From: Verrucomicrobiaceae bacterium
GTDB taxonomy: Bacteria > Verrucomicrobiota > Verrucomicrobiia > Verrucomicrobiales > Verrucomicrobiaceae
Direction: 5' to 3'
Assembly: GCA_027490195.1 (NCBI GenBank)
Contig: JAIXYN010000037.1
Span: 1-64,000, forward strand
Length of the DNA stretch: 64,000 nt
Shown here: positions 1 through 64,000 of the stretch, one piece after another
How positions within the stretch are numbered: the first letter of the stretch is position 1
How the letters are laid out: every line of letters starts with the position of its first letter
Program-made: the position numbers and the translations under genes
Notes under the pieces: generated by a model
Database searches by the model: none
Told to the model about the DNA's origin: nothing
The model's input: only the letters and a program-made list of their open reading frames with translations

Positions 1-434
1 CGGAAACCTCTTCCCAAACAGATGCAAGGCCCGACGCTTGGGGCTGTAGGTTGGTCGTGTTTGGCGTCCAAGGCATTTCATCGCCCAGCGCCATCTCCGC
101 CAAACCGCCCGACTGCGAGGACCTTCGCACTCCCCAGCATTTGCCGTGCGCGCACAGACACCTCCCATTCTTCGCACTGTGCGCTTCAAAACTCACTGCG
201 CACTTCCCCAGCCAGCCTGTGAGACCATCCACCATCCTTCTCACGAAGGAGGGTCTTTAGTCTCATTTTCAACTGCGCGTGGTATTACCATCCACCAGCG
301 CCTCGGCCTCGTTTGCACCAGCTTCGCCCTCACCTGCGTCGCTTCTTCCCCGAAAAACCCAACTGAAGCGGGCTGCCGCTTTCACTCCGATTGCCAGGTT
401 GAACACCCCGCCCACTCCATCCACCATCCCTTCA
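1..434. other. Stretch without a recognised gene
   Basis: I see no coding sequence that I can support here. The open frames in this stretch are rich in Arg, His and Pro and look like chance frames in C-rich DNA. The frame of the following gene stays open back to about 279, but that extension lacks a secretion leader, so the ATG at 435 is preferred. The 5' leader and promoter of that gene must lie here; no clear -35/-10 pair was found. Confidence 0.5.
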
Positions 435-1706
435 ATGAACCGCCGCACCTTCATCGTATCCGCCCTCGCCGCATCCACACTGCGCCCGCTGCACGCCACC
501 GCCACCGCCACCGCCGCCGCCCAAGCCCACACCGAAATCTGGCGCCGCTTCATCGACAAATTCGGCATCATGATCGACTTCGCCGACCTCGATGGCACCG
601 TCTCCCTCCCCACCGCCGAAGAACTGCGCGACGGCAAACCCAACGCCCTCGGCTGGTGGGCACCCATCGAGAACGGTGCCATGTTCAACGGCCTCTACAT
701 GGATGCCGCCATCAATCGTTGGAAGCGCACTCAATCCTCTGAAGATGCCTCAAAAGCGCGCAAGCTCATGGAGGGCCTGCTACTCCTGAACTCGATCAGC
801 GACGTCAAAGGCTTCGTCGGTCGCGGTGTCGGCGCGGATGGCAAATCGCATTACCCCATGGGCTCGAATGATCAGACGCTTCCATGGTTCCTCGGCCTCT
901 GGCGCTACTGGGATTCCGGCCTCGCCACTGCCGAGGAAAAGCAACGCATTGCCAAACACCTCGTCGAGACAGTGGAGACGATCCTTGCCATGAAATGGCA
1001 GATGCCCGCAGAGCAGCCCTTCGGCAAACGAGGCGGTTTCGGCGGCTTTAGTTTCGACAGCTCACCACGCCTCCTTTTCACCTGCAAGGCTCTGCATCAG
1101 GTCACCGGCGATGCCAAATGGGACAAGCTTTACCGCGATGCTCTGATGGAACGCGGTGGCAAAGAAAAGCGCACACGCCTCGAAATCTGCGAGCAAGGCA
1201 TGGTGTTCGAATACGCCAAATATCACACCTGGACCTCCTGCACCTGCGTCGGCGCCCTGCGCGCCTTGTGGGAGATGGAGCAGGACCAAACCCTCCACAG
1301 CGCCTATGCGAAAGGCCTGCAAGCCAGCGCTGATCTTGCCCTCAAGAGCTTGCCAATGGCGGAAAAATTCAACAACGCAGACACCAGCTATTTCGAGATG
1401 AACTGGCGTGTGATGAACGAGGATTGGAAACCTCAGCAAACCGAACAAGAGGCGCAGGATCTCGCACACCTGCAGTTGAAAAAATTCAACATCGTCGCCC
1501 CACGCCGCAACAAGGAGACGGCCTTCGTCCGCGAACCCACCGCCGCCACGTGGGTCGTCACACTTGCACCTGACACCGCCATTTTGAAATCACGCGCTGC
1601 AGATGTGGAGCGAGTCATCGCACATTATGACTACACCAAGCTCTACTACTCCCAGTTCTTCTGGGTCGATGCCGCGTGGGAACGACTCCAGGCTTTGCCA
1701 AAATAG
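435..1706 (+). CDS. Tat-exported protein of unknown function
   Basis: A 423-residue protein. The start at 435 is chosen because it gives a compact leader beginning MNRRTFIVSALAAS, a twin-arginine-type signal ending near HATATATAAA; the longer frame from 279 adds unrelated residues before it. The mature part is rich in Trp and aromatic residues and in helix-like segments (for example WWAPIENGAMFNGLYMDA and the region around TWTSCTCVGALRALWEME), which recalls alpha/alpha-barrel carbohydrate-active proteins. I do not recognise the family firmly, so this is only an impression. It stands alone; the next gene starts 17 bases downstream on the same strand and could be co-transcribed. Confidence 0.75.
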   Translation: MNRRTFIVSALAASTLRPLHATATATAAAQAHTEIWRRFIDKFGIMIDFADLDGTVSLPTAEELRDGKPNALGWWAPIENGAMFNGLYMDAAINRWKRTQSSEDASKARKLMEGLLLLNSISDVKGFVGRGVGADGKSHYPMGSNDQTLPWFLGLWRYWDSGLATAEEKQRIAKHLVETVETILAMKWQMPAEQPFGKRGGFGGFSFDSSPRLLFTCKALHQVTGDAKWDKLYRDALMERGGKEKRTRLEICEQGMVFEYAKYHTWTSCTCVGALRALWEMEQDQTLHSAYAKGLQASADLALKSLPMAEKFNNADTSYFEMNWRVMNEDWKPQQTEQEAQDLAHLQLKKFNIVAPRRNKETAFVREPTAATWVVTLAPDTAILKSRAADVERVIAHYDYTKLYYSQFFWVDAAWERLQALPK

Positions 1707-1723
1707 GACACCACCTCCATCTT

Positions 1724-2158
1724 ATGAAGCACAGCGTCACCGAGCTCCCCTTCAACACCTTCCTCGGCCTCGAATCCGCCACGGACCCCGCGCAACTCCT
1801 CCGCCTCCCCTCGGGCCCCCAGTACCTCAATCACCTCGGCACCGTCCACGCCAGCGCCCAGCTCGCGCTCGCAGAGGCCTCCAGCGGCGAGTTCCTCCTT
1901 CGCTCCCTCGGCTCCGACTCCGGCGTCATCCCCGTCGTCCGCCGCCTCGAATCCAAATTCCGCAAACCCGCCAACGGAGCCATCACCTCCACCGTTTCCA
2001 CCCCACCCGAAACACTCGACCAACTCCGCGCCGATCTCGCCGCCAAAGGCCGCGCCATCGTCAGCATCGCCGTCGAACTCCACGACGAATCCGGTGCCCA
2101 CACCCTCTCCGCCACCGTCGAGTGGTTCATCACACTACTCAATCGCACCCCAGGCTGA
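1724..2158 (+). CDS. Hotdog-fold thioesterase (DUF4442 / YiiD-C type)
   Basis: A 144-residue cytoplasmic protein. The start at 1724 (MKHSVTELPFNTFLG) is preferred over an in-frame codon at 1676 that overlaps the previous gene. The pattern LPFNTFLGLE, then YLNHLGTVHASAQLALAEASSG, is the DUF4442/YiiD C-terminal-like hotdog pattern, where the N-H-x-G-T-x-H segment is the usual central-helix region of acyl-CoA thioesterases. The substrate cannot be told. The last codons and stop lie inside a ~190-bp segment repeated at 3383-3570, so the copy downstream carries only the gene's extreme 3' end. Confidence 0.7.
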   Translation: MKHSVTELPFNTFLGLESATDPAQLLRLPSGPQYLNHLGTVHASAQLALAEASSGEFLLRSLGSDSGVIPVVRRLESKFRKPANGAITSTVSTPPETLDQLRADLAAKGRAIVSIAVELHDESGAHTLSATVEWFITLLNRTPG

Positions 2159-2330
2159 CACGCTTCAACACCCCTTCGACCACGGCATCCCGGCAATCCA
2201 AAATCAAAAATCGATTGCTCATCAATCCTCAATCACACACGCCCAGTACCCCTCCTCATTTTTTGCGCCTTCTGCGTCTTTTTGCGGCCACTCAATTCCG
2301 GTTCCCACCTCTAATCAACCACCGCAAACA
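2141..2330 (+). repeat. Duplicated intergenic segment, copy 1
   Basis: This segment runs from the last codons of the thioesterase gene almost to the DJ-1/PfpI gene. It matches 3383-3570 in the same orientation at roughly nine bases in ten with almost no length differences. Shared landmarks include ccaggctgacacgcttcaa, aatccaaaatcaaaaatcga and aattccggttcccacctct. Because copy 1 contains the true end of an intact gene, it is probably the source copy. Confidence 0.9.
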
Positions 2331-2362
2331 ATCGCAAACAACCGCAAACTCCCCCGCTGTCC

Positions 2363-2986
2363 ATGAACGTCGGCATCTTCATCTTCCACGACATCGAAGT
2401 CCTCGACCTCGGCGGCCCCTTCGAAGTCTTCTCCGTCGCCACCCGCGTCAAAGCCCGCCTCGATCCCGCATCCCCGCCGCCCTTCAACGTCTTCACCATC
2501 GGCGAAACCACCGCCCCCATTCACGCCCGCGGCGGCCTCATCGTCACCCCCGCCTTCTCCTTCACCGATCATCCGCCCATCGATCTCCTCATCATCCCCG
2601 GCGGCATCGTCTCAGCCGAACTCAAAAAGGAAAACATCATCCACTGGATCACCACCACCTCCGCCAAAGCCAAACTCACCGCCAGCGTCTGCACCGGCTC
2701 CTTCCTCCTCGCCCAAGCCGGCCTCCTCACCGGCAAACGCGCCACCACCCACTGGTCCGACATCGAAGAAATGAAGTCCCTCTTCCCCAAAGTCACCGTC
2801 GAAGACCAAGTCCGCTTCATCGATCAAGGCCACATCATCACCTCCGCCGGAATCTCCGCCGGAATCGACATGTCCCTCCACCTCGTCTCCCGCCTCCAGT
2901 CCGAATCCCTCGCCATCGCCACCGCCAGACAAATGGACTACCGCTGGATTCGCGACAGCCATGACACACTAAACCACACCTCTTGA
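2363..2986 (+). CDS. DJ-1/PfpI family protein (isonitrile-hydratase-like)
   Basis: A 207-residue cytoplasmic protein covering a whole DJ-1/PfpI (ThiJ, class I glutamine-amidotransferase-like) domain. It begins MNVGIFIFHDIEVLDLGGPFEVF, matching the first strand and conserved Glu region; LLIIPGG lies near residue 76; and the nucleophile-elbow motif TASVCTGSFLLA places the probable catalytic Cys at residue 110. The sequence ends shortly after the domain with no AraC-type HTH, so it is a stand-alone enzyme rather than a GlxA-type regulator. Family members include isonitrile hydratases and glyoxalase-III-like proteins; the real substrate is unknown. Confidence 0.85.
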   Translation: MNVGIFIFHDIEVLDLGGPFEVFSVATRVKARLDPASPPPFNVFTIGETTAPIHARGGLIVTPAFSFTDHPPIDLLIIPGGIVSAELKKENIIHWITTTSAKAKLTASVCTGSFLLAQAGLLTGKRATTHWSDIEEMKSLFPKVTVEDQVRFIDQGHIITSAGISAGIDMSLHLVSRLQSESLAIATARQMDYRWIRDSHDTLNHTS

Positions 2987-3057
2987 TAACACTCACGACT
3001 GACACGCAGTGAAGGCAGCCTTCGTCACACATCGAACGCAATCACGATCACCACGGC

Positions 3058-3216
3058 CTAGCCTGCATTTCTCACACTTAATGGGAATAGGTAAACAGTG
3101 TGTGGCACGCGTCATGTAGCTCGGCATTCCGATGCCGAGTCGCGCCCTTCGCGGACTCGGTGCCCCGAGCAACATCGCCGGATGTCAACGTTTGGAGTGT
3201 GAGAAGTGCGGGCTAG
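3058..3216. repeat. MITE-like element with 21-bp terminal inverted repeats
   Basis: The left end ctagcctgcatttctcacact (21 bases, 3058-3078) is the reverse complement of 3196-3216 with two mismatches. The 159-bp interior has no ORF and carries a perfect hairpin, ctcggcat / atgccgag, at 3120-3139. Size, terminal inverted repeats and lack of coding content fit a non-autonomous miniature transposon. I could not identify a clean target-site duplication. Confidence 0.6.
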
Positions 3217-3269
3217 ACCAGTTCTCGAAAAGATTGTCATATTGAACCGGCGAACTCAGCGGCCCCAGT

Positions 3270-3380
3270 GGCAAGACAGGAGAGCCGCCTGCTATTGAAC
3301 AATAACAGGCAAACGACCAACGCAGCCAATGGGGCCGCTCCGTCGTCCGGGCAATGGGAGAAGATTTTTGAGAGTTGGTC
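3270..3380 (+). repeat. 111-bp dispersed repeat, copy R1
   Basis: This copy matches 63303-63413 over 111 bp in the same orientation, with shared blocks ggagagccgc, acaggcaaacgac and gtccgggcaatggga followed by aagatttttgagagt. R1 contains an imperfect hairpin gcctg-c-tattg / caata-a-caggc around 3287-3310. It ends at the very edge of the duplicated segment that starts at 3383. The family is unknown. Confidence 0.85.
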
Positions 3381-3382
3381 TA

Positions 3383-3570
3383 AATCACACCCCAGGCTGA
3401 CACGCTTCAATACCCCTTCGACCACGGCATCCTGGCAATCCAAAATCAAAAATCGAATGCTCATCAATCGTCAATCACGCACGCCCAGCCCCCTCCCCAT
3501 TTTTGCGCCTTATGCGTCTTTTTGCGGCCAATCAATTCCGGTTCCCACCTCTGATCAACCACTGCCAACA
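3383..3570 (+). repeat. Duplicated intergenic segment, copy 2
   Basis: This is the second copy of the segment at 2141-2330. Its left edge reproduces the last codons and stop of the thioesterase gene although no thioesterase gene precedes it here. It directly follows the 111-bp repeat R1, so the copy was probably placed or trimmed by the same event that placed R1. Confidence 0.9.
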
Positions 3571-3821
3571 ACGGCATGTTTAGAGATGCCAAGCATAATG
3601 CACACACCAGGGCGTAAACAGTTGTAGAACAAAGCCAAACTGAGACACCCACGCCGGCCCATCAGGCGCGCGAAAACGCGGAATTAAGTTGCCTGCCATC
3701 CATCCAGTTCCTGAATTCCTGCATTCCTTATTTTCAGACCTTCTGCATCAGCGTCCCATCAGCGATTAAAAATCCGGCTCTTCCTCCAGGCGCATTGAGC
3801 GAGTCAGCTTCAGACTCCGTC

Positions 3822-3847
3822 ATCCGTGTCAATCCGTGCCATCCGTG
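3822..3847 (+). repeat. Three atccgtg heptamers with 9-10-bp spacing
   Basis: The heptamer atccgtg occurs at 3822, 3832 and 3841. The same design, three heptamers one helical turn apart, occurs with the related word attcgcg just before the GxxExxY gene at 14178-14204. No gene follows directly here. Confidence 0.65.
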
Positions 3848-4029
3848 GTCAGAGATTCTGGGAAGTAGCGATGTCAGGCATGAATGGCACTTAATTAAGG
3901 CAGGCCATCGTTCGTCTTCACACCTTCCAGCGCACCTGACTTCACATGCTCAATCCCCTTGGCAGAATAAAGTCAACTCCCCCATTCCGCCCCGCCACAC
4001 ACCAGCCCTGAAAGGTCTGCGCAATTCAG

Positions 4030-4066
4030 CCCAGGGTCAGCCGAGCCTAAGCGAGGCGACCCTGGG
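4030..4066. repeat. REP-like hairpin, copy 1
   Basis: A perfect 9-bp stem, cccagggtc (4030-4038) with gaccctggg (4058-4066), encloses gccgagcctaagcgaggc-type sequence. The core and flanks (cagccctgaa upstream, gggaagcaaaccca downstream) recur at 56908-56944, and a variant is at 4293-4330. Confidence 0.75.
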
Positions 4067-4292
4067 TTTCCGGCAACACCACCGGGAAGCAAACCCAGCG
4101 CACTCTTAAAACACCAACCTCACCAGCAGCGTCCACACCCCGCTCCGCCACACACCACTCACTCTCAAACGCCCCAACGCCCTCGCAGTCCACGAACCAT
4201 GCGCTTAATCAAGCGCCATTCATGCCCTGCATCCAAAGCACCTCCATACACCGCATTAAATCTCCGCCGCGCCAGCGGCGCGAAGGATTCAG

Positions 4293-4330
4293 CCCAGGGC
4301 GGGCCGAGCCTAGGCGAGGGCTGCCCTGGG
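4293..4330. repeat. REP-like hairpin, copy 2 (variant)
   Basis: An 8-bp perfect stem, cccagggc (4293-4300) with gccctggg (4323-4330), around ccgagcctaggcgagg. It is clearly the same family as the copy at 4030 but with compensating changes in the stem, which suggests that the folded form matters. Confidence 0.7.
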
Positions 4331-4732
4331 GTCCGCGCACACCACACACCTTGCGTCAAGGGCGCGCCCTGAATGGGCGCGGGAGAACGCATGCCGCGCG
4401 CAAGGCACCTCCATACATCTCAATGCACAGCGCAGAACCGTCCATCCCATCTCCTGCGCTCCTTCAGAGCGCAGCCTTGGGGCTGGCGGTGCCGCGTCAC
4501 CCAAACCCAGCGCCATTCTTGCCAGACATTTTGCACAAGCCATGGAAAGAGCTGCGCAGCACCGAAAAACGCAGCCAGCAGCAGCGTCAGAGCCTCACGG
4601 CACCCAAAGCAAAACGCAAAGAGCCAACCGCTCCGGCGCATTGCGATGGACGCTCCACCACGGGGTAATCCTGCTGCTCAGGCTCTGCAGATTGGCTTCG
4701 CGTGCAGGATGCCGCTCACGCGGCAAGGCAGT

Positions 4733-4828
4733 GTCCAACAACTGCGTACCTTTGAAGTCGGGCGAAGACACCCAAGACCTTATCCACGCCCTTTGGCGCC
4801 CGATTCAAAGCTAACTTGAGGGTTCGCC
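4733..4828 (-). other. attC-like recombination site D
   Basis: Read on the minus strand: outer core ggcgaac (4828-4822), then a 14-bp arm that pairs across a spacer with a single bulged G (4797-4810 with 4750-4764), then outer core gttggac (4739-4733), which fits the integron core consensus GTTRRRY. It begins 19 bases after the stop of the gene at 4848-5363, the expected place for a cassette's attC. The spacers between cores and inner arms are longer than usual. Confidence 0.55.
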
Positions 4829-4847
4829 ATTGGCTTCGTGCGCCGCG

Positions 4848-5363
4848 TTAAATCCATGGGCAGTTGTTCTTTAGATACTTGAGTTCTTTTGTGGCTTTCG
4901 CCCAGGTGTTCAGGTCATCCATAAATGCACCATATCCGCAGGCGTGTGAGTAAACCCTGATAGGCTCCCTTGTTTCAATACGGTGAATCCAATACACCCA
5001 AGGACCAATGTCATCCTTGGTCATCAGGCCAAATGTCACACTGCGGTGGACATCCCGAAGGTGCTCAAATGCATCATCGACCTTCAATCTAGTGGCCAAT
5101 TCGTCTGCATCAAAAGAGAGGTTGATCACTCGCAAGTGATGATCAAACGCTGACTTGTAATCTACAATCCGCGAAAACACTTCGAGCACTGTCTTTAGTG
5201 CTGCTTGCAGCCGCAGAACCTCGTTCTGTCGGGCTTGGCGACCGGTTCGGATTGACTCCCGGGCTTTCTGATAAAAACTCCAGCCTGCTGTGAGACCAGA
5301 AGCAACTACGCCAATGGCTCCAGCCAAAATTGACGAACTCGATATGATGTCTTTTAACTCCAT
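4848..5363 (-). CDS. Unknown membrane-anchored cassette protein
   Basis: A 171-residue protein with one N-terminal hydrophobic helix (about residues 10-30, SSILAGAIGVVASGLTAGW) followed by a charged helical stretch (QKARESIRTGRQARQNEVLR) and a soluble domain with several His, Trp and Asp residues. It looks like a small inner-membrane-anchored protein. I recognise no family. It is a single gene between attC-like sites D and C, and codon use is less biased to C/G in the third position than in neighbouring chromosomal genes, fitting acquisition as an integron cassette. Function unknown. Confidence 0.65.
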   Translation of the reverse strand: MELKDIISSSSILAGAIGVVASGLTAGWSFYQKARESIRTGRQARQNEVLRLQAALKTVLEVFSRIVDYKSAFDHHLRVINLSFDADELATRLKVDDAFEHLRDVHRSVTFGLMTKDDIGPWVYWIHRIETREPIRVYSHACGYGAFMDDLNTWAKATKELKYLKNNCPWI

Positions 5364-5412
5364 AGACTGGCTTGAGGTTTACGTGTGATTGGCGGCGGTT
5401 TCCTTTGGTTGG

Positions 5413-5538
5413 CCTACCGCCTAAGCTCTCCGGCAGATAGGGACGGCGAGTCACATGGGCGGAGCGGTGATTCTTCGAGTCACGAGTGATGATGTTGCAC
5501 CAGCACCCCTATCTGTTCGAAGCAGCGTTTTGTTCTCC
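5413..5538 (-). other. Degenerate attC-like site C (uncertain)
   Basis: On the minus strand the right half ggagaacaaaacg (from 5538) matches the conserved right half of site A (ggcgaacaaaacg) and starts 11 bases after the antitoxin stop. A perfect 9-bp inner stem, cagataggg (5434-5442) with ccctatctg (5507-5515), follows. The left core is not a clean GTT-type core; gcctacc at 5413-5419 is only a weak candidate. Probably decayed. Confidence 0.35.
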
Positions 5539-5548
5539 TTGGTTTGGT

Positions 5549-5788
5549 TCATCGGGGTTCGTCGCCCTCCACGATTGGCCCCTTGGGGATCAGGGCCATT
5601 GCCTCAAGGAAACTCTTCCGTGAGCCGCCCTTGGCTCGCTCGGCGATGATGTCATAGGTCTGCAAAGCCGACAGCTTCTCGGCAACAGCCAGACTGACAA
5701 ACTGGTTGATGGAGATACCATCCACATCCGCAGCACGCTTGAGGTGGCGGTGAATAGAATCGGGTAGTCTGAGGCTGAGGCTGCTCAT
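5549..5788 (-). CDS. Ribbon-helix-helix-type antitoxin, partner of the PIN toxin
   Basis: A 79-residue protein starting MSSLSLRLPDSIHRHLKRAA and containing DGISINQFVSLAVAEKL, the usual MetJ/Arc/HicB-like ribbon-helix-helix pattern of DNA-binding antitoxins. The C-terminal part (RKSFLEAMALIPKG) would be the toxin-binding tail. The start codon overlaps the toxin gene's stop (5785-5788), so the pair is translationally coupled with the toxin first. A perfect palindrome just before the toxin gene (6199-6220) is a likely operator for the complex. Confidence 0.8.
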   Translation of the reverse strand: MSSLSLRLPDSIHRHLKRAADVDGISINQFVSLAVAEKLSALQTYDIIAERAKGGSRKSFLEAMALIPKGPIVEGDEPR

Positions 5789-6198
5789 GGTAGGAGTCGG
5801 ATGAAGTCTGCGGGAGGTAAAACGGTGATGCCAAACTGGGAGGCTAATCGAAGGTCTTTGCCGTTGAATGTGACAATGTGAGTGGCACCCGAAGCAATAG
5901 CCACCTCCAGCACCATGTCGTCTTTGGGGTCTGGAAGTATGGGCCGCCAGAGAAAGTAAATCTGTTGCTTGTGGGCCACCATCGCGATGCGCCGGATGAT
6001 CGCATCCACAGCGGCAGCCGGAAGGGTGATTCCCATGTCAGGCCGTGCAGAAACATCCTCATACTCAGCGAGCAACGGGACAGAAAGCGCCATCTGAAAA
6101 TCACCTCCGTCTGCCGCCAAAATGATCTGGTGGCTGGCTCCTGATGAAGAACGAAGGGCGGCAATGAGGACATTGGTATCGATCACGGCTCTGATCAC
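5785..6198 (-). CDS. PIN-domain toxin (COG1569-like ribonuclease)
   Basis: A 137-residue PIN domain. The signature acidic residues are visible: VIDTNVLIAAL at the N-terminus (Asp near residue 7), LLAEYEDV in the middle, and PDPKDDMVLEVAIASGATHIVTFNGKDL, the COG1569-type distal motif. Such proteins are Mg-dependent RNases neutralised by a small DNA-binding antitoxin, here encoded next with a 4-base overlap. The start is a GTG at 6198, immediately after the palindrome at 6199-6220. The pair lies between attC-like sites B and C; toxin-antitoxin cassettes are typical stabilisers of cassette arrays. Confidence 0.85.
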   Translation of the reverse strand: MIRAVIDTNVLIAALRSSSGASHQIILAADGGDFQMALSVPLLAEYEDVSARPDMGITLPAAAVDAIIRRIAMVAHKQQIYFLWRPILPDPKDDMVLEVAIASGATHIVTFNGKDLRLASQFGITVLPPADFIRLLP

Positions 6199-6220
6199 GC
6201 GGTATCATATCCGATACCGC
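6199..6220. promoter_or_regulatory. Perfect palindrome before the PIN toxin gene (probable operator)
   Basis: gcggtatc (6199-6206) and gataccgc (6213-6220) form a perfect 8-bp inverted repeat with a 6-base centre. It directly abuts the toxin start codon, where ribbon-helix-helix antitoxins usually bind to autoregulate the operon. Confidence 0.7.
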
Positions 6221-6248
6221 AGGTAATGTCAACGCGCGCTTTCACTGA

Positions 6249-6469
6249 GGCGAACGTCTCGGATCAGGCGGCAGCGAGCAGGAATGGAGCGAACCGAGCG
6301 GAGCGAGATGCACAGCCAAAGACTGCCCGTAGGGTGCGAGTGGGAACTCGCATCAACCGACATAGCTTGCACCAAGCAGCCCGAAGTGCAGCGCCGGGGG
6401 GGCGCTGGGAACCGCCGATGACACGACAAATGCCATACGAGCCCCCTGCCTGCATCTGTTTTGTTCGGC
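6249..6469 (-). other. attC-like recombination site B (long form)
   Basis: On the minus strand: core gccgaac (6469-6463), spacer, inner arm gatgcaggc (6456-6448), about 180 bases with further palindromic sequence, inner arm gcctgatcc (6269-6261), spacer, core gttcgcc (6255-6249). The inner arms pair except for one extrahelical G. The right half is almost identical to that of site A over about 30 bases. It starts 33 bases after the stop of the upstream cassette gene. Length 221 bp, in the range of long attC sites. Confidence 0.7.
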
Positions 6470-6501
6470 GTTGGTATTGGCTGTGGTCTTGATCGTCATG
6501 G

Positions 6502-7065
6502 CTAGTGAGAGTGGCTCTGAATGAGTCGATCCAGTGGCCTTTGGTCAAGTCGTGGTGAGTCGGAAACTCCAAATGAGATGACAGAAGGCCCTGTCCCATC
6601 AACATAGATGAGTGCCTTGGTGCACTCGAAGCAAATCACCAGATCGTATGTAGATTCACCATCAGACACCTGAATGCCGTGATGTGGTGTGAAGCACGCC
6701 CATTCGATCCGATTCCGAGCGTATAAAGCGTCCAAATCAGATAAGAAGTGAGGCAGGTCCGGAGCCTCAATGAAACCGGTGTCACCAACAATTTCATAGT
6801 CGTGAAATGCTGGTCTGAATGGGTCTGCGGATGTCGGAGATTCGCGCGATGAGGAACCCCGGTAGTGTGTCGGATCCAACGCTAGCACCCGGAAGCTGGT
6901 CGCCCTCTGAAAAGGTCGGAGTAGCGATGAATCATAATGTGCGATTGGGACTGGGACGGTTGGGTAGACCAACAGGTCTCTGTAGGCGATAATCACTCCA
7001 GAGGCAGCGAGGACACCTACTATCGAGCCAATCAAAAGTTGCTTCGTGGCGATTCTTGGTGGCAT
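6502..7065 (-). CDS. Unknown cassette protein with an N-terminal membrane helix
   Basis: The start at 7065 (MPPRIATKQLLIGSIVG) is chosen because it falls 8 bases inside the cassette boundary defined by attC-like site A; the longer frame to 7122 would run through the recombination site. The 187-residue product has one N-terminal transmembrane segment (KQLLIGSIVGVLAASGVIIAY) and a soluble part with a PHFLSDLDALY segment and a beta-rich C-terminus containing YDLVICFECTKALIYVDGTG, which recalls small immunity-like or lipoprotein-like orphans. No family recognised. Codon use is mixed and AT-richer than core genes nearby. Confidence 0.65.
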   Translation of the reverse strand: MPPRIATKQLLIGSIVGVLAASGVIIAYRDLLVYPTVPVPIAHYDSSLLRPFQRATSFRVLALDPTHYRGSSSRESPTSADPFRPAFHDYEIVGDTGFIEAPDLPHFLSDLDALYARNRIEWACFTPHHGIQVSDGESTYDLVICFECTKALIYVDGTGPSVISFGVSDSPRLDQRPLDRLIQSHSH

Positions 7066-7073
7066 TGAAGTTG

Positions 7074-7167
7074 GGCGAACGCTTCGGATCAGGCGACGGC
7101 GAGCGCAAGACGTTTCTGACAAGACAGATAGCCTTCGAGCCCCCTGCCTGCATCCGTTTTGTTCGCC
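7074..7167 (-). other. attC-like recombination site A (best match)
   Basis: Minus-strand reading: R'' core ggcgaac (7167-7161), aaaac, inner arm ggatgcaggc (7155-7146), loop, inner arm gcctgatcc (7094-7086), gaagc, R' core gttcgcc (7080-7074). The outer cores are perfect complements. The inner arms pair over 9 bp with one extrahelical G in the L'' arm, and the aagc-gtt junction is like that of class 1 integron cassettes. It sits 13 bases after the stop of the gene at 7181-7810 and just ahead of the next cassette gene. 94 bp. Confidence 0.75.
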
Positions 7168-7180
7168 TTGGTTTCAGCTG

Positions 7181-7810
7181 TTAACTCTCGAATGATGCTG
7201 TCTCTGCAAGGCTGTAATACCATGACTGCGGTTCTGGCTTGATCTGGCCCGAAAACACCCGCACCAGAAAAGTATCAATGTCAGCCGCAACTAGATCCAG
7301 TCGATAGTCTCTCGGGGCCTCATGCCCTGTCGCACCGTCGATATAGATGTGACCTGCGGCATCTGTGAGGACCCCAAGACCATCGTCCTCGAAGAGGTTG
7401 GTGCGTCCCAATGGAAACAGCATGTCTCCCAGCAGGGACGGGAGAAGTGAATGGGAAAGGCATAGTCGCTCATCGATGTATCCAAACAGCACAGTGCGCC
7501 CGCGAAAGCCTATATCGAGTCCCCCAAACTCAGAGAGTATGGCTCTAGGAACGGGGGCGAAGGGACGGCTGAACCTAGCTGTGAAAGTCTGCATATCTAA
7601 CGAATCCCACTGACGACCTTCACGCCACCCGGCGTCAAGTAGCCGGGCCAAGATCGGCTCAGGAAAGCGGGTTCGACTGGCTGGAGAAAGAGTGGATACC
7701 AACTCTCTGGCTCGACTCTCGCGCCTGTTCTGCTGAGTGTCGTATGCAACAAACCTACCCGAACACACGGCACCGAGATACTCTCCGAGAAACTTCAATG
7801 TCTTCAACAT
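7181..7810 (-). CDS. Unknown protein, first gene of the cassette array
   Basis: A 209-residue soluble protein starting MLKTLKFLGEYLGAVCSG at an ATG 22 bases inside the possible cassette edge at 7832. It contains an N-terminal region with many Arg and Glu residues, then ILARLLDAGWREGRQWD and a C-terminal part with GHIYIDGATGHEAPRDYRLDLVA, which resembles SMI1/KNR4-like (SUKH) immunity-type folds in its style (GLGVLTDAAGHIYIDG). That likeness is an impression, not an assignment. It ends 13 bases before attC-like site A. Function unknown; most integron cassette genes are orphans. Confidence 0.65.
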   Translation of the reverse strand: MLKTLKFLGEYLGAVCSGRFVAYDTQQNRRESRARELVSTLSPASRTRFPEPILARLLDAGWREGRQWDSLDMQTFTARFSRPFAPVPRAILSEFGGLDIGFRGRTVLFGYIDERLCLSHSLLPSLLGDMLFPLGRTNLFEDDGLGVLTDAAGHIYIDGATGHEAPRDYRLDLVAADIDTFLVRVFSGQIKPEPQSWYYSLAETASFES

Positions 7811-7831
7811 GGCGACTGACGCTGTGGGCTG

Positions 7832-7838
7832 GGCGAAC
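7832..7838 (-). other. Possible outer edge of the cassette array (isolated core site)
   Basis: The heptamer gttcgcc (minus strand, 7838-7832) is identical to the R' core of sites A and B and lies ahead of the first cassette gene at the right distance. I find no paired R'' core or inner stem further upstream, so it could be an attI-type site or the remnant of a lost attC. No integrase gene is visible to the right. Confidence 0.35.
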
Positions 7839-7942
7839 TATTTAATGAGAAACAATTCTGTCGAGTACGTCAACAGCATTATGGGGAACAGATTTGTTGA
7901 GTACCAACGGGGTGGCGGGCTCATGGGAGTGGGAGTTGCTTT

Positions 7943-8007
7943 TGACGCAGCAAACAGGCGTCATTGGCGACACAATTGTTTAATATGACGCACATACGCG
8001 TCATATT
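7943..8007. promoter_or_regulatory. Two tgacgc/gcgtca dyads in an AT-rich gap
   Basis: The same dyad occurs twice: tgacgc (7943-7948) with gcgtca (7958-7963), and tgacgc (7986-7991) with gcgtca (7998-8003). The second is part of a longer perfect inverted repeat, aatatgacgc / gcgtcatatt (7982-7991, 7998-8007). The gap separates the minus-strand array from plus-strand genes, so these may be operator sites. Confidence 0.5.
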
Positions 8008-8206
8008 CTGGTGAAAAGTACCAGCATGAAACTCGAATGGCAACTCACGAACGCTATTTTCTTTTAACTAATTTTCCTTATCTTAGAGGAGACCTAGGTA
8101 GGCTGCTACCAGCGTTAGGTGCTGTGGCATGGAAAAAAGTCACCGGCCTTCAGTCCTTGAAAACTCACGTGCGGATGCAATATCGAAAGGTTCTCACGGC
8201 GTTGAC

Positions 8207-8725
8207 ATGGCCATGCCACTCCCGAACCATCACTGGATCGAAGCCGAGCTCACCTGCATGCGCCCTTTCGAGGATGAGGATGCGGAGCATGCCTTCGGCT
8301 GGTTCTCAGATTCCGAAGTGATGCAGTTCATTCCAGGCGGGGCGGACCTCACCCTGGAGGACTCGCGCCGCCGCATCCATCGCTACCGCGAACATCAAAG
8401 ACTTCATGGTTTCAGCAAGCGGCTGATCCTTCATCGAGACACCGGCAAGCCCATCGGCGACAGCGGCTTGTTTCATCTTCCCGACGGCAAACGCATCGAA
8501 CTCGGCTTTCGTCTGGCGAAAGCCTACTGGGGGCAGGGTTACGCGATTGAGGTGGGCCGTGCCTGGCTCGAATGGTTTGACACACACCACCCAGCGGAAC
8601 CGCTGTTCGCAGACGTGCATCCCGATCACCTACGTTCCCGGCGTGTCCTGGAAAAACTTGGCTTTGACTGCTCCCATGCGGAAACCATTCTCGGCATGCC
8701 GATGCTGATTTACCGCCGCCGTTAG
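8207..8725 (+). CDS. GNAT-family N-acetyltransferase (RimJ/RimL-like)
   Basis: About 172 residues from the ATG at 8207 (another ATG is at 8213); an upstream in-frame codon at 8129 adds a stretch without family features. The order is typical of the RimJ/RimL group: an opening LTCMRPFEDEDAEHAFGWFSD, an acceptor/substrate region, then IELGFRLAKAYWGQGYAIEVGRAWLEW, which is the acetyl-CoA-binding motif A region, and a closing SRRVLEKLGFDCSH (motif B). The substrate may be a ribosomal protein N-terminus or a small amine; this cannot be told. The next gene starts 31 bases later. Confidence 0.85.
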   Translation: MAMPLPNHHWIEAELTCMRPFEDEDAEHAFGWFSDSEVMQFIPGGADLTLEDSRRRIHRYREHQRLHGFSKRLILHRDTGKPIGDSGLFHLPDGKRIELGFRLAKAYWGQGYAIEVGRAWLEWFDTHHPAEPLFADVHPDHLRSRRVLEKLGFDCSHAETILGMPMLIYRRR

Positions 8726-8756
8726 TTTTCGCCACCTTCCCCGTACTCTGCCCACC

Positions 8757-9728
8757 ATGAAACACCTTCTTCCGCTCCTGCTCCTCGCCACATCATCCGC
8801 ATGGGCCCAGGACCTCAGCGCACAAAGAACGAACGCCCAATCCGCCGCCGAAAAAAGCCAGGTCGAACTCCACCTCGACCAGCCCTACGCCGGAAACGAA
8901 AACCCCAAACAAAAGGTCGATCTCTACCTCCCCAAAAAACGCAACAGCGACAAGCCCCTTCCCGTCGCCGCCCTCATCCACGGCGGTGGCTGGGTCAACG
9001 GCGACCGCCTCGGCTACGCCGCCGCCGCCATCCAGTTCGCCCGCACCGGCGACTACGCCTCCGTCACAGTCGGTTACCGCCTCACCAAAGAAGCCCACTG
9101 GCCCGCGCAAATCCATGACTGCAAAGCCGCCATCCGCTGGATCCGCGCCCACGCCAAAGAGTACAATCTCGATCCCGACAAAATCGCCGTCATGGGCAGC
9201 TCCGCCGGCGGCCATCTCTCCTCCCTCATCGGCACCAGCGGCGACGTCAAAGAACTCGAAGGCGATCTCGGCCCCAACACCACCTTCAGCAGCCGCGTCC
9301 AATGCGTCGTCAACCTCTGCGGTCCCCAAGACTTCACCCAGGCCCTCATGTTCGACCAAGAAAAGAAACCCGTCCTCAAAGACGATGCCGTCATCGGCCT
9401 CCTCGGCGGTAACTACGAAGAAAAGCACACCGAAGCCGTAGCCGCCTCACCCGTGACCTACGTCACCAAAGACGATCCACCCTTCATCACCTTTCACGGC
9501 TCCGCCGACCAACGCGTCGCCTATCTCCATGCCGAGGCCATCCACGCCGCCCTCCAAAAAGCCAGCGTCCCCTCCCTCCTCATCCCCATCACCAACGGCG
9601 GCCACGGCTCCGTCAGCCATCCCGAAGTCATCGCCCGCGCCAAACTCTTCGTCGGCAAAACCCTGCTCGGTACCGATGCCACCATCGACACCACCCCGAT
9701 TCCGGCCCTGCCCGAAAAGAAGAAGTAG
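8757..9728 (+). CDS. Secreted alpha/beta hydrolase (BD-FAE-like esterase)
   Basis: A 323-residue exported enzyme with a Sec signal peptide (MKHLLPLLLLATSSAWAQ). Oxyanion-hole motif HGGGW is at residues 75-79 and nucleophile motif GSSAGG has Ser149. The acid/base pair is plausibly Asp251 (FHGSADQRV) and His283 (NGGHGS). This is the esterase/lipase HSL or BD-FAE (feruloyl/acetylxylan esterase-like) layout, so deacylation of plant polysaccharide esters in the periplasm is likely but not proven. It sits between a GNAT gene and the PaiB-like operon, 8 bases ahead of the latter. Confidence 0.85.
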   Translation: MKHLLPLLLLATSSAWAQDLSAQRTNAQSAAEKSQVELHLDQPYAGNENPKQKVDLYLPKKRNSDKPLPVAALIHGGGWVNGDRLGYAAAAIQFARTGDYASVTVGYRLTKEAHWPAQIHDCKAAIRWIRAHAKEYNLDPDKIAVMGSSAGGHLSSLIGTSGDVKELEGDLGPNTTFSSRVQCVVNLCGPQDFTQALMFDQEKKPVLKDDAVIGLLGGNYEEKHTEAVAASPVTYVTKDDPPFITFHGSADQRVAYLHAEAIHAALQKASVPSLLIPITNGGHGSVSHPEVIARAKLFVGKTLLGTDATIDTTPIPALPEKKK

Positions 9729-9736
9729 CCCGTCAA

Positions 9737-10351
9737 ATGTACACCCCCGCGCATTTTCAGATCGATGACCGCGACACGCTAAACGCTTTCATGCGCCAGC
9801 ACAGTTTCGCCACCATCGTATCACACGACGGCAAAGTTCCGCAGGCCACGCACATGCCCGTTTTGCTGAATCCGACACAAGGTTCGCACGGATGTCTGCT
9901 CTCCCACATGGCCCGTGCCAACCCTCAATGGCGCCATTTTGACCCAGCCACAGAAGTCCTCGTCATCTTCACCGGCCCCCACGCCTACATCTCCCCGGCC
10001 TGGTACGTCACCGAGCCCGCCGTCCCCACCTGGAACTACACCGCCGTGCATGCCTATGGCATTCCACGCATCGTCACGCAGCATGACCGCTTTGCCCAGA
10101 TGCTGCACGATCTCATCGAATTCTACGAAGCCGAACGCCCCAACCGCTGGCACGGCACCCTCCCCGCCGAATTCCGCGACGGCCTCATGAAAGGAATCGT
10201 CGGCATCGAGATCGAAATCACCCGCTTCGAAGGCAAGTTCAAACTCAGCCAAAACCGACCACAGGATGCACAATCTGTCATCGCCATGCTAGAAAACAGC
10301 CCAGACCAGACCGATCGTGACACGGCCAAAATGATGAAAGAGAGGCTCTAA
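9737..10351 (+). CDS. paiB: PaiB-like FMN-binding regulator family protein
   Basis: 204 residues, the usual length of the PaiB / FMN-binding split-barrel family. It starts MYTPAHFQIDDRDTLNAFMRQHSFATIVS, the family's classic N-terminus, and contains THMPVLL, LLSHMARANPQW and FTGPHAYISPAWY followed by VPTWNYTAVHAYG, all conserved family landmarks. PaiB of Bacillus subtilis is a negative regulator of sporulation and protease genes; in other phyla the role is unclear and may be flavin-linked. The stop and the next start share TAATG (10349-10353), so it is the first gene of a coupled operon with osmC, a GNAT gene and a toroid protein. Confidence 0.9.
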   Translation: MYTPAHFQIDDRDTLNAFMRQHSFATIVSHDGKVPQATHMPVLLNPTQGSHGCLLSHMARANPQWRHFDPATEVLVIFTGPHAYISPAWYVTEPAVPTWNYTAVHAYGIPRIVTQHDRFAQMLHDLIEFYEAERPNRWHGTLPAEFRDGLMKGIVGIEIEITRFEGKFKLSQNRPQDAQSVIAMLENSPDQTDRDTAKMMKERL

Positions 10352-10815
10352 TGTCCACCCACACCGCCACCATCCGCTGGAAGAACCAAGGCCCTGATTT
10401 CCTCAGCCGCCGCTACTCCCGTGAGCACACCCTTCACTTCGACGGCGGTGCCACCATCCAAGGTTCCCCCTCCCCACAGATTGTGCCTGCCCCTTGGTCA
10501 AACCCCGCAGGCATCGACCCCGAAGAGATGTTCATCGCGTCCGTCTCCAGCTGTCACATGCTCTGGTTCCTCCACGTGGCCTGCGACGCCGGCTTTCTGC
10601 CCGAGATGTATGACGATGCAGCTGAAGGCATCATGACGCAAAATGAACGCGGCATACTGTGGATCAGCCAGATCACCCTGCGCCCAGTCATCATCTGGGG
10701 AGGCGACAAACAACCCTCTGCCACTGAAGTCGCTCACTTGCATCATCTTGCACACGAGCAATGCTTCATCGCCAGCTCCATCAGGACAGATGTGACCGTG
10801 CAACCAAGGACATGA
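10351..10815 (+). CDS. OsmC/Ohr-family protein
   Basis: 154 residues. Both redox-active cysteines of the family are present: one in VSSCHMLWFLH (after IDPEEMFIASV) and one in LAHEQCFIASSI. The N-terminus is the expected SATIRW-type strand. OsmC/Ohr proteins reduce organic hydroperoxides with a Cys pair in a dimeric barrel; the long Pro-rich insertion AIQ-type loop and IDPEEM motif put this nearer the OsmC side. It overlaps paiB by one base and the following GNAT gene by four bases, so translation is coupled along the operon. Confidence 0.85.
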   Translation: MSTHTATIRWKNQGPDFLSRRYSREHTLHFDGGATIQGSPSPQIVPAPWSNPAGIDPEEMFIASVSSCHMLWFLHVACDAGFLPEMYDDAAEGIMTQNERGILWISQITLRPVIIWGGDKQPSATEVAHLHHLAHEQCFIASSIRTDVTVQPRT

Positions 10816-11456
10816 AACCCCAACTCTTCGACGGCCAGTTCATCACCCTCACCCCGCTCGATGTCGCTACAGATGTGACAGAACTCTTTACCATCTCGCA
10901 TAGCGACGAATCAACGCGCAAACTGTGGCGTTACATGCCGTGCGGTCCGTTTGCCAATGTCGAAGAGCAAGCCGCCTTCTTGCGCGAATGGCAGGCAACA
11001 CCCAACGTCATCGCCTTTGCGGTGCGCGCTGCTGCAACACAGAGCTGCCTCGGCAGCATCTCTCTCATGAGCATCCGCGCCGAGCATGGCGTGGCAGAGC
11101 TGGGCAATATTTGGTATGCGCCTGCAGCACAGCGCACCAAGACGAACACTGAAGCATGCTACCTGCTCCTGCGTCACTGCTTTGAAGACCTCGGCTACCG
11201 GCGCATGGAGTGGAAATGCGATGCACGCAATGAACCCAGCCGCAATGCCGCCCTGCGCCTCGGCTTCACCTTTGAAGGCATTTTCCGCCAGCACATGATC
11301 ATCAAAGGCGAAAACCGCGACACCGCCTGGTTTGCCATGCTCGACCACGAATGGCCACAGATTGCCACCGCCTTCCACCGCTGGCTCTACGAAGACGACT
11401 CAATTCCGCTCGGACGATTGATTGCCGGGAGTCGCAGCGTACAAGCCCGTGCATGA
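10812..11456 (+). CDS. GNAT-family N-acetyltransferase (RimL-like)
   Basis: 214 residues from the ATG at 10812, which overlaps the OsmC stop (ATGA); an upstream codon at 10761 is inside osmC. It has the RimL-type layout ending in ELGNIWYAPAAQRTKTNTEACYLLLRHCFEDLGYRRMEWKCDARNEPSRNAALRLGFTFEG segments, where RTKTNTEA covers the acetyl-CoA-binding turn, and a closing FRQHMIIKGENRDTAWFAML typical of this subgroup. It is related in family but not in close sequence to the GNAT at 8207. The gene overlaps the next one by four bases. Confidence 0.85.
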   Translation: MKPQLFDGQFITLTPLDVATDVTELFTISHSDESTRKLWRYMPCGPFANVEEQAAFLREWQATPNVIAFAVRAAATQSCLGSISLMSIRAEHGVAELGNIWYAPAAQRTKTNTEACYLLLRHCFEDLGYRRMEWKCDARNEPSRNAALRLGFTFEGIFRQHMIIKGENRDTAWFAMLDHEWPQIATAFHRWLYEDDSIPLGRLIAGSRSVQARA

Positions 11457-12589
11457 AGCACGCCTTTTTCCTCCTGCTCACCACATCCGCAGCACTCGCC
11501 GCCGATGCCCCCAAACCAAAGCCCAAGCCCGAGTTTCAATACCAAACAGCCGGCATCCAGGTGAGCCGGGCGACCGCTGATGAACCGAAAGTGAAGGCTT
11601 TTGGCCCCGACACCATCAAAGCCGCCGCCAAATACCTCGACGATGGCGCAATCTGCTGGGTGCGCGAGAAAACCTGCGTGAACTGCCACACCACCGGCCC
11701 CTACCTGAGCGAGCGCCCGGCTTTGTCAAAGCAGCTCGGCATGCCACTGGAGGAGGTGCTGGCGGACTTCGTCAAAACCGTTCCTGCAGAGGTTAAGCCG
11801 CAGAAAGAAACGGAAAAGGATGGCATCAAATACTACGGCGGCTCCTGGTCGAGCATCTGGCGCTCCATGGGTCTCGCTGAATGGGACAAACACGTGACCG
11901 GGAAGCTATCCCCCCATACGGAACGTTCCCTCCATGAAATGCTCATGCGCCAGTCCGCCGACGGCTCATTCGTCAGCTACGGCGAAGTCGAAATCCCTCA
12001 CATCACCACCGACTTCGAACTCACGCTGCAAGCCGCCCGCGCGGCCACCGCCGCGCCTGGCTGGCTCGCCAATCTCAAAGACCCCGAACTGCTCGCGCGT
12101 GTCGAGAAAATGAAGGCATGGCTGCGCAATGCGCCGCCAAAGAATGACTTTGACCGCATCCTGCGCCTCCAACTCGCGCATTACATGCCCGAACTCGTAC
12201 CGCAAGCCCAGCGCGATGCCGCGCTGGCTTTGCTGTCCTCAAAACAGCATGCCGATGGCGGCTGGGCTCTGCGCGACACGTCCGCCTTAGCTGACTGGCA
12301 CTTTAAAATGAGCGACACCGTGGTGAAACTCATCAGCGGCCTGCCCGATGCCGCGAAACCGGAAAGCGATGCCTACATGACCTCCTTTGCCATCGTCCTG
12401 ATGCGTCAAAACAACATTCCGGCAAGCGACGAACGCATCCAGCGCGGCCTCAAATGGCTGAAGCAGGAGCAGCGTGTCTCCGGCCGCTGGTGGATGCAGT
12501 CTCTGTATCGCGGAAATTACAGCTACATCACCTACATCGCCACGGCGCAGGCCCTGAAGGCACTGGCTTTGTGCGACGAATTGCACTGA
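11453..12589 (+). CDS. Secreted alpha/alpha-toroid (squalene-cyclase-like) protein with a heme-binding CxxCH
   Basis: 378 residues from the ATG at 11453 (MKHAFFLLLTTSAALAA, a Sec signal). Residues 75-79 read CVNCH, a c-type heme attachment motif, within WVREKTCVNCHTTGPYLS. The rest has repeated toroid motifs such as MLMRQSADGSFVSYG, ALLSSKQHADGGWALRD and YMTSFAIVLMRQNN, typical of prenyltransferase/squalene-oxidase repeats. So it is probably a periplasmic helical-toroid protein with one c-type heme. It is the last gene of the paiB-osmC-GNAT unit, overlapping by ATGA. The physiological role is unknown; see findings. Confidence 0.75.
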   Translation: MKHAFFLLLTTSAALAADAPKPKPKPEFQYQTAGIQVSRATADEPKVKAFGPDTIKAAAKYLDDGAICWVREKTCVNCHTTGPYLSERPALSKQLGMPLEEVLADFVKTVPAEVKPQKETEKDGIKYYGGSWSSIWRSMGLAEWDKHVTGKLSPHTERSLHEMLMRQSADGSFVSYGEVEIPHITTDFELTLQAARAATAAPGWLANLKDPELLARVEKMKAWLRNAPPKNDFDRILRLQLAHYMPELVPQAQRDAALALLSSKQHADGGWALRDTSALADWHFKMSDTVVKLISGLPDAAKPESDAYMTSFAIVLMRQNNIPASDERIQRGLKWLKQEQRVSGRWWMQSLYRGNYSYITYIATAQALKALALCDELH

Positions 12590-12592
12590 TTT

Positions 12593-13396
12593 TCATCGCC
12601 TTGCACGCCGATACACTGCCGGTGACTCGCCCATGCGTTTGCGGAAATGCTGGGTGAAACTGCTCGCATCCACAAAGCCGCACTGCTCCGCCACCTCGCT
12701 GGCGGTCAGTGTCGTTCGTTCCAGCAAACGTACGGCCGCCAGGACCCGCGTCTTGATGAGAAACTCCTGCGGAGTGATCCCAAACGCGCTTTGAAAGCGC
12801 CGTTGCAACTGCCTCAGCGACTGCCCGCAGGATTTCGCCACGTCTTCAATCAACAGCGGCTTCGCATAATCATGCCGGATGAGCTCCACCGCCTGCGCCA
12901 CGGTCTGAAACACCGGCAGCCTGCGCTCAGCTTCATCTGGTCGCCTTAACGTGCCCATCACACCCTGTACCCGACGCTTAGAGTCAAACAGGGGAAGCTT
13001 AGTCACCAGAAACCAGTCAGGAATGCCCTGGGAGTCCCACCATAGCTCCACGCGCTCGATCACATCCACCTTGCCGGCTAGGATGCGTTTGTCGTCATCC
13101 ACATAGGCCTGCGCCATCGTGTCCGGGTTCAAATCGAAATCCGTGCGCCCAATGATCTCTGAGTCATCCGGCATCTGGTAGCGCTGCATCAGCCCCTCGC
13201 TGGCAAACATGAGATGCCCCGCTTTGTTCTTGGCAAAGAAGTACACTCCCGGGATGTGGTCAAACAGCCGCTGAAACAGCAGCGTCGGCTCCAGCGAAGC
13301 CATCCATGCCGCCCGTTGCTTTCTCCATCGCGCGATTTCCGCCGCAGAGCGCTTGGAACGCACGCGGGGTTTCAGGGGTGTCGCATTTCGCATCAT
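12593..13396 (-). CDS. AraC-family regulator with an N-terminal PAS-type domain
   Basis: About 267 residues from the ATG at 13396; the frame continues upstream only to a TTG 14 bases from the divergent gene, so an internal ATG is more plausible. The N-terminal half holds a PAS-like region (LFDHIPGVYFFAKNKAGHLMFAS, then DFDLNPDTMAQAYVDDD). The C-terminal 110 residues are an AraC double helix-turn-helix (SCGQSLRQLQRRFQSAFGITPQEFL; TASEVAEQCGFVDASSFTQHF). It is divergent from the lyase gene at 13453, which it may control. The same PAS-AraC layout is common in Verrucomicrobia and Planctomycetes. Confidence 0.85.
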   Translation of the reverse strand: MMRNATPLKPRVRSKRSAAEIARWRKQRAAWMASLEPTLLFQRLFDHIPGVYFFAKNKAGHLMFASEGLMQRYQMPDDSEIIGRTDFDLNPDTMAQAYVDDDKRILAGKVDVIERVELWWDSQGIPDWFLVTKLPLFDSKRRVQGVMGTLRRPDEAERRLPVFQTVAQAVELIRHDYAKPLLIEDVAKSCGQSLRQLQRRFQSAFGITPQEFLIKTRVLAAVRLLERTTLTASEVAEQCGFVDASSFTQHFRKRMGESPAVYRRARR

Positions 13397-13452
13397 CTTT
13401 GTCGTGACGACGTTGCATGGTTCTGCGTTAATCTGCAAGAAATCAACCGCCC

Positions 13453-14151
13453 ATGAGACCCATCGTTCAAATTTCCCTCGACCTCACCAACATCGACGAA
13501 GCGCTCGAAACCGCCGCCCTAGCCATGCGCGCTGGTGTGGACTGGCTGGAAGCTGGCACGCCACTCATCCTGGCCGAAGGTCTGCACGGCGTGCGCGCCC
13601 TGAGAAAAGCTTTCCCAAATACGCCCATCGTTGCTGACCTCAAAACCATGGATGGCGGCTACCTCGAAGCCGAGATGATGGCCAAGGCAGGAGCCACCCA
13701 CGTCGTCGTCATGGCCCGCGCGCATGCAGAAACCGTGAAATGCGTGGTCAAAGCAGGTAAAGACTTCGGCTGCAAGGTGATGGGAGACAACATGATCTCT
13801 GAGGACATGATTGCAGGAGCCAAGTGGCTGGAAGACCTCGGCTGCGACTATGTGATTCATCATATTGGCTACGATGAACGTCGCGGCATCGCAGCCGCTG
13901 GCAAACGCATGCCTAGCCCGCTGGATCAGCTCCGTGAAGTGTGCAATGCCGTCAAAATCCCAGTCCAGGCCGTCGGTGGCCTCAGCTTGGAGCAAGCCAT
14001 CCAGTGCCCCAAATACGGTGCTCCGCTCGTCGTCCTCGGCGCACCGCTCACCATTGATGCTGACGCCTTCAAAACAGCGGACGGCAATCTGGAGGCGTCG
14101 TTGCGCATGATTTGCGAAGCCGTGCATGCTCAGGATGTTCCTGCTTTCTAA
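13453..14151 (+). CDS. Orotidine-5'-phosphate-decarboxylase-superfamily lyase (HUMPS-like)
   Basis: 232-residue TIM-barrel protein. DLKTMDGG is the superfamily's D-x-K-x-x-D signature, and the barrel markers VQISLDLTN, MVMARAHAE-type strand, YVIHHIGYDERR and QAVGGLSLEQA lie in the right order. Relatives are hexulose-6-phosphate synthase and 3-keto-L-gulonate-6-phosphate decarboxylase, which use Mg2+ and a pentulose or hexulose phosphate. Pathway partners are not adjacent, so the exact substrate is unclear. It is divergently arranged with the PAS-AraC regulator; the short intergenic space suggests a shared promoter region. Confidence 0.8.
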   Translation: MRPIVQISLDLTNIDEALETAALAMRAGVDWLEAGTPLILAEGLHGVRALRKAFPNTPIVADLKTMDGGYLEAEMMAKAGATHVVVMARAHAETVKCVVKAGKDFGCKVMGDNMISEDMIAGAKWLEDLGCDYVIHHIGYDERRGIAAAGKRMPSPLDQLREVCNAVKIPVQAVGGLSLEQAIQCPKYGAPLVVLGAPLTIDADAFKTADGNLEASLRMICEAVHAQDVPAF

Positions 14152-14177
14152 TTCATTCATTTTCCGGCATTCAAATA

Positions 14178-14204
14178 ATTCGCGGATATTCGCGGCAATT
14201 CGCG
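14178..14204 (+). repeat. Three attcgcg heptamers at exact 10-bp spacing
   Basis: attcgcg occurs at 14178, 14188 and 14198, ending nine bases before the ATG of the GxxExxY gene. Inverted copies (cgcgaat) follow the gene at 14612, 14632 and 14643. Confidence 0.75.
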
Positions 14205-14212
14205 TTTAAAAC

Positions 14213-14587
14213 ATGGACTTCCAAGACGGCACTTATGAGATCATTGGAAGCGCCATGCGCGTCCACCGAGTTCTGGGGCCAGGCTTGCGTGAGAAGCCGT
14301 ACGAAAATGCGCTGGTCATTGATCTGCAGAACATCGGCATCAAAGTGCAACAGCAGCGCGCTTATCCCATCCGCTATCTCAATTCGATTGTTGGCGACTG
14401 CATCCCTGACATGACCGTCAACGACTCTGTTCTTGTCGATGCTAAATCAGTCGACGCGATTGGCGAAAATGAGATCGCCCAGATGCTTAATTATCTACGT
14501 ATCGCACGACTTGAAGTCGGCCTGATCATTAACTTTAAAAATCCCAAGCTTGAATGGGTAAGAAAAGTCAAATCTCAGAACGAATAA
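14213..14587 (+). CDS. GxxExxY protein (PD-(D/E)XK-like fold)
   Basis: 124 residues, the usual length of GxxExxY proteins. VLGPGLREKPYENAL is the name motif (G-x-x-E-x-x-Y) and IGDCIPDMTVNDSVLVDAKSVDAIGENEIAQMLNYLR is the nuclease-like region; here VDAKS replaces the more usual V-E-x-K-x, so the catalytic Glu position is Asp. ARLEVGLIINFKNPKLEW is the conserved C-terminus. The function of the family is unknown. It is bracketed by inverted ATTCGCG-type heptamer arrays and stands alone between the lyase and dehydrogenase genes, fitting a small mobile-like unit. Confidence 0.85.
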   Translation: MDFQDGTYEIIGSAMRVHRVLGPGLREKPYENALVIDLQNIGIKVQQQRAYPIRYLNSIVGDCIPDMTVNDSVLVDAKSVDAIGENEIAQMLNYLRIARLEVGLIINFKNPKLEWVRKVKSQNE

Positions 14588-14611
14588 CCAGATCACCCTT
14601 CATGATCTCAT

Positions 14612-14699
14612 CGCGAATTGGCACGAATGACCGCGAATTTTTCGCGAATTCAGAATTCCCCTCTTCAACCCAGTTCGTGGATATTCGAGTTTATTCGCG
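14612..14699 (+). repeat. Inverted CGCGAAT heptamers after the GxxExxY gene
   Basis: cgcgaat lies at 14612, 14632 and 14643, and a forward attcgcg at 14693. With the block at 14178 these make an inverted pair of arrays flanking the gene. Confidence 0.65.
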
Positions 14700-14736
14700 C
14701 TAACATCTCTCTCAACACCTCTCATAACCATCACTC

Positions 14737-15762
14737 ATGAAATCCGCCGCCGTCGTCAATTACGCGCCTGAAAAAGGCTCCGTCGAAATCCGTGAAATCG
14801 AAACTCCCATCATCAGCAGCGAGGACGTGCTCCTCGAAGTCGCCAATGTCGGTGTTTGTGGCTCCGATCTGCATCAGTGGACCGCCGACCACTCCTGGCC
14901 GGTAAACTACCCGGTCGTGCTTGGCCATGAGTTCGGCGGACGCATCGTCGAAGTGGGCAAGGATGTGGAAGGCTGGAAGGAAGGCGACCGCGTCGTTTCC
15001 GAAACCGCCGCTATCATCAGTCCGAACAATCCGATGACGAAGCGCGGTCTCTACAACCTCGATCCAACCCGCAAGGGCTTCGGCTATGGCGTAAACGGTG
15101 CAATGACGAAGTATGTGCGAGTGCCTAGCCGCATTCTACACCATGTGCCGGATCAGCTTCCCTTTGAGCAGGCATGCCTCACGGAGCCTTGCTGCGTGGC
15201 CTACAGTGCTGTGGTGAAGAATGCGCGCATTGAGCCAGGCGACCGCATCGTCGTGCTCGGCCCAGGCACCATCGGAATTCTCTGTGCTGCCATGGCGCGT
15301 CTGTGCGGGGCTCAAGTTGCCATCGTCGGCCTGCCGCAGGATGCGCATCGTTTGGAAATCGCGAAGCAGTACGGCTGCGAAGTCATCATTGGAGATGCCA
15401 AGCCCTGGGCCACTGCCCGTGATGGCCTGGGTTGCGATGGAGTGATTGATGCTGCAGGTGCGAGCATCACACTGAAAATCGCGCTCGACATCGTGCGTCC
15501 CGCCGGATGGATCAGTAAGGTGGGCTGGGGGCCGCAGCCTTTGGGCTTCAATCTTGATCCGCTGGTGCAGAAGAACATCACGCTGCAAGGCAGCTTCAGC
15601 CACAACTGGCCGATCTGGGAGCGCGTCATCGCCCTGCTCAGCAGCGGCCAGTTTGATGTGAAGCCGATCATCGGCGGCGTCTGGCCCGTGACCGAATGGC
15701 ACGAAGCCTTTGAGAAGATGCACAAGGGCGAAGTCGTGAAGAGCGTGCTGAGGCCGGTGTGA
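14737..15762 (+). CDS. Zinc-dependent alcohol/polyol dehydrogenase (MDR family)
   Basis: 341 residues with catalytic-zinc ligands GVCGSDLHQW (Cys near residue 40) and GHEFGG (His-Glu), and a Rossmann motif, VVLGPGTIGILCA. It is nearest to sorbitol/threonine dehydrogenase-type members of the medium-chain family, oxidising polyols or amino-alcohols with NAD(P). The lobe that normally carries four cysteines for the structural zinc reads AIISPNNPMTKRGLYNLDPTRK, without any Cys, so the structural zinc is missing. A UDP-sugar-free genomic context leaves the substrate open. Confidence 0.85.
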   Translation: MKSAAVVNYAPEKGSVEIREIETPIISSEDVLLEVANVGVCGSDLHQWTADHSWPVNYPVVLGHEFGGRIVEVGKDVEGWKEGDRVVSETAAIISPNNPMTKRGLYNLDPTRKGFGYGVNGAMTKYVRVPSRILHHVPDQLPFEQACLTEPCCVAYSAVVKNARIEPGDRIVVLGPGTIGILCAAMARLCGAQVAIVGLPQDAHRLEIAKQYGCEVIIGDAKPWATARDGLGCDGVIDAAGASITLKIALDIVRPAGWISKVGWGPQPLGFNLDPLVQKNITLQGSFSHNWPIWERVIALLSSGQFDVKPIIGGVWPVTEWHEAFEKMHKGEVVKSVLRPV

Positions 15763-15826
15763 TTTCGACTGCTTTTTCAGCCCATCAGAGTGCAGTGAAA
15801 GTCACCCCAATGATTGGACAGCAGTC

Positions 15827-16540
15827 ATGACCCTTCATGCAGGCACAGACGCAGGGAGCGTGGTCATCTTCGACACCGCGTCTTTACCTGACGACTATGA
15901 CTCTGTCGGCAAAGATGATCCGATCTCAGTCATTGAGTACCTGCACAAGGAGGGAAAGCTCTTCTGGGTCGACGCTCATGCTGATGGAAGTTATCGGCTT
16001 GGAGTATTCGAAGGAGCGGACCTTCCTGATAAACTGACCTCTTTTGTCACTTCCAACGAAGAGATCACCAAATTCCACGCGCTTTCCGGGACTCTCTACT
16101 TCACTGGAATAGAATACGTCTTCCGACACGATTCATCCCAGCTTCTCAAATATCCGCATATGGGAGAAAGTATTCACATAAGACCAGGAGTCCATGCGGC
16201 AACTTTTTACTCTCTCGATTACCCAGACGGCTTTGAGGACACCTTGATCGCTCAACATCTTTCACCAGAGCAATTGGCGGCACGAAAATGGATCACAACT
16301 GTCATGCCGGCGGGCTGCATTGCCGTTATCGCCCTTATTCTCGCCTTTTTTCTGCTGCCACTGGCTACCTGGGGCCAGTACATCCTGCCTGTATGCGTTG
16401 CCGCGATCAGCTTTGCGTTCTGGGTACTGCGACCGCAGAGAGTGAAATTGGCCGATCTGGCGGCCAAAAAAATCACAGATGATTATCCTGATTACGCGCT
16501 GGTGATTCATTCTATGCCATCTCCCGCTTCTCCCTTGTAG
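15827..16540 (+). CDS. Unknown protein with two C-terminal transmembrane helices
   Basis: 237 residues. The N-terminal two-thirds is a soluble, beta-rich domain (GTDAGSVVIFDTASLPDDYD, GSYRLGVFEGADLPDKL) and the C-terminal part has two hydrophobic helices (AGCIAVIALILAFFLLPL and YILPVCVAAISFAFWVL) with a short charged tail. This layout suggests a small membrane protein with an extracytoplasmic or cytoplasmic sensor-like domain. I do not recognise a family. The promoter region is unremarkable, and the gene is not clearly operonic with neighbours. Confidence 0.65.
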   Translation: MTLHAGTDAGSVVIFDTASLPDDYDSVGKDDPISVIEYLHKEGKLFWVDAHADGSYRLGVFEGADLPDKLTSFVTSNEEITKFHALSGTLYFTGIEYVFRHDSSQLLKYPHMGESIHIRPGVHAATFYSLDYPDGFEDTLIAQHLSPEQLAARKWITTVMPAGCIAVIALILAFFLLPLATWGQYILPVCVAAISFAFWVLRPQRVKLADLAAKKITDDYPDYALVIHSMPSPASPL

Positions 16541-16570
16541 CGGGTCTTGTCCCACCAATACCACTATCGT

Positions 16571-17533
16571 ATGAATCACCTCCACTTGTCGGCCATCGCA
16601 GTGCTGTGCCTCGGACTGGCAAACACGACTTTCGCGCAGACAACCGCTCCGAAGCCTTCGGTGTGGATCAGCCCGCCGGGCCAGGACAAGTGCCTGGCCT
16701 TCCGCCAGTTGTTTGAGCAGCCGGATGCCTGGAAGGAAACCCGGGCACGGACGGACGTGTTGTTCATCACGGACCTGAACCTGCAGCGGCATTTTACCGA
16801 TGACGAACTGCGGAAGTGGTTCGGCATGATGAAGGAGTGGAAGCTGAAGCTGGCGATGGAGGTCGGTGCGGTGAAGCCATGGGGACAGACCGGGGAAAAA
16901 TGCTTCAATGCGGAGCGCAAGAACTGGGAGCGACTGCAAAGCCTGGGCGCGAACCTGTATGCCATCGCGATGGACGAGCCGCTGGTCTGCGCCCGCGAGC
17001 AGATCCATCAAAGCGATGAGTATGCGATGAAGGAAACCGCCAACTACATCGCGCTGGTGCGGCAGCATTTCCCGGACGTGCTGATTGGTGACATCGAGGC
17101 CTACCCCTCCTTTTCCGTCGAAGAACACCGCAAATGGATCGAGGGCCTGCAGCAGCAGCTTGCGGAGAAGAAGGTGCGCGGGCTCGACTTCTACCGGCTG
17201 GATGTGGACTGGCTGCGCTTCAATGTGCAGCAGAAGGGTTCATGGAAAGAGGTGCGGGAACTGGAGCACTTTTGCCGCCAGAAGAAGCTGCCTTTCTCGC
17301 TGATTTACTGGGCCTCCGGGTATCCCTCCATGCAGAAACGTGGGTTCGCTGACGACAGCACCTGGTACACCTCCATCATGCAGCAGGGCTACGATTACGC
17401 CGCTGTGGATGGCAGGCCGGATCAGATCGTGATCGAAAGCTGGGTAAGCGCTCCCTCCCAATGCCTGCCAGAAACGGGGCAATGGACCTTCACCCGCTCG
17501 GTGCTGGACTTCGTGAAGAAGTTCGTCAAATAG
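16571..17533 (+). CDS. Secreted TIM-barrel-like protein of unknown function
   Basis: The start at 16571 (MNHLHLSAIAVLCLGLANTTFAQ) gives a clear Sec leader; the in-frame codon at 16547 lies 24 bases earlier and adds nothing. The 320-residue protein has alternating strand and helix blocks typical of a (beta/alpha) barrel: TDVLFITDLNLQ, LKLAMEVGAVK, LYAIAMDEPL with an Asp-Glu pair, VLIGDIEAYPSF with two acidic residues, GLDFYRLDVDW and FSLIYWASGYPS. That recalls glycoside hydrolases whose catalytic acids end strands, but no family is assigned. It is probably co-transcribed with the gene at 17586. Confidence 0.7.
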   Translation: MNHLHLSAIAVLCLGLANTTFAQTTAPKPSVWISPPGQDKCLAFRQLFEQPDAWKETRARTDVLFITDLNLQRHFTDDELRKWFGMMKEWKLKLAMEVGAVKPWGQTGEKCFNAERKNWERLQSLGANLYAIAMDEPLVCAREQIHQSDEYAMKETANYIALVRQHFPDVLIGDIEAYPSFSVEEHRKWIEGLQQQLAEKKVRGLDFYRLDVDWLRFNVQQKGSWKEVRELEHFCRQKKLPFSLIYWASGYPSMQKRGFADDSTWYTSIMQQGYDYAAVDGRPDQIVIESWVSAPSQCLPETGQWTFTRSVLDFVKKFVK

Positions 17534-17585
17534 CCTGTGTGATGGACGGCGCTCTGCCGTTCTTCTTTCTTCACCCACCACCACC

Positions 17586-18263
17586 ATGAAATCCATTCTC
17601 TGCCTCGCCCTCCTGGCGACATCCTCATTTGCCCTCGATTATCCACGCGTCATTTTCTCGGATGACTTCGCCGCCGATGGTTTTGGCAAAGCCTGGGGCC
17701 ATTACAAGAGCTCCAGCGTGGTGAAAGACGGCGTGCTGGTGGGCATCACAGCGCCGGAGTCGGATCATGCGGCGGTGGATGTGATACGAATCGCCCCTGA
17801 GACGGATCTGGAAGTGTCGGTGAAGTTCCAGTTCGTCAGCGATCAGGCCAAAGGCTTCAATGTCTGGCTCGATGACAAGGAGTACAAAGGCTCTCACGCA
17901 GGTCACATTTGCAGCATCTCGGTGAATCCGAAGGCAGTCGTCGTAGCCGATGCCAAGGCTGGCACCTTCAGCAACGATATTTATGCGCGCAAGAAGACGG
18001 TCCCGCCCACACTTACCACCGAAGACAAGGCCAACATGCTCAAGTGGACGAAGTCGGCGCCAACCACTGTCTCGCTCAAAGAGTGGCATACGCTCACCGT
18101 GCGCACCCACAACGATGTGGTCGAAACCAGCATCGACGGCAAGGTCGTCAGTACCTTCCAGTCTCCCGGTGTCGCGCATGATCACAAGACGGTCGTGAGC
18201 CTCACCACCAACCGCATTGATGTGAAGTATGATGACTTCAGCATCAAGGGCGTGGCGAAATAA
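17586..18263 (+). CDS. Secreted LamG/DUF1080-like protein
   Basis: 225 residues with a Sec leader (MKSILCLALLATSSFAL). It shows the concanavalin-like opening VIFSDDFAADGFGKAWGHYKS, followed by DGVLVGITAPESDHAA and the closing KEWHTLTVRTHNDVVETSIDGKVVSTFQSPGVAHDHK, which matches the 3-keto-disaccharide hydrolase/DUF1080 and LamG jelly-roll layout. The family is abundant in Verrucomicrobia and Planctomycetes and is thought to act on sugars outside the cytoplasm; a specific activity cannot be given. It lies 52 bases after the previous secreted gene on the same strand, so a joint transcript is plausible. Confidence 0.75.
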   Translation: MKSILCLALLATSSFALDYPRVIFSDDFAADGFGKAWGHYKSSSVVKDGVLVGITAPESDHAAVDVIRIAPETDLEVSVKFQFVSDQAKGFNVWLDDKEYKGSHAGHICSISVNPKAVVVADAKAGTFSNDIYARKKTVPPTLTTEDKANMLKWTKSAPTTVSLKEWHTLTVRTHNDVVETSIDGKVVSTFQSPGVAHDHKTVVSLTTNRIDVKYDDFSIKGVAK

Positions 18264-18280
18264 TCAGTCGAGCTTCCTTT

Positions 18281-18895
18281 TCACCAGTTTTTGATCCATT
18301 TGGCGCCGAGACTGGCATTGGCCTCGGTGTCTTTGGATTTGGCCATGACGTTCTTTTCGTCTTCAGCATAGGACCACAGGTCGTAGGTGCTGTTGATGGT
18401 ATATTTCCTATCGCTGTTGGCTTTGATGTATTGAAAAGGGCGCCCAAAGGCATCGACGAGAATGTAGCTGGTGCCCACCTTGAGCCACATGGCCTCCGGC
18501 ATATCGGCCATGATGACGTTCTTGATTTCGTCCGCGCTGACTTTTCCATCAGACTGAGGTTCGCTTTTTTCGCCTCGGGCGGCCACCTTGATGGCATCGT
18601 AGCCATCTCCACGCAGTGCTTGATACAGGCACCGTGCGGCACCAATACGATAGACTTTCCCCTGCATGATCTCAGCCGTTTCATCCGCATTTACCGGCTC
18701 AGGATATTCACCATAGTGCTCGTAGTAGCGCTCCAAGGCAGCCGCGACTGCCTCCATGGTGCCTTGGGTTGCCTGACGCTTGGAAGAAGCCGGATTCCCG
18801 CTCTTCAGCACCAAAGCCGCAAGCAGCGCAATGATGCAGATAACAACGAGCAGCTCTATCAGTGTGAAACCATGGCCTTTACGGGTGATATTCAT
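18281..18895 (-). CDS. Type II secretion pseudopilin (GspG-like)
   Basis: 204 residues from the ATG at 18895 (MNITRKGHG); the frame extends to 18955 but that adds a pre-leader. GFTLIELLVVICIIALLAALV is the prepilin-peptidase cleavage site (Gly|Phe with Glu at +5) followed by the hydrophobic pilin helix. The C-terminal part has the GspG-type motifs SYILVDAFGRPFQYI and YDLWSYAEDEKN. It is isolated from other secretion genes in the window, convergent with the LamG-like gene and divergent from the FAD oxidoreductase gene. Such solitary pseudopilins are common in Verrucomicrobia. Confidence 0.85.
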   Translation of the reverse strand: MNITRKGHGFTLIELLVVICIIALLAALVLKSGNPASSKRQATQGTMEAVAAALERYYEHYGEYPEPVNADETAEIMQGKVYRIGAARCLYQALRGDGYDAIKVAARGEKSEPQSDGKVSADEIKNVIMADMPEAMWLKVGTSYILVDAFGRPFQYIKANSDRKYTINSTYDLWSYAEDEKNVMAKSKDTEANASLGAKWIKNW

Positions 18896-19005
18896 GGGGA
18901 AATGATAGCTGCAACCTTGGATTTGCCCAAACTTAAAATCATTGACGCATTTCACACAGACTTTGTCGTAGTAGCGGACGTCCGGGTTAGATTATATTAG
19001 CGATC

Positions 19006-20301
19006 ATGAAAACCATCCAAACTGACGTCCTTGTCTGTGGCGGCGGCTGCGCGGGCATCGCAGCGGCCCTTTCGTCCGCCCGCAATGGCGTCAAGACATT
19101 GCTCATTGAACGCGCGGGCTTTTCCGGTGGCATCATCACCACCGTCGGATTGCCTTATTTCGATGGGCTCATCGACAAGCCATCGGGGCGATTCGTCGTG
19201 AAAGGCATTCCTTTGGAATTGCTGCAAAAGCTCGGCGTGGCAAAAGAGGGAGCTAAGCACATCGACGACCTGAGGCCAGACCTCATCACGAAGTACTGGG
19301 GCAGTGTGTGGATTCCAAATATCGAAGAGTTTAAGCTGCTGAGCGATGAACTCATCCTGAAGCACAGCGACCATTTGACGGTGCTTTACCACAGCATGGC
19401 TTGTGACGTGGAGGAGAAGGAAGGCCGTATCACGGCGGTGATCATCGCGAACAAAGATGGCCTCACTCGCGTGGAGGCACGTCAGGTCATCGACTGCACG
19501 GGTGACGGCGACATCGCGCACTGGGCCGGCTGCCCGACGATTAAATCCACGCCGCTTATGCCGCTGACGATGCATTTCCGCATCGGCAATGTGGTGCCCG
19601 TGAAGGAGACGAAGGACGCGGCGAAGAAGGCGCTCATTGCGGCGCACAAGGAGGGTCGTCTGCCAAACTTTTACGGCCCCGGCTTGATCTTCGCTTTCGC
19701 CAAAGACGAATGCTACGTCCATGCCACTCGTGTGCCGGCCGATGCCACAGACGCCGCTGACTTCACGCGCGCGGAAATTCAGGGTCGCAAGGATGCGTGG
19801 ACCATCTTCAACGAATGGAAGACGAAGGTGCCCGGCTTTGAAAACAGCTACTACATCATGAGTGGCCCTTATATCGGAGTGCGTGACACGAGACGCATTG
19901 TGGGGCTGAACGTGCTCACACTTGAAGACCTTCAAAAGACCACACCCCACGATGATGCCATCGCTACAGGATGCTGGTTTCTGGACATCCACCCGCCAGA
20001 GGTCACACTCGACAAACCCTTCACTGGCTCCGGCTTCCAGCCGAAGCCTTACGACATCTCGTATCGCACACTCGTTCCGCAAAAAGTGAGCAACCTACTC
20101 GTCGCCGGTCGCTGCCACAGCGCCAGCAGCGAAGCCAGTGCCTCCAGCCGCGTCACCGCAACCGCCATGGCGCTCGGCGAGGCAGCCGGAACCGCCGCCG
20201 CGCTCGCGACGAAATCGAAAACCGAAGTTGGCATCTTGAATGGCGTGAATGTGCGTGAAGCGCTTACTCAAAAAAACGCAGGACCATTCACCGACGCATA
20301 A
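19006..20301 (+). CDS. FAD-dependent oxidoreductase (FAD_oxidored family)
   Basis: 431 residues starting with a dinucleotide-binding fold, TDVLVCGGGCAGIAAALSSARNG, and a further CTGDGDIAHWAGCPT motif typical of PF12831 FAD_oxidored. The C-terminus has SNLLVAGRCHSASSEASASSRVTATAMALGEAAGTAAAL, the FAD-binding closing motif of this family. It heads a four-gene cluster with 2, 1 and 5-base gaps: this gene, a tiny Tat peptide, an SDR and a TIM-barrel isomerase, which suggests a shared oxidative pathway for a sugar or cyclitol. It is cytoplasmic as no signal is visible. Confidence 0.85.
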   Translation: MKTIQTDVLVCGGGCAGIAAALSSARNGVKTLLIERAGFSGGIITTVGLPYFDGLIDKPSGRFVVKGIPLELLQKLGVAKEGAKHIDDLRPDLITKYWGSVWIPNIEEFKLLSDELILKHSDHLTVLYHSMACDVEEKEGRITAVIIANKDGLTRVEARQVIDCTGDGDIAHWAGCPTIKSTPLMPLTMHFRIGNVVPVKETKDAAKKALIAAHKEGRLPNFYGPGLIFAFAKDECYVHATRVPADATDAADFTRAEIQGRKDAWTIFNEWKTKVPGFENSYYIMSGPYIGVRDTRRIVGLNVLTLEDLQKTTPHDDAIATGCWFLDIHPPEVTLDKPFTGSGFQPKPYDISYRTLVPQKVSNLLVAGRCHSASSEASASSRVTATAMALGEAAGTAAALATKSKTEVGILNGVNVREALTQKNAGPFTDA

Positions 20302-20303
20302 CG

Positions 20304-20492
20304 ATGAAATCTGAAACTCAATCCACACCCCTTTCCCGCCGTGATGCACTGCGCCAAACGGTGCTCGCAGGGCTAGGCATGTCTGCCCTGACTGCCACTG
20401 CAACAGAAGAAGTGAAACAAGTCAAAGAAGTCGAGTACGTGCCTGAGAATGACTATCCGTTCTTCGGCTATGAACCCACCAGCCAAAATTAG
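20304..20492 (+). CDS. Small Tat-signal protein within the oxidoreductase operon
   Basis: 62 residues: MKSETQSTPLSRRDALRQTVLAGLGMSAL is a twin-arginine signal, and the remaining tail (VKEVEYVPENDYPFFGYEP) is too short for an enzyme. It lies 2 bases after the FAD oxidoreductase stop and ends 1 base before the SDR start, so it is a coupled part of the operon and unlikely to be chance. It may be a processed secreted peptide, or the leftover N-terminus of a larger Tat protein. No family recognised. Confidence 0.6.
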   Translation: MKSETQSTPLSRRDALRQTVLAGLGMSALTATATEEVKQVKEVEYVPENDYPFFGYEPTSQN

Positions 20493-20493
20493 T

Positions 20494-21291
20494 ATGCGCC
20501 TAGAAAATAAAGTCATCATCGTCACCGGCAGCGTCACCGGCATCGGCAAAGCCATCGCCAAGCGCTGCGTCGCAGAGGGAGCCCGCGTGCTCATTCATGG
20601 GCTTGAGCAGGATCTCGGCGATCAAACCGTTGCCGAGCTCGGCGCGGAGAATGCTGTACTCGTCATCAAGGACCTCGCTGACGAAGCCGCGCCGCAGTTG
20701 CTGGTGGATCAGGCTATCAAAGCCTTCGGCAAGATCGATGCCGTGGTCAACAACGCGGCGCAGGTGGGCACGGGCAACATCCAGACCACGGATGGTGCGT
20801 GGTTTCGCCGCATGCTGGAGATCAACTGTGTGGTCCCCTACCTCATCACCCGCGCCGCGCTTCCGCACCTGCGCGAAACGCACGGAAGCATCATCAACAT
20901 CGGCAGCGTCAATGCCTATAGCGGCGAGCCGAACCTGATGCCCTACAGCGTCAGCAAAGGCGCGCTCATGACCCTAACCCGCAATCTGGGCGATACGCTC
21001 ATGCGCGAAGACGGTGTGCGGGTGAACCAGATCAATCCCGGCTGGGTGCTCACGGAAAACGAGGCCAAACGCAAACGCGAACACGGCCTGCGCGAAGACT
21101 GGTATGCGGATCTACCGAAGGTCTATGCTCCGGCTGGTCGCATCCTATGGCCCGATGAAATCGCCGCCTGCGCCGCCTGGCTGCTGGCCGATGAATGCGG
21201 CCCCATCAGCGGTCAGGTGTTTGATTTGGAACAGCATCCTTTCATCGGCCGCAATCCACCCAAAGACGCCTCCACCATTCCCTCTAAATAA
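20494..21291 (+). CDS. Short-chain dehydrogenase/reductase
   Basis: 265 residues from the ATG at 20494 (MRLENKVIIVTGSVTGIGKAIAK); the longer frame to 20449 overlaps the small Tat gene. Classical SDR motifs are present: TGSVTGIG (cofactor), VNNAAQ (near residue 85), the INIGSVNAYSG serine, and YSVSKG for the catalytic Tyr and Lys. It should reduce or oxidise an alcohol with NAD(P)(H). The operon partners (FAD oxidoreductase, isomerase) suggest a carbohydrate-derived substrate, but that is an inference. Confidence 0.9.
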   Translation: MRLENKVIIVTGSVTGIGKAIAKRCVAEGARVLIHGLEQDLGDQTVAELGAENAVLVIKDLADEAAPQLLVDQAIKAFGKIDAVVNNAAQVGTGNIQTTDGAWFRRMLEINCVVPYLITRAALPHLRETHGSIINIGSVNAYSGEPNLMPYSVSKGALMTLTRNLGDTLMREDGVRVNQINPGWVLTENEAKRKREHGLREDWYADLPKVYAPAGRILWPDEIAACAAWLLADECGPISGQVFDLEQHPFIGRNPPKDASTIPSK

Positions 21292-21296
21292 GCATC

Positions 21297-22184
21297 ATGC
21301 CCAAACTCGCCGCCTTCCCCAAAGCCTTCATGCAGGCCCTCTGCAAAGAAGGAACCATGACCGTCTCCGAATGGATTCAACTCGCCTCCAAGCTCGATGT
21401 GCAGGGCCTCGAATGGTATGCGGGCTTTCTTGAGATGGCCGATGAAAGCAACTGGCCGCGCTTTCGCAAGGAAGTCGAGGATACCGGCAAGGTGATTCCG
21501 ATGATGTGCTGCTCCCCCGATTTCACGCACCCAGACACTGCTTTTCGAGACAAAGAAATCGCGAAGCAGAAACGCTGGATCGACATGACGCATACGCTCG
21601 GCGGCTCGTACTGCCGCGTGCTTAGCGGGCAACGTCGCCCTGAATTGACCCTTGATGAAGGTGTCAAACTGGCGGCTGATTCGATCTACGCCTGCCTGCC
21701 TTATGCGCAGGAGCGCGGCATCACGCTGATCATCGAAAACCACTACAAGGACGACTTCTGGGATTATCCCGAATTCGCGCAGAAAATGGATGTGTTCTGC
21801 AAACTCGTGGATGCAGTGAATCATCCGAACTTCGGTGTAAACTATGACCCTTCCAACACCTACCTCGCAGGTGAGGACCCGATTGAGTTGCTGAAGCGTG
21901 TTTCACACCGCGTCGTGACCATGCATGCGAGCGACCGCTATCTGGCGGAAGGCACCATCGAAGACCTGCGCAAAGAAGAAGGCGGCGCACAGGGTTATGC
22001 TAAGCGTCTGCGACACGGCGAGATTGGCAAAGGCCTCAATGACTACGATGCGATCTTCACCGAGCTGAAAAGCAAAGGCTTCAATGGTTGGATCAGCATC
22101 GAGGACGGTGTGGATGGCATGGAGCAGCTCGCGCGCAGTGTGGAGTTCCTGAAAAAGAAAATCGCCCTCTACTGGCCGCAGTAA
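21297..22184 (+). CDS. Sugar-phosphate isomerase/epimerase family protein
   Basis: 295 residues of the AP-endonuclease-2-like TIM barrel. Metal-site strands are visible: LDVQGLEWYAGF, GITLIIENHY, FGVNYDPSN with the D-x-S-N box, VVTMHASDR and WISIEDGVDG. There is no signal peptide, unlike the paralogues at 35406 and 53265, so it is cytoplasmic. Fifth position downstream of the SDR with a 5-base gap, it should catalyse a keto-sugar isomerisation or epimerisation in the operon's pathway. The exact substrate is unknown. Confidence 0.85.
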   Translation: MPKLAAFPKAFMQALCKEGTMTVSEWIQLASKLDVQGLEWYAGFLEMADESNWPRFRKEVEDTGKVIPMMCCSPDFTHPDTAFRDKEIAKQKRWIDMTHTLGGSYCRVLSGQRRPELTLDEGVKLAADSIYACLPYAQERGITLIIENHYKDDFWDYPEFAQKMDVFCKLVDAVNHPNFGVNYDPSNTYLAGEDPIELLKRVSHRVVTMHASDRYLAEGTIEDLRKEEGGAQGYAKRLRHGEIGKGLNDYDAIFTELKSKGFNGWISIEDGVDGMEQLARSVEFLKKKIALYWPQ

Positions 22185-22185
22185 G

Positions 22186-22398
22186 CGATTCCGCCCCTTT
22201 CAGCTCTCCGAGCAGGCCGTGAAGCAACTGTCCGCCATTCAAACGGGCTCTGTAACTGTGAATCCTAATGAGCCTTATAGCGTCGGATGGTCAGTCAAAA
22301 TCAAGAACGAAGGCCCCGGCACTGGCAGCTTCAGGCATCGCGAGGTGCGGGATGCGCCCGCCAAGCTGCCAGCCTCTGCCGAAAAAAATGTAACCTAA
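22186..22398 (+). pseudogene. Possible remnant of a coding sequence (C-terminal fragment)
   Basis: An open frame without start codon covers about 70 residues and looks protein-like (SVTVNPNEPYSVGWSVKIKN, then RHREVRDAPAKLPASAEKN). It starts just after the isomerase stop and ends in TAA before the next gene's leader. It may be a decayed gene end or a chance frame. Nothing else is seen in this gap. Confidence 0.25.
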
Positions 22399-22429
22399 CG
22401 GCTGAGCGTTTCATTCTTCCCCTATCACC

Positions 22430-23179
22430 ATGAAGCCCTGCCTCAGTTTGATCTGCCTGTTTCTTGTCACCGCTTTCGCGTGTGCCGATGAGTTCACCTC
22501 CAGTGGTGTCAAAATATACTACACTGTTCATGGCAGCGGCTCTCCCGTGGTGCTGATTCATGGTCTGCATTCCAGCGGGGCTATGAACTGGACCCTGCCG
22601 GGAACCACGGAGGCTCTGGCGCAGAAGCATCGTGTCATTGTGCTGGACTGCCGAGGTCATGGTAAATCCGACAAGCCGCAGTCAGAAGCAGCCTACGGCA
22701 CCGCCATGGTGGAGGATGTGATCGCTCTGCTCAACCACCTCGATATTCGAAAGGCACACATCACCGGTTATTCCATGGGGGGCATGATCGCACTGAAGAC
22801 GGCGGCGCAGCATCCCGAACGAGTTCAGGGTCTGCTTCTGTGTGGGATGGGCTGGCTGCAGGACGGCAGCACCTTGCAGGGTTTCTGGAAGCACATTCCC
22901 ATGCGTGAACGCCTCATCGGTGGCAGCAGCGGCACCGCCTGCATGAAAGGCATGGCACAACTCGCGCTTACAGAGTCGGAAGTGAAGGCACTCAAAATGC
23001 CCGCCTCCATCATTGTGGGCGACCACGATCCGGTGGACAAACTTTACGTCCTGCCGCTGACCCGCATTCGCCCTGACTGGCCAGTGACAAAGATCGCCGG
23101 AGCAGGGCATATCACCTGCATCATGAAGCCCAATTTCCGTGATGAGGTGGTGAAGGCGATTGCGAAATTTGAGAAGTAA
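22430..23179 (+). CDS. Secreted alpha/beta-fold hydrolase
   Basis: 249 residues with a Sec leader ending AFACAD. Motifs: VVLIHGLHSSG (oxyanion-hole region), GYSMGG with the nucleophile Ser115, GDHDPVDKLY for the catalytic acid and GAGHITCI for the His. This is the alpha/beta-hydrolase-1 family (esterases, haloalkane-dehalogenase-like, peptidases), so the substrate cannot be assigned. It is followed 20 bases later by a second hydrolase and then a beta-helix protein, possibly a small scavenging cluster for esterified polymers. Confidence 0.8.
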   Translation: MKPCLSLICLFLVTAFACADEFTSSGVKIYYTVHGSGSPVVLIHGLHSSGAMNWTLPGTTEALAQKHRVIVLDCRGHGKSDKPQSEAAYGTAMVEDVIALLNHLDIRKAHITGYSMGGMIALKTAAQHPERVQGLLLCGMGWLQDGSTLQGFWKHIPMRERLIGGSSGTACMKGMAQLALTESEVKALKMPASIIVGDHDPVDKLYVLPLTRIRPDWPVTKIAGAGHITCIMKPNFRDEVVKAIAKFEK

Positions 23180-23199
23180 GACACTAGACTGATCCAACC

Positions 23200-24141
23200 A
23201 TGAAACGCCTCCTGCTCCATCTATGCCCCTGCCTTGTTCTGATCACCGCGCCTCTGCAGGCTCAGGAACCGGAGCGAATCCGCGACATCATTTATACCAA
23301 GCATGATGGCGTGGCGCTGACCATGGATGTGTTCAAGCCGGTGAAGCCGAACGGGGCGGGCATCATCAAGATCGTCAGCGGTGGCTGGAAGTCGAACCAC
23401 AATGGCATCAGCGATGGTGGCTGGCCGAAGGCGGGCTACACGACGTTTGTGGTCGTGCACGGCACGCAGCCGAGGTTTCAGGTGGAGGAGATCGTGGCGG
23501 ATTTGAATCGTGCGGTGAGGTTTGTGCGCAGCCATGCGGCAGAGTATGGCGTGGACCCACAAAAGCTCGGTGTCACAGGCAGCAGCGCGGGCGGGCACCT
23601 CAGCCTGATGCTGGCGACACGTGGAGGCCCTGGAGATGCGAAGGCGGCTGACCCGATTGACCGCGAAAGCAGTGCCGTGAATGCCGTGGCGTGCTTTTAC
23701 CCACCGACCGATTACCTGAACTGGTTCGAGCCGGGCGACAATGCGGTCGGCATTGGCAAGCTCGCTGCGTATGCGGGGGCGTTTGGTCCGAAGGCAGCGA
23801 CTGAGGAAGGCCGCACGGCATTGGGGCGCGAGCTCTCGTCCATCTACTGGGTTCACAAGGGGCAGCCGCCCATCTTTATCGTGCATGGCGATGCCGACCC
23901 ACAGGTGTCGATCACACAATCGCAGCGTTTTCTCAAACGCTGTCACGAAGAGGGAGTGGTGTGCGAGCTGGTCATCCGGGAAGGTGCCGGCCACGGCGGC
24001 TGGCAGGAAATGCCGCAGGACACGGAGCGAATGGTTGAGTGGTTTGATCTGCAACTGCTCGGCAAACAGCCGACCAAGGCCTTCACGCTGAATGTTTCGT
24101 CTCTACCCAGCACACCGGTGCAGAAGGTGAAGAAGCCTTGA
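23200..24141 (+). CDS. Secreted alpha/beta hydrolase (prolyl-oligopeptidase/BD-FAE-like)
   Basis: 313 residues with a Sec leader ending LQAQ. The nucleophile motif GSSAGGH has Ser129, the acid is plausibly Asp in VHGDADPQVS and the base His in EGAGHGGW. The usual HGGG oxyanion motif is replaced by KIVSGGWKSN, so the oxyanion hole differs from the paralogue at 8757. It sits between another secreted hydrolase and a secreted beta-helix protein; all three may act on the same external polymer. The specific ester substrate is unknown. Confidence 0.8.
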   Translation: MKRLLLHLCPCLVLITAPLQAQEPERIRDIIYTKHDGVALTMDVFKPVKPNGAGIIKIVSGGWKSNHNGISDGGWPKAGYTTFVVVHGTQPRFQVEEIVADLNRAVRFVRSHAAEYGVDPQKLGVTGSSAGGHLSLMLATRGGPGDAKAADPIDRESSAVNAVACFYPPTDYLNWFEPGDNAVGIGKLAAYAGAFGPKAATEEGRTALGRELSSIYWVHKGQPPIFIVHGDADPQVSITQSQRFLKRCHEEGVVCELVIREGAGHGGWQEMPQDTERMVEWFDLQLLGKQPTKAFTLNVSSLPSTPVQKVKKP

Positions 24142-24165
24142 GTTAAATTTCGCATCCCCTTTATC

Positions 24166-25779
24166 ATGAAGACCTTCGTCTGCCTCTTGATGCTTTCTGC
24201 CACCGTTTGGGCGGATGATTCGGCAACACTCGCCGCCTTGCTTGCCAAAGGCGGCGTGGTGACGATTCCGGCGGGGGACTATCATCTCGATGGCACCAAG
24301 CCGTTGCCCCTGGCCTCAAACATGACTGTATTCGCTCATGGGGCCAGATTCATACTTTCCGATGTGCTGCCTGACAAAGCGCGTGTGGTGCTGTTTGCGG
24401 GAGAGAACATCGCACACTTTACCTGGCATGGTGGGGAATTTGTCGGCCATGTGTTTGACCCTGCCCAAAAAGAAAACCTGTGGGAACCCAATGCGAATAC
24501 GAAGGGCATCGAGATCACCACGACGAAGGATGGGGGCACGCATGACATCCTGTTTCGCGAGGTAAAGTCCAACGGCATGGCCGGAGCCGTGATCGGAGTT
24601 CACGGCCTGACCGGGAAAAGCAGTGAGAGTGAAGTGACTGCCTATGCCGAACGCGTGGCGGTGGAAAGCTGCACGCTGCTGCGCAGTGGCAAATTCATGT
24701 GGGACTACGGTTACCTCTGGCAGATCATGACTTGGCCGGAGTCTTACGAGCCTTGGGAAGTCGAGCGGGCACGGAAATATTTTCGCACCGACCTGATGCG
24801 CGAGGTGAAGTTCAGCGGCGGGCTCGTGAAGTTTGACAACACAAACCGGCCGCTTGTCGTCAGCGAGACTGACGACCCCAAAGACGCGATCACCTTCATG
24901 GGCGCGGATTTGCCCAAGAACATCATTCGTGGCCGCCAATACTTCGTCGTCGAATCCGCACCGGAATACATCAAGATCGCCGACGATCCAAAAGGTCCAC
25001 CGATTCAATTCGAAGGAGAGGGCGGCGGCAGTCTGGCCTTCAACCTCAGTGCCACCTACTTGTCTGCCTATGCTCCGACGGGCAGCGGCCCCGGCAAAGG
25101 CGCATTCGACATCGTCGGCGCCAGAGATGTGCGCGTCACAGGCTGCCAGCTCAGCGCGATCGGCGACACGATGCACATCCAGCGCAGCCGAAACATCATC
25201 TTTGCGAACAATCACATTCTCGGCAGCCGAATGGGTGCCTTCTTTCTGGCAGAGTACTGCCAGAATGCCACGATCACCGGCAACCTTGTCGATGGCACCA
25301 ACGGCTCTCGTGTAATCAGCGTGGAGAAGAGCTGCACGGACGTGACAATGACGGGCAACACCTTTCGCAACGGCGGACGCGGTGCGTGGATCAATCAGCC
25401 GGTCAATTTCATCATGACCGGCAATGTCTTCGTCAACAACACCACGAAAAACGAACCCGACATGCGGCGTGGGCGCATTGCCTATCGCACCGCGAAGCCC
25501 GGTGAATTCCCCGAGCTCTACTTCACGATCTACGAGCCAGGAGCCACATACGGCCCCATCATCGTACGTGACAACATTTTCATCCTCGGCGACTCCGCAC
25601 CCAAAGAAGCCGTCACCTTCGCGCCCAACGGCCATGATCTGCAATTCAGCGGCAACACTTTCCAAAACAAGGCCGCCACCATAGTTGTTGATCCCAGCTG
25701 CAAGAATGCGTTGATCGAAAACAACCAGGGTGCAACGACCGTCAGCAAGCCCGTGGATTTTAATCACGGGCGGCGGTGA
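24166..25779 (+). CDS. Secreted right-handed parallel beta-helix protein
   Basis: 537 residues with a Sec leader (MKTFVCLLMLSATVWAD). From about residue 100 to the end it has beta-helix-like coils with repeated asparagine/glycine turns: RNIIFANNHILGSRMG, QNATITGNLVDGTNGSR, TDVTMTGNTFRNGGRG, NFIMTGNVFVNN. This is the pectate-lyase-like/right-handed helix fold found in carbohydrate-active and adhesin proteins. An N-terminal region of short strands (LAALLAKGGVVTIPAGDYHL) is the family's typical start. No catalytic residues are assigned; it may bind or cleave polysaccharide. Confidence 0.8.
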   Translation: MKTFVCLLMLSATVWADDSATLAALLAKGGVVTIPAGDYHLDGTKPLPLASNMTVFAHGARFILSDVLPDKARVVLFAGENIAHFTWHGGEFVGHVFDPAQKENLWEPNANTKGIEITTTKDGGTHDILFREVKSNGMAGAVIGVHGLTGKSSESEVTAYAERVAVESCTLLRSGKFMWDYGYLWQIMTWPESYEPWEVERARKYFRTDLMREVKFSGGLVKFDNTNRPLVVSETDDPKDAITFMGADLPKNIIRGRQYFVVESAPEYIKIADDPKGPPIQFEGEGGGSLAFNLSATYLSAYAPTGSGPGKGAFDIVGARDVRVTGCQLSAIGDTMHIQRSRNIIFANNHILGSRMGAFFLAEYCQNATITGNLVDGTNGSRVISVEKSCTDVTMTGNTFRNGGRGAWINQPVNFIMTGNVFVNNTTKNEPDMRRGRIAYRTAKPGEFPELYFTIYEPGATYGPIIVRDNIFILGDSAPKEAVTFAPNGHDLQFSGNTFQNKAATIVVDPSCKNALIENNQGATTVSKPVDFNHGRR

Positions 25780-25851
25780 AAACTGCAGAAGCTTGCCCGG
25801 CATGCGAATCCACTCGAAAAGCGTGGAGGGTCTGTGCTATAGGCTGTTCTC

Positions 25852-26529
25852 ATGCCTCTTACCCGCATTTACCTGATCCGTCACGGTGCCACCATTCTGA
25901 CTGCCGAAGACCGTTTTGCCGGTGCCACCAATGTGCCGCTGTCAGATGAAGGCCGCAGGCAGGCGGGACATCTTGCGCAGCGCTTGAAAGGCTTGCCGGT
26001 GACGGCAGTTTACGCCTCCCCACTCGACCGCACGATGGAAACCGCGCGCATTCTGGCTGCATCCCATCAACTGGAGGTCAACCCGCGTGACGGCCTGCGT
26101 GAGATCTCGCACGGCCATTGGGAACAACTGACGCGCGCCGAGGTGGAGCAGCAGTTTCCCACCGAAGCGGCCGCCTGGGATGAAGATCCCTTCACCTTTG
26201 CACCTGCTGGCGGCGAAAGCGGTCTGGCAGTGACCGCACGCGCCCTGCCTGCATTGATGGAGATTGTCAGACAACACGAAGGCGAGTCGGTGATCGTCGT
26301 TTCGCACAAGGCTACGATTCGCCTGCTGCTCAGTTCCCTGCTCGGATTCGACCCCCGGCGGTATCGGGACAATCTGGATCAAAACCCGGCGGCCCTGAAC
26401 GTCGTGGACTTCAAAGATCCGGTCCGTGCGCGCCTGATGCTGTTCAACGACACCTCGCATTACTCCGAGGATACACTGATCAAGCCGGACACGCCGAAGG
26501 CCTGCCTTTCGAGCTGGTGGGCGAAATAA
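25852..26529 (+). CDS. Histidine phosphatase / phosphoglycerate-mutase family protein
   Basis: 225 residues beginning IYLIRHGATILTAEDRFAG: the RHG motif near residue 11 is the phosphohistidine centre. ASPLDRTMETARIL, GLREISHGHWE and VSHKATIRLLL complete the four-residue catalytic set (R-H...E-H). The family covers 2,3-bisphosphoglycerate-dependent mutase, phosphatases for cobalamin or glucosyl-3-phosphoglycerate, and others; the substrate is not clear here. It is convergent with the sialate O-acetylesterase gene, whose end lies 10 bases away. Confidence 0.85.
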   Translation: MPLTRIYLIRHGATILTAEDRFAGATNVPLSDEGRRQAGHLAQRLKGLPVTAVYASPLDRTMETARILAASHQLEVNPRDGLREISHGHWEQLTRAEVEQQFPTEAAAWDEDPFTFAPAGGESGLAVTARALPALMEIVRQHEGESVIVVSHKATIRLLLSSLLGFDPRRYRDNLDQNPAALNVVDFKDPVRARLMLFNDTSHYSEDTLIKPDTPKACLSSWWAK

Positions 26530-26542
26530 CCCGCCCTGTTAT
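26519..26542. terminator. Short hairpin between convergent genes
   Basis: gggcg (26519-26523) pairs with cgccc (26532-26536), followed by tgttatttctttg on the plus strand; the stem overlaps the last codons of the plus-strand gene and serves both directions. A weak bidirectional terminator candidate. Confidence 0.4.
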
Positions 26543-28287
26543 TTCTTTGGAGCAGTGGCTTTGAATTTCGTGAGCAGTTCCTGAACCTTCTTGCGCAGTT
26601 CCATAGCCTCAGGGTTTTTACGGTCCATCGCTTGTAACTTGGCGTTCAGTGTTTTGATTTCCGTGGCCAAAGCACGTCGATCCTCCAGTTCCTTTGCTGC
26701 CTGCGTGAGTGGCGGGGCGGCCTCCACGTCATCCCAGTCATCCGTGCGGAAGATGGAAGCAGGCAGGCCGTCGCTGTTGACAAGATTCGCACCTTCGGGA
26801 TTCGCCGCCCAGGCATAGCGCACCGCCACAGGTTGCTTCACATCGGCGTTGCTCACTAGCACACGGTCCTTGCCGTCGATCTTCGCATCCGCCCAATGCC
26901 AGACGCGATCTGACCCGGCTATTTCGAAGCGCTTCAGATCCGCTCCGTCACGTGATTTCAATCCTTGGCCAGCATGATCAAAGGTCACACGCACAACTCC
27001 GTCTTTGACCTCACTCGCTTTGAAAAGCGGACCGCTGTACACCAGATCTCGACCATAGTCTTTTGCCAATGCCCAGCGCGCGAGTCGGCTCCCCGGCGTC
27101 ATTTTATCCTTCGGATGAATGTCACTCACCTCGCCCACATCATTGATCACTGCCATGCCGGTCTTCGGAGTGGATACGAGGATGTGGCGCATGCGATCCT
27201 GCAGCAGCGCCCAGGGGTCCGGTGTGCCCGGTACGGTGGATGGCGCATGAAAGTTCGCCAACTGCACAAAGTAGAATGAGAATTCATCACCCCAGCGTTT
27301 GCGCCAGTCACGAATCATCAAGGGCAGCGTTTGGTCATACGGAACTGCGCCAGCCCTGGCATTGCCCTCGCCCTGGTACCAGATGGCCCCGCGCATCGTG
27401 TAACCGACAAACGGATGGATCATCGCATCAAACAGCACACCCGGCATGCCTTCGGTTTCCAGCGGTGGTTTGGGCTCGCTAGGCTTCTTGGGCAGACGCT
27501 TGCGTTCCTCGGCGGACTTGCCCTTCGCCGCAGCCATCGTGGCTTTCCACTTTTCCAGTTGTGTTTCGTAGTTCGCTTTGGCTTTGACGGGATCATAAGC
27601 GGCGGCCTCTGCCATCAGCTTGTCCACCATCACCTTTGTGCCTGAAAGGGTAATCAGAGCCTCACGGCTGGTGAAGGTTTCCACCGGCTTGCCGCCCCAG
27701 CACGTTTTAAGCACGCCGACAGGAACGCCGAGTTCCTGATGCAGTTTCAGCGCGAAGAAAAAGGCGACCGCGGAGAAGCCCGGCACCGTTTCCGGAGTGC
27801 AGCGTGACCACTCCCCTTCAATGTCAGCCTGCGGCTTCTCGGCAGTAACGAGCGGTGCATTGAACATGCGCAGGCCCGGGTAGCTGGCCTTGGTCATCAG
27901 GTCCGCGTAAGCAGGTGTGCGGTTCATGGTGTAATACATGTTCGACTGGCCAGAGGCCAGCCAGACTTCGCCGACGAGCACATCCTTGATCGTCGCGCTG
28001 TCGGCATCCGCTTTGACCGTCAGTTCCGCGCCCGTCGCATCGGCTGCGCCCGTTGGAATCACGGCGCGCCAGTGGCCCTTGTCATTGGCCGTGGCAGACG
28101 CGGTCTTGCCTTTGAAACTCACCGTTACCTCTGAATTCGGTGATGCTTGGCCCCAGATGGCCGCCTCACGCTCGCGCTGAAGCACCATGTGATCGCTGAA
28201 AAAGTGTGGCAGCGAGAGTTCGGCCAGCAAACTGGCAGGCAGGCCCAGGCAAAGGGCGACGGCAAGGACACGTGAAAGAGCTTTCAT
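26539..28287 (-). CDS. Sialate O-acetylesterase family protein
   Basis: 582 residues, with a Sec leader ending LLAELSLPHFFSDHMVLQR. The catalytic block is VWLASGQSNMYYT (Ser near residue 119), with the family's MVLQRE start, LKTCWGGKPVETF, GMPGVLFDAMIHPFVGYTMRGAIWYQGEGNA and a HPKDK motif near the His. The C-terminal 60 residues are coiled-coil-like (AAKELEDRRALATEIKTLNAKLQA), an extra on the usual family. It removes O-acetyl groups from sialic acids or related sugars outside the cytoplasm. It is divergent from the thioesterase at 28379. Confidence 0.9.
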   Translation of the reverse strand: MKALSRVLAVALCLGLPASLLAELSLPHFFSDHMVLQREREAAIWGQASPNSEVTVSFKGKTASATANDKGHWRAVIPTGAADATGAELTVKADADSATIKDVLVGEVWLASGQSNMYYTMNRTPAYADLMTKASYPGLRMFNAPLVTAEKPQADIEGEWSRCTPETVPGFSAVAFFFALKLHQELGVPVGVLKTCWGGKPVETFTSREALITLSGTKVMVDKLMAEAAAYDPVKAKANYETQLEKWKATMAAAKGKSAEERKRLPKKPSEPKPPLETEGMPGVLFDAMIHPFVGYTMRGAIWYQGEGNARAGAVPYDQTLPLMIRDWRKRWGDEFSFYFVQLANFHAPSTVPGTPDPWALLQDRMRHILVSTPKTGMAVINDVGEVSDIHPKDKMTPGSRLARWALAKDYGRDLVYSGPLFKASEVKDGVVRVTFDHAGQGLKSRDGADLKRFEIAGSDRVWHWADAKIDGKDRVLVSNADVKQPVAVRYAWAANPEGANLVNSDGLPASIFRTDDWDDVEAAPPLTQAAKELEDRRALATEIKTLNAKLQAMDRKNPEAMELRKKVQELLTKFKATAPKK

Positions 28288-28378
28288 GGTGATTGGGCGG
28301 GGTGAGAACGATCTGAAAGCCCCGGCCTATCGTGAAGATCGTTGCGAATTCGCGCGGCATCCCGACAGTTCCGACCCC

Positions 28379-28822
28379 ATGAACGACGACCTCCTGCGTG
28401 ACACCGAACGCTTCCTCCATGAGCAGATCCCGCTCACACACGCTATGGGCGTGAAGCTGGAAAGCTACGATGGCACACAACTCGTCGTGACGGCGCCCTT
28501 GGAGCCGAATCACAATCATCTCGGAACCGCCTTTGGCGGCAGCCTTAGCGCACTGACTACGCTGACCGGATACGCAATGCTCTGGCTTCAGCTCGGCGAC
28601 CGCCATGCTCACATCGTCATCCGTGAGAGCTCCATCCGATACAAGCGCCCCGTCCTCGGCACGCTGCGTGCCGTGTGTGTGCGACCTGATGATGCGGCAC
28701 TCAAGGCATTCAAGACGACATTCCAAAGCACGGGCAAAGCGCACCTCAAACTTCAGGTACAGGTCATCCACGCAGATCAAGTCTGCGTGATGTTTGAAGG
28801 AGATTTCGTGGCACTTCGATAA
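28379..28822 (+). CDS. YiiD C-terminal-type thioesterase domain protein
   Basis: 147 residues from the ATG at 28379 (MNDDLLRDTERFLHEQIP); the longer frame overlaps the divergent esterase start. It has LTHAMGVKLESYDGTQLVVTAPLEPNHNHLGTAFGGSLSALTTLTGY, the hotdog-fold domain found at the C-terminus of E. coli YiiD and in YigI-like proteins, with N-H-x-x-x-G-T-x-F-G-G-S around the active-site helix. Likely an acyl-CoA or acyl-ACP thioesterase; substrate unknown. A second hotdog protein, of another subtype, is at 1724. Confidence 0.8.
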   Translation: MNDDLLRDTERFLHEQIPLTHAMGVKLESYDGTQLVVTAPLEPNHNHLGTAFGGSLSALTTLTGYAMLWLQLGDRHAHIVIRESSIRYKRPVLGTLRAVCVRPDDAALKAFKTTFQSTGKAHLKLQVQVIHADQVCVMFEGDFVALR

Positions 28823-28835
28823 AGACAGCCACAGG

Positions 28836-29156
28836 TCATTTGGCCTTCGCCACGCCCATGTCCACGAGTTCGACACGGCGGTTCTTCGCACGGCCTTCCT
28901 CGGTGGCATTCGTCGCCAAGGGAGAAGCGAATGAAATCCCCACAGGAAACAGTCGCTCCTTGGAAATGCCTTTTTCCGCCAGATTCGATACCACGGAATC
29001 AGCACGTCGCTGCGATAGGCTGCGATTGTATTCGAAACTACCTTCAGTATCCGTATGCCCAACAACGAGCACACGCAGGTCCGGCTTTTCCTGCAGCAGT
29101 TTGGCGATCTCTGACAGCGTTGCTTCGGAGTATGGGAAAGGGCTTCCTGGGCCCAC
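28836..29156 (-). pseudogene. OmpA C-terminal domain remnant (5'-truncated)
   Basis: About 106 residues readable: ATLSEIAKLLQEKPDLRVLVVGHTDTEGS, then YNRSLSQRRADSVVSNLAEKGI and GRAKNRRVELVDMG, the peptidoglycan-binding OmpA-like domain with conserved NRRVEL. But its 5' end (about 29137-29156) is not family-like, lacks a signal peptide or a complete start of the domain, and the frame begins at a GTG. It abuts a plus-strand gene fragment at 29157, so it is probably the left-over end of a longer envelope protein cut by a rearrangement. Confidence 0.7.
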
Positions 29157-29254
29157 TGGATGTTGAATGGGAAAAAGACTGGGAGACCAGCCTGCCAGAT
29201 GTGACCAAGTGCCTGGAGTTCGTGAAGAATTTCAAGCCCACGTCGATGAAGTAA
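29157..29254 (+). pseudogene. C-terminal fragment of a plus-strand gene
   Basis: The frame gat gtt gaa ... aag taa encodes about 32 residues that look like a genuine protein end (DVEWEKDWETSLPDVTKC, then LEFVKNFKPTSMK). It has no start and is fused to the OmpA remnant on the other strand. A strong Rho-independent terminator follows at 29282-29320, which supports that it is the 3' end of a once-transcribed gene. It resembles ends of sugar isomerases, without certainty. Confidence 0.45.
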
Positions 29255-29281
29255 CCGCCTTTTCAAAAATCAATTCCACTG

Positions 29282-29320
29282 CGGCGCAGGGTCATGCACC
29301 TTGCGCCGTTTTGTTTTTTT
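29282..29320 (+). terminator. Rho-independent terminator
   Basis: cggcgcagggt pairs with accttgcgccg (one G-T pair; 29282-29308, loop catgc), followed by the T-rich tract ttttgttttttt. The strongest terminator seen in the window; it follows the gene remnant at 29157-29254. Confidence 0.85.
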
Positions 29321-29376
29321 GGGTTCACCAGATATTCAATGCATCATCCAGCATTGACCAGACAACGTCCGCCACC

Positions 29377-29976
29377 ATGATTCGCGCCATGAAACACCGC
29401 CCCCTGCTCCTTTCTCTCCTCCTGATCTGCCTTGGCACAACGATCTCCCGCGCCGACCAATTCGTGCTGTTCGATGTCACGTTCACCTTCACCCAGGAAG
29501 ACGCTCTCAATTCAAAACCCAATCAGTCGCACTACTATGTGAGGGGCGACATGATAAATGCCCAGCGCCCCAAGGACTGGACCACACCTGTGGATTATCG
29601 CAACGGCACCGTACATGTGCGGCTCGAAGTCCTCGAAAAGCCCGCTGGTGATCAACCAACGACTTGGAGCATCTGCTACATCCCAAACAAAGGCCAGAAC
29701 CACGGCTACGGCTGCATTGGCAGCGGCGTTTATAAAACAACTGGCGTGCATGAGAAGGACCTCGACATGACCACCTTCTGGCAAAACAACGACATCGTCT
29801 GGAACCAAGGCATCAAGGAAATGCACCTTGTCATCAAAGACGATCACAACCTCCATGCCCACAAACGTCCTGATCCCGAGAAGTTTTTTCCCACCAAGGT
29901 GCGCATGACACTCACCCAGGTGTCCAAAGGCGCGAAGTATGATCCGCCGGCGTCTGTGGCCCCAAGCCAAAAGTAA
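29377..29976 (+). CDS. Secreted protein of unknown function
   Basis: 199 residues from the ATG at 29377 (MIRAMKHRP; an in-frame ATG 12 bases later would also fit). The leader MKHRPLLLSLLLICLGTTISRAD is a Sec signal. The mature domain has many aromatic and His residues (VTFTFTQEDALNSKP, NQSHYYVRGDMIN, YIPNKGQNHGYGCIG, HAHKRPDPEKFFPTKVR) and looks compact and beta-rich. It is probably periplasmic. No family recognised. The upstream 100 bases hold the terminator of the preceding remnant, so this gene must have its own promoter. Confidence 0.6.
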   Translation: MIRAMKHRPLLLSLLLICLGTTISRADQFVLFDVTFTFTQEDALNSKPNQSHYYVRGDMINAQRPKDWTTPVDYRNGTVHVRLEVLEKPAGDQPTTWSICYIPNKGQNHGYGCIGSGVYKTTGVHEKDLDMTTFWQNNDIVWNQGIKEMHLVIKDDHNLHAHKRPDPEKFFPTKVRMTLTQVSKGAKYDPPASVAPSQK

Positions 29977-30133
29977 TTGCCATACATAGCAATATTTTTA
30001 GTATGTTATTTTCATATTAAAGGATTGGACGACAGAAAACCATGGTGTTAATGACCGGTTTCGCTAAATACAACACTGTAAATATGCAGATGTATACTTT
30101 TTGCGAAATGTCTCCAGAACGGAATCCTGAAAT

Positions 30134-30736
30134 ATGATCCTCCAACGCCTCACCAAACTGCTCAGCGAAGCACCCCGCCCAAAGGGAGTCCAGCCCACCC
30201 TGTTGATTCTCCATGCGACCGCTGGAGCTAGTGCCAGGTCGAGCATCGATTACCTGCGGACCAAGGGTAATGCCTATCACTTCATCATTGGCCGGGACAC
30301 TGTCGATTCCGACTGGACCTACAAATCCAACGGCACCGAATGCACGGTGTTCCAATGCGTTCGTTACCACCATCGAGGCACCCATGTGTCCACCAAGATT
30401 CCGGTGCCCGGCACCAATGGCGGTCATATCAACGATCACTCCATTGCCATCAGCTTGGCCAACCTTCAGGCTCACGTGACGAATGACCCGGCTTCGGGGC
30501 CGGAGGCATACACTGCGCAGCAGATGCTTGCACTGAATGAGCTCATCACCCTCGTTAAAGCCGAAGTGCCAACGCTGAAGTATCTGACAACGCACGCTGT
30601 CGTTCAGCCGTGGAACCGTGCCGACCCCGTGCGCATTGATGGCCCGGCCTTGGCCGCCAGATACGGTTTCACTTGGTGGAAGCCCACGGCTGCGGAGATC
30701 AAAAAATACAAGCCTAGATCTCCCTCTGCGAGATGA
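30134..30736 (+). CDS. N-acetylmuramoyl-L-alanine amidase (Amidase_2 type)
   Basis: 200 residues of the PGRP/Amidase_2 fold: LLILHATAGASARSSIDYLRTKGNAYHFIIGRDTV with HAT as the first zinc His, KYHHRGTH-like RYHHRGTHVS, and the C-terminal YLTTHAVVQPWNRADPV with the second His and the conserved Asp. It cleaves the amide between MurNAc and L-Ala. There is no signal peptide or phage-linked gene, so it may be released by another route or be a remnant of phage endolysin ancestry. The leader region before it is AT-rich. Confidence 0.85.
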   Translation: MILQRLTKLLSEAPRPKGVQPTLLILHATAGASARSSIDYLRTKGNAYHFIIGRDTVDSDWTYKSNGTECTVFQCVRYHHRGTHVSTKIPVPGTNGGHINDHSIAISLANLQAHVTNDPASGPEAYTAQQMLALNELITLVKAEVPTLKYLTTHAVVQPWNRADPVRIDGPALAARYGFTWWKPTAAEIKKYKPRSPSAR

Positions 30737-30754
30737 GCGGTGTGTGGGGCGGTT

Positions 30755-31162
30755 TCAACGCCTCGTTGGTGTCACATACCCGCAGCCCACCCAGCCTCTC
30801 CTTCCTTCGACCTGGATTTCCACCCATCCGCTGTCGCGCCCATTGCGCTGCCCTGTCCCCCACACAGTCGTTCCGGGGAATGCACTTCCTGGCAGTGAAG
30901 GATGACGGAGTGCAGGGCCTGACCGCACTTGCAGGATGTCATCGGCAGGCACATTGACCATGCGCAAGGCAATGTCTGCTTCTTTAGCATTATCCAAGTC
31001 GGGAAAAGATACCTCCTCAACATTTCCAACGTGCTGGGCGATCCTCTCATTGTGAGAGTCAAATAGCTCATGGCAACGCAACCTCTTTCCGGCAGTCAGG
31101 CCGCTGGGAAATCGATCTGAAGATGGAAAGGCAGAAGTGGGAGCGGCACTAAAGCAGTTCAA
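30755..31162 (-). CDS. Small SH3-like domain protein
   Basis: 135 residues with a TTG start immediately overlapping the phosphotransferase stop (31159-31162), so translation may be coupled. The C-terminal 60 residues, MVNVPADDILQVRSGPALRHP and then WVEIQVEGRRGWVGCGYVTP, match a bacterial SH3-type fold (A-D-D-x-L-x-V-R-x-G-P ... G-W-V). The N-terminal part has no features. It is a small unit whose job is unclear. It is convergent with the amidase gene, to which SH3 domains are often linked, but the direction is opposite. Confidence 0.5.
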   Translation of the reverse strand: MNCFSAAPTSAFPSSDRFPSGLTAGKRLRCHELFDSHNERIAQHVGNVEEVSFPDLDNAKEADIALRMVNVPADDILQVRSGPALRHPSLPGSAFPGTTVWGTGQRNGRDSGWVEIQVEGRRGWVGCGYVTPTRR

Positions 31163-32037
31163 GCAACGGCAATACTGGCACCATCCATCAATGTCTGGAG
31201 CCAGTCGATCCGTCTCTGGAGCTTCGCTTGCCGTTCCTCATTCGGATTCGGATACAGGATTGGATACCACACCGTCATCACAGCAGCACGAGCGATGAGG
31301 CACTGACGCAGCGCCACTTCATCTACAGATCCATAAGCATCGCAGATCGCCTTCACCCAGCTATGATCCCCTTCGAGGATCTGCGCATTCCAGATGATGG
31401 AGGCCACATCCCATTCGACGGGGCCCGAGAACGTGTCCTCCCAGTCGGTCCAAAGCAGCCCAAGCGTCGTGTTCATGAGGTTGCCCATGTGGGCATCTCC
31501 ATGCAGCGGCTGATGTGGAAAACGGCTGAGCACCTCAATGGAATTCGTGAGGTGGTCTCGCAGCATCTGCTGCGTGACTTGAGGAAACAGCTCGCGGTCT
31601 TGCATAATAGCGAGGCTTTCCGTGAGAATCGCCAGCTTAGGCAATGGCACCTCAAAGTGCCGCATGATGTCGTGACAGTGGCGCAGCGTGCGGCCGATCT
31701 CGCATGGATCAGGCTCGGCATCAATGCGGGTGACGAACTGCCAGAAGTTGATCGGGTAGCCCAGATGCTCATGCGGCCCCGGCGGGAGATCTGGATGCAG
31801 CGGGATCACTGGTGCGCCATTCTCCGTCAGATGCTGAGCGATGGCATTCTCCCGCGCAAACCACTCCGTGCCCTGCCGTGGCCCGTCCACATCCTGCACC
31901 ACACGTGCTACCAGCGTTTCCGTGAGGCGCAGCACCAACGTGCTGCCGTTTTGCAGGATATCGCAGCGGTCTGGCGTGATGCCATGGGCAATGGCCGTTT
32001 CTGTGGCGGCGCGGATGGGCAGTTCGGTGTCAGTCAT
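31159..32037 (-). CDS. Phosphotransferase of the aminoglycoside phosphotransferase (APH) family
   Basis: 292 residues of an APH/ChoK-type kinase. The Brenner-like motif FPHQPLHGDAHMGNLM and the DFG-equivalent LLWTDWEDTFSGPVEWDVA (Asp residue after the strand) are both clear, with an N-terminal lobe that has a Gly-rich region. Cytoplasmic, no signal. It may phosphorylate a small amine, sugar or antibiotic; the substrate is unknown. It overlaps the trmO stop by 8 bases at its start, so it is the second gene of a minus-strand operon: trmO, this, SH3-like. Confidence 0.85.
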   Translation of the reverse strand: MTDTELPIRAATETAIAHGITPDRCDILQNGSTLVLRLTETLVARVVQDVDGPRQGTEWFARENAIAQHLTENGAPVIPLHPDLPPGPHEHLGYPINFWQFVTRIDAEPDPCEIGRTLRHCHDIMRHFEVPLPKLAILTESLAIMQDRELFPQVTQQMLRDHLTNSIEVLSRFPHQPLHGDAHMGNLMNTTLGLLWTDWEDTFSGPVEWDVASIIWNAQILEGDHSWVKAICDAYGSVDEVALRQCLIARAAVMTVWYPILYPNPNEERQAKLQRRIDWLQTLMDGASIAVA

Positions 32038-32728
32038 GAGGTATCAAAGCGCCAGGTCCCACCCACTCGCACGATTTCACACACGCTCCGTCAAGGGTCG
32101 CAGCCCAGCGCACGCGCCAGCCGGATATCTCCGTCGCATACTCACGCTCTGCATCTTCATGGTAGGCTGGCTGAGGTTGCAGAGAGAGTGATTCATCGAT
32201 GATAACCCGGACATCCTCCGGTACGCAGCTTTCGCAATCCCAGCGCACAGGCAGACGCGGCGGCGCTTCATCCGCGAAACCACTGCGGGCCTCGGGAACT
32301 GAGTCAGCAAAACGGACGTAGGGTTTGATGTCGAGAATGGGTGTGCCATCCACGAGATCGACACCCGAGACAAACAGGCGCGGCGCGGTATCGCCTTCGA
32401 GTTCCACGCGGTCGAGTTTCACCACGCTGAGCGTCAACCGGTTCGGACGAAACGGAGAGCGTGTGGCAAACACCCCGCGCCGTTCATTGCCCCCGAGCCG
32501 TGGCGGGCGCACGGTGAGGGATGTCGGCTCCTCGGTGACCAGATGAAACTGCGTGATGAGCCACAGGTGGCTGAACTGCTCAATGCCACGCACCGCCTCC
32601 ATGCGCCGATACGCCGGCTCAAACTCCACCACCCCCCAGGCGCTGGGCACCAGCCCGGACTGCCGTGGCACACCGAACTTGTCGGTATAGCACGTGCGCA
32701 GTGTGGCGATGACGTTCAGTGAAATCAT
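32030..32728 (-). CDS. trmO: tRNA m6t6A37 methyltransferase TrmO
   Basis: 232 residues from the ATG at 32728 (MISLNVIATLRTCYTDKFGVPRQSGLVP, the YaeB/TsaA start). Conserved family blocks: QFSHLWLITQFH, TRSPFRPNRLTLSVVKL, VSGVDLVDGTPILDIKPYVRFADSV. Family members methylate N6 of threonylcarbamoyl-adenosine at position 37 of tRNA-Thr, fine-tuning decoding. The gene is first of the minus-strand trmO-phosphotransferase-SH3 unit, with an 8-base overlap to the next. The frame is open further upstream to 32809, but the ATG at 32728 matches the family start. Confidence 0.9.
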   Translation of the reverse strand: MISLNVIATLRTCYTDKFGVPRQSGLVPSAWGVVEFEPAYRRMEAVRGIEQFSHLWLITQFHLVTEEPTSLTVRPPRLGGNERRGVFATRSPFRPNRLTLSVVKLDRVELEGDTAPRLFVSGVDLVDGTPILDIKPYVRFADSVPEARSGFADEAPPRLPVRWDCESCVPEDVRVIIDESLSLQPQPAYHEDAEREYATEISGWRVRWAATLDGACVKSCEWVGPGALIPHD

Positions 32729-32815
32729 AATGCGAAGTGAGCGTGCGCACACTCGTACGCATCCATTTTCTTCATCTCTTGCTGAATCCGGTGGCTGCTT
32801 CATCTTCACCCAGCC

Positions 32816-34138
32816 ATGCCTCCAGCCCGCCTGCTGCTCTCCCTTCTGCTCCTCTCCACCTTAGCACATGCCGAACGCATGAGCTGGCTGGAGAATGACC
32901 GGGTGAAATTGGGCGTGGACCTTGAGCGCGGTGGGGCGATCACCTTTTTGGCAAGCGTGAAGGACGGTGCCAATGTGATCAACAACTTCGATCTCGGGCG
33001 GCAGGTGCAACTTTCGTTTTATTCCGGTCCGGTGCCGTTTGAAGCGAACGGGCAAAAGCCTGCGGAGCACTGGCGGCACATCGGCTGGAATCCCATCCAA
33101 ACGGGCGATGATTTCAAAAACGCCAGCCGCATTCTGGCGCATGAAAACGACGGCAAAAAAATCCACCTCACCTGCGTGCCCCTGCAATGGCCGCTCAACA
33201 ACGTGCCTGGAGAATGCACCTTCGACTCCTGGCTGGAGCTCGACGGCGCTGTGGTCAAGGCGCGGGCGCGGCTCACCAACAAGCGCAGTGACAGCACGCA
33301 GTATCCCGCACGTTTGCAAGAGCTCCCCGCTGTGTATGCCAATGCTGCGTTTCCACGCGTGATCAGCTACTTGAATGACAAGCCCTTCACGCAAGATGCG
33401 GTATCCGCCGCACCCACGCCGCATGGCAAACACCCCTGGTCCCTCTGGACCGGCACTGAAGGCTGGGCTGCACTCCTCGATGAAAAAGATTACGGCCTCG
33501 GCCTCATCACCCCAGGTCGTGTACACTTCACCGGCGGCTTTGCCGGCAAGCCCGGCCCCAATGACACACATGGCAACAGCACCGGCTATCTCGCCGGCCA
33601 GGGCCTTGAGATTCTCGATCACAACATCGTCTATGAATTCCGCTACGAGCTCGTGCTCGGTACCGTGCAGGAGATCCGCGCTCGTGCGGCCACACATCGC
33701 CCGCAGGGACAACCCACCTGGAACTTCACGCAGGACCGCCAGAGCTGGCATTACCAAAACGCTCGGGATGCTGGCTGGCCGTCCAAGGAACATCTGCAGG
33801 TGCTGCTGGAGCAGGACGATCCGCAGCTCATCAGCCCGCTAACCTTCTGGCAGGCGGCCGATGCGCCGTATCTCATCATCGATGCCGCCTTCCACACGAA
33901 GCAAAAGCAGGGCACCGTGATGTGGCAGTCGCATGGCCAGCAGGGGTTTTCATCTGCAAATGTCACTTCCTTTCCCCTCGTTGCGGATGGCGAGTTTCAC
34001 CGCCTTGTCATCCCCTTGTCTTCCATCGCCTCCTACCACGGCGGCATGCTGCGCCTGCGGATCGACCCCGTGGGCAGCGCCGAAACAGGCGCATGGATGA
34101 AGGTGCGGAGCATTCGCTTGGCGGCCAAGCCGGATTGA
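32816..34138 (+). CDS. Secreted protein of unknown function (carbohydrate-binding-like)
   Basis: 440 residues with a Sec leader ending LAHAERMSWLEN. The middle has the galactose-mutarotase-like string ERGGAITFLASVKDGANVINNFDLGRQ, often seen in Verrucomicrobia proteins with a beta-sandwich/mutarotase-like fold, and Trp-rich segments (PWSLWTGTEGWAALLDEKDYGLG). The C-terminus has EFHRLVIPLSSIASYHGGMLRLRIDPVGS, a lectin-like beta-sandwich ending. It may bind or modify sugars in the periplasm. No catalytic residues are assigned. Confidence 0.65.
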   Translation: MPPARLLLSLLLLSTLAHAERMSWLENDRVKLGVDLERGGAITFLASVKDGANVINNFDLGRQVQLSFYSGPVPFEANGQKPAEHWRHIGWNPIQTGDDFKNASRILAHENDGKKIHLTCVPLQWPLNNVPGECTFDSWLELDGAVVKARARLTNKRSDSTQYPARLQELPAVYANAAFPRVISYLNDKPFTQDAVSAAPTPHGKHPWSLWTGTEGWAALLDEKDYGLGLITPGRVHFTGGFAGKPGPNDTHGNSTGYLAGQGLEILDHNIVYEFRYELVLGTVQEIRARAATHRPQGQPTWNFTQDRQSWHYQNARDAGWPSKEHLQVLLEQDDPQLISPLTFWQAADAPYLIIDAAFHTKQKQGTVMWQSHGQQGFSSANVTSFPLVADGEFHRLVIPLSSIASYHGGMLRLRIDPVGSAETGAWMKVRSIRLAAKPD

Positions 34139-34160
34139 CAGGGCCTGGCAAATCTGCCCC

Positions 34161-35255
34161 TCACCCCACGATCCGCCACGTCAGCTCCATGCCCATACCC
34201 ACCGGCAGAGGCGTCACCGGTCCCGCAGGCGTCTCCAGCAGCGTCATGGTCTGCGCCACCTTGTCCATCTGAAACCGCTGCTCCGACACTGGGAACCCAT
34301 AAAATCCCGGCCCATTGGTGCAAAGAAACCGCTCCAGCAGTGCCTGCCCCTCCGCCGTGCCGAGATCCACACCCGCCTCTTCAAACGCCATGGCATAGAG
34401 CTGCGGCGCACAGCCTCCGGTGAAGCAACCCGCCGCACAGCCGCAGGCCGTCGCCTTGGTCGTATGCGGCGCGCTGTCCGTGCCCGCAAAAAACTTCGTC
34501 TGCCCGACCGTCGTCACCGCATGTCTCAATGCCGCGCGATCCTCCTGAAACTTCACAATCGGCAGGCAGTACAGGTGGTACTTCAGCCCCTGAATCAGAT
34601 GCCCAAGCGTGTACAGCAGGTGCTGCGGCGTGATCGTCGCACCCACATGCTCCGGTGCATGTGCCACAAACTCCGCCGCCGTCCGCGTGGTGATGTGCTC
34701 GCACACAATCCGCAGCTTCGGATGCGCCGCCAGCAGGCGCGGCATACGCTCCGTGTAAAAGCGCGTCTCCGCATTCTGCTGGGCGTCGATGTAGTCCGGC
34801 CCGCTCAGCGCATGCTGCTCTCCATGAATGCACAGCACAATGCCATGCTCCTCCATCGCCCGCAGCACCTCACCGCCGATCAGATCATCCATCGGCATCC
34901 CATGCTCCGCATTCGTCGTCCCATGCGGCGGGTAGTACTTGCAGGCCCGCAGCAATCCCGAGGCCGCGCCTTCACGGATCATCGCCGCCGACGTCTGCCG
35001 CGTCAGGTACAGCGGCACTATCAACTGTTCAAACCCATCCGCCCCCGCCGCCCGCAGTTCCTCCGAGTAGCTCTCAATCGACCAGCCATCGCTCTGCGCC
35101 GCCCCAGAGATCCGCGACACCGGCGGTTGCGTGTTCGGCATCGCCAGCGCCCCAGCACAGCCCATGTCGAGGTGTGCTTGGACATACGAACCCATCGCCG
35201 GGCCTTGGCGGAAATGCGTGTGGAGATCGAACCAGCGGGGGAGAGTCAGTGTCAT
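34161..35255 (-). CDS. pyrC: Dihydroorotase (PyrC type)
   Basis: 364 residues from the ATG at 35255, chosen because GGAAAGAACC precedes it as a possible ribosome-binding site. HxH metal motif: WFDLHTHFRQGPAM; other blocks: MPNTQPP, CKYYPPHGTTNAEHG with the carbamylated Lys region, CIHGEQ, CEHITTRTAAEF, ITPQHLLYTLG and FAGTDSAPHTT with the catalytic Asp. This is the class II (E. coli PyrC) lineage. It makes dihydroorotate in pyrimidine synthesis. It is not next to other pyr genes (carB is at 40386). Confidence 0.92.
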   Translation of the reverse strand: MTLTLPRWFDLHTHFRQGPAMGSYVQAHLDMGCAGALAMPNTQPPVSRISGAAQSDGWSIESYSEELRAAGADGFEQLIVPLYLTRQTSAAMIREGAASGLLRACKYYPPHGTTNAEHGMPMDDLIGGEVLRAMEEHGIVLCIHGEQHALSGPDYIDAQQNAETRFYTERMPRLLAAHPKLRIVCEHITTRTAAEFVAHAPEHVGATITPQHLLYTLGHLIQGLKYHLYCLPIVKFQEDRAALRHAVTTVGQTKFFAGTDSAPHTTKATACGCAAGCFTGGCAPQLYAMAFEEAGVDLGTAEGQALLERFLCTNGPGFYGFPVSEQRFQMDKVAQTMTLLETPAGPVTPLPVGMGMELTWRIVG

Positions 35256-35405
35256 GGTTCTTTCCATAGCGTGAGCTATGAAGGTGGCAAGAAAGGAGCG
35301 CGGAGACTCATGTGCTCTTCTCTGCACTTTGGCGTGACTTCATGAGGGGAATGTGCCAAACACGTGGCAGCAAATCACCCGCTAAATCGCATCTTGATTC
35401 CTTCC

Positions 35406-36281
35406 ATGAACTCGAACCCACTTTCCCGCCGCACTTTTCTTGGCACCGCAGTCGCAGCCGCCGCCGGCCTCACCCTTCCGCGTCGCGCTTCTGCCGCAGA
35501 CAAGCCCAGCTCCGTCTTTGGCGGCGTGCGCATCGGCTGCATCACCTACAGCTACCGTAGCTCGGCGAAGACAGCCGAGGAAACACTCAAGGCTCTTGTT
35601 GATGACGGCCTCAGCGAGACCGAGCTCATGGGCGGGCCCATCCAGGACTTCACTGGTATTAAAGGCAAAGCCACGGACGCAGAGCGTGAGCTGCAGCTGG
35701 TGAAGTGCCGGGAGCTGCGGAAGATGTACAACGATGCGGGCGTCAACATTCACATCCACAAGATGGGCTTCGGGCAGTCGAATGAGGAAATCGAGTTCAG
35801 CTTCCTGGTGGCCAAGGCGCTGGGATGCACCGGCGTGACCACCGAGCGCAATGCCATCCTCGCCGCGCGCGTCGCACCGTTTGCCGACAAGCACCAGATC
35901 TGGGTCGGGTTTCACAACCACACCAACAACCTGCCTGAGATGGACAAATTCGATTCCATCCTGGATCTCGGCCAGTACATCGGCTTCAACCTCGACATCG
36001 GCCACTATGTCGCCGGCACGAAGGGCAAGTCGCCGATTCCAGTGCTGGAAAAGTACCACGACCGCATCGTGAACCTGCACCTGAAGGACCGCACCGCCGA
36101 CGGTGGCAACGTGGCCTGGGGCCAGGGCCAGACCCCAATCAAGGAAGTGCTGCAACTGATGAAAAAGGAAAAGTGGACCTTCCCCGCCGAGATCGAGCTG
36201 GAATACAAAATCCCCGAAGGCTCCACCGCCGTCGCCGAAGTCGCCAAGTGCGTCCAGTATTGCAAAGAAGCGCTGGCGTGA
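35406..36281 (+). CDS. Tat-exported sugar-phosphate isomerase/epimerase-like protein
   Basis: 291 residues starting at 35406 with a Tat leader (MNSNPLSRRTFLGTAVAAAAG). The TIM-barrel metal motifs are visible: GLSETELMGGP, INIHIHKMGFG, QIWVGFHNHTNN, GFNLDIGHYVAG and IVNLHLKDRT. Like its paralogue at 53265 it is exported as a folded, probably metal-loaded protein, and its likely role is on keto-sugars outside the cytoplasm. The substrate is unknown. A short intergenic region with no clear promoter precedes it. Confidence 0.85.
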   Translation: MNSNPLSRRTFLGTAVAAAAGLTLPRRASAADKPSSVFGGVRIGCITYSYRSSAKTAEETLKALVDDGLSETELMGGPIQDFTGIKGKATDAERELQLVKCRELRKMYNDAGVNIHIHKMGFGQSNEEIEFSFLVAKALGCTGVTTERNAILAARVAPFADKHQIWVGFHNHTNNLPEMDKFDSILDLGQYIGFNLDIGHYVAGTKGKSPIPVLEKYHDRIVNLHLKDRTADGGNVAWGQGQTPIKEVLQLMKKEKWTFPAEIELEYKIPEGSTAVAEVAKCVQYCKEALA

Positions 36282-36417
36282 GCAGCGTTGGAGGGGAACG
36301 CAGACACTCTTGTCCGCCTCCCCTAAATGGCGGCGAAGCCGCGTAGCCAAAGGGGGCCGGTCAAGCTGCGTAGCCGCGAAGCGAATGACCATGCACCTCG
36401 AAATGGCCGCCAGCACG

Positions 36418-36795
36418 CTATTCAAAACTCTTGCTGATCTCGGCATGCGCCGCCGCCACTGCGGCCTCGCGCCCGCGGGCCTTGGCATACCGCACCTCAA
36501 AACTCCCCGGCTCCTCCGAGCCCATGAGCAAATGCCGCGCCTCACCGACCAGCGCATCCATCCGCTCTTTCGAGATCGGCGGCTTCTCCTCCATCGCCTC
36601 ATCCATCATCACCACCAACTGCGAGAGCTGCCGCAGCCACGCAAAGCGCTCGCTCTCCATGAGCAGTTGCAGAAACTGCATCGGCGACTCTATGACATTC
36701 CCTTCCTTCTCATACGCCGCCCGCTCGGCATTCATGAGCAGCTTGTGGAGGCTGAGGAGCTGGTTGCGAAGGGCAGGCAGAGGATGGTCGTTCAT
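36418..36795 (-). CDS. Small helical protein of unknown function
   Basis: 125 residues from the ATG at 36795 (MNDHPLPALRNQLLSLHKLLMNAERAAYEKE); the longer frame to 37071 adds a low-quality N-terminus. The protein is charged and helix-rich (MQFLQLLMESERFAWLRQLSQLVVMMDEAMEE) with a C-terminal Ala/Glu helix. It resembles small Verrucomicrobia regulators but no family is recognised. It stands alone between the isomerase and the PSD-like gene. Confidence 0.6.
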   Translation of the reverse strand: MNDHPLPALRNQLLSLHKLLMNAERAAYEKEGNVIESPMQFLQLLMESERFAWLRQLSQLVVMMDEAMEEKPPISKERMDALVGEARHLLMGSEEPGSFEVRYAKARGREAAVAAAHAEISKSFE

Positions 36796-37357
36796 GAATG
36801 TTCCATAATGCAGGTTCTCTGTGTCCTCCATCCATTCTGAAACAGTACTGCCCCGCCCCCAGCTCAATACTATTCCCTCACCAAGAACCGACGACTTCAT
36901 ATCTTGAGAAAGAAATTGAGGCAATTTCATCATGCTGGTTGGCAAGGGAAATTTCGGCCTGCATTTGTTTTGAAGGTCTCGCGAACCAAGGTCTGCAAAT
37001 CTCAATGAGATCGCGATGGAATGGAATCTCGGCAAACTTTTTTCAAGGTATATAACGTAAAGAAACTCCACCGGGCACTTCTGAGCAAGCCAGCGAAGCC
37101 CAAGCTCTCCAAGGCCTCAGCCTGAGCCTGCTGAGGGTGTCCCTGCTGATCCTGCCTAGCGGGGATTCGATGGATGGACGGATTCCGTCAATTCGGATTC
37201 AGTGAGCGGCTTTCTGGCAAGCAGTTGCACACCCCACACTGACCCGTTCCCCAGAGTAGAATGCTAGATGCCGGAAACGCCGCAGAGGATGATGTCTTGT
37301 GCATCAAACCTTTGCGGTGTTTCAATCTGCGCTGTGTCGAGTGGTCCCCGGGGGGGC
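36796..37357. other. Gene-free gap with one hairpin
   Basis: No convincing gene. A 7-bp perfect hairpin, cctcagc (37115-37121) and gctgagg (37130-37136), lies here without a U-tract. The rest shows no structure that I can support. Confidence 0.4.
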
Positions 37358-38740
37358 TTAGTCCACTGTGGCGATGGCGGTGTTCACCCGCATGTTGTAC
37401 TGCGCGTCAATCCCAGGCGTCTGGCCATAGAAGTTGAAGTTAAGATTCACGCCGGGCTGAAACACCAGGCAGTGGGTGGAGCCGCCAAAGTGAAACATGC
37501 CTAGCTGATCTCCCTTGTTCACATGCTGGCCCACACTGACGGTGATCTGAGAACTCGACACCTCAGCCATGCCCACGGCGATGAAGGCCAGCAGACCGAT
37601 CTGCGGATTGTCCGCCTTGATCAAGATGATAGCACGCGTGGCCACGGCGGTGAGAAAGGCCTGGGATTCATTGGGCGCGCTGGTGTCTGGGCCGGCGGGG
37701 TCGGCAAAGCCTGTGTAGTAGTTTTCCAGGTAGTAGGAGCCGCTGACCACCCAGGCCTTGGTGATGGTGCCGCTGATGGGGCTGTTCCACCGGTGAAAGC
37801 TCAGCGCGCTCAGGAAAGCCTGATACACCGTCCCTCCGTAAAACTGCGCGGCCTCATCGCAGAAGTCGAGCATATTGGACAGCGAGTAGGGCTGGCCTTT
37901 GAGCCAGAACTCGTCATCTTGCTGCACATTCGGCACCACCTGTAGCGGCGCAGATTCACAGGCGTTAACGATCACGGTATCATCCCCCGGGGCGGAGACA
38001 GGGCGCACGCCGTCCTGGAAGAGGCGCGTGAAGAAGTCGTCCCACGACTGGAAGCCATAGTTTGGCAAGCTGGGGTCACAGTTGAAGATCTCGGCAAAGG
38101 TTGCGGGGGTGGGGTTTGGGCCGTCTCCAAGCGCGGACTGCGCCACCTGCACCATTTCCTCCTGGGCCAGCGAGCCGAGCCAGGGCACGATCTCCGTCTG
38201 AGGGTCCAGCGGGCTGGGCGGCTGAGAGAGCACGTAGCAGGAGCCAGAGGAGGTGAGGAACTGCGACCAGTACTGGAGGATCTTTTTGAACTGCTGATTC
38301 ACCAGCGCATTGGAAAAGAAAGCGTAGCCTGCGTCGGTGCCCATGGGGTAGTCGAGCAACGCATTGATGGGAAAGCCGATCAAGCCGGAAGGCTGCAGGG
38401 AGGCCCCTGCGGTCACCTGCTGATAGGCCTCTGGCGCGGTCTGCATGATGGCATTGAGCAGCTGTAGAAAATCGGCAAAGTCCTGCACCGTGGACTGCCC
38501 AAGCGGATCTACAGGCTCGTATTCCAGCGCCTGAGTGAACATGTCATCCGCCAGGCTTTGCAGCCCTGCATCCATCGCCACTAGGTCCGAAAAATCCTGG
38601 ATGGGAGCCACGAGGGTGTCATTGAGTTGCAGCGCGCGCTTCCGTAGGCGTCGGATCCAACTGCGGATGGGGGCGCGATCTTTTGGCAGCCAGCCACCGG
38701 GGCGGGCTTTGACTTGGGTTTGGACAGCAGGTTTGGACAT
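37358..38740 (-). CDS. Phosphatidylserine-decarboxylase-family protein
   Basis: 460 residues from the ATG at 38740 (MSKPAVQTQVKARPGGWLP), which has AAGGAGTTCCACCC before it; the longer frame is less likely. The N-terminal 200 residues resemble the PSDC N-terminal domain found with some decarboxylases, and the C-terminal catalytic part has SFHRWNSPISGTITKAWVV and FHFGGSTHCLVF, where GGST is at the position of the LGST autocleavage site that makes the pyruvoyl group. It should process phosphatidylserine or a related amino acid; family members may also act in natural-product pathways. It is isolated here. Confidence 0.75.
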   Translation of the reverse strand: MSKPAVQTQVKARPGGWLPKDRAPIRSWIRRLRKRALQLNDTLVAPIQDFSDLVAMDAGLQSLADDMFTQALEYEPVDPLGQSTVQDFADFLQLLNAIMQTAPEAYQQVTAGASLQPSGLIGFPINALLDYPMGTDAGYAFFSNALVNQQFKKILQYWSQFLTSSGSCYVLSQPPSPLDPQTEIVPWLGSLAQEEMVQVAQSALGDGPNPTPATFAEIFNCDPSLPNYGFQSWDDFFTRLFQDGVRPVSAPGDDTVIVNACESAPLQVVPNVQQDDEFWLKGQPYSLSNMLDFCDEAAQFYGGTVYQAFLSALSFHRWNSPISGTITKAWVVSGSYYLENYYTGFADPAGPDTSAPNESQAFLTAVATRAIILIKADNPQIGLLAFIAVGMAEVSSSQITVSVGQHVNKGDQLGMFHFGGSTHCLVFQPGVNLNFNFYGQTPGIDAQYNMRVNTAIATVD

Positions 38741-39439
38741 GGGTGGAACTCCTTGTTGGGATGTGGTTGTGAGTTGGTGGCGCTGACGGGAAAAAGGGGC
38801 GAAAGCCAGTGGGCGGGCTGCGGCACGCAACCGCGGCGTGGAATTGCGTGGTAAGTAGCGGGGCACCTGCTAAGAAATTGCTTTTAACGTGGCAAGCGTA
38901 GAGAGGTGAGTATGAATGCAGAATATTTAATATCGCATGCCTAATATCGTATGACGAATGGAAGCCCTGATTGTCGGTTTCAGGAAATTTTTGATTCGAT
39001 TGAGTGTGGATAAAGCATGATTCATAATGCTAATACAGCATTCGTTAGTGTATATTTACTACACTCTGTGTAAAGTTTTTTTCGGCGGGTTTTCGTGTGC
39101 GTGCGTCGGCACCAAGCCATCGCGAGCGTATCGGGCCCCGTTGCCGTGTTCGAATCTACATCGAGGACAAAGCCAATCTCTGCACTGGTTCCCTTCATGC
39201 ATCGGGTTTCGAGTTCAGACAGCGAGTTGGCGGCTTCTTCAAGTCGGTTGAAGTAGCGCCATCGCTTGCAGGCGAGATTGGCATATTCGGTTGAGTCTTT
39301 GGCCGCAGCCGCATTGACATGGTCTCGCCCCACCCGCCAAACACGAAGGCGGCCTACATCGCTCGGAATACCAAAAAGAATATAAATACGACGTTCACCG
39401 TATTGAGGATGTTCTGAGCGCTGAATACGATCTCAGGCA
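38741..39439. other. Gap with AT-rich stretch and an uncertain minus-strand frame
   Basis: A 700-base gap. About 38880-39060 is clearly AT-richer than its surroundings and has a doubled taatatcg(c/t)atg motif near 38928-38953. A GTG-started minus-strand frame at 39022-39333 is listed separately. No RNA gene is evident. Confidence 0.45.
39022..39333 (-). CDS. Possible small hypothetical protein
   Basis: 103 residues with a GTG start (MGRDHVNAAAAKDSTEYANLACKRWRYFN) and a Cys/Arg-rich C-terminus (WCRRTHTKTRRKKLYTEC). The composition is plausible for a gene of foreign origin, but no family or ribosome-binding site is seen. It lies beside the AT-rich segment and near the carB islet, so it may belong to the same acquired block. 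Confidence 0.25.
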   Translation of the reverse strand: MGRDHVNAAAAKDSTEYANLACKRWRYFNRLEEAANSLSELETRCMKGTSAEIGFVLDVDSNTATGPDTLAMAWCRRTHTKTRRKKLYTECSKYTLTNAVLAL

Positions 39440-39683
39440 TGATGATACTCCTGCAACGCCCGCACCTGCACCTAGGTCCCCTGCAATGACTTGATCGCCC
39501 GCAGTGCGGCATCGGCACCACGCAGTGTCGTCATGATCGGAATGCAGTTCTGCATGGAGGCCGTGCGAATTTTGATCTCATCCTCACGCGGTTTTTTGCC
39601 GCTGGGGGTGTTGATGACGAGGGCCATGTCCTTATTCTTCATCAGGTCGAAAACGTTCGGGTGTCTGCTGCTGGCGAGTTTGG
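39440..39683 (-). pseudogene. Duplicate of the carB 3' end (last ~80 codons)
   Basis: Positions 39440-39683 match 40390-40633, the last 244 bp of carB coding strand, at about nine bases in ten by eye with no length difference, 950 bp apart and in the same orientation. The frame still reads as a carB tail but no ATG or upstream carB sequence is present. It lies on the far side of the PIN toxin and its partner, as one would expect for an insertion that regenerated or carried in a gene end. Confidence 0.9.
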
Positions 39684-39684
39684 C

Positions 39685-39876
39685 TCAGGGTTTGGCAGGA
39701 ACGAGTCTGGCTTGGGTGCGGACGATGCGATCTCCCATCTGCTTCTCCCGCTCTCGCAGGGCATCGCCGAGCTTCTTCTGGTCGTGACCAAACTCAGACG
39801 TGAGCTTGCGCCGGATGGCGCGCAGCCACTCGAGGTCGTCGGTGTCGGGGTTGGGCGGTGTGGGTGCAGTTGTCAT
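39685..39876 (-). CDS. Small protein partnered with the PIN toxin (probable antitoxin)
   Basis: 63 residues (MTTAPTPPNPDTDDLEWLRAIRRKLTSEFGHDQKK), a charged, likely helical protein. The start overlaps the toxin stop by 4 bases (39873-39876), the same toxin-first order as in the pair at 5549-6198, though the antitoxin is unrelated in sequence. It ends two bases from the carB duplicate. Antitoxin role is inferred from position. Confidence 0.65.
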   Translation of the reverse strand: MTTAPTPPNPDTDDLEWLRAIRRKLTSEFGHDQKKLGDALREREKQMGDRIVRTQARLVPAKP

Positions 39877-40355
39877 GGGTCAACTCCTGACTCTAGCAGA
39901 TGATACGGCGTGATGAGCTGGGGCGTTGCAAAACCTAGCCCCTCGTTCACATGACGAATGTGCTCGCTCTTGTTGGCATTGGCAATGTGTTTGCAGTTCC
40001 ACGAGGCCAGAATATCGCATTTCCAAAACGTGGCGACTGCCAGGTGTCGGGCATCCCCGTCAGCATCCGCAGGCATGACTTTATGGGCTATGTAGCACTC
40101 GACCATCTCATCGATCTCAGAAGCGGATTGCAGCAGCCGCAGATCTTGCAGCAAATCCAGGCACTCCGACCTTTTTGGCTCCGGCGTTTCTTCAAGTTCT
40201 CGAATCACCCAGAGCGAGGAGACCAATTCGTTCTGCCACTTCGCCAGATCCCACCATTCGCGAGTCCATTCACGGCGAGCCTGAATTTGTGCCCCTGGCC
40301 GAGTTTCAAAATAGAAACTCGGGATGCTGGTCTCGATGTAGATGAGCTGGTTCAT
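39873..40355 (-). CDS. PIN-domain toxin
   Basis: 160 residues from the ATG at 40355 (MNQLIYIETSIPSFYFETRPGAQI); a TTG nine bases earlier is also possible. The N-terminal YIETSIPSFYFETR replaces the first PIN Asp by Glu, a known variant group; the middle has VIRELEETPEPKRSECLDLL and the C-terminus DADGDARHLAVATFWKCDILASWNCKHIAN, giving the distal acidic residues and the W-N-C-K-H motif. Probable RNA-cleaving toxin. It sits 30 bases after the carB stop on the same strand, so it can be expressed from the carB transcript. Confidence 0.8.
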   Translation of the reverse strand: MNQLIYIETSIPSFYFETRPGAQIQARREWTREWWDLAKWQNELVSSLWVIRELEETPEPKRSECLDLLQDLRLLQSASEIDEMVECYIAHKVMPADADGDARHLAVATFWKCDILASWNCKHIANANKSEHIRHVNEGLGFATPQLITPYHLLESGVDP

Positions 40356-40385
40356 GGTCTGCAAGGCCTCGAGTGCCTCTCGAAG

Positions 40386-43300
40386 CTACTGATGATACTC
40401 CTGCAACGCCCGCACCTGCACCTCGGTTCCCTGCAATGACTTGATCGCCCGCAGCGCGGCATCGGCGCCACGCAGCGTGGTCATGATCGGAATGCGGTTT
40501 TGCATGGAGGCCGTGCGGATCTTGATCTCATCCTCGCGGGGATTTTTGCCGCTGGGGGTGTTGATGACGAGGGCCATGTCCTTGTTCTTCATCAGGTCGA
40601 TGACGTTCGGGCGCTGGCCGCTGGCGAGTTTGGGGAGGATCTGGACGGGGATGCCGGACTCTTTGATGACGCTGCCGGTGCCGCTGGTGGCGTAGAGGGT
40701 GAAGCCGAGATCGGCGTAGCCTTTGGCGATGCGGACGACGTTGGGGCGGTCGGTTTCCTTGACGCTGATGAAGACATTGCCCTTGGTGGGCAGGGTGCCG
40801 CCAGCGGCCATCTGGCTCTTGGCGAAGGCCATGCCGAGGTCGTAGTCGATGCCCATGACTTCGCCGGTGCTCTTCATTTCCGGGCCGAGGATGATGTCCA
40901 CGCCGGCAAACTTACTGAAGGGGAAGACGGCTTCCTTGACGCTGTGGTGCTTCGGAATCACTTCCTCGGTGAAGCCGAGTTCCTTCAAGGTCATGCCCGC
41001 CATGATCTTGGCAGCGAGTTTTGGCAGCGGCACGCCGATGGCCTTGCTGACGAAGGGCGCGGTGCGTGAGGCACGAGGATTGACTTCGATGACATACAAG
41101 TCATCGCCCTTCACGGCGAGCTGCATGTTCATCAGACCACGCACGCCGAGGGCTTTGGCCAGCTTCTTCGCGGCATCACGAATGCGATCCTGCATTTCCT
41201 TGCTGAGGCTGAAGGGCGGGATGACGCAGGCGCTGTCGCCGGAGTGAATGCCGGCCTCTTCGATGTGCTCCATGATCGCGCCGATGACGGTGGTCTCGCC
41301 GTCGCTGATGCAATCGACATCCACCTCGGTGGCGTCTTCGAGAAAGCGGTCCACCAGCACGGGGCGGTCGGGCGTGGCCTCGACGGCGTTCTTCATGTAG
41401 TGCGTCAGTTCAGCGTCGCTATAGACGATCTGCATCGCACGACCGCCAAGCACGAAGCTGGGTCGCACGAGGCTGGGATAACCAATCGTGGCGGTGATGG
41501 CCAGGGCCTCCTCCAACGAGGTGGCGGTGCCGCTCGGGGCCTGGTGCAAACCGAGATCGTCGAGCAACTTGGCGAACATCTTGCGATCTTCCGCGAGTTC
41601 GATGTTCTTCGGCGAGGTGCCGATGATGCGGACCCCGTTTTCTTCCAGTCCCTTGGCAAGGTTCAGCGGCGTCTGACCACCGAACTGCACGATGACGCCC
41701 AGTACCTGATCATGGCGGTTTTCGCGCTCATAGATGTTCAGCACATCTTCCAGCGTCAGCGGCTCAAAGTAGAGTTTATCTGAGGTGTCGTAGTCGGTGG
41801 AGACGGTCTCGGGATTAGAGTTCACCATGATGGTCTCGAAGCCCAGCTCGCGCAGAGCAAACGAGGCATGCACGCAGCAGTAGTCGAACTCAATGCCCTG
41901 CCCGATGCGGTTCGGGCCGCCACCAAGGATCATGACCTTCTTGCGGTCGTTGTCCCGCACTTCGTCCTCGATGCCGTAAGTGCTGTAGTAGTAAGGCGTG
42001 TAGGCCTCAAACTCAGCCGCGCAGGTGTCCACGAGGCGGTAGGTGGGGATGATGCCGAGGGCTTTGCGCATCCTGCGAACTTCGAGCTGAGAAACGTCAA
42101 GCTTCTGTGCGATTTGAACATCCGAAAAACCGCGCTTCTTGGCTTTTCGAATGAGCTCTTTTGCGTATGCCTCATCATTCGGGCAATCAGGTTCAGCGGT
42201 TCCTTTTTGATGCCGATGCCACGCATGCAAGTCTCGGTCGGCACGAAGCACTGCAGAATCGATGGTGAGTTCCTCAATCTGCCTCAAGAACCAACGGTCA
42301 ATCTTCGTCAGCTCAAACACTTTCTCCACGCTCCAGCCCTTCGCGAAAGCCTGGCCGAGGAAGAAAATGCGTTCCGCATTCGGCACGGTAAGCTTCGAGG
42401 TCAGCGTCTCGTCATCGACCTCCTTGTCGGCACCATCGCCGATGAGACCGAAGCGCTTAATCTCCAGACTGCGCAGGGCCTTCTGCAGGGACTCCTTGAA
42501 GGTGCGGCCGATGGCCATGGCCTCGCCCACAGATTTCATCTGCGTGGTCAGCGTCTCATTGGCACCGGGAAATTTTTCAAAGGTGAAGCGCGGCACCTTG
42601 GTGACCACGTAGTCGATGGACGGCTCAAAGCTGGCCGGCGTCTCGCGGGTGATGTCATTCTTCAACTCATCCAGCGTGTATCCCACAGCCAGCTTCGCGG
42701 CGATCTTCGCAATCGGGAAGCCGGTGGCCTTCGACGCGAGCGCTGAGCTGCGGCTCACACGCGGATTCATCTCGATGACGATCATGCGGCCCGTGTCGGG
42801 ATGAATGGCGAACTGGATGTTGGATCCACCTGTCTCCACGCCGATCTCGCGAATACACGCAAAGGAGAAATCACGCATGATCTGATACTCGCGATCCGTC
42901 AGCGTCTGAATGGGAGCCACAGTGATCGAGTCGCCCGTGTGCACGCCCATAGGATCGAGATTTTCGATGGAGCAGATGATCACGCAGTTGTCCGCCTTAT
43001 CGCGCATGACCTCCATTTCGAATTCCTTCCAGCCGAGGAGCGATTCCTCGATGAGCACTTCCGTCACGGGCGAGAGGTCAAGACCGCTGGCCGTGATGGT
43101 TTCAAATTCTTCCTTGTTATAGGCGATGCCGCCGCCGGTGCCACCCAGCGTATAAGCAGGGCGGATGATGAGCGGCATGGTGCCGATCTGCTCCGCAATC
43201 ACGCGGGCTTCCTCAATCGTGTGGGCCACGCCGGACTGCGGCAGGTCCAGCCCGATCTTGAGCATGGCGTTTTTAAATAGCAGGCGGTCCTCGCCCTTCT

Positions 43301-43670
43301 CGATGGCGTCCGGCTTCGCGCCGATCATGCGCACACCGTGCTTTTCCAGAGTGCCTGCACGGTGCAGGGACATGGCGCAGTTCAGCGCGGTCTGGCCGCC
43401 TAGCGTGGGCAGCAGCACGTCAGGCTTCTCCTTGATGATGATCTTCTCCACCATCTCAGGCGTGATGGGCTCAATGTACGTGCGGAAGGCGAACTCCGGA
43501 TCCGTCATGATCGTGGCCGGATTCGAGTTGATGAGAACCACTTCATACCCTTCTTCGCGCAGGGCCTTGCAGGCCTGGACGCCGGAATAGTCAAATTCAC
43601 AGCCCTGCCCGATGACAATGGGGCCGGAACCAATGACGAGGATGCGATGGATGGTGGTATCTTTGGGCAT
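40386..43670 (-). CDS. carB: Carbamoyl-phosphate synthase large subunit
   Basis: 1094 residues from the ATG at 43670 ([30 protein letters not shown]); the frame is open upstream but that part is not family-like. Both ATP-grasp halves are complete: the first with [10 protein letters not shown] and [14 protein letters not shown], the second with [21 protein letters not shown] and [12 protein letters not shown]-type segments. The C-terminal methylglyoxal-synthase-like (allosteric) domain ends [12 protein letters not shown]. It makes carbamoyl phosphate for pyrimidine and arginine synthesis together with CarA, which is not in the window. The last 244 bp are duplicated at 39440-39683 around a toxin islet. 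Confidence 0.97.
40390..40633 (-). repeat. Direct repeat: 3' end of the functional carB
   Basis: The functional copy of the 244-bp repeat whose second copy is at 39440-39683. Together they bracket the toxin islet like the direct repeats left by integration at a gene end. Confidence 0.9.
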
Positions 43671-43920
43671 GGGGGAGGAAAAATAGGACGAAATCCGGGT
43701 GCGGACGACGAGTGCGGCAGGTTGAGAGGGGTAGAAAGCGTATAATCTGGGCGCTTTCGGAGCGAAGGAACCACTGGCTGGCAGGCTAGTGCTACGGCAT
43801 CGCGGGGCCGGAAAGCCCGGCATCTTGCACAGTCGATGCGATGCGTCAAACGCAGGGGTGGAAAAGACGCGAAATAGCGCCCAAAGGAGGGGACTATTTG
43901 CCAGTTTTTCGCCCTGCGGC

Positions 43921-45255
43921 TCAATTCACGGAGATTTTGACACCGATGCTCTTGTAGGCCTCGGTCATCTCCTTCGCGATTTGTGAATAACTTCGTCCGT
44001 CGATGAGCAGGTCCAGATGCTTGAACGGCGCGGTTTCGGACTTCATGTCCGGGGGCGGGAAGTCAGTGGGGTAGCTGAAGCGCCCGCCTTCAAGGTGCTT
44101 CACGCGGGGATCCTTGAAAAAGGTGCGCATGGCTTCGGTTTCGCCATAGACGGCATCCATAAACTTGATGAAGCGCGTGCCCTTTTTATCGCCATCGAGG
44201 TGGCAGAAGAAATACACCGCGAGCACGGACCGGAAGTAGAGCTCCCCCATCTTTAGATTGGAGATGTCGGTGATGCCTGACCACTTGGCACGATTCATCG
44301 TCAGGTGCTCTTCCAGATTGCCAATCTCGATGGCATAACCACGCTTCTGCATTTCCTGAATGTGGTCTTTCAGGCCTTTTTGGTGCGCGTCGGCGCGGAA
44401 CTTGCCGGCATTGTAGGGCAGCATCTCGGTGTATTCAGCCGTTCCCTCGATGACCCACACAGGCAGGAAGGTCAGGTAGGCGTCCATGACCTGATGGGTG
44501 ATTTCATGGATCAAAGTGCCACCGTCGTAGTTGTCGTCCTTGGCGTAGGTCTTGCCCAGCAGCTTGAGACCGATGCTGGGAAACGGCACCCGGAAGATTT
44601 TATCCCCGCTCATGTACACACCCCCGGAGTTTTCAGGCCCACCGGCGGCGATGTAGTCCTTCCGCGTCTCATAAAGTTCGGCCTTGTAGCGCTCAAACCC
44701 CTCTGGTGGCCGACAGACCACCCCCCACGGCAGCGAGGCGACGAGCGTCTTCGTAGCCTCAAAAGTCCTTGCCACCTCCTTCATCACACCACCGGCCAGT
44801 TTGGCCTGTGAGGTGAATTCAAAACCCTCGGAACGATACAGGCACTTTCGCGCAGCCGAATTTTCCTCAATCACCTCAATATCAATGGATTTGGTCGGCA
44901 CCACGACATTTTCAGGCCAGGTGCGCTTCTCGACGGGAACCCGGTCCAAAGAGGGGGCGGTCACGGCAGGCGCGGCCCCTTGGGCGGTGGCTGGAGCAGG
45001 CGCAGCGGAGGGCGCGAGGCTCTTCACAAAGGCCTGATCTTCGGGACACAGGCGGGCGAGAGACAGCTGGTGCTCTTTGCCGTCCTCCATCTTTAAAGTG
45101 ACGCTGTCGGCGGTAGCGCTGACAAAGGCGGCCTGAATGACCCGCCCCTGCGCGTCCTTCCACGGGCGAAAAACGGTATTCTCAGCCACTGCCGCCTCAA
45201 TGAACGTGAGTGTGCAACACATGGCCAGAATGATCCGGGAGGGACGGAAGTTCAT
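43921..45255 (-). CDS. Secreted SHD1-like domain plus HEXXH metallohydrolase
   Basis: 444 residues with a Sec leader ending IEAAVAEN. The first 60 mature residues ([48 protein letters not shown]) are the SHD1-like domain frequent in Verrucomicrobia and Planctomycetes. A Pro/Ala-rich linker follows, then a domain with [29 protein letters not shown], giving HEXXH (HEITH) and a Glu further on, as in DUF1570-like putative peptidases. The protein is likely periplasmic and zinc-dependent; the substrate is unknown. It is divergent from the asnB operon. Confidence 0.75.
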
Positions 45256-45380
45256 GCCGGATTTATACAATGCCGGATGTTGATCACGCAAATGCTTCCT
45301 GTTTGAAAGGAGCAAAAGGCTGTCATGGTGGGCGGCACCGCACCATAGGGTCCGGCTCTTGTTTTAAAATTCGTTCTCTC

Positions 45381-47285
45381 ATGTGCGGCTTTCTCGGGTG
45401 GTTTCGTCAGCCAAACACGCCGTGGCGTGAGGAGGAGCGCGCCTTGCGGAAGCAGTCGCTGCGGATGATCCTGCATCGCGGTCCAGATGACAGCGCGGAG
45501 GCGGAAGGTGAAAACTGGTGGATGGGATTCCAACGGCTTTCGATTCTGGATTTGAGCGATCACGGCCGGCAGCCCATGTCGTTTGGTGGCGGAAGATTCA
45601 CCCTCACCTTCAACGGCGAAATTTATAACTTCCGCGAGCTGCGCACAGGCCTCGGCGAATTGAAACTGCCATCCTCAGGAGACACAGCGGTGCTGGGGGC
45701 TCTGCTAGAGCGTGCCCCAGTTGACCAAGTGCTGGCGGAATTGCGCGGCATGTTTGCGATCGCATGGCGAGATGCGGAAGCGGGATCGGTAGTGCTTGCG
45801 CGGGATCACTTTGGCATCAAGCCGCTGTATTATCGCCTCAGCGCTGACGGAGATCTGGTTTACGGGTCTGAGTTGCGTGCCGTGCGGCAGCTCGGCGGTG
45901 GTGGCCAGGTTTCACGCATCGCCTTGGCGCAGTATTTCCAGTATGGTGCCGTTCAAAGTCCGGAGACAATGTTTGATGACGTGCGCTGCCTTCCGCCGGG
46001 GCACCTGCTCACATGGCGTGCTGGAAAGGCCGAGGTGAGACGCTGGTTTCAACCTGCCTGGCCCGGGCGCGATGCATGGGTGCACAACGCAGCGGAGCAG
46101 AAGCGCATGGTGCGCGAGGGCGTGCTGGAAAGCGTGAAAGCCCACATGGTCTCAGATGTGCCAGTGGGCGTGTTCTTGAGCGGGGGGCTGGATTCAACTC
46201 TCCTGGTGGCCTGCATGCGCGAGGCGGGCCAGAAGCACATCAAGGCTTTTTCCATTGGCTACGAAGAAAACGCGGGCGTGCCTGACGAGACCGATGCGGC
46301 ACGGCGCACCGCGGAGTTCTTCGGCTGCGAGTTCAAGCGTGAACGACTCACCGCTGCTGCGCTGGAGTCGAGTCTGGACGGCTATTTTGATCAAATGGAC
46401 CAGCCCACGGGCGATGCACTCAACACATGGCTGGTATCGCGACTGGCCTCCAAAGAGGTCAAGGTAACACTCAGCGGACTGGGTGCCGACGAGTGGTGGG
46501 CAGGGTACAATTACCACCGTCTCATCGCTGTGGCGGCGAAGTCGCCGCTGCTTGCGGCAGGCACATGGGTACGTCGCGCGGATTCGATACTGCCACAGGC
46601 TGCGCGCGGGCACAGGGTGTGGAAGATGCTTTTTTACGCGCTGGGCGGTGCCGGAGGCAACGTTCGCGAATGGCAGTCGTTTGGCCGCACCATCATGCCG
46701 CCTGAACAAGTGGCACGCCTCCTGCATGGAGATTTAAAAATGCCTCCCACTCCGGTATTCGAACCGCAGTCACCAGACTCGTGGCTTCATGAACTGCTTC
46801 TTCGTGAAACGGAGACCTATCTGGCCAACACCCTGCTCCGTGACAATGACGTGATGAGCATGGCTCACTCGCTGGAACTGCGCGTGCCGCTTGTGGATAA
46901 GGAGATCTTTGCCCTGGCGGGAAGGCTGCCGCCGGAGAGCAAACTGAACACCCTGGGCGGCAAGCGTGTGCTGCGCGAGGCCTTCCGCAGTCTTCTGCCA
47001 CCCCAGATTTATGAAGACCGTCAGAAGAAAACTTTCACGCTGCCGCTGATGAAATGGATGCGGCTGCCGAAATGGCAGGAACGCATCCGCGACACGCTGG
47101 GCTCCCAGCGCTGCCGTGACCGCGGCTGGGTAGATGAGGCGCAGAAGCAGGAGATTTGCGAAAAATATTTCAGTGGCAGCCTGAACTCCACTGCGGCATG
47201 GCCATTGAGTCAGCGCGTTTGGATGCTATACGTGCTAGAGGAATGGGCGCAACGACACTACGACGAAATGAGGAAACCCCTATGA
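45381..47285 (+). CDS. asnB: Asparagine synthase (glutamine-hydrolysing), glycan-cluster type
   Basis: 634 residues from the ATG at 45381, giving MCGFLGWF with the N-terminal nucleophile Cys2 of the class II glutaminase. Other blocks: LHRGPDDS, FNGEIYN, DHFGIKPLYY; then the synthetase half with PVGVFLSGGLDSTLL (PP-loop) and LSGLGADEWWAGY. The start is downstream of an in-frame codon at 45270 that lies in the leader. The gene overlaps the glycosyltransferase gene by ATGA. Such asnB-glycosyltransferase pairs sit in surface-polysaccharide clusters and can amidate uronic-acid sugars instead of aspartate. Confidence 0.92.
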   Translation: MCGFLGWFRQPNTPWREEERALRKQSLRMILHRGPDDSAEAEGENWWMGFQRLSILDLSDHGRQPMSFGGGRFTLTFNGEIYNFRELRTGLGELKLPSSGDTAVLGALLERAPVDQVLAELRGMFAIAWRDAEAGSVVLARDHFGIKPLYYRLSADGDLVYGSELRAVRQLGGGGQVSRIALAQYFQYGAVQSPETMFDDVRCLPPGHLLTWRAGKAEVRRWFQPAWPGRDAWVHNAAEQKRMVREGVLESVKAHMVSDVPVGVFLSGGLDSTLLVACMREAGQKHIKAFSIGYEENAGVPDETDAARRTAEFFGCEFKRERLTAAALESSLDGYFDQMDQPTGDALNTWLVSRLASKEVKVTLSGLGADEWWAGYNYHRLIAVAAKSPLLAAGTWVRRADSILPQAARGHRVWKMLFYALGGAGGNVREWQSFGRTIMPPEQVARLLHGDLKMPPTPVFEPQSPDSWLHELLLRETETYLANTLLRDNDVMSMAHSLELRVPLVDKEIFALAGRLPPESKLNTLGGKRVLREAFRSLLPPQIYEDRQKKTFTLPLMKWMRLPKWQERIRDTLGSQRCRDRGWVDEAQKQEICEKYFSGSLNSTAAWPLSQRVWMLYVLEEWAQRHYDEMRKPL

Positions 47286-48475
47286 CACCTGCAATTTTGC
47301 AGGTGTTCAATCGCTACCTTTCCCCTGGAGGCGAAGAGATGAGCGTGGACCGCATCTTCAACCATCTGAGCGCCCAGCATCCAATGTCGCGGTGCTTTTT
47401 CGACAGCGCCGAATGGAAAGGCGAAGGCGCTCCCGGAGCTGCCGGGCAGGTAAAGCGGCTCTTTTACAACAAAGAGTCGCGTGCACGCTTCGAGACCGCT
47501 CTGGATGCCAGCGGCGCAGGCGTTGCCTTGTTTCACAACATCTTCCCGGTCGGCTCGCCTTCATTGTATCATGCCGCTCTGGAGCGTAAGCTTCCCGTCG
47601 TACAGTACCTGCATAATTATCGCCCGTTTTCAGTCAGCGGAACACTGCATGTGCACGACAAGGTGGTGCAGGACGCACTCTACGGCAGCTACTGGAGAGA
47701 GGTGTTCTCGGGCGCATGGCAGGGGTCGGTGGTGAAAAGCGCCCTCTTTGCGGTCATGCTCAAGGCCCTGCAACGCAGCGGCTGGCTGAAAAGCGTGAAG
47801 GCATGGATCGCCATTTCAGATTTCATGCGGCAAAAATTGGTCAGCGCCGGTGCGCTGCCTGAGTCTCGTGTACACACCCTTCGTCATGCCTGGGATGCGA
47901 TGCCGCAGACGCCTGTCGTAGAAGATGCGGGCTACTACCTTTTCCTTGGCCGTCTGGTCGAAACCAAAGGCGTCATTCCACTGCTCGATGCCTGGGACGC
48001 ATTGCGCGCCCAACTCGGAAAAAAGACCCCCTTGCTGCACATCGCTGGAGAAGGTCCTCTCAGCGATGCTGTGCAACAGCGCGTGCGCACCAATCCCTAC
48101 ATCGGCCAGCTTGGCCACACGGGCGGGGAAACCAAGCGCGAGGCGCTGCGGCGCTGCCGTGCGGTGATCGTTCCTTCAACGTGGTGGGAGCCTCTTGGCC
48201 TTGTGGTCTATGAGGCCTATGATTACCGGAAACCGGTGCTCGCCGCCAAATCAGGCGGGTTGACCGAGATCGTAGAGCAGGGTGTCACCGGTTTGCAGCA
48301 TGAGCCGGGGGATGTTCAAGGCATCTTTCAGGATGTGCTGGCCATGGAGGCCACACCAGCCACCCAGCGTCTCGTCATGGGCAGCGCTGGTCGTCAATGG
48401 CTGCTCCGTGAGGCAAGTCCCCAGGTATGGCTACAGCGCTTCGAAGAGATTTTGGCCGAGGCAATCAGAAGCTAG
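47282..48475 (+). CDS. Glycosyltransferase family 4-like
   Basis: 397 residues starting with ATG at 47282 in overlap with the asnB stop. The C-terminal GT-B half has the usual GYYLFLGRLVETKGVIPLLDAW donor region, LLHIAGEGPLSD and RRCRAVIVPSTWWEPLGLVVYEAYDYRKPVLAAKSGGLTEIVEQGVTG with the E-x7-E motif of retaining GT4 enzymes. The N-terminal half has the SPGGEEMSVDRIF acceptor strand. It probably adds a hexose to a lipid-linked sugar in the cytoplasm at the inner membrane; the donor is unknown. Confidence 0.9.
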   Translation: MTPAILQVFNRYLSPGGEEMSVDRIFNHLSAQHPMSRCFFDSAEWKGEGAPGAAGQVKRLFYNKESRARFETALDASGAGVALFHNIFPVGSPSLYHAALERKLPVVQYLHNYRPFSVSGTLHVHDKVVQDALYGSYWREVFSGAWQGSVVKSALFAVMLKALQRSGWLKSVKAWIAISDFMRQKLVSAGALPESRVHTLRHAWDAMPQTPVVEDAGYYLFLGRLVETKGVIPLLDAWDALRAQLGKKTPLLHIAGEGPLSDAVQQRVRTNPYIGQLGHTGGETKREALRRCRAVIVPSTWWEPLGLVVYEAYDYRKPVLAAKSGGLTEIVEQGVTGLQHEPGDVQGIFQDVLAMEATPATQRLVMGSAGRQWLLREASPQVWLQRFEEILAEAIRS

Positions 48476-48598
48476 CTGCCTCGACCGTCGTTTAAAGTGC
48501 GTTGTCGTCGCGCCTCGCACACGCGCACCTGCCTCCCGGCAAACAACCTTCACCCACTGTAAGCCACCGTCAACAATCGCAAACGGCTTGGCCCCTGC

Positions 48599-49207
48599 TC
48601 AGTGCATGATCGTCACCCGCGCGCCGACGGGGGCATGCTGGTAGATCGTCTCGGCCATGTCGCTCGGCAGGCGGATGCAGCCATGCGAAGCCGGAGAGCC
48701 TGGATTGGGGATCGCCCCTGCATGCAGCCCGACACCATAACCGGTGATCCGCATCCAATAGGGCATCTTGGCACCCACGAAACGACCGCCCGGTGGAATG
48801 CGTGAAACCCCCGCCGTGGCGTTGCTGTTCACCACATCACCATTGCTGTTGACGATCATACCGTAACGGTTCGACCGCTTGTTCACGATTTTTTCCATGA
48901 TACGAAACGTGCCTGTGGGAGAAGCAAATCCGCTGCGTCCGGTGGCCACGTAGGTCCAGCCGACATTTTCGCCTCCTTTAAAGAGATACGCCTTCTGCTC
49001 GCTGAGGTCGATGTTCACACTCAGCGGGCCGGGCTTGCTGCTGCCATTCCACACGTACATCACCGGTTGGGACGCAAGCGGTGGCATGATCGTCATAGGA
49101 CGACGGGCTATTTCCGTGCGCGAAGAGAACAGCGGGAAGTCCGGCATGGCACACTGGCTCAAAAGCAGTGCGCAAGCGGAAGAAATGAAAAGACGAGTGA
49201 CTCTCAT
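48599..49207 (-). CDS. L,D-transpeptidase (YkuD), probable lipoprotein
   Basis: 202 residues from the ATG at 49207 (MRVTRLFISSACALLLSQCAMPD), a lipoprotein signal with lipobox LLSQC. The C-terminal domain has SVNIDLSEQKAYLFKGGE and the YkuD catalytic stretch SPASHGCIRLPSDMAE with Cys. It crosslinks or modifies peptidoglycan (3-3 linkages or attaching proteins) in the periplasm. The upstream frame to 49252 lacks a signal. It is a stand-alone gene between the GT operon and the FG-GAP gene, both in the other orientation or far away. Confidence 0.88.
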   Translation of the reverse strand: MRVTRLFISSACALLLSQCAMPDFPLFSSRTEIARRPMTIMPPLASQPVMYVWNGSSKPGPLSVNIDLSEQKAYLFKGGENVGWTYVATGRSGFASPTGTFRIMEKIVNKRSNRYGMIVNSNGDVVNSNATAGVSRIPPGGRFVGAKMPYWMRITGYGVGLHAGAIPNPGSPASHGCIRLPSDMAETIYQHAPVGARVTIMH

Positions 49208-49281
49208 AGCGATCACAATTCTAGGAGCACATTCCGCACCCATGCAACCCATCAGCTAGAGCCTAGAGCAACTTTTAAATT

Positions 49282-50466
49282 TTACTGGTTTCGCTGATTC
49301 CAGTAAATCTTAACATTCTTACTACGACGACCTGCACCAATGATCTCCAAATCGCGATCGCCATCCAAGTCGGCGCAAACGGCATCTTCACAGGCCATGC
49401 CACCATCATCAATGAAGGCCTCCTGCCAGCCCTTGCCGTCCTCTTTCGTCGTCCAGAACAGCTTCACTGCCACCTTGCCGACCTTCTGCTGCGCACGCCA
49501 GCCAACGACGATCTGACGGTTGTTCAGCCCCAGAAGATCATGCGTGGCGATGGCATGACCATCGACGAGTTGATCGCTGATCACATGCCGCTGCCACTCA
49601 CCATTTTTCGGCCCTTCTGGCTTCGGGGTGTAAATCACCAACTTGTCCCCGTGCATCGGCTCAATCGTCGTGACATACGGCTGTCCGCCCGCAAAAGCCC
49701 CATAGCGTACTTCACCCGCACCCATCAGCTCCATCGAATCCTTCGGATGCTGCGAGATCCAGTGCTCCTTCCAGCCGTTATCGGTCTGATCCAGCCGCAC
49801 CACACCTTCACGCCCGCAGAGCAGCAGACTCTCCGCTTCGTTCGCCTGCGCCGGAATGATGTCGAGATTGTGCGTCTTGTGCATCGTCCCCTGCACCACC
49901 GTGGTGTTCCACTCCTTGCGCGGATCCTCCGGCATGTGGTAGGCCAGCACCCGCACACCGTCACCTTCAGCGTTCTTGTCATTGCCACGGCCATGCAGCG
50001 GCACCACCACGAGGTCATAGCGACCGGCGCGGTTGCGCACCCACTTCATGCGGTGCGTCGTCGGTTCATGCGTCAGTTTCACCGGCTCCCACTTCTGGGT
50101 TCGATCCGCCGGCGGGATCAAATAAAACACAGCACCACTCCCCACCGTGTCTCCGGGATTCCACTCGGCCCCCACGGCGATCTCGCACTTGCCATCGCCA
50201 TTGATGTCACGCGCAGCGATGCACACGTGGTCCTTCTCCGTCAGCTTTTCAGAAATGATGTGCTTCTTCCACGTCGGGTTCTCATACCAGACGATCACAT
50301 TGCTGTCCGCCAGCAGGATGTCGGTGCGCTTATCCCCGTTCACATCGGCTACCGCCAGGCCGTAGCCGATGCCTACAGCATCATCAATCTGCTGCTCTTT
50401 GAAGTTCGGAGTCTGTGCATGCGCAGCGGCGGCAAGGAGGGAGGCAAATAACATGGCGTTTTTCAT
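49282..50466 (-). CDS. Secreted FG-GAP/VCBS-repeat protein
   Basis: 394 residues from the ATG at 50466 (MKNAMLFASLLAAAAHAQTPNFKEQ, Sec leader); the frame is open two codons earlier at a GTG. Several blades of a beta-propeller carry the Ca-binding D-x-D-G-D type loops: ADVNGDKRTDILL, RDINGDGKCEIAVG, ADLDGDRDLEIIG. The proteins often occur in Verrucomicrobia and Planctomycetes as exported putative sugar-binding or enzyme-like propellers. No catalytic function is assigned. The gene is isolated between the transpeptidase and the methyltransferase operon. Confidence 0.8.
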   Translation of the reverse strand: MKNAMLFASLLAAAAHAQTPNFKEQQIDDAVGIGYGLAVADVNGDKRTDILLADSNVIVWYENPTWKKHIISEKLTEKDHVCIAARDINGDGKCEIAVGAEWNPGDTVGSGAVFYLIPPADRTQKWEPVKLTHEPTTHRMKWVRNRAGRYDLVVVPLHGRGNDKNAEGDGVRVLAYHMPEDPRKEWNTTVVQGTMHKTHNLDIIPAQANEAESLLLCGREGVVRLDQTDNGWKEHWISQHPKDSMELMGAGEVRYGAFAGGQPYVTTIEPMHGDKLVIYTPKPEGPKNGEWQRHVISDQLVDGHAIATHDLLGLNNRQIVVGWRAQQKVGKVAVKLFWTTKEDGKGWQEAFIDDGGMACEDAVCADLDGDRDLEIIGAGRRSKNVKIYWNQRNQ

Positions 50467-50514
50467 GATCACCCAGCCTAGACGTAAACGCCGACGGGAA
50501 TCAATCTCACAAAC

Positions 50515-51258
50515 TCACACCGACTCGACTTTCCTCCGCCAGCGCATCCCCAGCGCCACGCTCCACTGATACTTCCGCGCGTGCTCGCGGATCAGAAACG
50601 GCATGTCGCAGGTCTTGGCCAGATCAAAGTGCGGCTCCAGCAGGGACGTGAGCCACTCACGCGTCGAACCCTGCGGCCAATTACCTCGTGGCGTGAAGTC
50701 TTCAAGCCAGGTGCAGGGCGTCGTCAGCAGCAGCTGTCCCCCAGGACGCACAAGCGATGGCAGACGCTCGATCAGCTTCAACGGATCGGTCAGACGGCAC
50801 AGCAAATTCGCCGCATGCACGATGTCGTAATCACCGAGGTCGCTGCGCAAGTTCATCGCATCCCCCTGTTCAAAACTCACACGGTCCCGTCGCAGATTCT
50901 CCGGCACGCGTGCCACGAGCGCCGTTTTCGCGCTGCCTTCATCCACACGCTCGTAGCTCATGCTGCCATCACGCGCCAGCGCCGCCGCCGCATCCACAAA
51001 ACTCTGCGAGTAATCAATGCCGAGCACACGCACGCCGAAATTCGCCAGCTCAAAACTAGAACGCCCCACTGCGCAGCCGAGATCCAGCGCCACCGCTTCA
51101 CAAGGCGTACGCGGCAAATCAATCAGCTCCGTCACCGTGCGCACCGGAAATCCCAGTGCTTCACGCGGCCCGCTTTCCCAGGGCAGCACCTCCATAGGCT
51201 GGCCGTAATGAAAAAGAAGGTATTCGTCGAGCAGGCGACGTGTCTCGTAGATGTTCAT
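50515..51258 (-). CDS. 4-mercaptohistidine N1-methyltransferase-like (OvoA C-terminal type)
   Basis: 247 residues from the ATG at 51258 (MNIYETRRLLDEYLLFHYG), the sequence style of OvoA C-terminal methyltransferases (YET...YLLFHYG ... FPVR). The SAM motif is VALDLGCAVGRSSFELANFG; later blocks are FDVIRE-like YDIVHAANLLCRL and LLTTPCTWLEDFTP. The enzyme would N-methylate 4-mercaptohistidine in ovothiol synthesis; stand-alone versions exist. The sulfoxide-synthase part of OvoA is not in this window, so the acceptor may differ. It follows the M29-like gene by 5 bases. Confidence 0.8.
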   Translation of the reverse strand: MNIYETRRLLDEYLLFHYGQPMEVLPWESGPREALGFPVRTVTELIDLPRTPCEAVALDLGCAVGRSSFELANFGVRVLGIDYSQSFVDAAAALARDGSMSYERVDEGSAKTALVARVPENLRRDRVSFEQGDAMNLRSDLGDYDIVHAANLLCRLTDPLKLIERLPSLVRPGGQLLLTTPCTWLEDFTPRGNWPQGSTREWLTSLLEPHFDLAKTCDMPFLIREHARKYQWSVALGMRWRRKVESV

Positions 51259-51263
51259 CAAGT

Positions 51264-52454
51264 CTATTCGGCGGCCAAAGCTTCCAACAAATACTTAGAC
51301 GGCTGGAAGTGCTCGTTCAAGACCGTGACCACACCATCGCGGAACATGCGTGTCTGTTTGATGTCAAAATTCGGCGTCTTGTGTGGTGCGAAGAGGATGT
51401 CGTCGTGCGTGGCGTTCTGATGGCGCTTGAACTTCTGCGGCGTGATGTGCCCGCCGAGATGGTCGTCTCGACCTGTGGCCAGATGGCAGGTGCCCAGCAC
51501 CTTTTCATCTTGAATGTCCGCCCCGGAAACAGGCAGCACCTGCGTGCCGAAACCAAGCTCGCCAAGCACACCCGTCATGGGATCATCAGCGAGTTTGGCA
51601 TTGTGTTCGTCAATCGTGCTCTGATTGCCTGCGATGAGCTCAGCCTTGATGATGCAACCACCTGTGACGGTGAGCTTGCCCAGAGTCCCATCCTCATATT
51701 TCAAAGGGAAAGTTCCTTCCGCACCCGTGGGCACGAAGTACACTTCACCCGCTGGCAGGTTTGCTATGTCAGGCGCATCCCCCTGGCAGAGGCCGTGGCT
51801 CTTCTGCGCTTCCTGACGGTTCAATTCGAGACGCACCGTCATGTCGGGGCCGTTCTCCACGGTGAAATCGATTTCCACCGCATCAGCGCGAGTCATCGCC
51901 TTGCGCAACTTTTCGGCATCAATGCTGACGACTTCATAATCAACCGCGAGGCCGGAATTCAGAATGACATCATTCACGCCATGCAGCGTTGCGCCACGGA
52001 AGCCATATTGTTTCGCGAACGCCGTCAGCGGCGCAGTGGCGGAGAAGGTCGAGATGCAGAGGATGATGTCGTAGTTGGGATAAACATCCTTTTCGAGGCT
52101 CAGCTCTTTGCCTTCCATATCAACACAAAGATCAGGCATGTCGAGATTGCTACCCGTCGTCTGCGTGTAGGCATATATTTCGCCTCCCTGCAGCGCGAGT
52201 TCTTCAGCCACACCATTTTTCAAACCCAAATGAAAGTGCTCATATGCTTTCTGCTGAATGGGCCTCGCCGGATTTTTTAGAAACGCATAACCTTTCGCTT
52301 CTGCGAGATCAGGAAGATCGATGAGAATGCAGATTTTGCGCCCAAAGGTGGGCTTGAACACGGTGCCGAGAAGGCGTGAGAGATCGAACTTGGGGAACTG
52401 GCGCCCTTGGGCAGTGGTTTGGACGGTTGGCATTGGAGCAGCGATCATAGGCAT
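51264..52454 (-). CDS. M29-aminopeptidase-like protein in an operon with an OvoA-type methyltransferase
   Basis: 396 residues. The C-terminal half reads like family M29 (thermophilic leucyl aminopeptidase/AmpT): LPAGEVYFVPTGAEG, GVLGELGFGTQVLP, DEKVLGTCHLATGRDDHLGG and NATHDDILFAPHKTPNFD, which hold the probable metal ligands (Glu, Glu, His, His, Asp). The N-terminal part (DIILCISTFSATAP, YDIILC) is a strand/helix domain. The product is cytoplasmic, with no signal. It ends 5 bases before the methyltransferase start, so both are almost certainly translated together. Confidence 0.7.
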   Translation of the reverse strand: MPMIAAPMPTVQTTAQGRQFPKFDLSRLLGTVFKPTFGRKICILIDLPDLAEAKGYAFLKNPARPIQQKAYEHFHLGLKNGVAEELALQGGEIYAYTQTTGSNLDMPDLCVDMEGKELSLEKDVYPNYDIILCISTFSATAPLTAFAKQYGFRGATLHGVNDVILNSGLAVDYEVVSIDAEKLRKAMTRADAVEIDFTVENGPDMTVRLELNRQEAQKSHGLCQGDAPDIANLPAGEVYFVPTGAEGTFPLKYEDGTLGKLTVTGGCIIKAELIAGNQSTIDEHNAKLADDPMTGVLGELGFGTQVLPVSGADIQDEKVLGTCHLATGRDDHLGGHITPQKFKRHQNATHDDILFAPHKTPNFDIKQTRMFRDGVVTVLNEHFQPSKYLLEALAAE

Positions 52455-52515
52455 GGGAGAGTGTCAGGCAAATACGCCCTTCAATTTCAGTCGGATTCAA
52501 TGAACTACGCGCAAA

Positions 52516-53268
52516 TCACGCAAACTGATCCCACAGCAATTTCGCCACCATCGCCAGCACCACGGTGATGAAGATGATGCGGATGAACGGCGCCCCATGG
52601 CGAATCGCCATTCCAGCCCCCAGCCGCCCGCCAATGAGCTGCCCACAGATCATCGCCGCTGCGATTTCATAATTCACCCGCCCATAGGCCACGAAGACGA
52701 GCAGCGAAGCCATGTTGCTGGTGAGATTTGCAACCTTCGTGAAAGCCGTGGCGCGCGTCAGTTCCAGTCCCAGCAATGAAATGCAGACCAGCGTCCAAAA
52801 TGTGCCCGTGCCAGGACCAAAAAAGCCGTCATAAAAGCCGAGCACGCTACCCGCCAGGCACGCAAAACCTCCAAGCCTCAGCCGCGCCTTTGCCGCCGTT
52901 TTCCCCAAGCCCGGACTAAGCAGCACATAGACTGCAATGCCCAGCAGCATCCAGGGCACGATCTTTCTAAGGGCGTCGTTGCTCACTTGCGTCACCGTCC
53001 ACGTACCCAGACAGGCTGCCACAAACGTGATGCCCACCGTGAGCCTCACTTGCGACCACGAAACGAACCCTGCCTTCGCATACTTCCTCACCGCCATCAG
53101 CGTGCCCCACACGGCCTGCATCTTGTTCGTCCCCAGCGCCAATTGCGGCGGCAGTCCGGCCCACAGCAACGCCGGCACGGAGATCAATCCACCACCGCCT
53201 GCGATCGCATCGATGAATCCTGCACTGAGCCCGGCGACAAACAACAGCGTGATCGTTTCCCAGCTCAT
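52516..53268 (-). CDS. TSUP/TauE-SafE-family membrane exporter
   Basis: 250 residues with about eight hydrophobic helices. The N-terminal block GLSAGFIDAIAGGGGLISVPALLWAGLPP and its pseudo-repeat later (LAGSVLGFYDGFFGPGTGTFW) are the two halves of the TauE/SafE family, which moves organosulfur compounds, sulfite or anions across the inner membrane. The stop of the gene lies 3 bases past the start of the next minus-strand gene's frame end (53265), so the isomerase gene and this gene overlap slightly and share a transcript. Confidence 0.88.
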   Translation of the reverse strand: MSWETITLLFVAGLSAGFIDAIAGGGGLISVPALLWAGLPPQLALGTNKMQAVWGTLMAVRKYAKAGFVSWSQVRLTVGITFVAACLGTWTVTQVSNDALRKIVPWMLLGIAVYVLLSPGLGKTAAKARLRLGGFACLAGSVLGFYDGFFGPGTGTFWTLVCISLLGLELTRATAFTKVANLTSNMASLLVFVAYGRVNYEIAAAMICGQLIGGRLGAGMAIRHGAPFIRIIFITVVLAMVAKLLWDQFA

Positions 53269-54275
53269 GCTTTGCGGCCGAGGATGCGGTCCAGCGAATC
53301 CGAGGTCTGATAGATCAGAGCCTCTGGGTAATGCGCATACGGATGGAAGTATTCGAAGGTCAGGAAGCCTTCGTATCCGGTGTCAGCAAGCGCATCCGTC
53401 ACCGCAGGCCAGTTCGTGGTACCATCAAGCAGCGGGCGGAAGGTTTCGAGGCTGAAGTCAGTTCCCTTTTTGGTGAACTCCTTCAGGTGTACATTCTTCG
53501 TACGCTTGCCCAGCACCTTGGCCCAATGCTCAGGATACTGGAACATGCTGATGTTTCCCGTGTCAAAATGCACGCGCACATGCTCGCTGCCAAAACTGTC
53601 CACAAAGGCGTTCATCTCCATGGGCGTCATCAGGTAACCGTTGAAAAAGATGTTCTCGATGTTGAGGCAGACCTTCAGCTTCTCCGCCTGCTTCGCCAAC
53701 TGCCCCACAGCCTCGCGCGCCCGCTGGTCACAAACATCGTTCGCCACCGGCTCGTGATCCGTGCGCCACGGAATATGCACCGCCCCCGGCACCACGAGCA
53801 CATTCTCCACACCCAGATCATGCGCGCATTGAGCGATCTTCCCTGCAAGCTCCATCCCCTGCGCCCGCTTCGCCGCATCATTGCTCGTCAGCGGATATGG
53901 CCAAAATAGGAACGAACACAGCCCGCTGATCTGAATGCCGATCTCGTCCGCCATCTTGCGGATCTTCAAATAATCTGCCGTGCCATGCTTCGGCGAGAGG
54001 TCATTGTCGAGATCGTAGTTCAACTCGATTCCGTCAAATCCAGCATCTTTGGCCAGTTGCATGCACTCACGCAGCGTCATGCGTTCCGGATAAGGAAAGG
54101 CCCACTGATTGATGGACTTCAGCATCTTGTATTTCTTCACCGATCCCCGCCTTGCATCGGGCGCTACGACAGGAGCCGCACGGACGGGCTCAAAGGCCAG
54201 AGCGCTAAGCCCCACGGAGGCGATGGTGGCTTTCAGGGCGTCACGGCGGGAAAGAGTGTCTGCGGGTGGATTCAT
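53265..54275 (-). CDS. Tat-exported hydroxypyruvate-isomerase-like TIM-barrel protein
   Basis: 336 residues from the ATG at 54275 (MNPPADTLSRRDALKATIASVGLS), a Tat leader. TIM-barrel motifs: DGIELNYDLDNDL, VENVLVVPGAVHIPW, CLNIENIFFNGYLM, VRVHFDTGNISMFQYP and NVHLKEFTKKG give the metal and substrate positions of the AP-endonuclease-2/hydroxypyruvate-isomerase superfamily. It is exported, so it probably acts on sugars or 2-keto acids in the periplasm. It overlaps the TSUP gene by four bases on the same strand. Confidence 0.85.
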   Translation of the reverse strand: MNPPADTLSRRDALKATIASVGLSALAFEPVRAAPVVAPDARRGSVKKYKMLKSINQWAFPYPERMTLRECMQLAKDAGFDGIELNYDLDNDLSPKHGTADYLKIRKMADEIGIQISGLCSFLFWPYPLTSNDAAKRAQGMELAGKIAQCAHDLGVENVLVVPGAVHIPWRTDHEPVANDVCDQRAREAVGQLAKQAEKLKVCLNIENIFFNGYLMTPMEMNAFVDSFGSEHVRVHFDTGNISMFQYPEHWAKVLGKRTKNVHLKEFTKKGTDFSLETFRPLLDGTTNWPAVTDALADTGYEGFLTFEYFHPYAHYPEALIYQTSDSLDRILGRKA

Positions 54276-54396
54276 AGGCTGATGCAATCAGAAGCAGGAA
54301 ACAAAGGCAAGTGGAAGAAACTCGCCAAGCCCCGCAAGATCAGGCAAGTAGGATGCGCTTGCCTTTATCGCAAGCACTTGGAGAATCGCCCCTCTC

Positions 54397-56751
54397 ATGA
54401 AACAGCTCATTCCAGCTTTTTTCGCCGCCATGTCCCTCGCCGCTGCCGAGCCCGGCGCACAGGTCGGCAAGTTTCAGCAGCTCGATCCCACGATCCCGAC
54501 GCCATCGGCGCAGCGCAACGCCTCCGGCGCTCCTGGAGCGGCCTACTGGCAAAACCGCGCCGACTATGACATCAGCGTCGAGCTGGACGACGTGAAGCGC
54601 ACGATCACAGGAGAGGCCACAGTCACTTATCACAACGCCTCCCCGGATCCCCTGACATATCTTTGGGTCCAGCTTGATCAAAATTTCCTTTCTCACACCG
54701 CAGACTCGCGCGCCGTGCCAAACACCAAGCGTGGCATTGATCCGTCCAAGATCACCTACTCCGCGCTCGACCGCCTGCTGGCCTACGAAGACTACGACGG
54801 TGAGATGAAGATCAGCAAGCTCACCGATGCCAAGGGCAACGCTCTGCCGCACGCCGTCGTGAAGACCATGCTACGTCTCGATTTGAATGAACCTCTGGCC
54901 GCCGGTGCCGCCTTCGTCTTCAAAATCGCCTGGAGCTACCCGATCAACGACTGCGAACGCATCAATGCGCGCACCGGCTACGAGTTCTTCAAGGAGGACG
55001 GCAACACCATCTACACCATCGCTCAGTGGTTCCCGCGCATGGCGGCCTACACGGACTACGCCGGCTGGATCAACAAGCAGTTCCTCGGCACCGGCGAGTT
55101 CACGCTTGAATTCGGCAACTACACCGTGCGTCTCACCGTGCCAGACGATCATCTCGTCGCCGCCACGGGCACCCTGCAAAACTCGGAGGCCGTCTTGACG
55201 AAAATCCAGCGCGACCGCCTCAAGCAAGCCGAAGGCGAAATGAAGAAGCCCATGTTCATCGTCACGCCAGATGAAGCCAAAGCCGCCGAAAAGAGCAAAC
55301 CCAAGGGCAAGAAAACCTGGATCTTCCAAGCCGACAACGTCCGTGACTTCGCTTTCGCTTCGTCACGCAAGTTTGTCTGGGATGCGATGGCCGTCGAAGG
55401 AGCCAATGTGAACGGCAAACCAGTCATGGCCATGTCCCTCTACCCCAAGGAAGGCATGCCGCTGTGGGACAAGTATTCGACGCACGCCATCGCTCACACG
55501 ATTCAAGTCTATTCACGCTACACCTTCGACTACCCGTATCCGGTCGCATGGTCGGTCAACGGCCCCATCGGCGGCATGGAATACCCGATGATCTGCTTCA
55601 ACGGCCCGCGCCCTGAAAAAGACGGCACCTATCCGGAAAAGACCAAGTATGCCCTCATTGGAGTGATCATCCATGAGGTCGGCCACAATTATTTCCCGAT
55701 GGTCGTGAACAGCGACGAACGCCAATGGACCTGGATGGACGAAGGCCTGAACTCCTTCGTTGAATTCCTCACGGAAGAAGAATGGGAGAACGACTGGAAG
55801 CACCGCCGCAATGAACGCGGCATGACAGACTACATGCGCCTGAAGGATCGCGTGCCAGTGATGACCAACTCAGAGTCCATCGCCGATCTTGGACCAAACG
55901 CCTACGGCCAGCCCACTGTGGCCCTGAACATCCTGCGCGAGCACATCCTTGGCCGCGAAGCCTTCGACCACGCGTTCAAGACCTATGCCAAGCGCTGGAT
56001 GTTCAAGCGCCCCACCCCTTCCGATTTCTTCCGCACCATGGAAGAAGCCAGCGGCGTCGATCTCGACTGGTTCTGGCGTGGCTGGTTTTACAGCACCGAT
56101 CATGTCGATGTCTCCATTGATGAGGTGAAGTGGCTGCAGCTCGACTCACGCGATCCCACCATCGAGAAACCCAAGAAGAAAAAGGAGGAGGACGAACTGC
56201 CCAAAACGCTCACCCGCGAGCGCAACTACTCGCTTTCCAAGCGCATCGACCGCTACCCCGAATTGAAAGACTTCTACGACAGCTATGACAAGGCCACCGT
56301 CCTCCCCAGCGAAAAGAAGAAATTCGAATCGCTCATCAAAGAGCTCAAGGAGGAAAAAATCGACCCCGCTCTCCTGCAAACGAAGCACAACTTCTACCTC
56401 ATCGAATTCAGCAACGTCGGCGGCCTCGTCACCCCGGTGATTTTGAAAGTCGAATACACCGACGGCAGCAGCGAAGAACTCAAGCTCCCCGCTGAAATCT
56501 GGCGCTTCAACACCGAGAAAGCCGCCAAGCTTCTCTTCACCAAAAAGGAGCTAAAATCCGTCACCTTCGACCCCCGCCAGGAACTCGTGGACACCGACAT
56601 CGAAAACAACTACTGGCCCCGCCGCCCCGTGAAAAGCAAATTCCAGCTCTTCAAGGACGACAAGCCTGTGAATCCGATGCGTGAACTCACCAAGCCTGAG
56701 AAGGACGAGAAAAAAGACGACGAAAAGAAGGAAGACGCGAAGAAGAACTGA
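54397..56751 (+). CDS. M1-family metallopeptidase
   Basis: 784 residues with a Sec leader ending SLAAAEP. The zinc motif HEVGHNYF begins near residue 426, followed 18 residues on by Glu in MDEGLNSFVEFL, as in gluzincin M1 peptidases; the substrate strand GPIGGMEYPMICF holds the G-x-M-E-x box. The C-terminus is a highly charged tail (KPEKDEKKDDEKKEDAKKN). It is probably periplasmic and cleaves N-terminal residues from peptides. The gene runs alone between two minus-strand blocks. Confidence 0.9.
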   Translation: MKQLIPAFFAAMSLAAAEPGAQVGKFQQLDPTIPTPSAQRNASGAPGAAYWQNRADYDISVELDDVKRTITGEATVTYHNASPDPLTYLWVQLDQNFLSHTADSRAVPNTKRGIDPSKITYSALDRLLAYEDYDGEMKISKLTDAKGNALPHAVVKTMLRLDLNEPLAAGAAFVFKIAWSYPINDCERINARTGYEFFKEDGNTIYTIAQWFPRMAAYTDYAGWINKQFLGTGEFTLEFGNYTVRLTVPDDHLVAATGTLQNSEAVLTKIQRDRLKQAEGEMKKPMFIVTPDEAKAAEKSKPKGKKTWIFQADNVRDFAFASSRKFVWDAMAVEGANVNGKPVMAMSLYPKEGMPLWDKYSTHAIAHTIQVYSRYTFDYPYPVAWSVNGPIGGMEYPMICFNGPRPEKDGTYPEKTKYALIGVIIHEVGHNYFPMVVNSDERQWTWMDEGLNSFVEFLTEEEWENDWKHRRNERGMTDYMRLKDRVPVMTNSESIADLGPNAYGQPTVALNILREHILGREAFDHAFKTYAKRWMFKRPTPSDFFRTMEEASGVDLDWFWRGWFYSTDHVDVSIDEVKWLQLDSRDPTIEKPKKKKEEDELPKTLTRERNYSLSKRIDRYPELKDFYDSYDKATVLPSEKKKFESLIKELKEEKIDPALLQTKHNFYLIEFSNVGGLVTPVILKVEYTDGSSEELKLPAEIWRFNTEKAAKLLFTKKELKSVTFDPRQELVDTDIENNYWPRRPVKSKFQLFKDDKPVNPMRELTKPEKDEKKDDEKKEDAKKN

Positions 56752-57059
56752 ACTAGCCTGGTAAAAGAGTCCTCACACTCATTGTTATTGCATCGCCATA
56801 ACCTCACAAGGGTTGCGAAACAAAGCTCAGTCTCTATAGCCAAGAGTCGTCGCCATCCGTCACATCGCGTCACGACACAACAGCCCTGAATGGGCTGCGG
56901 AATATAGCCCACGGTCAGCCGAGCCTAAGCGAGGCGACCCTGGGTCTGAGCATGCAACGGGAAAGCAAACCCACCGCCCCGCCACGCACCGCGCCCACCA
57001 GCAGCGTCTGCAAAGAGCCCCGCCGTGCAAAAATCGTGTCGCTACATCCGAAACCCACT
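56752..57059. other. Gap holding a REP-like element
   Basis: No gene. It contains the third REP-like hairpin (56908-56944) and the shared flanking words cagccctgaatgggctgcgg and gggaaagcaaaccca. Confidence 0.5.
56908..56944. repeat. REP-like hairpin, copy 3
   Basis: cccacggtc (56908-56916) pairs with gaccctggg (56936-56944) with one mismatch. The centre, agccgagcctaagcgaggc, is identical to the copy at 4030-4066, and flanks are shared, 53 kb away. It lies at the 3' side of the M1 peptidase gene. Confidence 0.75.
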
Positions 57060-58496
57060 TTATTGCGCCCCGCTCCGGTCCAGAATTCGCGTGATGCCGC
57101 GCAGTGGAATCGCCACCCAATCCGGCCGGTTGTTCAGTTCATAGCACACCTCATACACCGCCTTCTCCAGCAGACAGACATCGAGCAGCATGCACAGCTC
57201 CTGCTCGCTTGCTGGCAGGAAGGATGCTCCCTTTGCCGCGGCTAAGTAAGCGCTCAGGAAAGCATCACTGACACATTCCACCCATGCCTCCGCCTGCTCA
57301 GCCCGCTGCGCGAGAACGGTATGCGCAGCGTAATCAAATGAGCGCAGCATCCCGGCGACATCACGCAAAGGCGAATGCTTGCTGCGACGTTCATTCAACG
57401 GCCTGCCGGGCTCCCCTTCAAAATCAATGATGATGAAGTCGCTTCCAGTATCGAGCACCTGCCCAAGATGATAGTCCCCATGAATGCGAATGCGCTTGGC
57501 ATTGATCGTGTGCCCCATCAGTGCCGCATGACGCTGCAGGATTTCCTGCTCACGCAGCAGCAGCCCGGCAGCTTCCTCATTAAGCACATCCAGTTTCTGC
57601 TCCAGAAGCTGCATCATGCGCCGCGTGGCTTTTCCCATGGATTGGCAAAGCGAGTCTCGATATTCCGAGGTGAATGCTTCGGGCGCAAAATCATCCTCTG
57701 CCGTATCCGCAGCCAAAGATAGATGCATCTGCGCGGTTATCTCTCCCAACCGCTGCGCACGATCAAGATCGCTGCCGCCAATGCCCCCATCCTGTGATTG
57801 AGCCAGCGCCCTGAGCGTTGAAGTCCATGCGGTGCCTTCACACGGAACATTCGTCACCAGCAGCGCCAGCACACGCGGCTCAGCATCTTTCGCCTTGTAT
57901 TCAATGACTCCGCAGTAGCCAGGCACGTTCGCAAACTTCCTTCCATTGCCGAGGTGGCGCAGCAGTTCAGCCTCAGGATTCTCACCGTACTCAGGCCTGC
58001 GATAGAGTTTGAGGAAAAACCGGTCATCGTAGAGGATGGATGAATTGCTCTGCTCCACCTTCAGCAAACGCGAAGGCACCGGCCGCACCATCTCCTTGGC
58101 TTGAGCCTTGAACTCTGCGCCACAGATCCCCACCAGTTCACCCGAACCGCAAGAGAGACGTTGCTCATCAACAATCATCTCTATCAAGGCCGCACGAAAC
58201 TCCTCATCCTCCAGCGCATCAACCAAACCGCCATTTGCCGCCGCCAGTTGCAGCGGCAAAAGATAAATCTCGGCAGGAGCTTCAAAGTAATTCACCTGAA
58301 GCAAAATCAGTTTTCCGACATCTCCCACAGCAAGTGCCTCCAACACCTGCACCCCACAAAGCGTTTGCGCCTTTCCGCCAAACCATCGGCAACCACGCAG
58401 ATACTCAGCAAATGCCGCACCGTTCAACGCAGCGAGCGCATCCGCCCAATCCGGCTTCCTTTCAACAGGGTTGTCCTCTCCTCTGGCCATGCCCAT
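57060..58496 (-). CDS. Maltokinase-like protein (Mak/Pep2 type)
   Basis: 478 residues. The N-terminal region (AFAEYLRGCRWFGGKAQTL) is the family's start (RWF-GGK), the middle holds the kinase N-lobe (SNSSILYDDRFFLKLYRRPEYGENPEAELLRHL) and the C-lobe has RIRIHGDYHLGQVLDTGSDFIIIDFEGEPGRP with the catalytic HGDYHLGQ and DFEG motifs. In trehalose/glycogen metabolism, Mak phosphorylates maltose to maltose-1-phosphate for GlgE, usually beside or fused to TreS. Neither partner is in the window. An in-frame ATG two codons later is also possible as the start. Confidence 0.85.
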   Translation of the reverse strand: MGMARGEDNPVERKPDWADALAALNGAAFAEYLRGCRWFGGKAQTLCGVQVLEALAVGDVGKLILLQVNYFEAPAEIYLLPLQLAAANGGLVDALEDEEFRAALIEMIVDEQRLSCGSGELVGICGAEFKAQAKEMVRPVPSRLLKVEQSNSSILYDDRFFLKLYRRPEYGENPEAELLRHLGNGRKFANVPGYCGVIEYKAKDAEPRVLALLVTNVPCEGTAWTSTLRALAQSQDGGIGGSDLDRAQRLGEITAQMHLSLAADTAEDDFAPEAFTSEYRDSLCQSMGKATRRMMQLLEQKLDVLNEEAAGLLLREQEILQRHAALMGHTINAKRIRIHGDYHLGQVLDTGSDFIIIDFEGEPGRPLNERRSKHSPLRDVAGMLRSFDYAAHTVLAQRAEQAEAWVECVSDAFLSAYLAAAKGASFLPASEQELCMLLDVCLLEKAVYEVCYELNNRPDWVAIPLRGITRILDRSGAQ

Positions 58497-58551
58497 GCTT
58501 GCTGCAAATCACAGCCTTGCGCAAGGCACACAGCTCATCATCCATAAACGA

Positions 58552-58575
58552 ATGAGGCGGTCGTTGCCGACCGCC
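58552..58575 (-). terminator. Perfect hairpin after xylA
   Basis: gaggcggtcg (58552-58561) with cgaccgcctc (58566-58575), loop ttgc: a perfect 10-bp stem 33 bases beyond the xylA stop on the minus strand. The following U-tract is weak (CATTCGTTTATG), so the terminator is probable rather than certain. Confidence 0.6.
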
Positions 58576-58607
58576 TCACGATTTGAATCAACGCGGTGAC
58601 CCAGGTT

Positions 58608-59918
58608 TTACAGGTAGTCGTTCACCAGATTTTCCATCATCTCCTGACGGCCGCTGCCGAGGAGCGGCTCACCATTGGCAAGCACATGCGCTTCGAGTTC
58701 GGCAAAGCCGACTTCGCCCTTCTCGATCTTCGCACCAATGCCGCTGTCGTAGCTGCTGTAGCGCTGCTTGATGAAGGCGTCGATACGTCCGTCTTCGATC
58801 ATCGCGTGGGCGATCTTCAGACCGCGTGCAAAGGCGTCCATGCCGCCGATGTGGGCGTGGAAAAGATCCACAGGTTCAAAGGATTCGCGACGGCACTTGG
58901 CGTCGAAGTTCAGACCACCCGTGGTGAGGCCGCCCATCTTGAGCACTTCCAGCATGATCTCAGTGGTGAGGTAAATGTTGGTCGGGAACTGGTCGGTGTC
59001 CCAGCCGATAAGGGTGTCACCGGTGTTTGCATCGATAGAACCCAGCGCATTGGCAGCAATGGCCACCTGCATCTCATGACGCATGGAATGACCAGCGAGC
59101 GTGGCGTGGTTCGTTTCAAGGTTCAGCTTGAAGTGCTCCAGCAGGTTGTGCTCACGCAGGAAGTTCAAGCAGGCCGCTGCATCCGAATCGTACTGATGGG
59201 TCGAAGGCTCACGTGGCTTCGGCTCGATGTAGAACTGGCCGGTGAAGCCGATCTTCTTCTTGTAATCCACGGCCATGTGCAGCAGACGCGCGAGGTGATT
59301 GACCTCACGCTTCATGTCAGTGTTCCAAAGCGTGGCGTAGCCTTCACGGCCACCCCAGAAAGTGTAGCCTTCACCACCGAGGCGATGCGTCACATCCATG
59401 GCCTTCTTCACCTGCGCAGCAGCGTAAGCAAAGACACCGGCGTTCGGGCTCGTGGAAGCCCCCTGGCAATAGCGTGCATGAGAGAAGAGGCAGGCGGTGC
59501 CCCAAAGGAGCTTCTTGCCGGTCTGCTTCTGCGCTTTTTCGAGCTCGTCAGCGACGGCGTCGAAGGCCGCATTGCTCTCGGCCAGAGTGTCGAGTTCAGG
59601 AGCCACGTCACGGTCATGCCAGCAGTAGTAGTCCACGCCGAGCTTGTCCATGAACTCAAAGCAGGCCCACACGCGGCGCTGCGCATTGGCCACAGAGTTG
59701 CTGCCGTCATCCCACGGGCGCTGGGCCGTGCCGCCACCGAAAGGATCAGACAGCGAGTTGCGCATCGCATGCCAGTAGGCCACTGCGAAACGCATCTGCG
59801 AGCGCATCGTTTTGCCACCGACGATTTCGTCAGGGTTGTAGTGCTTAAAGGAGAGCGCATTGCGGCTCTTGGGTCCTTCATACTGAATTTTGGGGATGTC
59901 AGGAAAAGCGTCGTTCAT
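58608..59918 (-). CDS. xylA: Xylose isomerase
   Basis: 436 residues from the ATG at 59918 ([31 protein letters not shown]), the class II length. Catalytic and metal motifs are all present: [12 protein letters not shown] with His, [30 protein letters not shown] with metal-binding Glu, [39 protein letters not shown] and [14 protein letters not shown]. It interconverts xylose and xylulose (and glucose/fructose). The upstream frame to 60257 is out of family. The next gene upstream is an MFS transporter on the same strand. Confidence 0.97.
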
Positions 59919-60015
59919 GGTAGGGCTTGCAAGGGAGACGAAACAGGGCGCAGTGCAACTGGTTCGTAAGCCCCTGCCAGACACTTTTTGGGCCAAATTG
60001 GACGCCCGCGCCGAC

Positions 60016-61287
60016 TCAGAGCGCCTTTTTGTTCGTTTCCTCGGCCAGCCAAACGGCGACCAAAGTGATGACGGCCATGAGGATGAGATATACCGCCACC
60101 AGCCAAGGTTTGCCACCCGTTCGATCAAGCAACGCCGTGGCAATAAGAGGAGCCATGCCACCTGCCAAAGGCGAAGCGAGCTGGTAGCCAAGTGATGCCC
60201 CGCTGTAGCGCACCCGTGTTCCAAACAGCTCGGAAAAGAACGCCGCTTGTGGGCCATACATCGCCGCGTGCCCGATGAGACCGATCACGACCGCAGCAAC
60301 AACAAGCACCATTTCCCGCGTCTCGATCATCCAAAAGAAAGGAAACGCAAACAGCAGCAGAAAGAGCGCCCCACCCAGATACACCGGCCGCCGACCGATG
60401 CGATCCGACAGCGCCCCAAAGCACGGAATGGCCACCAACTGCACCGCAGAACCAATGAGCACCGCATTCAGCAGCGTGGCCTTTGGCATCCCGAGCTGCT
60501 GCGAGCCGTAGCTGAGCACCAGCACCGTGAAGATGTAAAAAAAGGCGTTCTCTGCAAAGCGGGCTCCCATGGCCAGCAGCACATTGCGTGGGTGGTCGCG
60601 CAGCACGGCGAAAATGGGCACCTTCGGCCCCTCGTCCAGGGCTTTGGCTTCGGTGAAGACCGGACTCTCAATGATCTTCAGCCGGATGAACATCCCGACC
60701 CCCAGTAGCAGCACGCCCAGCAAAAACGGCACCCGCCAGCCCCAGGAAAGAAAAGCAGCCTCATTCATCGAAGACACGACCATGAAGACCGCATTGGCCA
60801 GCAGCAATCCCACCGGCACCCCGGCCTGCACCCAGCTCGCATAATACCCACGCTTGCCCGCAGCCCCATGCTCCACAGCCATCAGCACCGCCCCGCCCCA
60901 TTCACCCCCTACCCCAAAGCCCTGGATGAAACGCAGCAGCACCAGCAGGATGGGAGCCCAGACTCCGATCTGCGAATAGGTCGGCAGCAGGCCGATCAGC
61001 ACCGTCGCCACCCCCATCAGCATGAGCGTGGTTACCAGCATCGACTTGCGGCCGATCTTGTCCCCGAAATGCCCGAAGACGATGCCGCCGACCGGTCGCG
61101 CAAAAAAGCCCACCGCATACGTCGCAAAGGCCGCCATCGTCCCCGCCAGCGGATCAAAATTCGGGAAGAACAGCTTGTTAAACACTAGCGCCGACGCCGT
61201 CCCATAAAGGAAAAAATCATACCACTCGATGGTGGTGCCAATGAAGCTGGCAATGACAACGCGACGGGTGCTGTTGGGATCGGACAT
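60016..61287 (-). CDS. MFS transporter of the metabolite:H+ symporter (MHS) type
   Basis: 423 residues from the ATG at 61287 ([35 protein letters not shown]), the exact MHS family start. About 12 hydrophobic helices; family blocks [20 protein letters not shown]-like [41 protein letters not shown] and [12 protein letters not shown]. Relatives carry proline, shikimate, citrate or dicarboxylates in by proton symport. The placement beside xylA is not proof of xylose transport, since MHS proteins favour acids. Confidence 0.9.
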
Positions 61288-61509
61288 GGCGGGTAACAGG
61301 TCAGGCTGAAGGCTGGCAGAGCGCAAGACAAGCCTAAAAGCGCAAAGCCCTTTTGATCCCCCCACCCTGCTGTTTCAGATTCAAAGTGAATCCAAAGGGT
61401 CGCAGCGGGGTTCCACGAACACCATGAAGACCACCGTCCTCCTTGCCCAGGTCTCCCAATCGATTGGAAAAAGGCACAGGACCTTCACTGTCGCGATCAA
61501 GGCGGCGAC

Positions 61510-62961
61510 CTAACGTCCCGTCAGCCGCTTCCACAGCCCCCGTGCGCCGTCAGGAGTGGTGTTTTGTTGGGGCATCTGGGCTGGTTGCCGGGGTGCTGCA
61601 CCCGACGAAGAGCGGCGCTCGCCACCCTGACGTCCGCCACCACCACCCTGACCTCCCTGACCACTTGGGCGTCCGCCACCTTGACCGCCATAACCACCGG
61701 AACGGCCTCCGCCTTGCCCACCACCACCGCCCGGGCGCCCACCACCACCCTGCAGGCGGCGCGGTTGCGAGGAGCGCTGCTCCCTGCGCTCGGGCCGTTC
61801 ATCGATGAACGGCTGAGGGGCGGCGTTGTAATCAAAACCCTCAGCTTTTTTCCGCACGAGTCCGCGATTGATAAAGCGTTCCAGCTTGCGCACATCGGGC
61901 TGCTCATCAGGCGAGACAAAACTGATCGCATCGCCAATGGCCTGCGCACGGCCCGTGCGGCCAATGCGGTGCACGTAGTCTTCCACGATGTGCGGGAAGT
62001 CGAAATTCACCACGTGCGAAATGCCATCCACATCAATCCCACGCGCCGCAATGTCCGTGGCCACCAGCACACGCACCGTGCCGGTCTTGAAATCATCCAG
62101 TGCGCGCAGACGCTGGTTCTGCGAGCGATTGGCATGCAGCGTGGCACACTTCACGCCGGTTGATTCCAGCTTTTTGGCGATCTTGTCTGCGCCATGCTTG
62201 GTGCGACTGAAGACCAGCACCATCTGCATTTTTTCGTCCTTCAGCAGATGCGAGAGCAGCGGCATTTTGAGATGCTTATGCACCTCATAGACCAACTGGG
62301 TCACCGTCTCCGCCGGATTCGCGCGCTTGCCGATCTGCACAACCTTCGGCGCACGCTGGAACTCATGCGTCAGCGTTTCGATCTCCTTCGACAGCGTGGC
62401 GGAAAACATCAGCGTCTGACGCTTCTTCGGCAGTTGATTGATCACACGGCGGATGTCCGGCAGGAAGCCCATGTCCAGCATGCGGTCAGCCTCATCCAGC
62501 ACCAAGTATTCGAGCTGCGAGAAATCCGCGCAGCGCTGATCCATCAAATCAAGCAACCGGCCAGGGCAGGCGATGACAATGTCGCTTCCGGCACGCAGCG
62601 CGTCCTTTTGCGGTTTTTCGCCGACACCGCCGTAAATTTTGGCGATCTTCAGCGGCAGATGCCTCGCGTAGGCCATCACATTCTCCTCGATCTGCGCCAC
62701 AAGTTCACGCGTGGGTGCCAGCACGAGCACACGCGTACGGCGGCGCTGACCCTGAGGAACAGGATTCGCTGTCAGGCGGGTCAGGATCGGCAGAGTGAAA
62801 GCAGCGGTCTTGCCCGTACCGGTCTGCGCGATGCCGATGACATCACCCCCCGCGATCACCACCGGAATCGCCGCAGCCTGAATGGGTGTAGGTTCCGTGT
62901 AACCGGCTTCTTCGATGGCAGTGAGGATGTTCGGGTCGAGGCCGAGAGCTTTAAAAGACAT
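61510..62961 (-). CDS. DEAD-box RNA helicase (RhlE-like)
   Basis: 483 residues starting MSFKALGLDPNILTAIEEAGYTEPTPIQ (Q motif). Helicase motifs in order: AQTGTGKT, APTRELVAQ, GGVGEKP, PGRLLDLM, LDEADRMLDMG, SATLS, then the C-domain with ATDIAARGIDVDG and HRIGRTGRA. The C-terminal tail from about residue 385 is a Gly-rich, Arg/Gln-containing low-complexity region (GGGGRPGGGGGQGGG), which binds RNA non-specifically. It unwinds short RNA duplexes in ribosome assembly or RNA decay. A very strong Shine-Dalgarno precedes it. Confidence 0.95.
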   Translation of the reverse strand: MSFKALGLDPNILTAIEEAGYTEPTPIQAAAIPVVIAGGDVIGIAQTGTGKTAAFTLPILTRLTANPVPQGQRRRTRVLVLAPTRELVAQIEENVMAYARHLPLKIAKIYGGVGEKPQKDALRAGSDIVIACPGRLLDLMDQRCADFSQLEYLVLDEADRMLDMGFLPDIRRVINQLPKKRQTLMFSATLSKEIETLTHEFQRAPKVVQIGKRANPAETVTQLVYEVHKHLKMPLLSHLLKDEKMQMVLVFSRTKHGADKIAKKLESTGVKCATLHANRSQNQRLRALDDFKTGTVRVLVATDIAARGIDVDGISHVVNFDFPHIVEDYVHRIGRTGRAQAIGDAISFVSPDEQPDVRKLERFINRGLVRKKAEGFDYNAAPQPFIDERPERREQRSSQPRRLQGGGGRPGGGGGQGGGRSGGYGGQGGGRPSGQGGQGGGGGRQGGERRSSSGAAPRQPAQMPQQNTTPDGARGLWKRLTGR

Positions 62962-62966
62962 GTGGC

Positions 62967-62974
62967 ACCTCCTT
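62967..62974 (-). promoter_or_regulatory. Strong Shine-Dalgarno for the helicase gene
   Basis: On the minus strand aaggaggt lies five bases before the ATG at 62961. It is a full match to the anti-SD and fixes the start. Confidence 0.85.
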
Positions 62975-63028
62975 AGCCTTCGATAAGGCCATTAGCAATG
63001 ACACGTTTCTTACCTCAATAGCTGAGCC

Positions 63029-63307
63029 TCAGGCCTTCGCCGCATCCACCTCGGGCCAGAGATACCACGCAGCCAGAGTACGGTGCGGCTGCCAGAGTTC
63101 AGCCAGCACACGAAATTCCTTCGCCTTCGGCATCTCATCGAGCTTCTTCGCAGCGCGCCACCCACTGCGCACACCGCAGTCGTCACTGGGAAACACGTCT
63201 GGCCTGCCAAGGGTGAAGATCAGCAGCATCTCCAGCTTCCAGCGGCCCACTCCACGCACGGCAACAAGCCGCTCAATCAGCTCTTCGTCTCCGAGTCCCC
63301 GAGGCAA
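63029..63307 (-). pseudogene. 5'-truncated DNA-3-methyladenine glycosylase (AlkA) remnant
   Basis: About 92 residues encode only the C-terminal part of AlkA: PRGLGDEELIERLVAVRGVGRWKLEMLLIF (helix-hairpin-helix), then GRPDVFPSDDCGVRSGW with the active-site Asp region, and WQPHRTLAAWYLWPEV. The N-terminal lobe and two-thirds of the enzyme are missing. The remaining frame meets the 111-bp repeat copy R2 at 63303-63308 exactly where the gene stops making sense, so the repeat or the event that brought it broke the gene. The frame is a TTG-initiated relic. Confidence 0.85.
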
Positions 63308-63413
63308 GGCGGGAGAGCCGCATGCTATAGAAAAGTCACAGGCAAACGACGAACGCAGCTAATGGGGGTGCTCCGCCGTCCGGGCAATGGGACAAGATTT
63401 TTGAGAGTGGGTC
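63303..63413 (+). repeat. 111-bp dispersed repeat, copy R2
   Basis: Matches 3270-3380 in the same orientation with about 85 percent identity by eye, and the same length. It sits between the alkA remnant and a short coding-like remnant, and has the same internal hairpin in a less perfect form. Its presence at two junctions with broken sequence suggests mobility. Confidence 0.85.
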
Positions 63414-63523
63414 CATCCCATACCGAACTCAAAAACTTCGAAGCTGCCATGGATCGACTGGCCAAAAAACAACGAATTGAGGCACTGTTTCTGCATCATT
63501 TGCGGGTAGATGGAAATGCCTGA
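63414..63523 (+). pseudogene. Fragment of a coding sequence after the repeat
   Basis: The frame beginning about 63418 reads HTELKNFEAAMDRLAKKQ, then RIEALFLHHLRVDGNA and a stop at 63523. It is charged and helix-like and may be the 3' end of a lost gene that was cut by the repeat. No start exists. Its identity is unknown. Confidence 0.35.
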
Positions 63524-63579
63524 TTGATTCCACTCACTTCATCGACTTTGCTGCACCGTTTTCAACGCTAAATCCCCCC

Positions 63580-64000
63580 ATGGCCAAACTCACTTTCGTT
63601 CTCGAAGACGGACAAGAAGTGGTGGTTCCTCTCAAGGAACACATCATCATCGGAAGCGACGAGGACAATGACATCATGGTCGATGACGAGCGCATTTCCC
63701 CTCGCCATGCTGAAATCGTTCAAAACGCCGATGGCAGCCTGCAGGTCTTTGATCTGAAATCCTCCTCAGGCACTTTCGTTAATGGCGAACGCCAGCTCAG
63801 CTGCACCCTGCTCCATGGCGACACGATCGCCTTTGGCCCGCTCGTTGGCACGCTCGATCTTGAACATCCGGCCACAAACCCACCCGCCGAAACCGCACCC
63901 ACCGAAGCCGCACCTCCAGCTTCCACTTCGACGGTTAAAGTTCCCATTTCTGCAGCCCCCGCTCCTGAAGCCCCCGCCTCTCCCTCTCCTCCCGACAGCG
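63580..64000 (+). CDS. FHA-domain protein (partial, runs off the window)
   Basis: Starts at ATG 63580: MAKLTFVLEDGQEVVVPLKE, and the first 95 residues are a complete FHA domain with the phospho-threonine-binding motifs IIIGSDEDNDI, RISPRHAEI and SSSGTFVNGE. It continues as a Pro/Ala/Glu-rich linker (ATNPPAETAPTEAAPPAST) with no stop before the window end. FHA domains recognise pThr on kinase or secretion substrates. Further domains, perhaps membrane or pilus-like, must lie beyond 64000. Confidence 0.9.
   Translation, partial: MAKLTFVLEDGQEVVVPLKEHIIIGSDEDNDIMVDDERISPRHAEIVQNADGSLQVFDLKSSSGTFVNGERQLSCTLLHGDTIAFGPLVGTLDLEHPATNPPAETAPTEAAPPASTSTVKVPISAAPAPEAPASPSPPDS

Follow-up and report, generated by a model that had tools for sequence, protein, structure and literature searches.

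Two adjacent genes of a Verrucomicrobiaceae bacterium, referred to here as gene A and gene B, form a conserved, co-inherited pair in Verrucomicrobiota, in which a metalloprotein of the M29 peptidase/NicX fold accompanies a standalone methyltransferase of the ovothiol type. The occurrence of both genes without a known sulfur-inserting enzyme suggests a new route for placing sulfur on histidine, and we see roughly even chances that the pair serves to make an ovothiol-type thiol without OvoA. The genes lie on the minus strand of the window, the 64,000-nt stretch of contig JAIXYN010000037.1 analyzed in this work, in an assembly with an estimated completeness of 95.4%. Gene A (51264..52454) encodes a 396 aa uncharacterized protein of the M29/NicX fold, the proposed source of 5-thiohistidine, and is followed after 5 bases (ACTTG) by gene B (50515..51258), encoding a 247 aa protein, as counted from its ATG, that resembles the standalone 5-thiohistidine-type N-methyltransferases OvoM and OvsM. 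The gene A stop codon ends at 51264 and the gene B ATG begins at 51258; an alternative in-frame TTG start for gene B at 51261 would reduce the gap to 2 bases. Both reading frames are open and intact. The shared strand, the 5-base spacing and the coordinates agree with the original prediction, and the three motifs that it had placed in the partner protein were all found in gene A: GELGFG (residues 298–303), CHLATGRDD (323–331) and THDDI (349–353).

The assignment of gene B as an OvoA-type methyltransferase is well supported. Its product scores 174.4 bits against the NCBIfam model for 4-mercaptohistidine N1-methyltransferase (TIGR04345, ovoA_Cterm), above the cut-off of 170, and its best solved relatives in a phmmer search of the PDB are OvsM (6e-45), OvoM (2e-40) and OvoA (2e-38). 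The AlphaFold2 model of gene B (pLDDT 94.4) superposes on seven OvsM, OvoM and OvoA entries with Z scores of 29.5–31.0 and rmsd values of 1.7–1.8 Å, with OvsM at the top (31.0), then OvoM with 5-thiohistidine (30.5; 1.8 Å over 233 residues) and OvoA (8khq, 29.6), and the next family, represented by the carnosine methyltransferase CARNMT1, follows at a Z of 19.6. In the OvoA (plus OvoB) system, gene B is thus the counterpart of the C-terminal methyltransferase domain of OvoA, which in addition carries a sulfoxide synthase half; this genome lacks such a half and instead has gene A, of unrelated fold, beside gene B. The OvoM of Sulfuricurvum and the OvsM of Marinimicrobium, known here from their PDB entries, are likewise standalone proteins of the same fold, sharing 40–44% identity with gene B over 227–233 aligned residues, but they are partnered by a synthase of the OvoA/OvsA type, whereas the partner of gene B is gene A. 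A methyltransferase tree was built from 111 extracted rows and 2 PDB rows, of which 89 remained after removal of identical sequences and 63 after thinning; L062, L110 and L199 (in-frame stop) and matches of fewer than 180 aligned residues were left out. Gene B did not group with the characterized OvoM, OvsM and OvoA domains in this tree but fell in a clade of its own (support 100/99), and it is therefore called a subfamily rather than OvoM itself; this separation also means that its substrate could differ. The two clades nonetheless share 29 conserved alignment columns, and the C-terminal motif PFLIREHARKYQ (residues 220–231, 50566..50601) is kept in gene B. Within this motif, 63 of the 70 standalone rows match R224, E225, R228, K229 and Q231 exactly, the others being five variants and two gapped rows. 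The standalone methyltransferases of the genomes that carry gene A exceed the TIGR04345 cut-off in 27 of 44 cases, and the remaining 17 score between 135 and 170 bits.

A second line of evidence on the substrate of gene B comes from genomes that do encode OvoA. Among 288 Verrucomicrobiota genomes, a standalone methyltransferase of the gene B clade was found without gene A in only three (G163, G228 and G223), all of which carry OvoA, and conserved motifs are degraded in the methyltransferase domain of each of these OvoAs and in that of a fourth, from G128. In the degraded domains E225 is replaced by R or K, K229 by A, S or T and Q231 by D, the SPYTW motif reads CTNxW or SNYDW, and the domain of G223 additionally lacks N151 and R155. 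E225, K229, Q231 and SPYTW are all kept in the other nine Verrucomicrobiota OvoAs, in an OvoA from a Rahnella plasmid and in OvoM, and in OvsM all are kept except the last letter of SPYTW; the residues lost from the degenerate domains may be ones that bind substrate. No extra methyltransferase was detected at E <= 1e-15 in the nine genomes whose OvoA domain is intact. The simplest reading of these sequence patterns is that members of the gene B clade would be able to act in trans on 5-thiohistidine, the OvoA product, and the restriction of the extra copies to genomes with a degenerate OvoA domain indicates that gene B probably works on this compound. In the methyltransferase tree all four degenerate OvoAs group together in a single clade, so that few independent events are represented. 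The extra methyltransferases occupy two places in the tree, one near L137 and one near the f3 group, suggesting at least two separate retentions or gains. In the G223 copy, 3 of the 29 shared columns are altered, and G128, in which the degenerate OvoA gene is split, has no extra methyltransferase. Taking the modeled structure match together with the presence of the clade beside these OvoAs, we regard 5-thiohistidine as the likely substrate of gene B, with considerable confidence.

The N-terminal sulfoxide synthase half of OvoA is composed of DinB_2 and FGE-type domains, and both the OvoA half and the DinB_2 domain were sought in the genomes that carry gene A. In the genome under study, the best match to the OvoA N-terminal model (TIGR04344), for which the cut-off is 400 bits, scored 61.6, and the one DinB_2 match lies within a 220 aa open frame; the methyltransferase is therefore present without a recognizable synthase, as had been proposed from the locus. 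Matches to TIGR04344 above cut-off were found in 13 of the 288 genomes, and none of these carries gene A, so that a complete ovoA, which would have spoken against the proposal, is lacking above cut-off here and in the other 43 gene A genomes. Weaker TIGR04344 matches in G013, G134 and G166 we would call EgtB-like. When the 44 genomes with gene A and four OvoA control genomes were searched for DinB_2, all four control OvoAs were recovered, and the sole above-cut-off frame of sulfoxide-synthase length among the 44 was a 480 aa frame in G134, located at the TIGR04344 match of that genome. A further DinB_2 match in G066 lies in a 310 aa frame and long frames in G217 and G268 scored below cut-off; none of these three genomes has a TIGR04344 match at E <= 1e-25. 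Thus a recognizable sulfoxide synthase is lacking in 43 of the 44, a count that leaves room for a very divergent one, and gene A is the only candidate source of 5-thiohistidine recognized in them. Gene A and OvoA were not found together in any of the 288 genomes, with gene A absent from all 13 OvoA genomes. The probability of zero overlap is 0.11 across the 288 genomes and 0.0012 across the 101 with COX1, in both cases uncorrected for descent, and the non-overlap by itself is weak, non-significant evidence.

The association of gene A with gene B is much stronger. The same 288 genomes were searched for each gene, with orthologues of gene A accepted at E < 1e-130 and methyltransferases at a TIGR04345 E value <= 1e-15. 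Gene A orthologues were found in 44 genomes, while 15 others have only remote relatives (E 3e-26 or weaker), and TIGR04345 matches were found in 57. All 44 gene A genomes carry a standalone methyltransferase without an OvoA half, in open frames of 237–563 aa, and the set of 13 methyltransferase genomes that remains is identical to the set of 13 OvoA genomes. For the association of gene A with gene B over the 288 genomes, Fisher's test gives p = 8e-49, uncorrected for descent. Descent was taken into account with an rplB tree comprising 78 genomes, drawn from the 288 to include the methyltransferase genomes (57) together with 21 lacking the gene; G060 and G280, which had no rplB match, were left out of the 80 searched. 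The state of gene A changes 8 times on this tree, and in all 6 supported independent pairs, or all 5 under some pairings, gene B follows it, with a median p of 0.031 (range 0.031–0.063); viewed from the side of gene B, 6 of 8 supported pairs are concordant and the other 2 show no difference in gene A. By aligned ends, the two genes lie on the same strand within 200 nt of each other in 25 of the 44 genomes, representing nine family-level groups, at 0.4–2.0 kb in 8, and farther apart or on different contigs in 11, so that their co-occurrence holds even where they are separated. The coupling and conserved neighborhood anticipated from this single locus are thus borne out, and the pairing is far above chance. 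A second set of 89 gene A loci was compiled from 80 named contigs (the best 80 of 522 relatives) and 9 fetched stretches. Gene B is present within the covered stretch in 43 of these loci, shares the strand of gene A in 42 and is the adjoining gene in 35, and it was not found in the stretch covered at the other 46, 17 of which span 8 kb on both sides. No other neighbor of gene A is widely conserved across the 89 loci, the next most common families each appearing in 15 or fewer. A TauE/SafE gene is located just ahead of gene A in 13 of the 89.

The AlphaFold2 model of gene A (pLDDT 94.1) has as its nearest solved structure NicX, 2,5-dihydroxypyridine 5,6-dioxygenase, with a Z of 26.6 over 309 residues, an rmsd of 3.8 Å and 13% identity. 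M29 aminopeptidases follow (Z 17.9–18.7) and then the crocagin proteins CgnE (13.4) and CgnB (11.9); Foldseek likewise returned NicX first and PepS next. At the sequence level, gene A scores 22.0 bits against the Pfam M29 model (PF02073), a weak match under the gathering cut-off of 27 and far below the 264–274 bits of three canonical M29 proteins from the same phylum. No NCBIfam family matched gene A at E values up to 0.1, and a single-sequence search of the PDB gave no credible match. The M29 active-site set is EEHYHD and its catalytic Tyr is required for the activity of L. monocytogenes AmpII, as described in PMC7023490. Five metal ligands of this set correspond to E237, E299, H324, H350 and D352 of gene A, the same E, E, H, H and D found on the same fold in the aminopeptidases AmpT, AmpS and PepS, and they are invariant across 17 aligned family members, the three canonical M29 proteins included, making a two-metal hydrolase site possible. 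These ligands, together with H332, lie between E237 (in NLPAGE) and D352 (in THDDI), encoded at 51399..51746. The Tyr, which is the sixth residue of the set, is absent from gene A in the alignment and present in the three canonical relatives. H332 is invariant in 20 orthologues and in 8 relatives of about 30% identity. The segment QEAQKSHGLC (residues 214–223, 51786..51815) is invariant in 15 orthologues and carries a single change in 5 of the 20 sequences of the other set; in a profile alignment to 7cn3 it matches the NicX loop containing the substrate-contacting Glu177. According to PMC7910607, NicX is a dioxygenase with a single Fe(II), held through His265, Ser302, His318 and Asp320, and uses O2 to open a pyridine ring. 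His318 and Asp320 correspond to H350 and D352 of gene A, but His265 is replaced by Glu299 and Ser302 by Ala326, and NicX carries other residues at the positions of E237 and H324. Lacking both the M29 Tyr and two of the NicX iron ligands, gene A falls outside both subfamilies. It is accordingly not assigned by membership to the NicX-type dioxygenases, whose fold it has but of whose four iron ligands two are not conserved, and its classification as an ordinary M29 peptidase is not preferred, given the missing Tyr, the sub-threshold Pfam score and a fold that leans towards NicX.

The standard ovothiol pathway comprises three enzymes, according to a paper on 5-thiohistidine acetyltransferase (PMC12631010). 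In the route that we propose, gene A would act as an M29/NicX-fold metalloenzyme converting histidine and a sulfur donor to 5-thiohistidine or a direct precursor of it, standing in for the sulfoxide synthase of OvoA and forming the C–S bond probably with iron and oxygen. Gene B would then use SAM to methylate an imidazole nitrogen, yielding ovothiol A or a close relative. The two parts of the first step differ in strength: that gene A supplies 5-thiohistidine to gene B is about an even proposition, while the formation of the C–S bond by gene A itself, which would make it a new enzyme class, falls somewhat below that. The full form of the proposal, with gene A as a new class of C–S-forming metalloenzyme whose fold is unlike that of EgtB or OvoA, adding sulfur to C5 of histidine and providing, with gene B, an ovothiol-type thiol for aerobic Verrucomicrobiota, is about as tentative as the latter. 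To our knowledge, no M29-fold enzyme that forms C–S bonds has been described. The similarity to NicX, an enzyme in which Fe(II) and O2 serve to oxidize an N-heteroaromatic ring, was counted in favor of such an activity, and the metal ligands of gene A, which are those of M29 hydrolases and differ from the NicX set, were counted against it.

Gene A might instead be a hydrolase, a peptidase or amidase whose action on a peptide or conjugate frees 5-thiohistidine, or an amino acid related to it, as the substrate of gene B. The invariance of the five M29 metal ligands and the match of the fold to M29 aminopeptidases would be consistent with this, but the catalytic Tyr is missing, the PF02073 score lies under its cut-off, unlike those of the canonical members, and we know of no source of bound thiohistidine in genomes that lack a sulfoxide synthase. 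We consider this explanation unlikely, though not negligible given the intact ligands. The original prediction had placed gene A in a modified thiohistidine pathway, where it might make or hydrolyze a peptide-bound precursor; the pathway now appears likely, whereas the peptide-bound precursor is weakened by the M29 evidence and by the nearest fold being that of NicX, and gene A looks more like a stand-in for the sulfur-inserting half of OvoA than like a peptide hydrolase.

Two other arrangements appear less probable again. Gene B may methylate some other amino-acid-like substrate, with gene A handling that compound at an earlier or later step and ovothiol not being involved, as could be suspected from the separate clade of gene B, from the 17 standalone methyltransferases that fall under the TIGR04345 equivalog cut-off, and from the second methyltransferase in three OvoA genomes, which might perform a different methylation. 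Counting against this are the 29 columns and C-terminal motif shared with the OvoA/OvoM/OvsM clade, the close fit of the gene B model to OvoM with 5-thiohistidine, and the finding that, across the 288 genomes, an extra gene B accompanies only those OvoAs whose own domain is degenerate. To a similarly small extent we allow that gene A acts on the finished thiol, in its conjugation, repair or turnover, with 5-thiohistidine made by an unrecognized enzyme encoded elsewhere. Gene A is tied to gene B as tightly as a downstream partner would be, and since gene B alone is widely conserved near gene A, a third gene located elsewhere is possible. However, an enzyme that uses the thiol might be expected in genomes with OvoA, and gene A occurs in none of the 13, including those that keep a gene B. 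The reading that we prefer is the one in which gene A provides 5-thiohistidine for methylation by gene B.

Related thiol and selenol systems were also considered. The selenium version of the pathway, leading to ovoselenol, needs the selenophosphate synthetase gene selD, which was not found in this genome and was above cut-off in 3 of the 44 gene A genomes, with 1 more below it; the scarcity of selD argues for sulfur rather than selenium, and the ovoselenol pathway was rejected. N-methyl-bacillithiol synthase, NmbA, is a SAM-dependent methyltransferase that acts on a low-molecular-weight thiol, in its case bacillithiol, as described in PMC6282198. BshC was detected in 2 of the 288 genomes, neither of them a carrier of gene A, and methylation of bacillithiol by gene B was likewise rejected. 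Matches to glutathione synthetase (PF02955), at 55–74 bits in 22 of 57 genomes and absent from this genome, were too weak for interpretation. COX1 is present in 44 of 44 gene A genomes against 57 of 244 others, and in 11 of the 13 with OvoA, a distribution that would be in keeping with a step requiring oxygen or with a function as an antioxidant. Beyond the genome set, all readable names among the best 80 of the 522 gene A relatives on named genome contigs belong to Verrucomicrobia. Plasmid records contained only partial matches to gene A, at about 30% identity in 2 records; gene B matched 37 plasmid records, and among the 25 listed 14 matches lie within annotated ovoA genes. Eighteen stretches of viral contigs fitted the search pattern, and none of them encodes a relative. 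As the pair was mapped within Verrucomicrobiota genomes, our claim is limited to this phylum. A literature search, mainly of non-subscription papers, found no M29-like partner of a thiohistidine methyltransferase.

In 2018, Verrucomicrobia were described as a major lineage for which a low-molecular-weight thiol was neither documented nor predicted (PMC6282198). The pair described here is a concrete candidate for such a thiol system in the oxygen-respiring Verrucomicrobiota, and two genes suffice to put the question to the test. Formation of the C–S bond by gene A, if it does occur, would represent an independent evolutionary solution to the synthesis of thiohistidine and would add a new activity to the hydrolases and the dioxygenase already found among M29/NicX-fold proteins. 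Should the proposed route prove true, the absence of ovoA from a genome would no longer signify an inability to make ovothiol.

The fused OvoAs of four Verrucomicrobiota genomes (G223, G128, G163 and G228; loci L133-L136) form one clade in which conserved motifs have been lost from the methyltransferase domain. The sulfoxide synthase half of these proteins remains well above its cut-off of 400 bits, at 670-690 bits, and a separate methyltransferase was identified in three of the four genomes. In the G128 assembly, OvoA falls into two open frames (L281:2915-5726), separated by an apparent tandem duplication about 0.5 kb long that may be an assembly error. In G163 and G228 the additional methyltransferase adjoins a small gene, read as LemA-like, and a membrane protein gene, read as DUF2207-like (L192:3060-6529 and L193:4529-8265). 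The LemA-like copy at L193 matched the model of the magnetosome protein MamQ at 81.0 bits, under the cut-off of 250. In Proteiniphilum, an OvoA is flanked by neighbours of the same sort (PMC12631010).

A second relative of gene A, the M29/NicX-fold gene of the window, is found in two genomes (L166:2563-4109 and L171:2658-4074). It is ~30% identical to gene A and retains the metal ligands and the invariant H332; no methyltransferase of the gene B type was seen beside it. In both genomes it begins where a ybeY-like gene ends, of which the L166 copy was scored.

An M29-like domain also occurs with a serine O-acetyltransferase in a single 650-aa open frame of genome G037 (L173:2190-4139), the acetyltransferase part scoring 167.9 bits with the EpsC model (cut-off 150). 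Open frames of 650-654 aa with gene A-like matches are present in G043, G049 and G249. The L173 fusion may tie the M29-like fold to cysteine supply. Directly upstream of gene A, on the same (-) strand, lies a TauE/SafE-family exporter gene (window positions 52516-53268), which represents a possible link to sulfur. Of 89 loci with gene A (contigs of the best 80 of 522 relatives, plus nine further stretches), 13 retain this neighbour.
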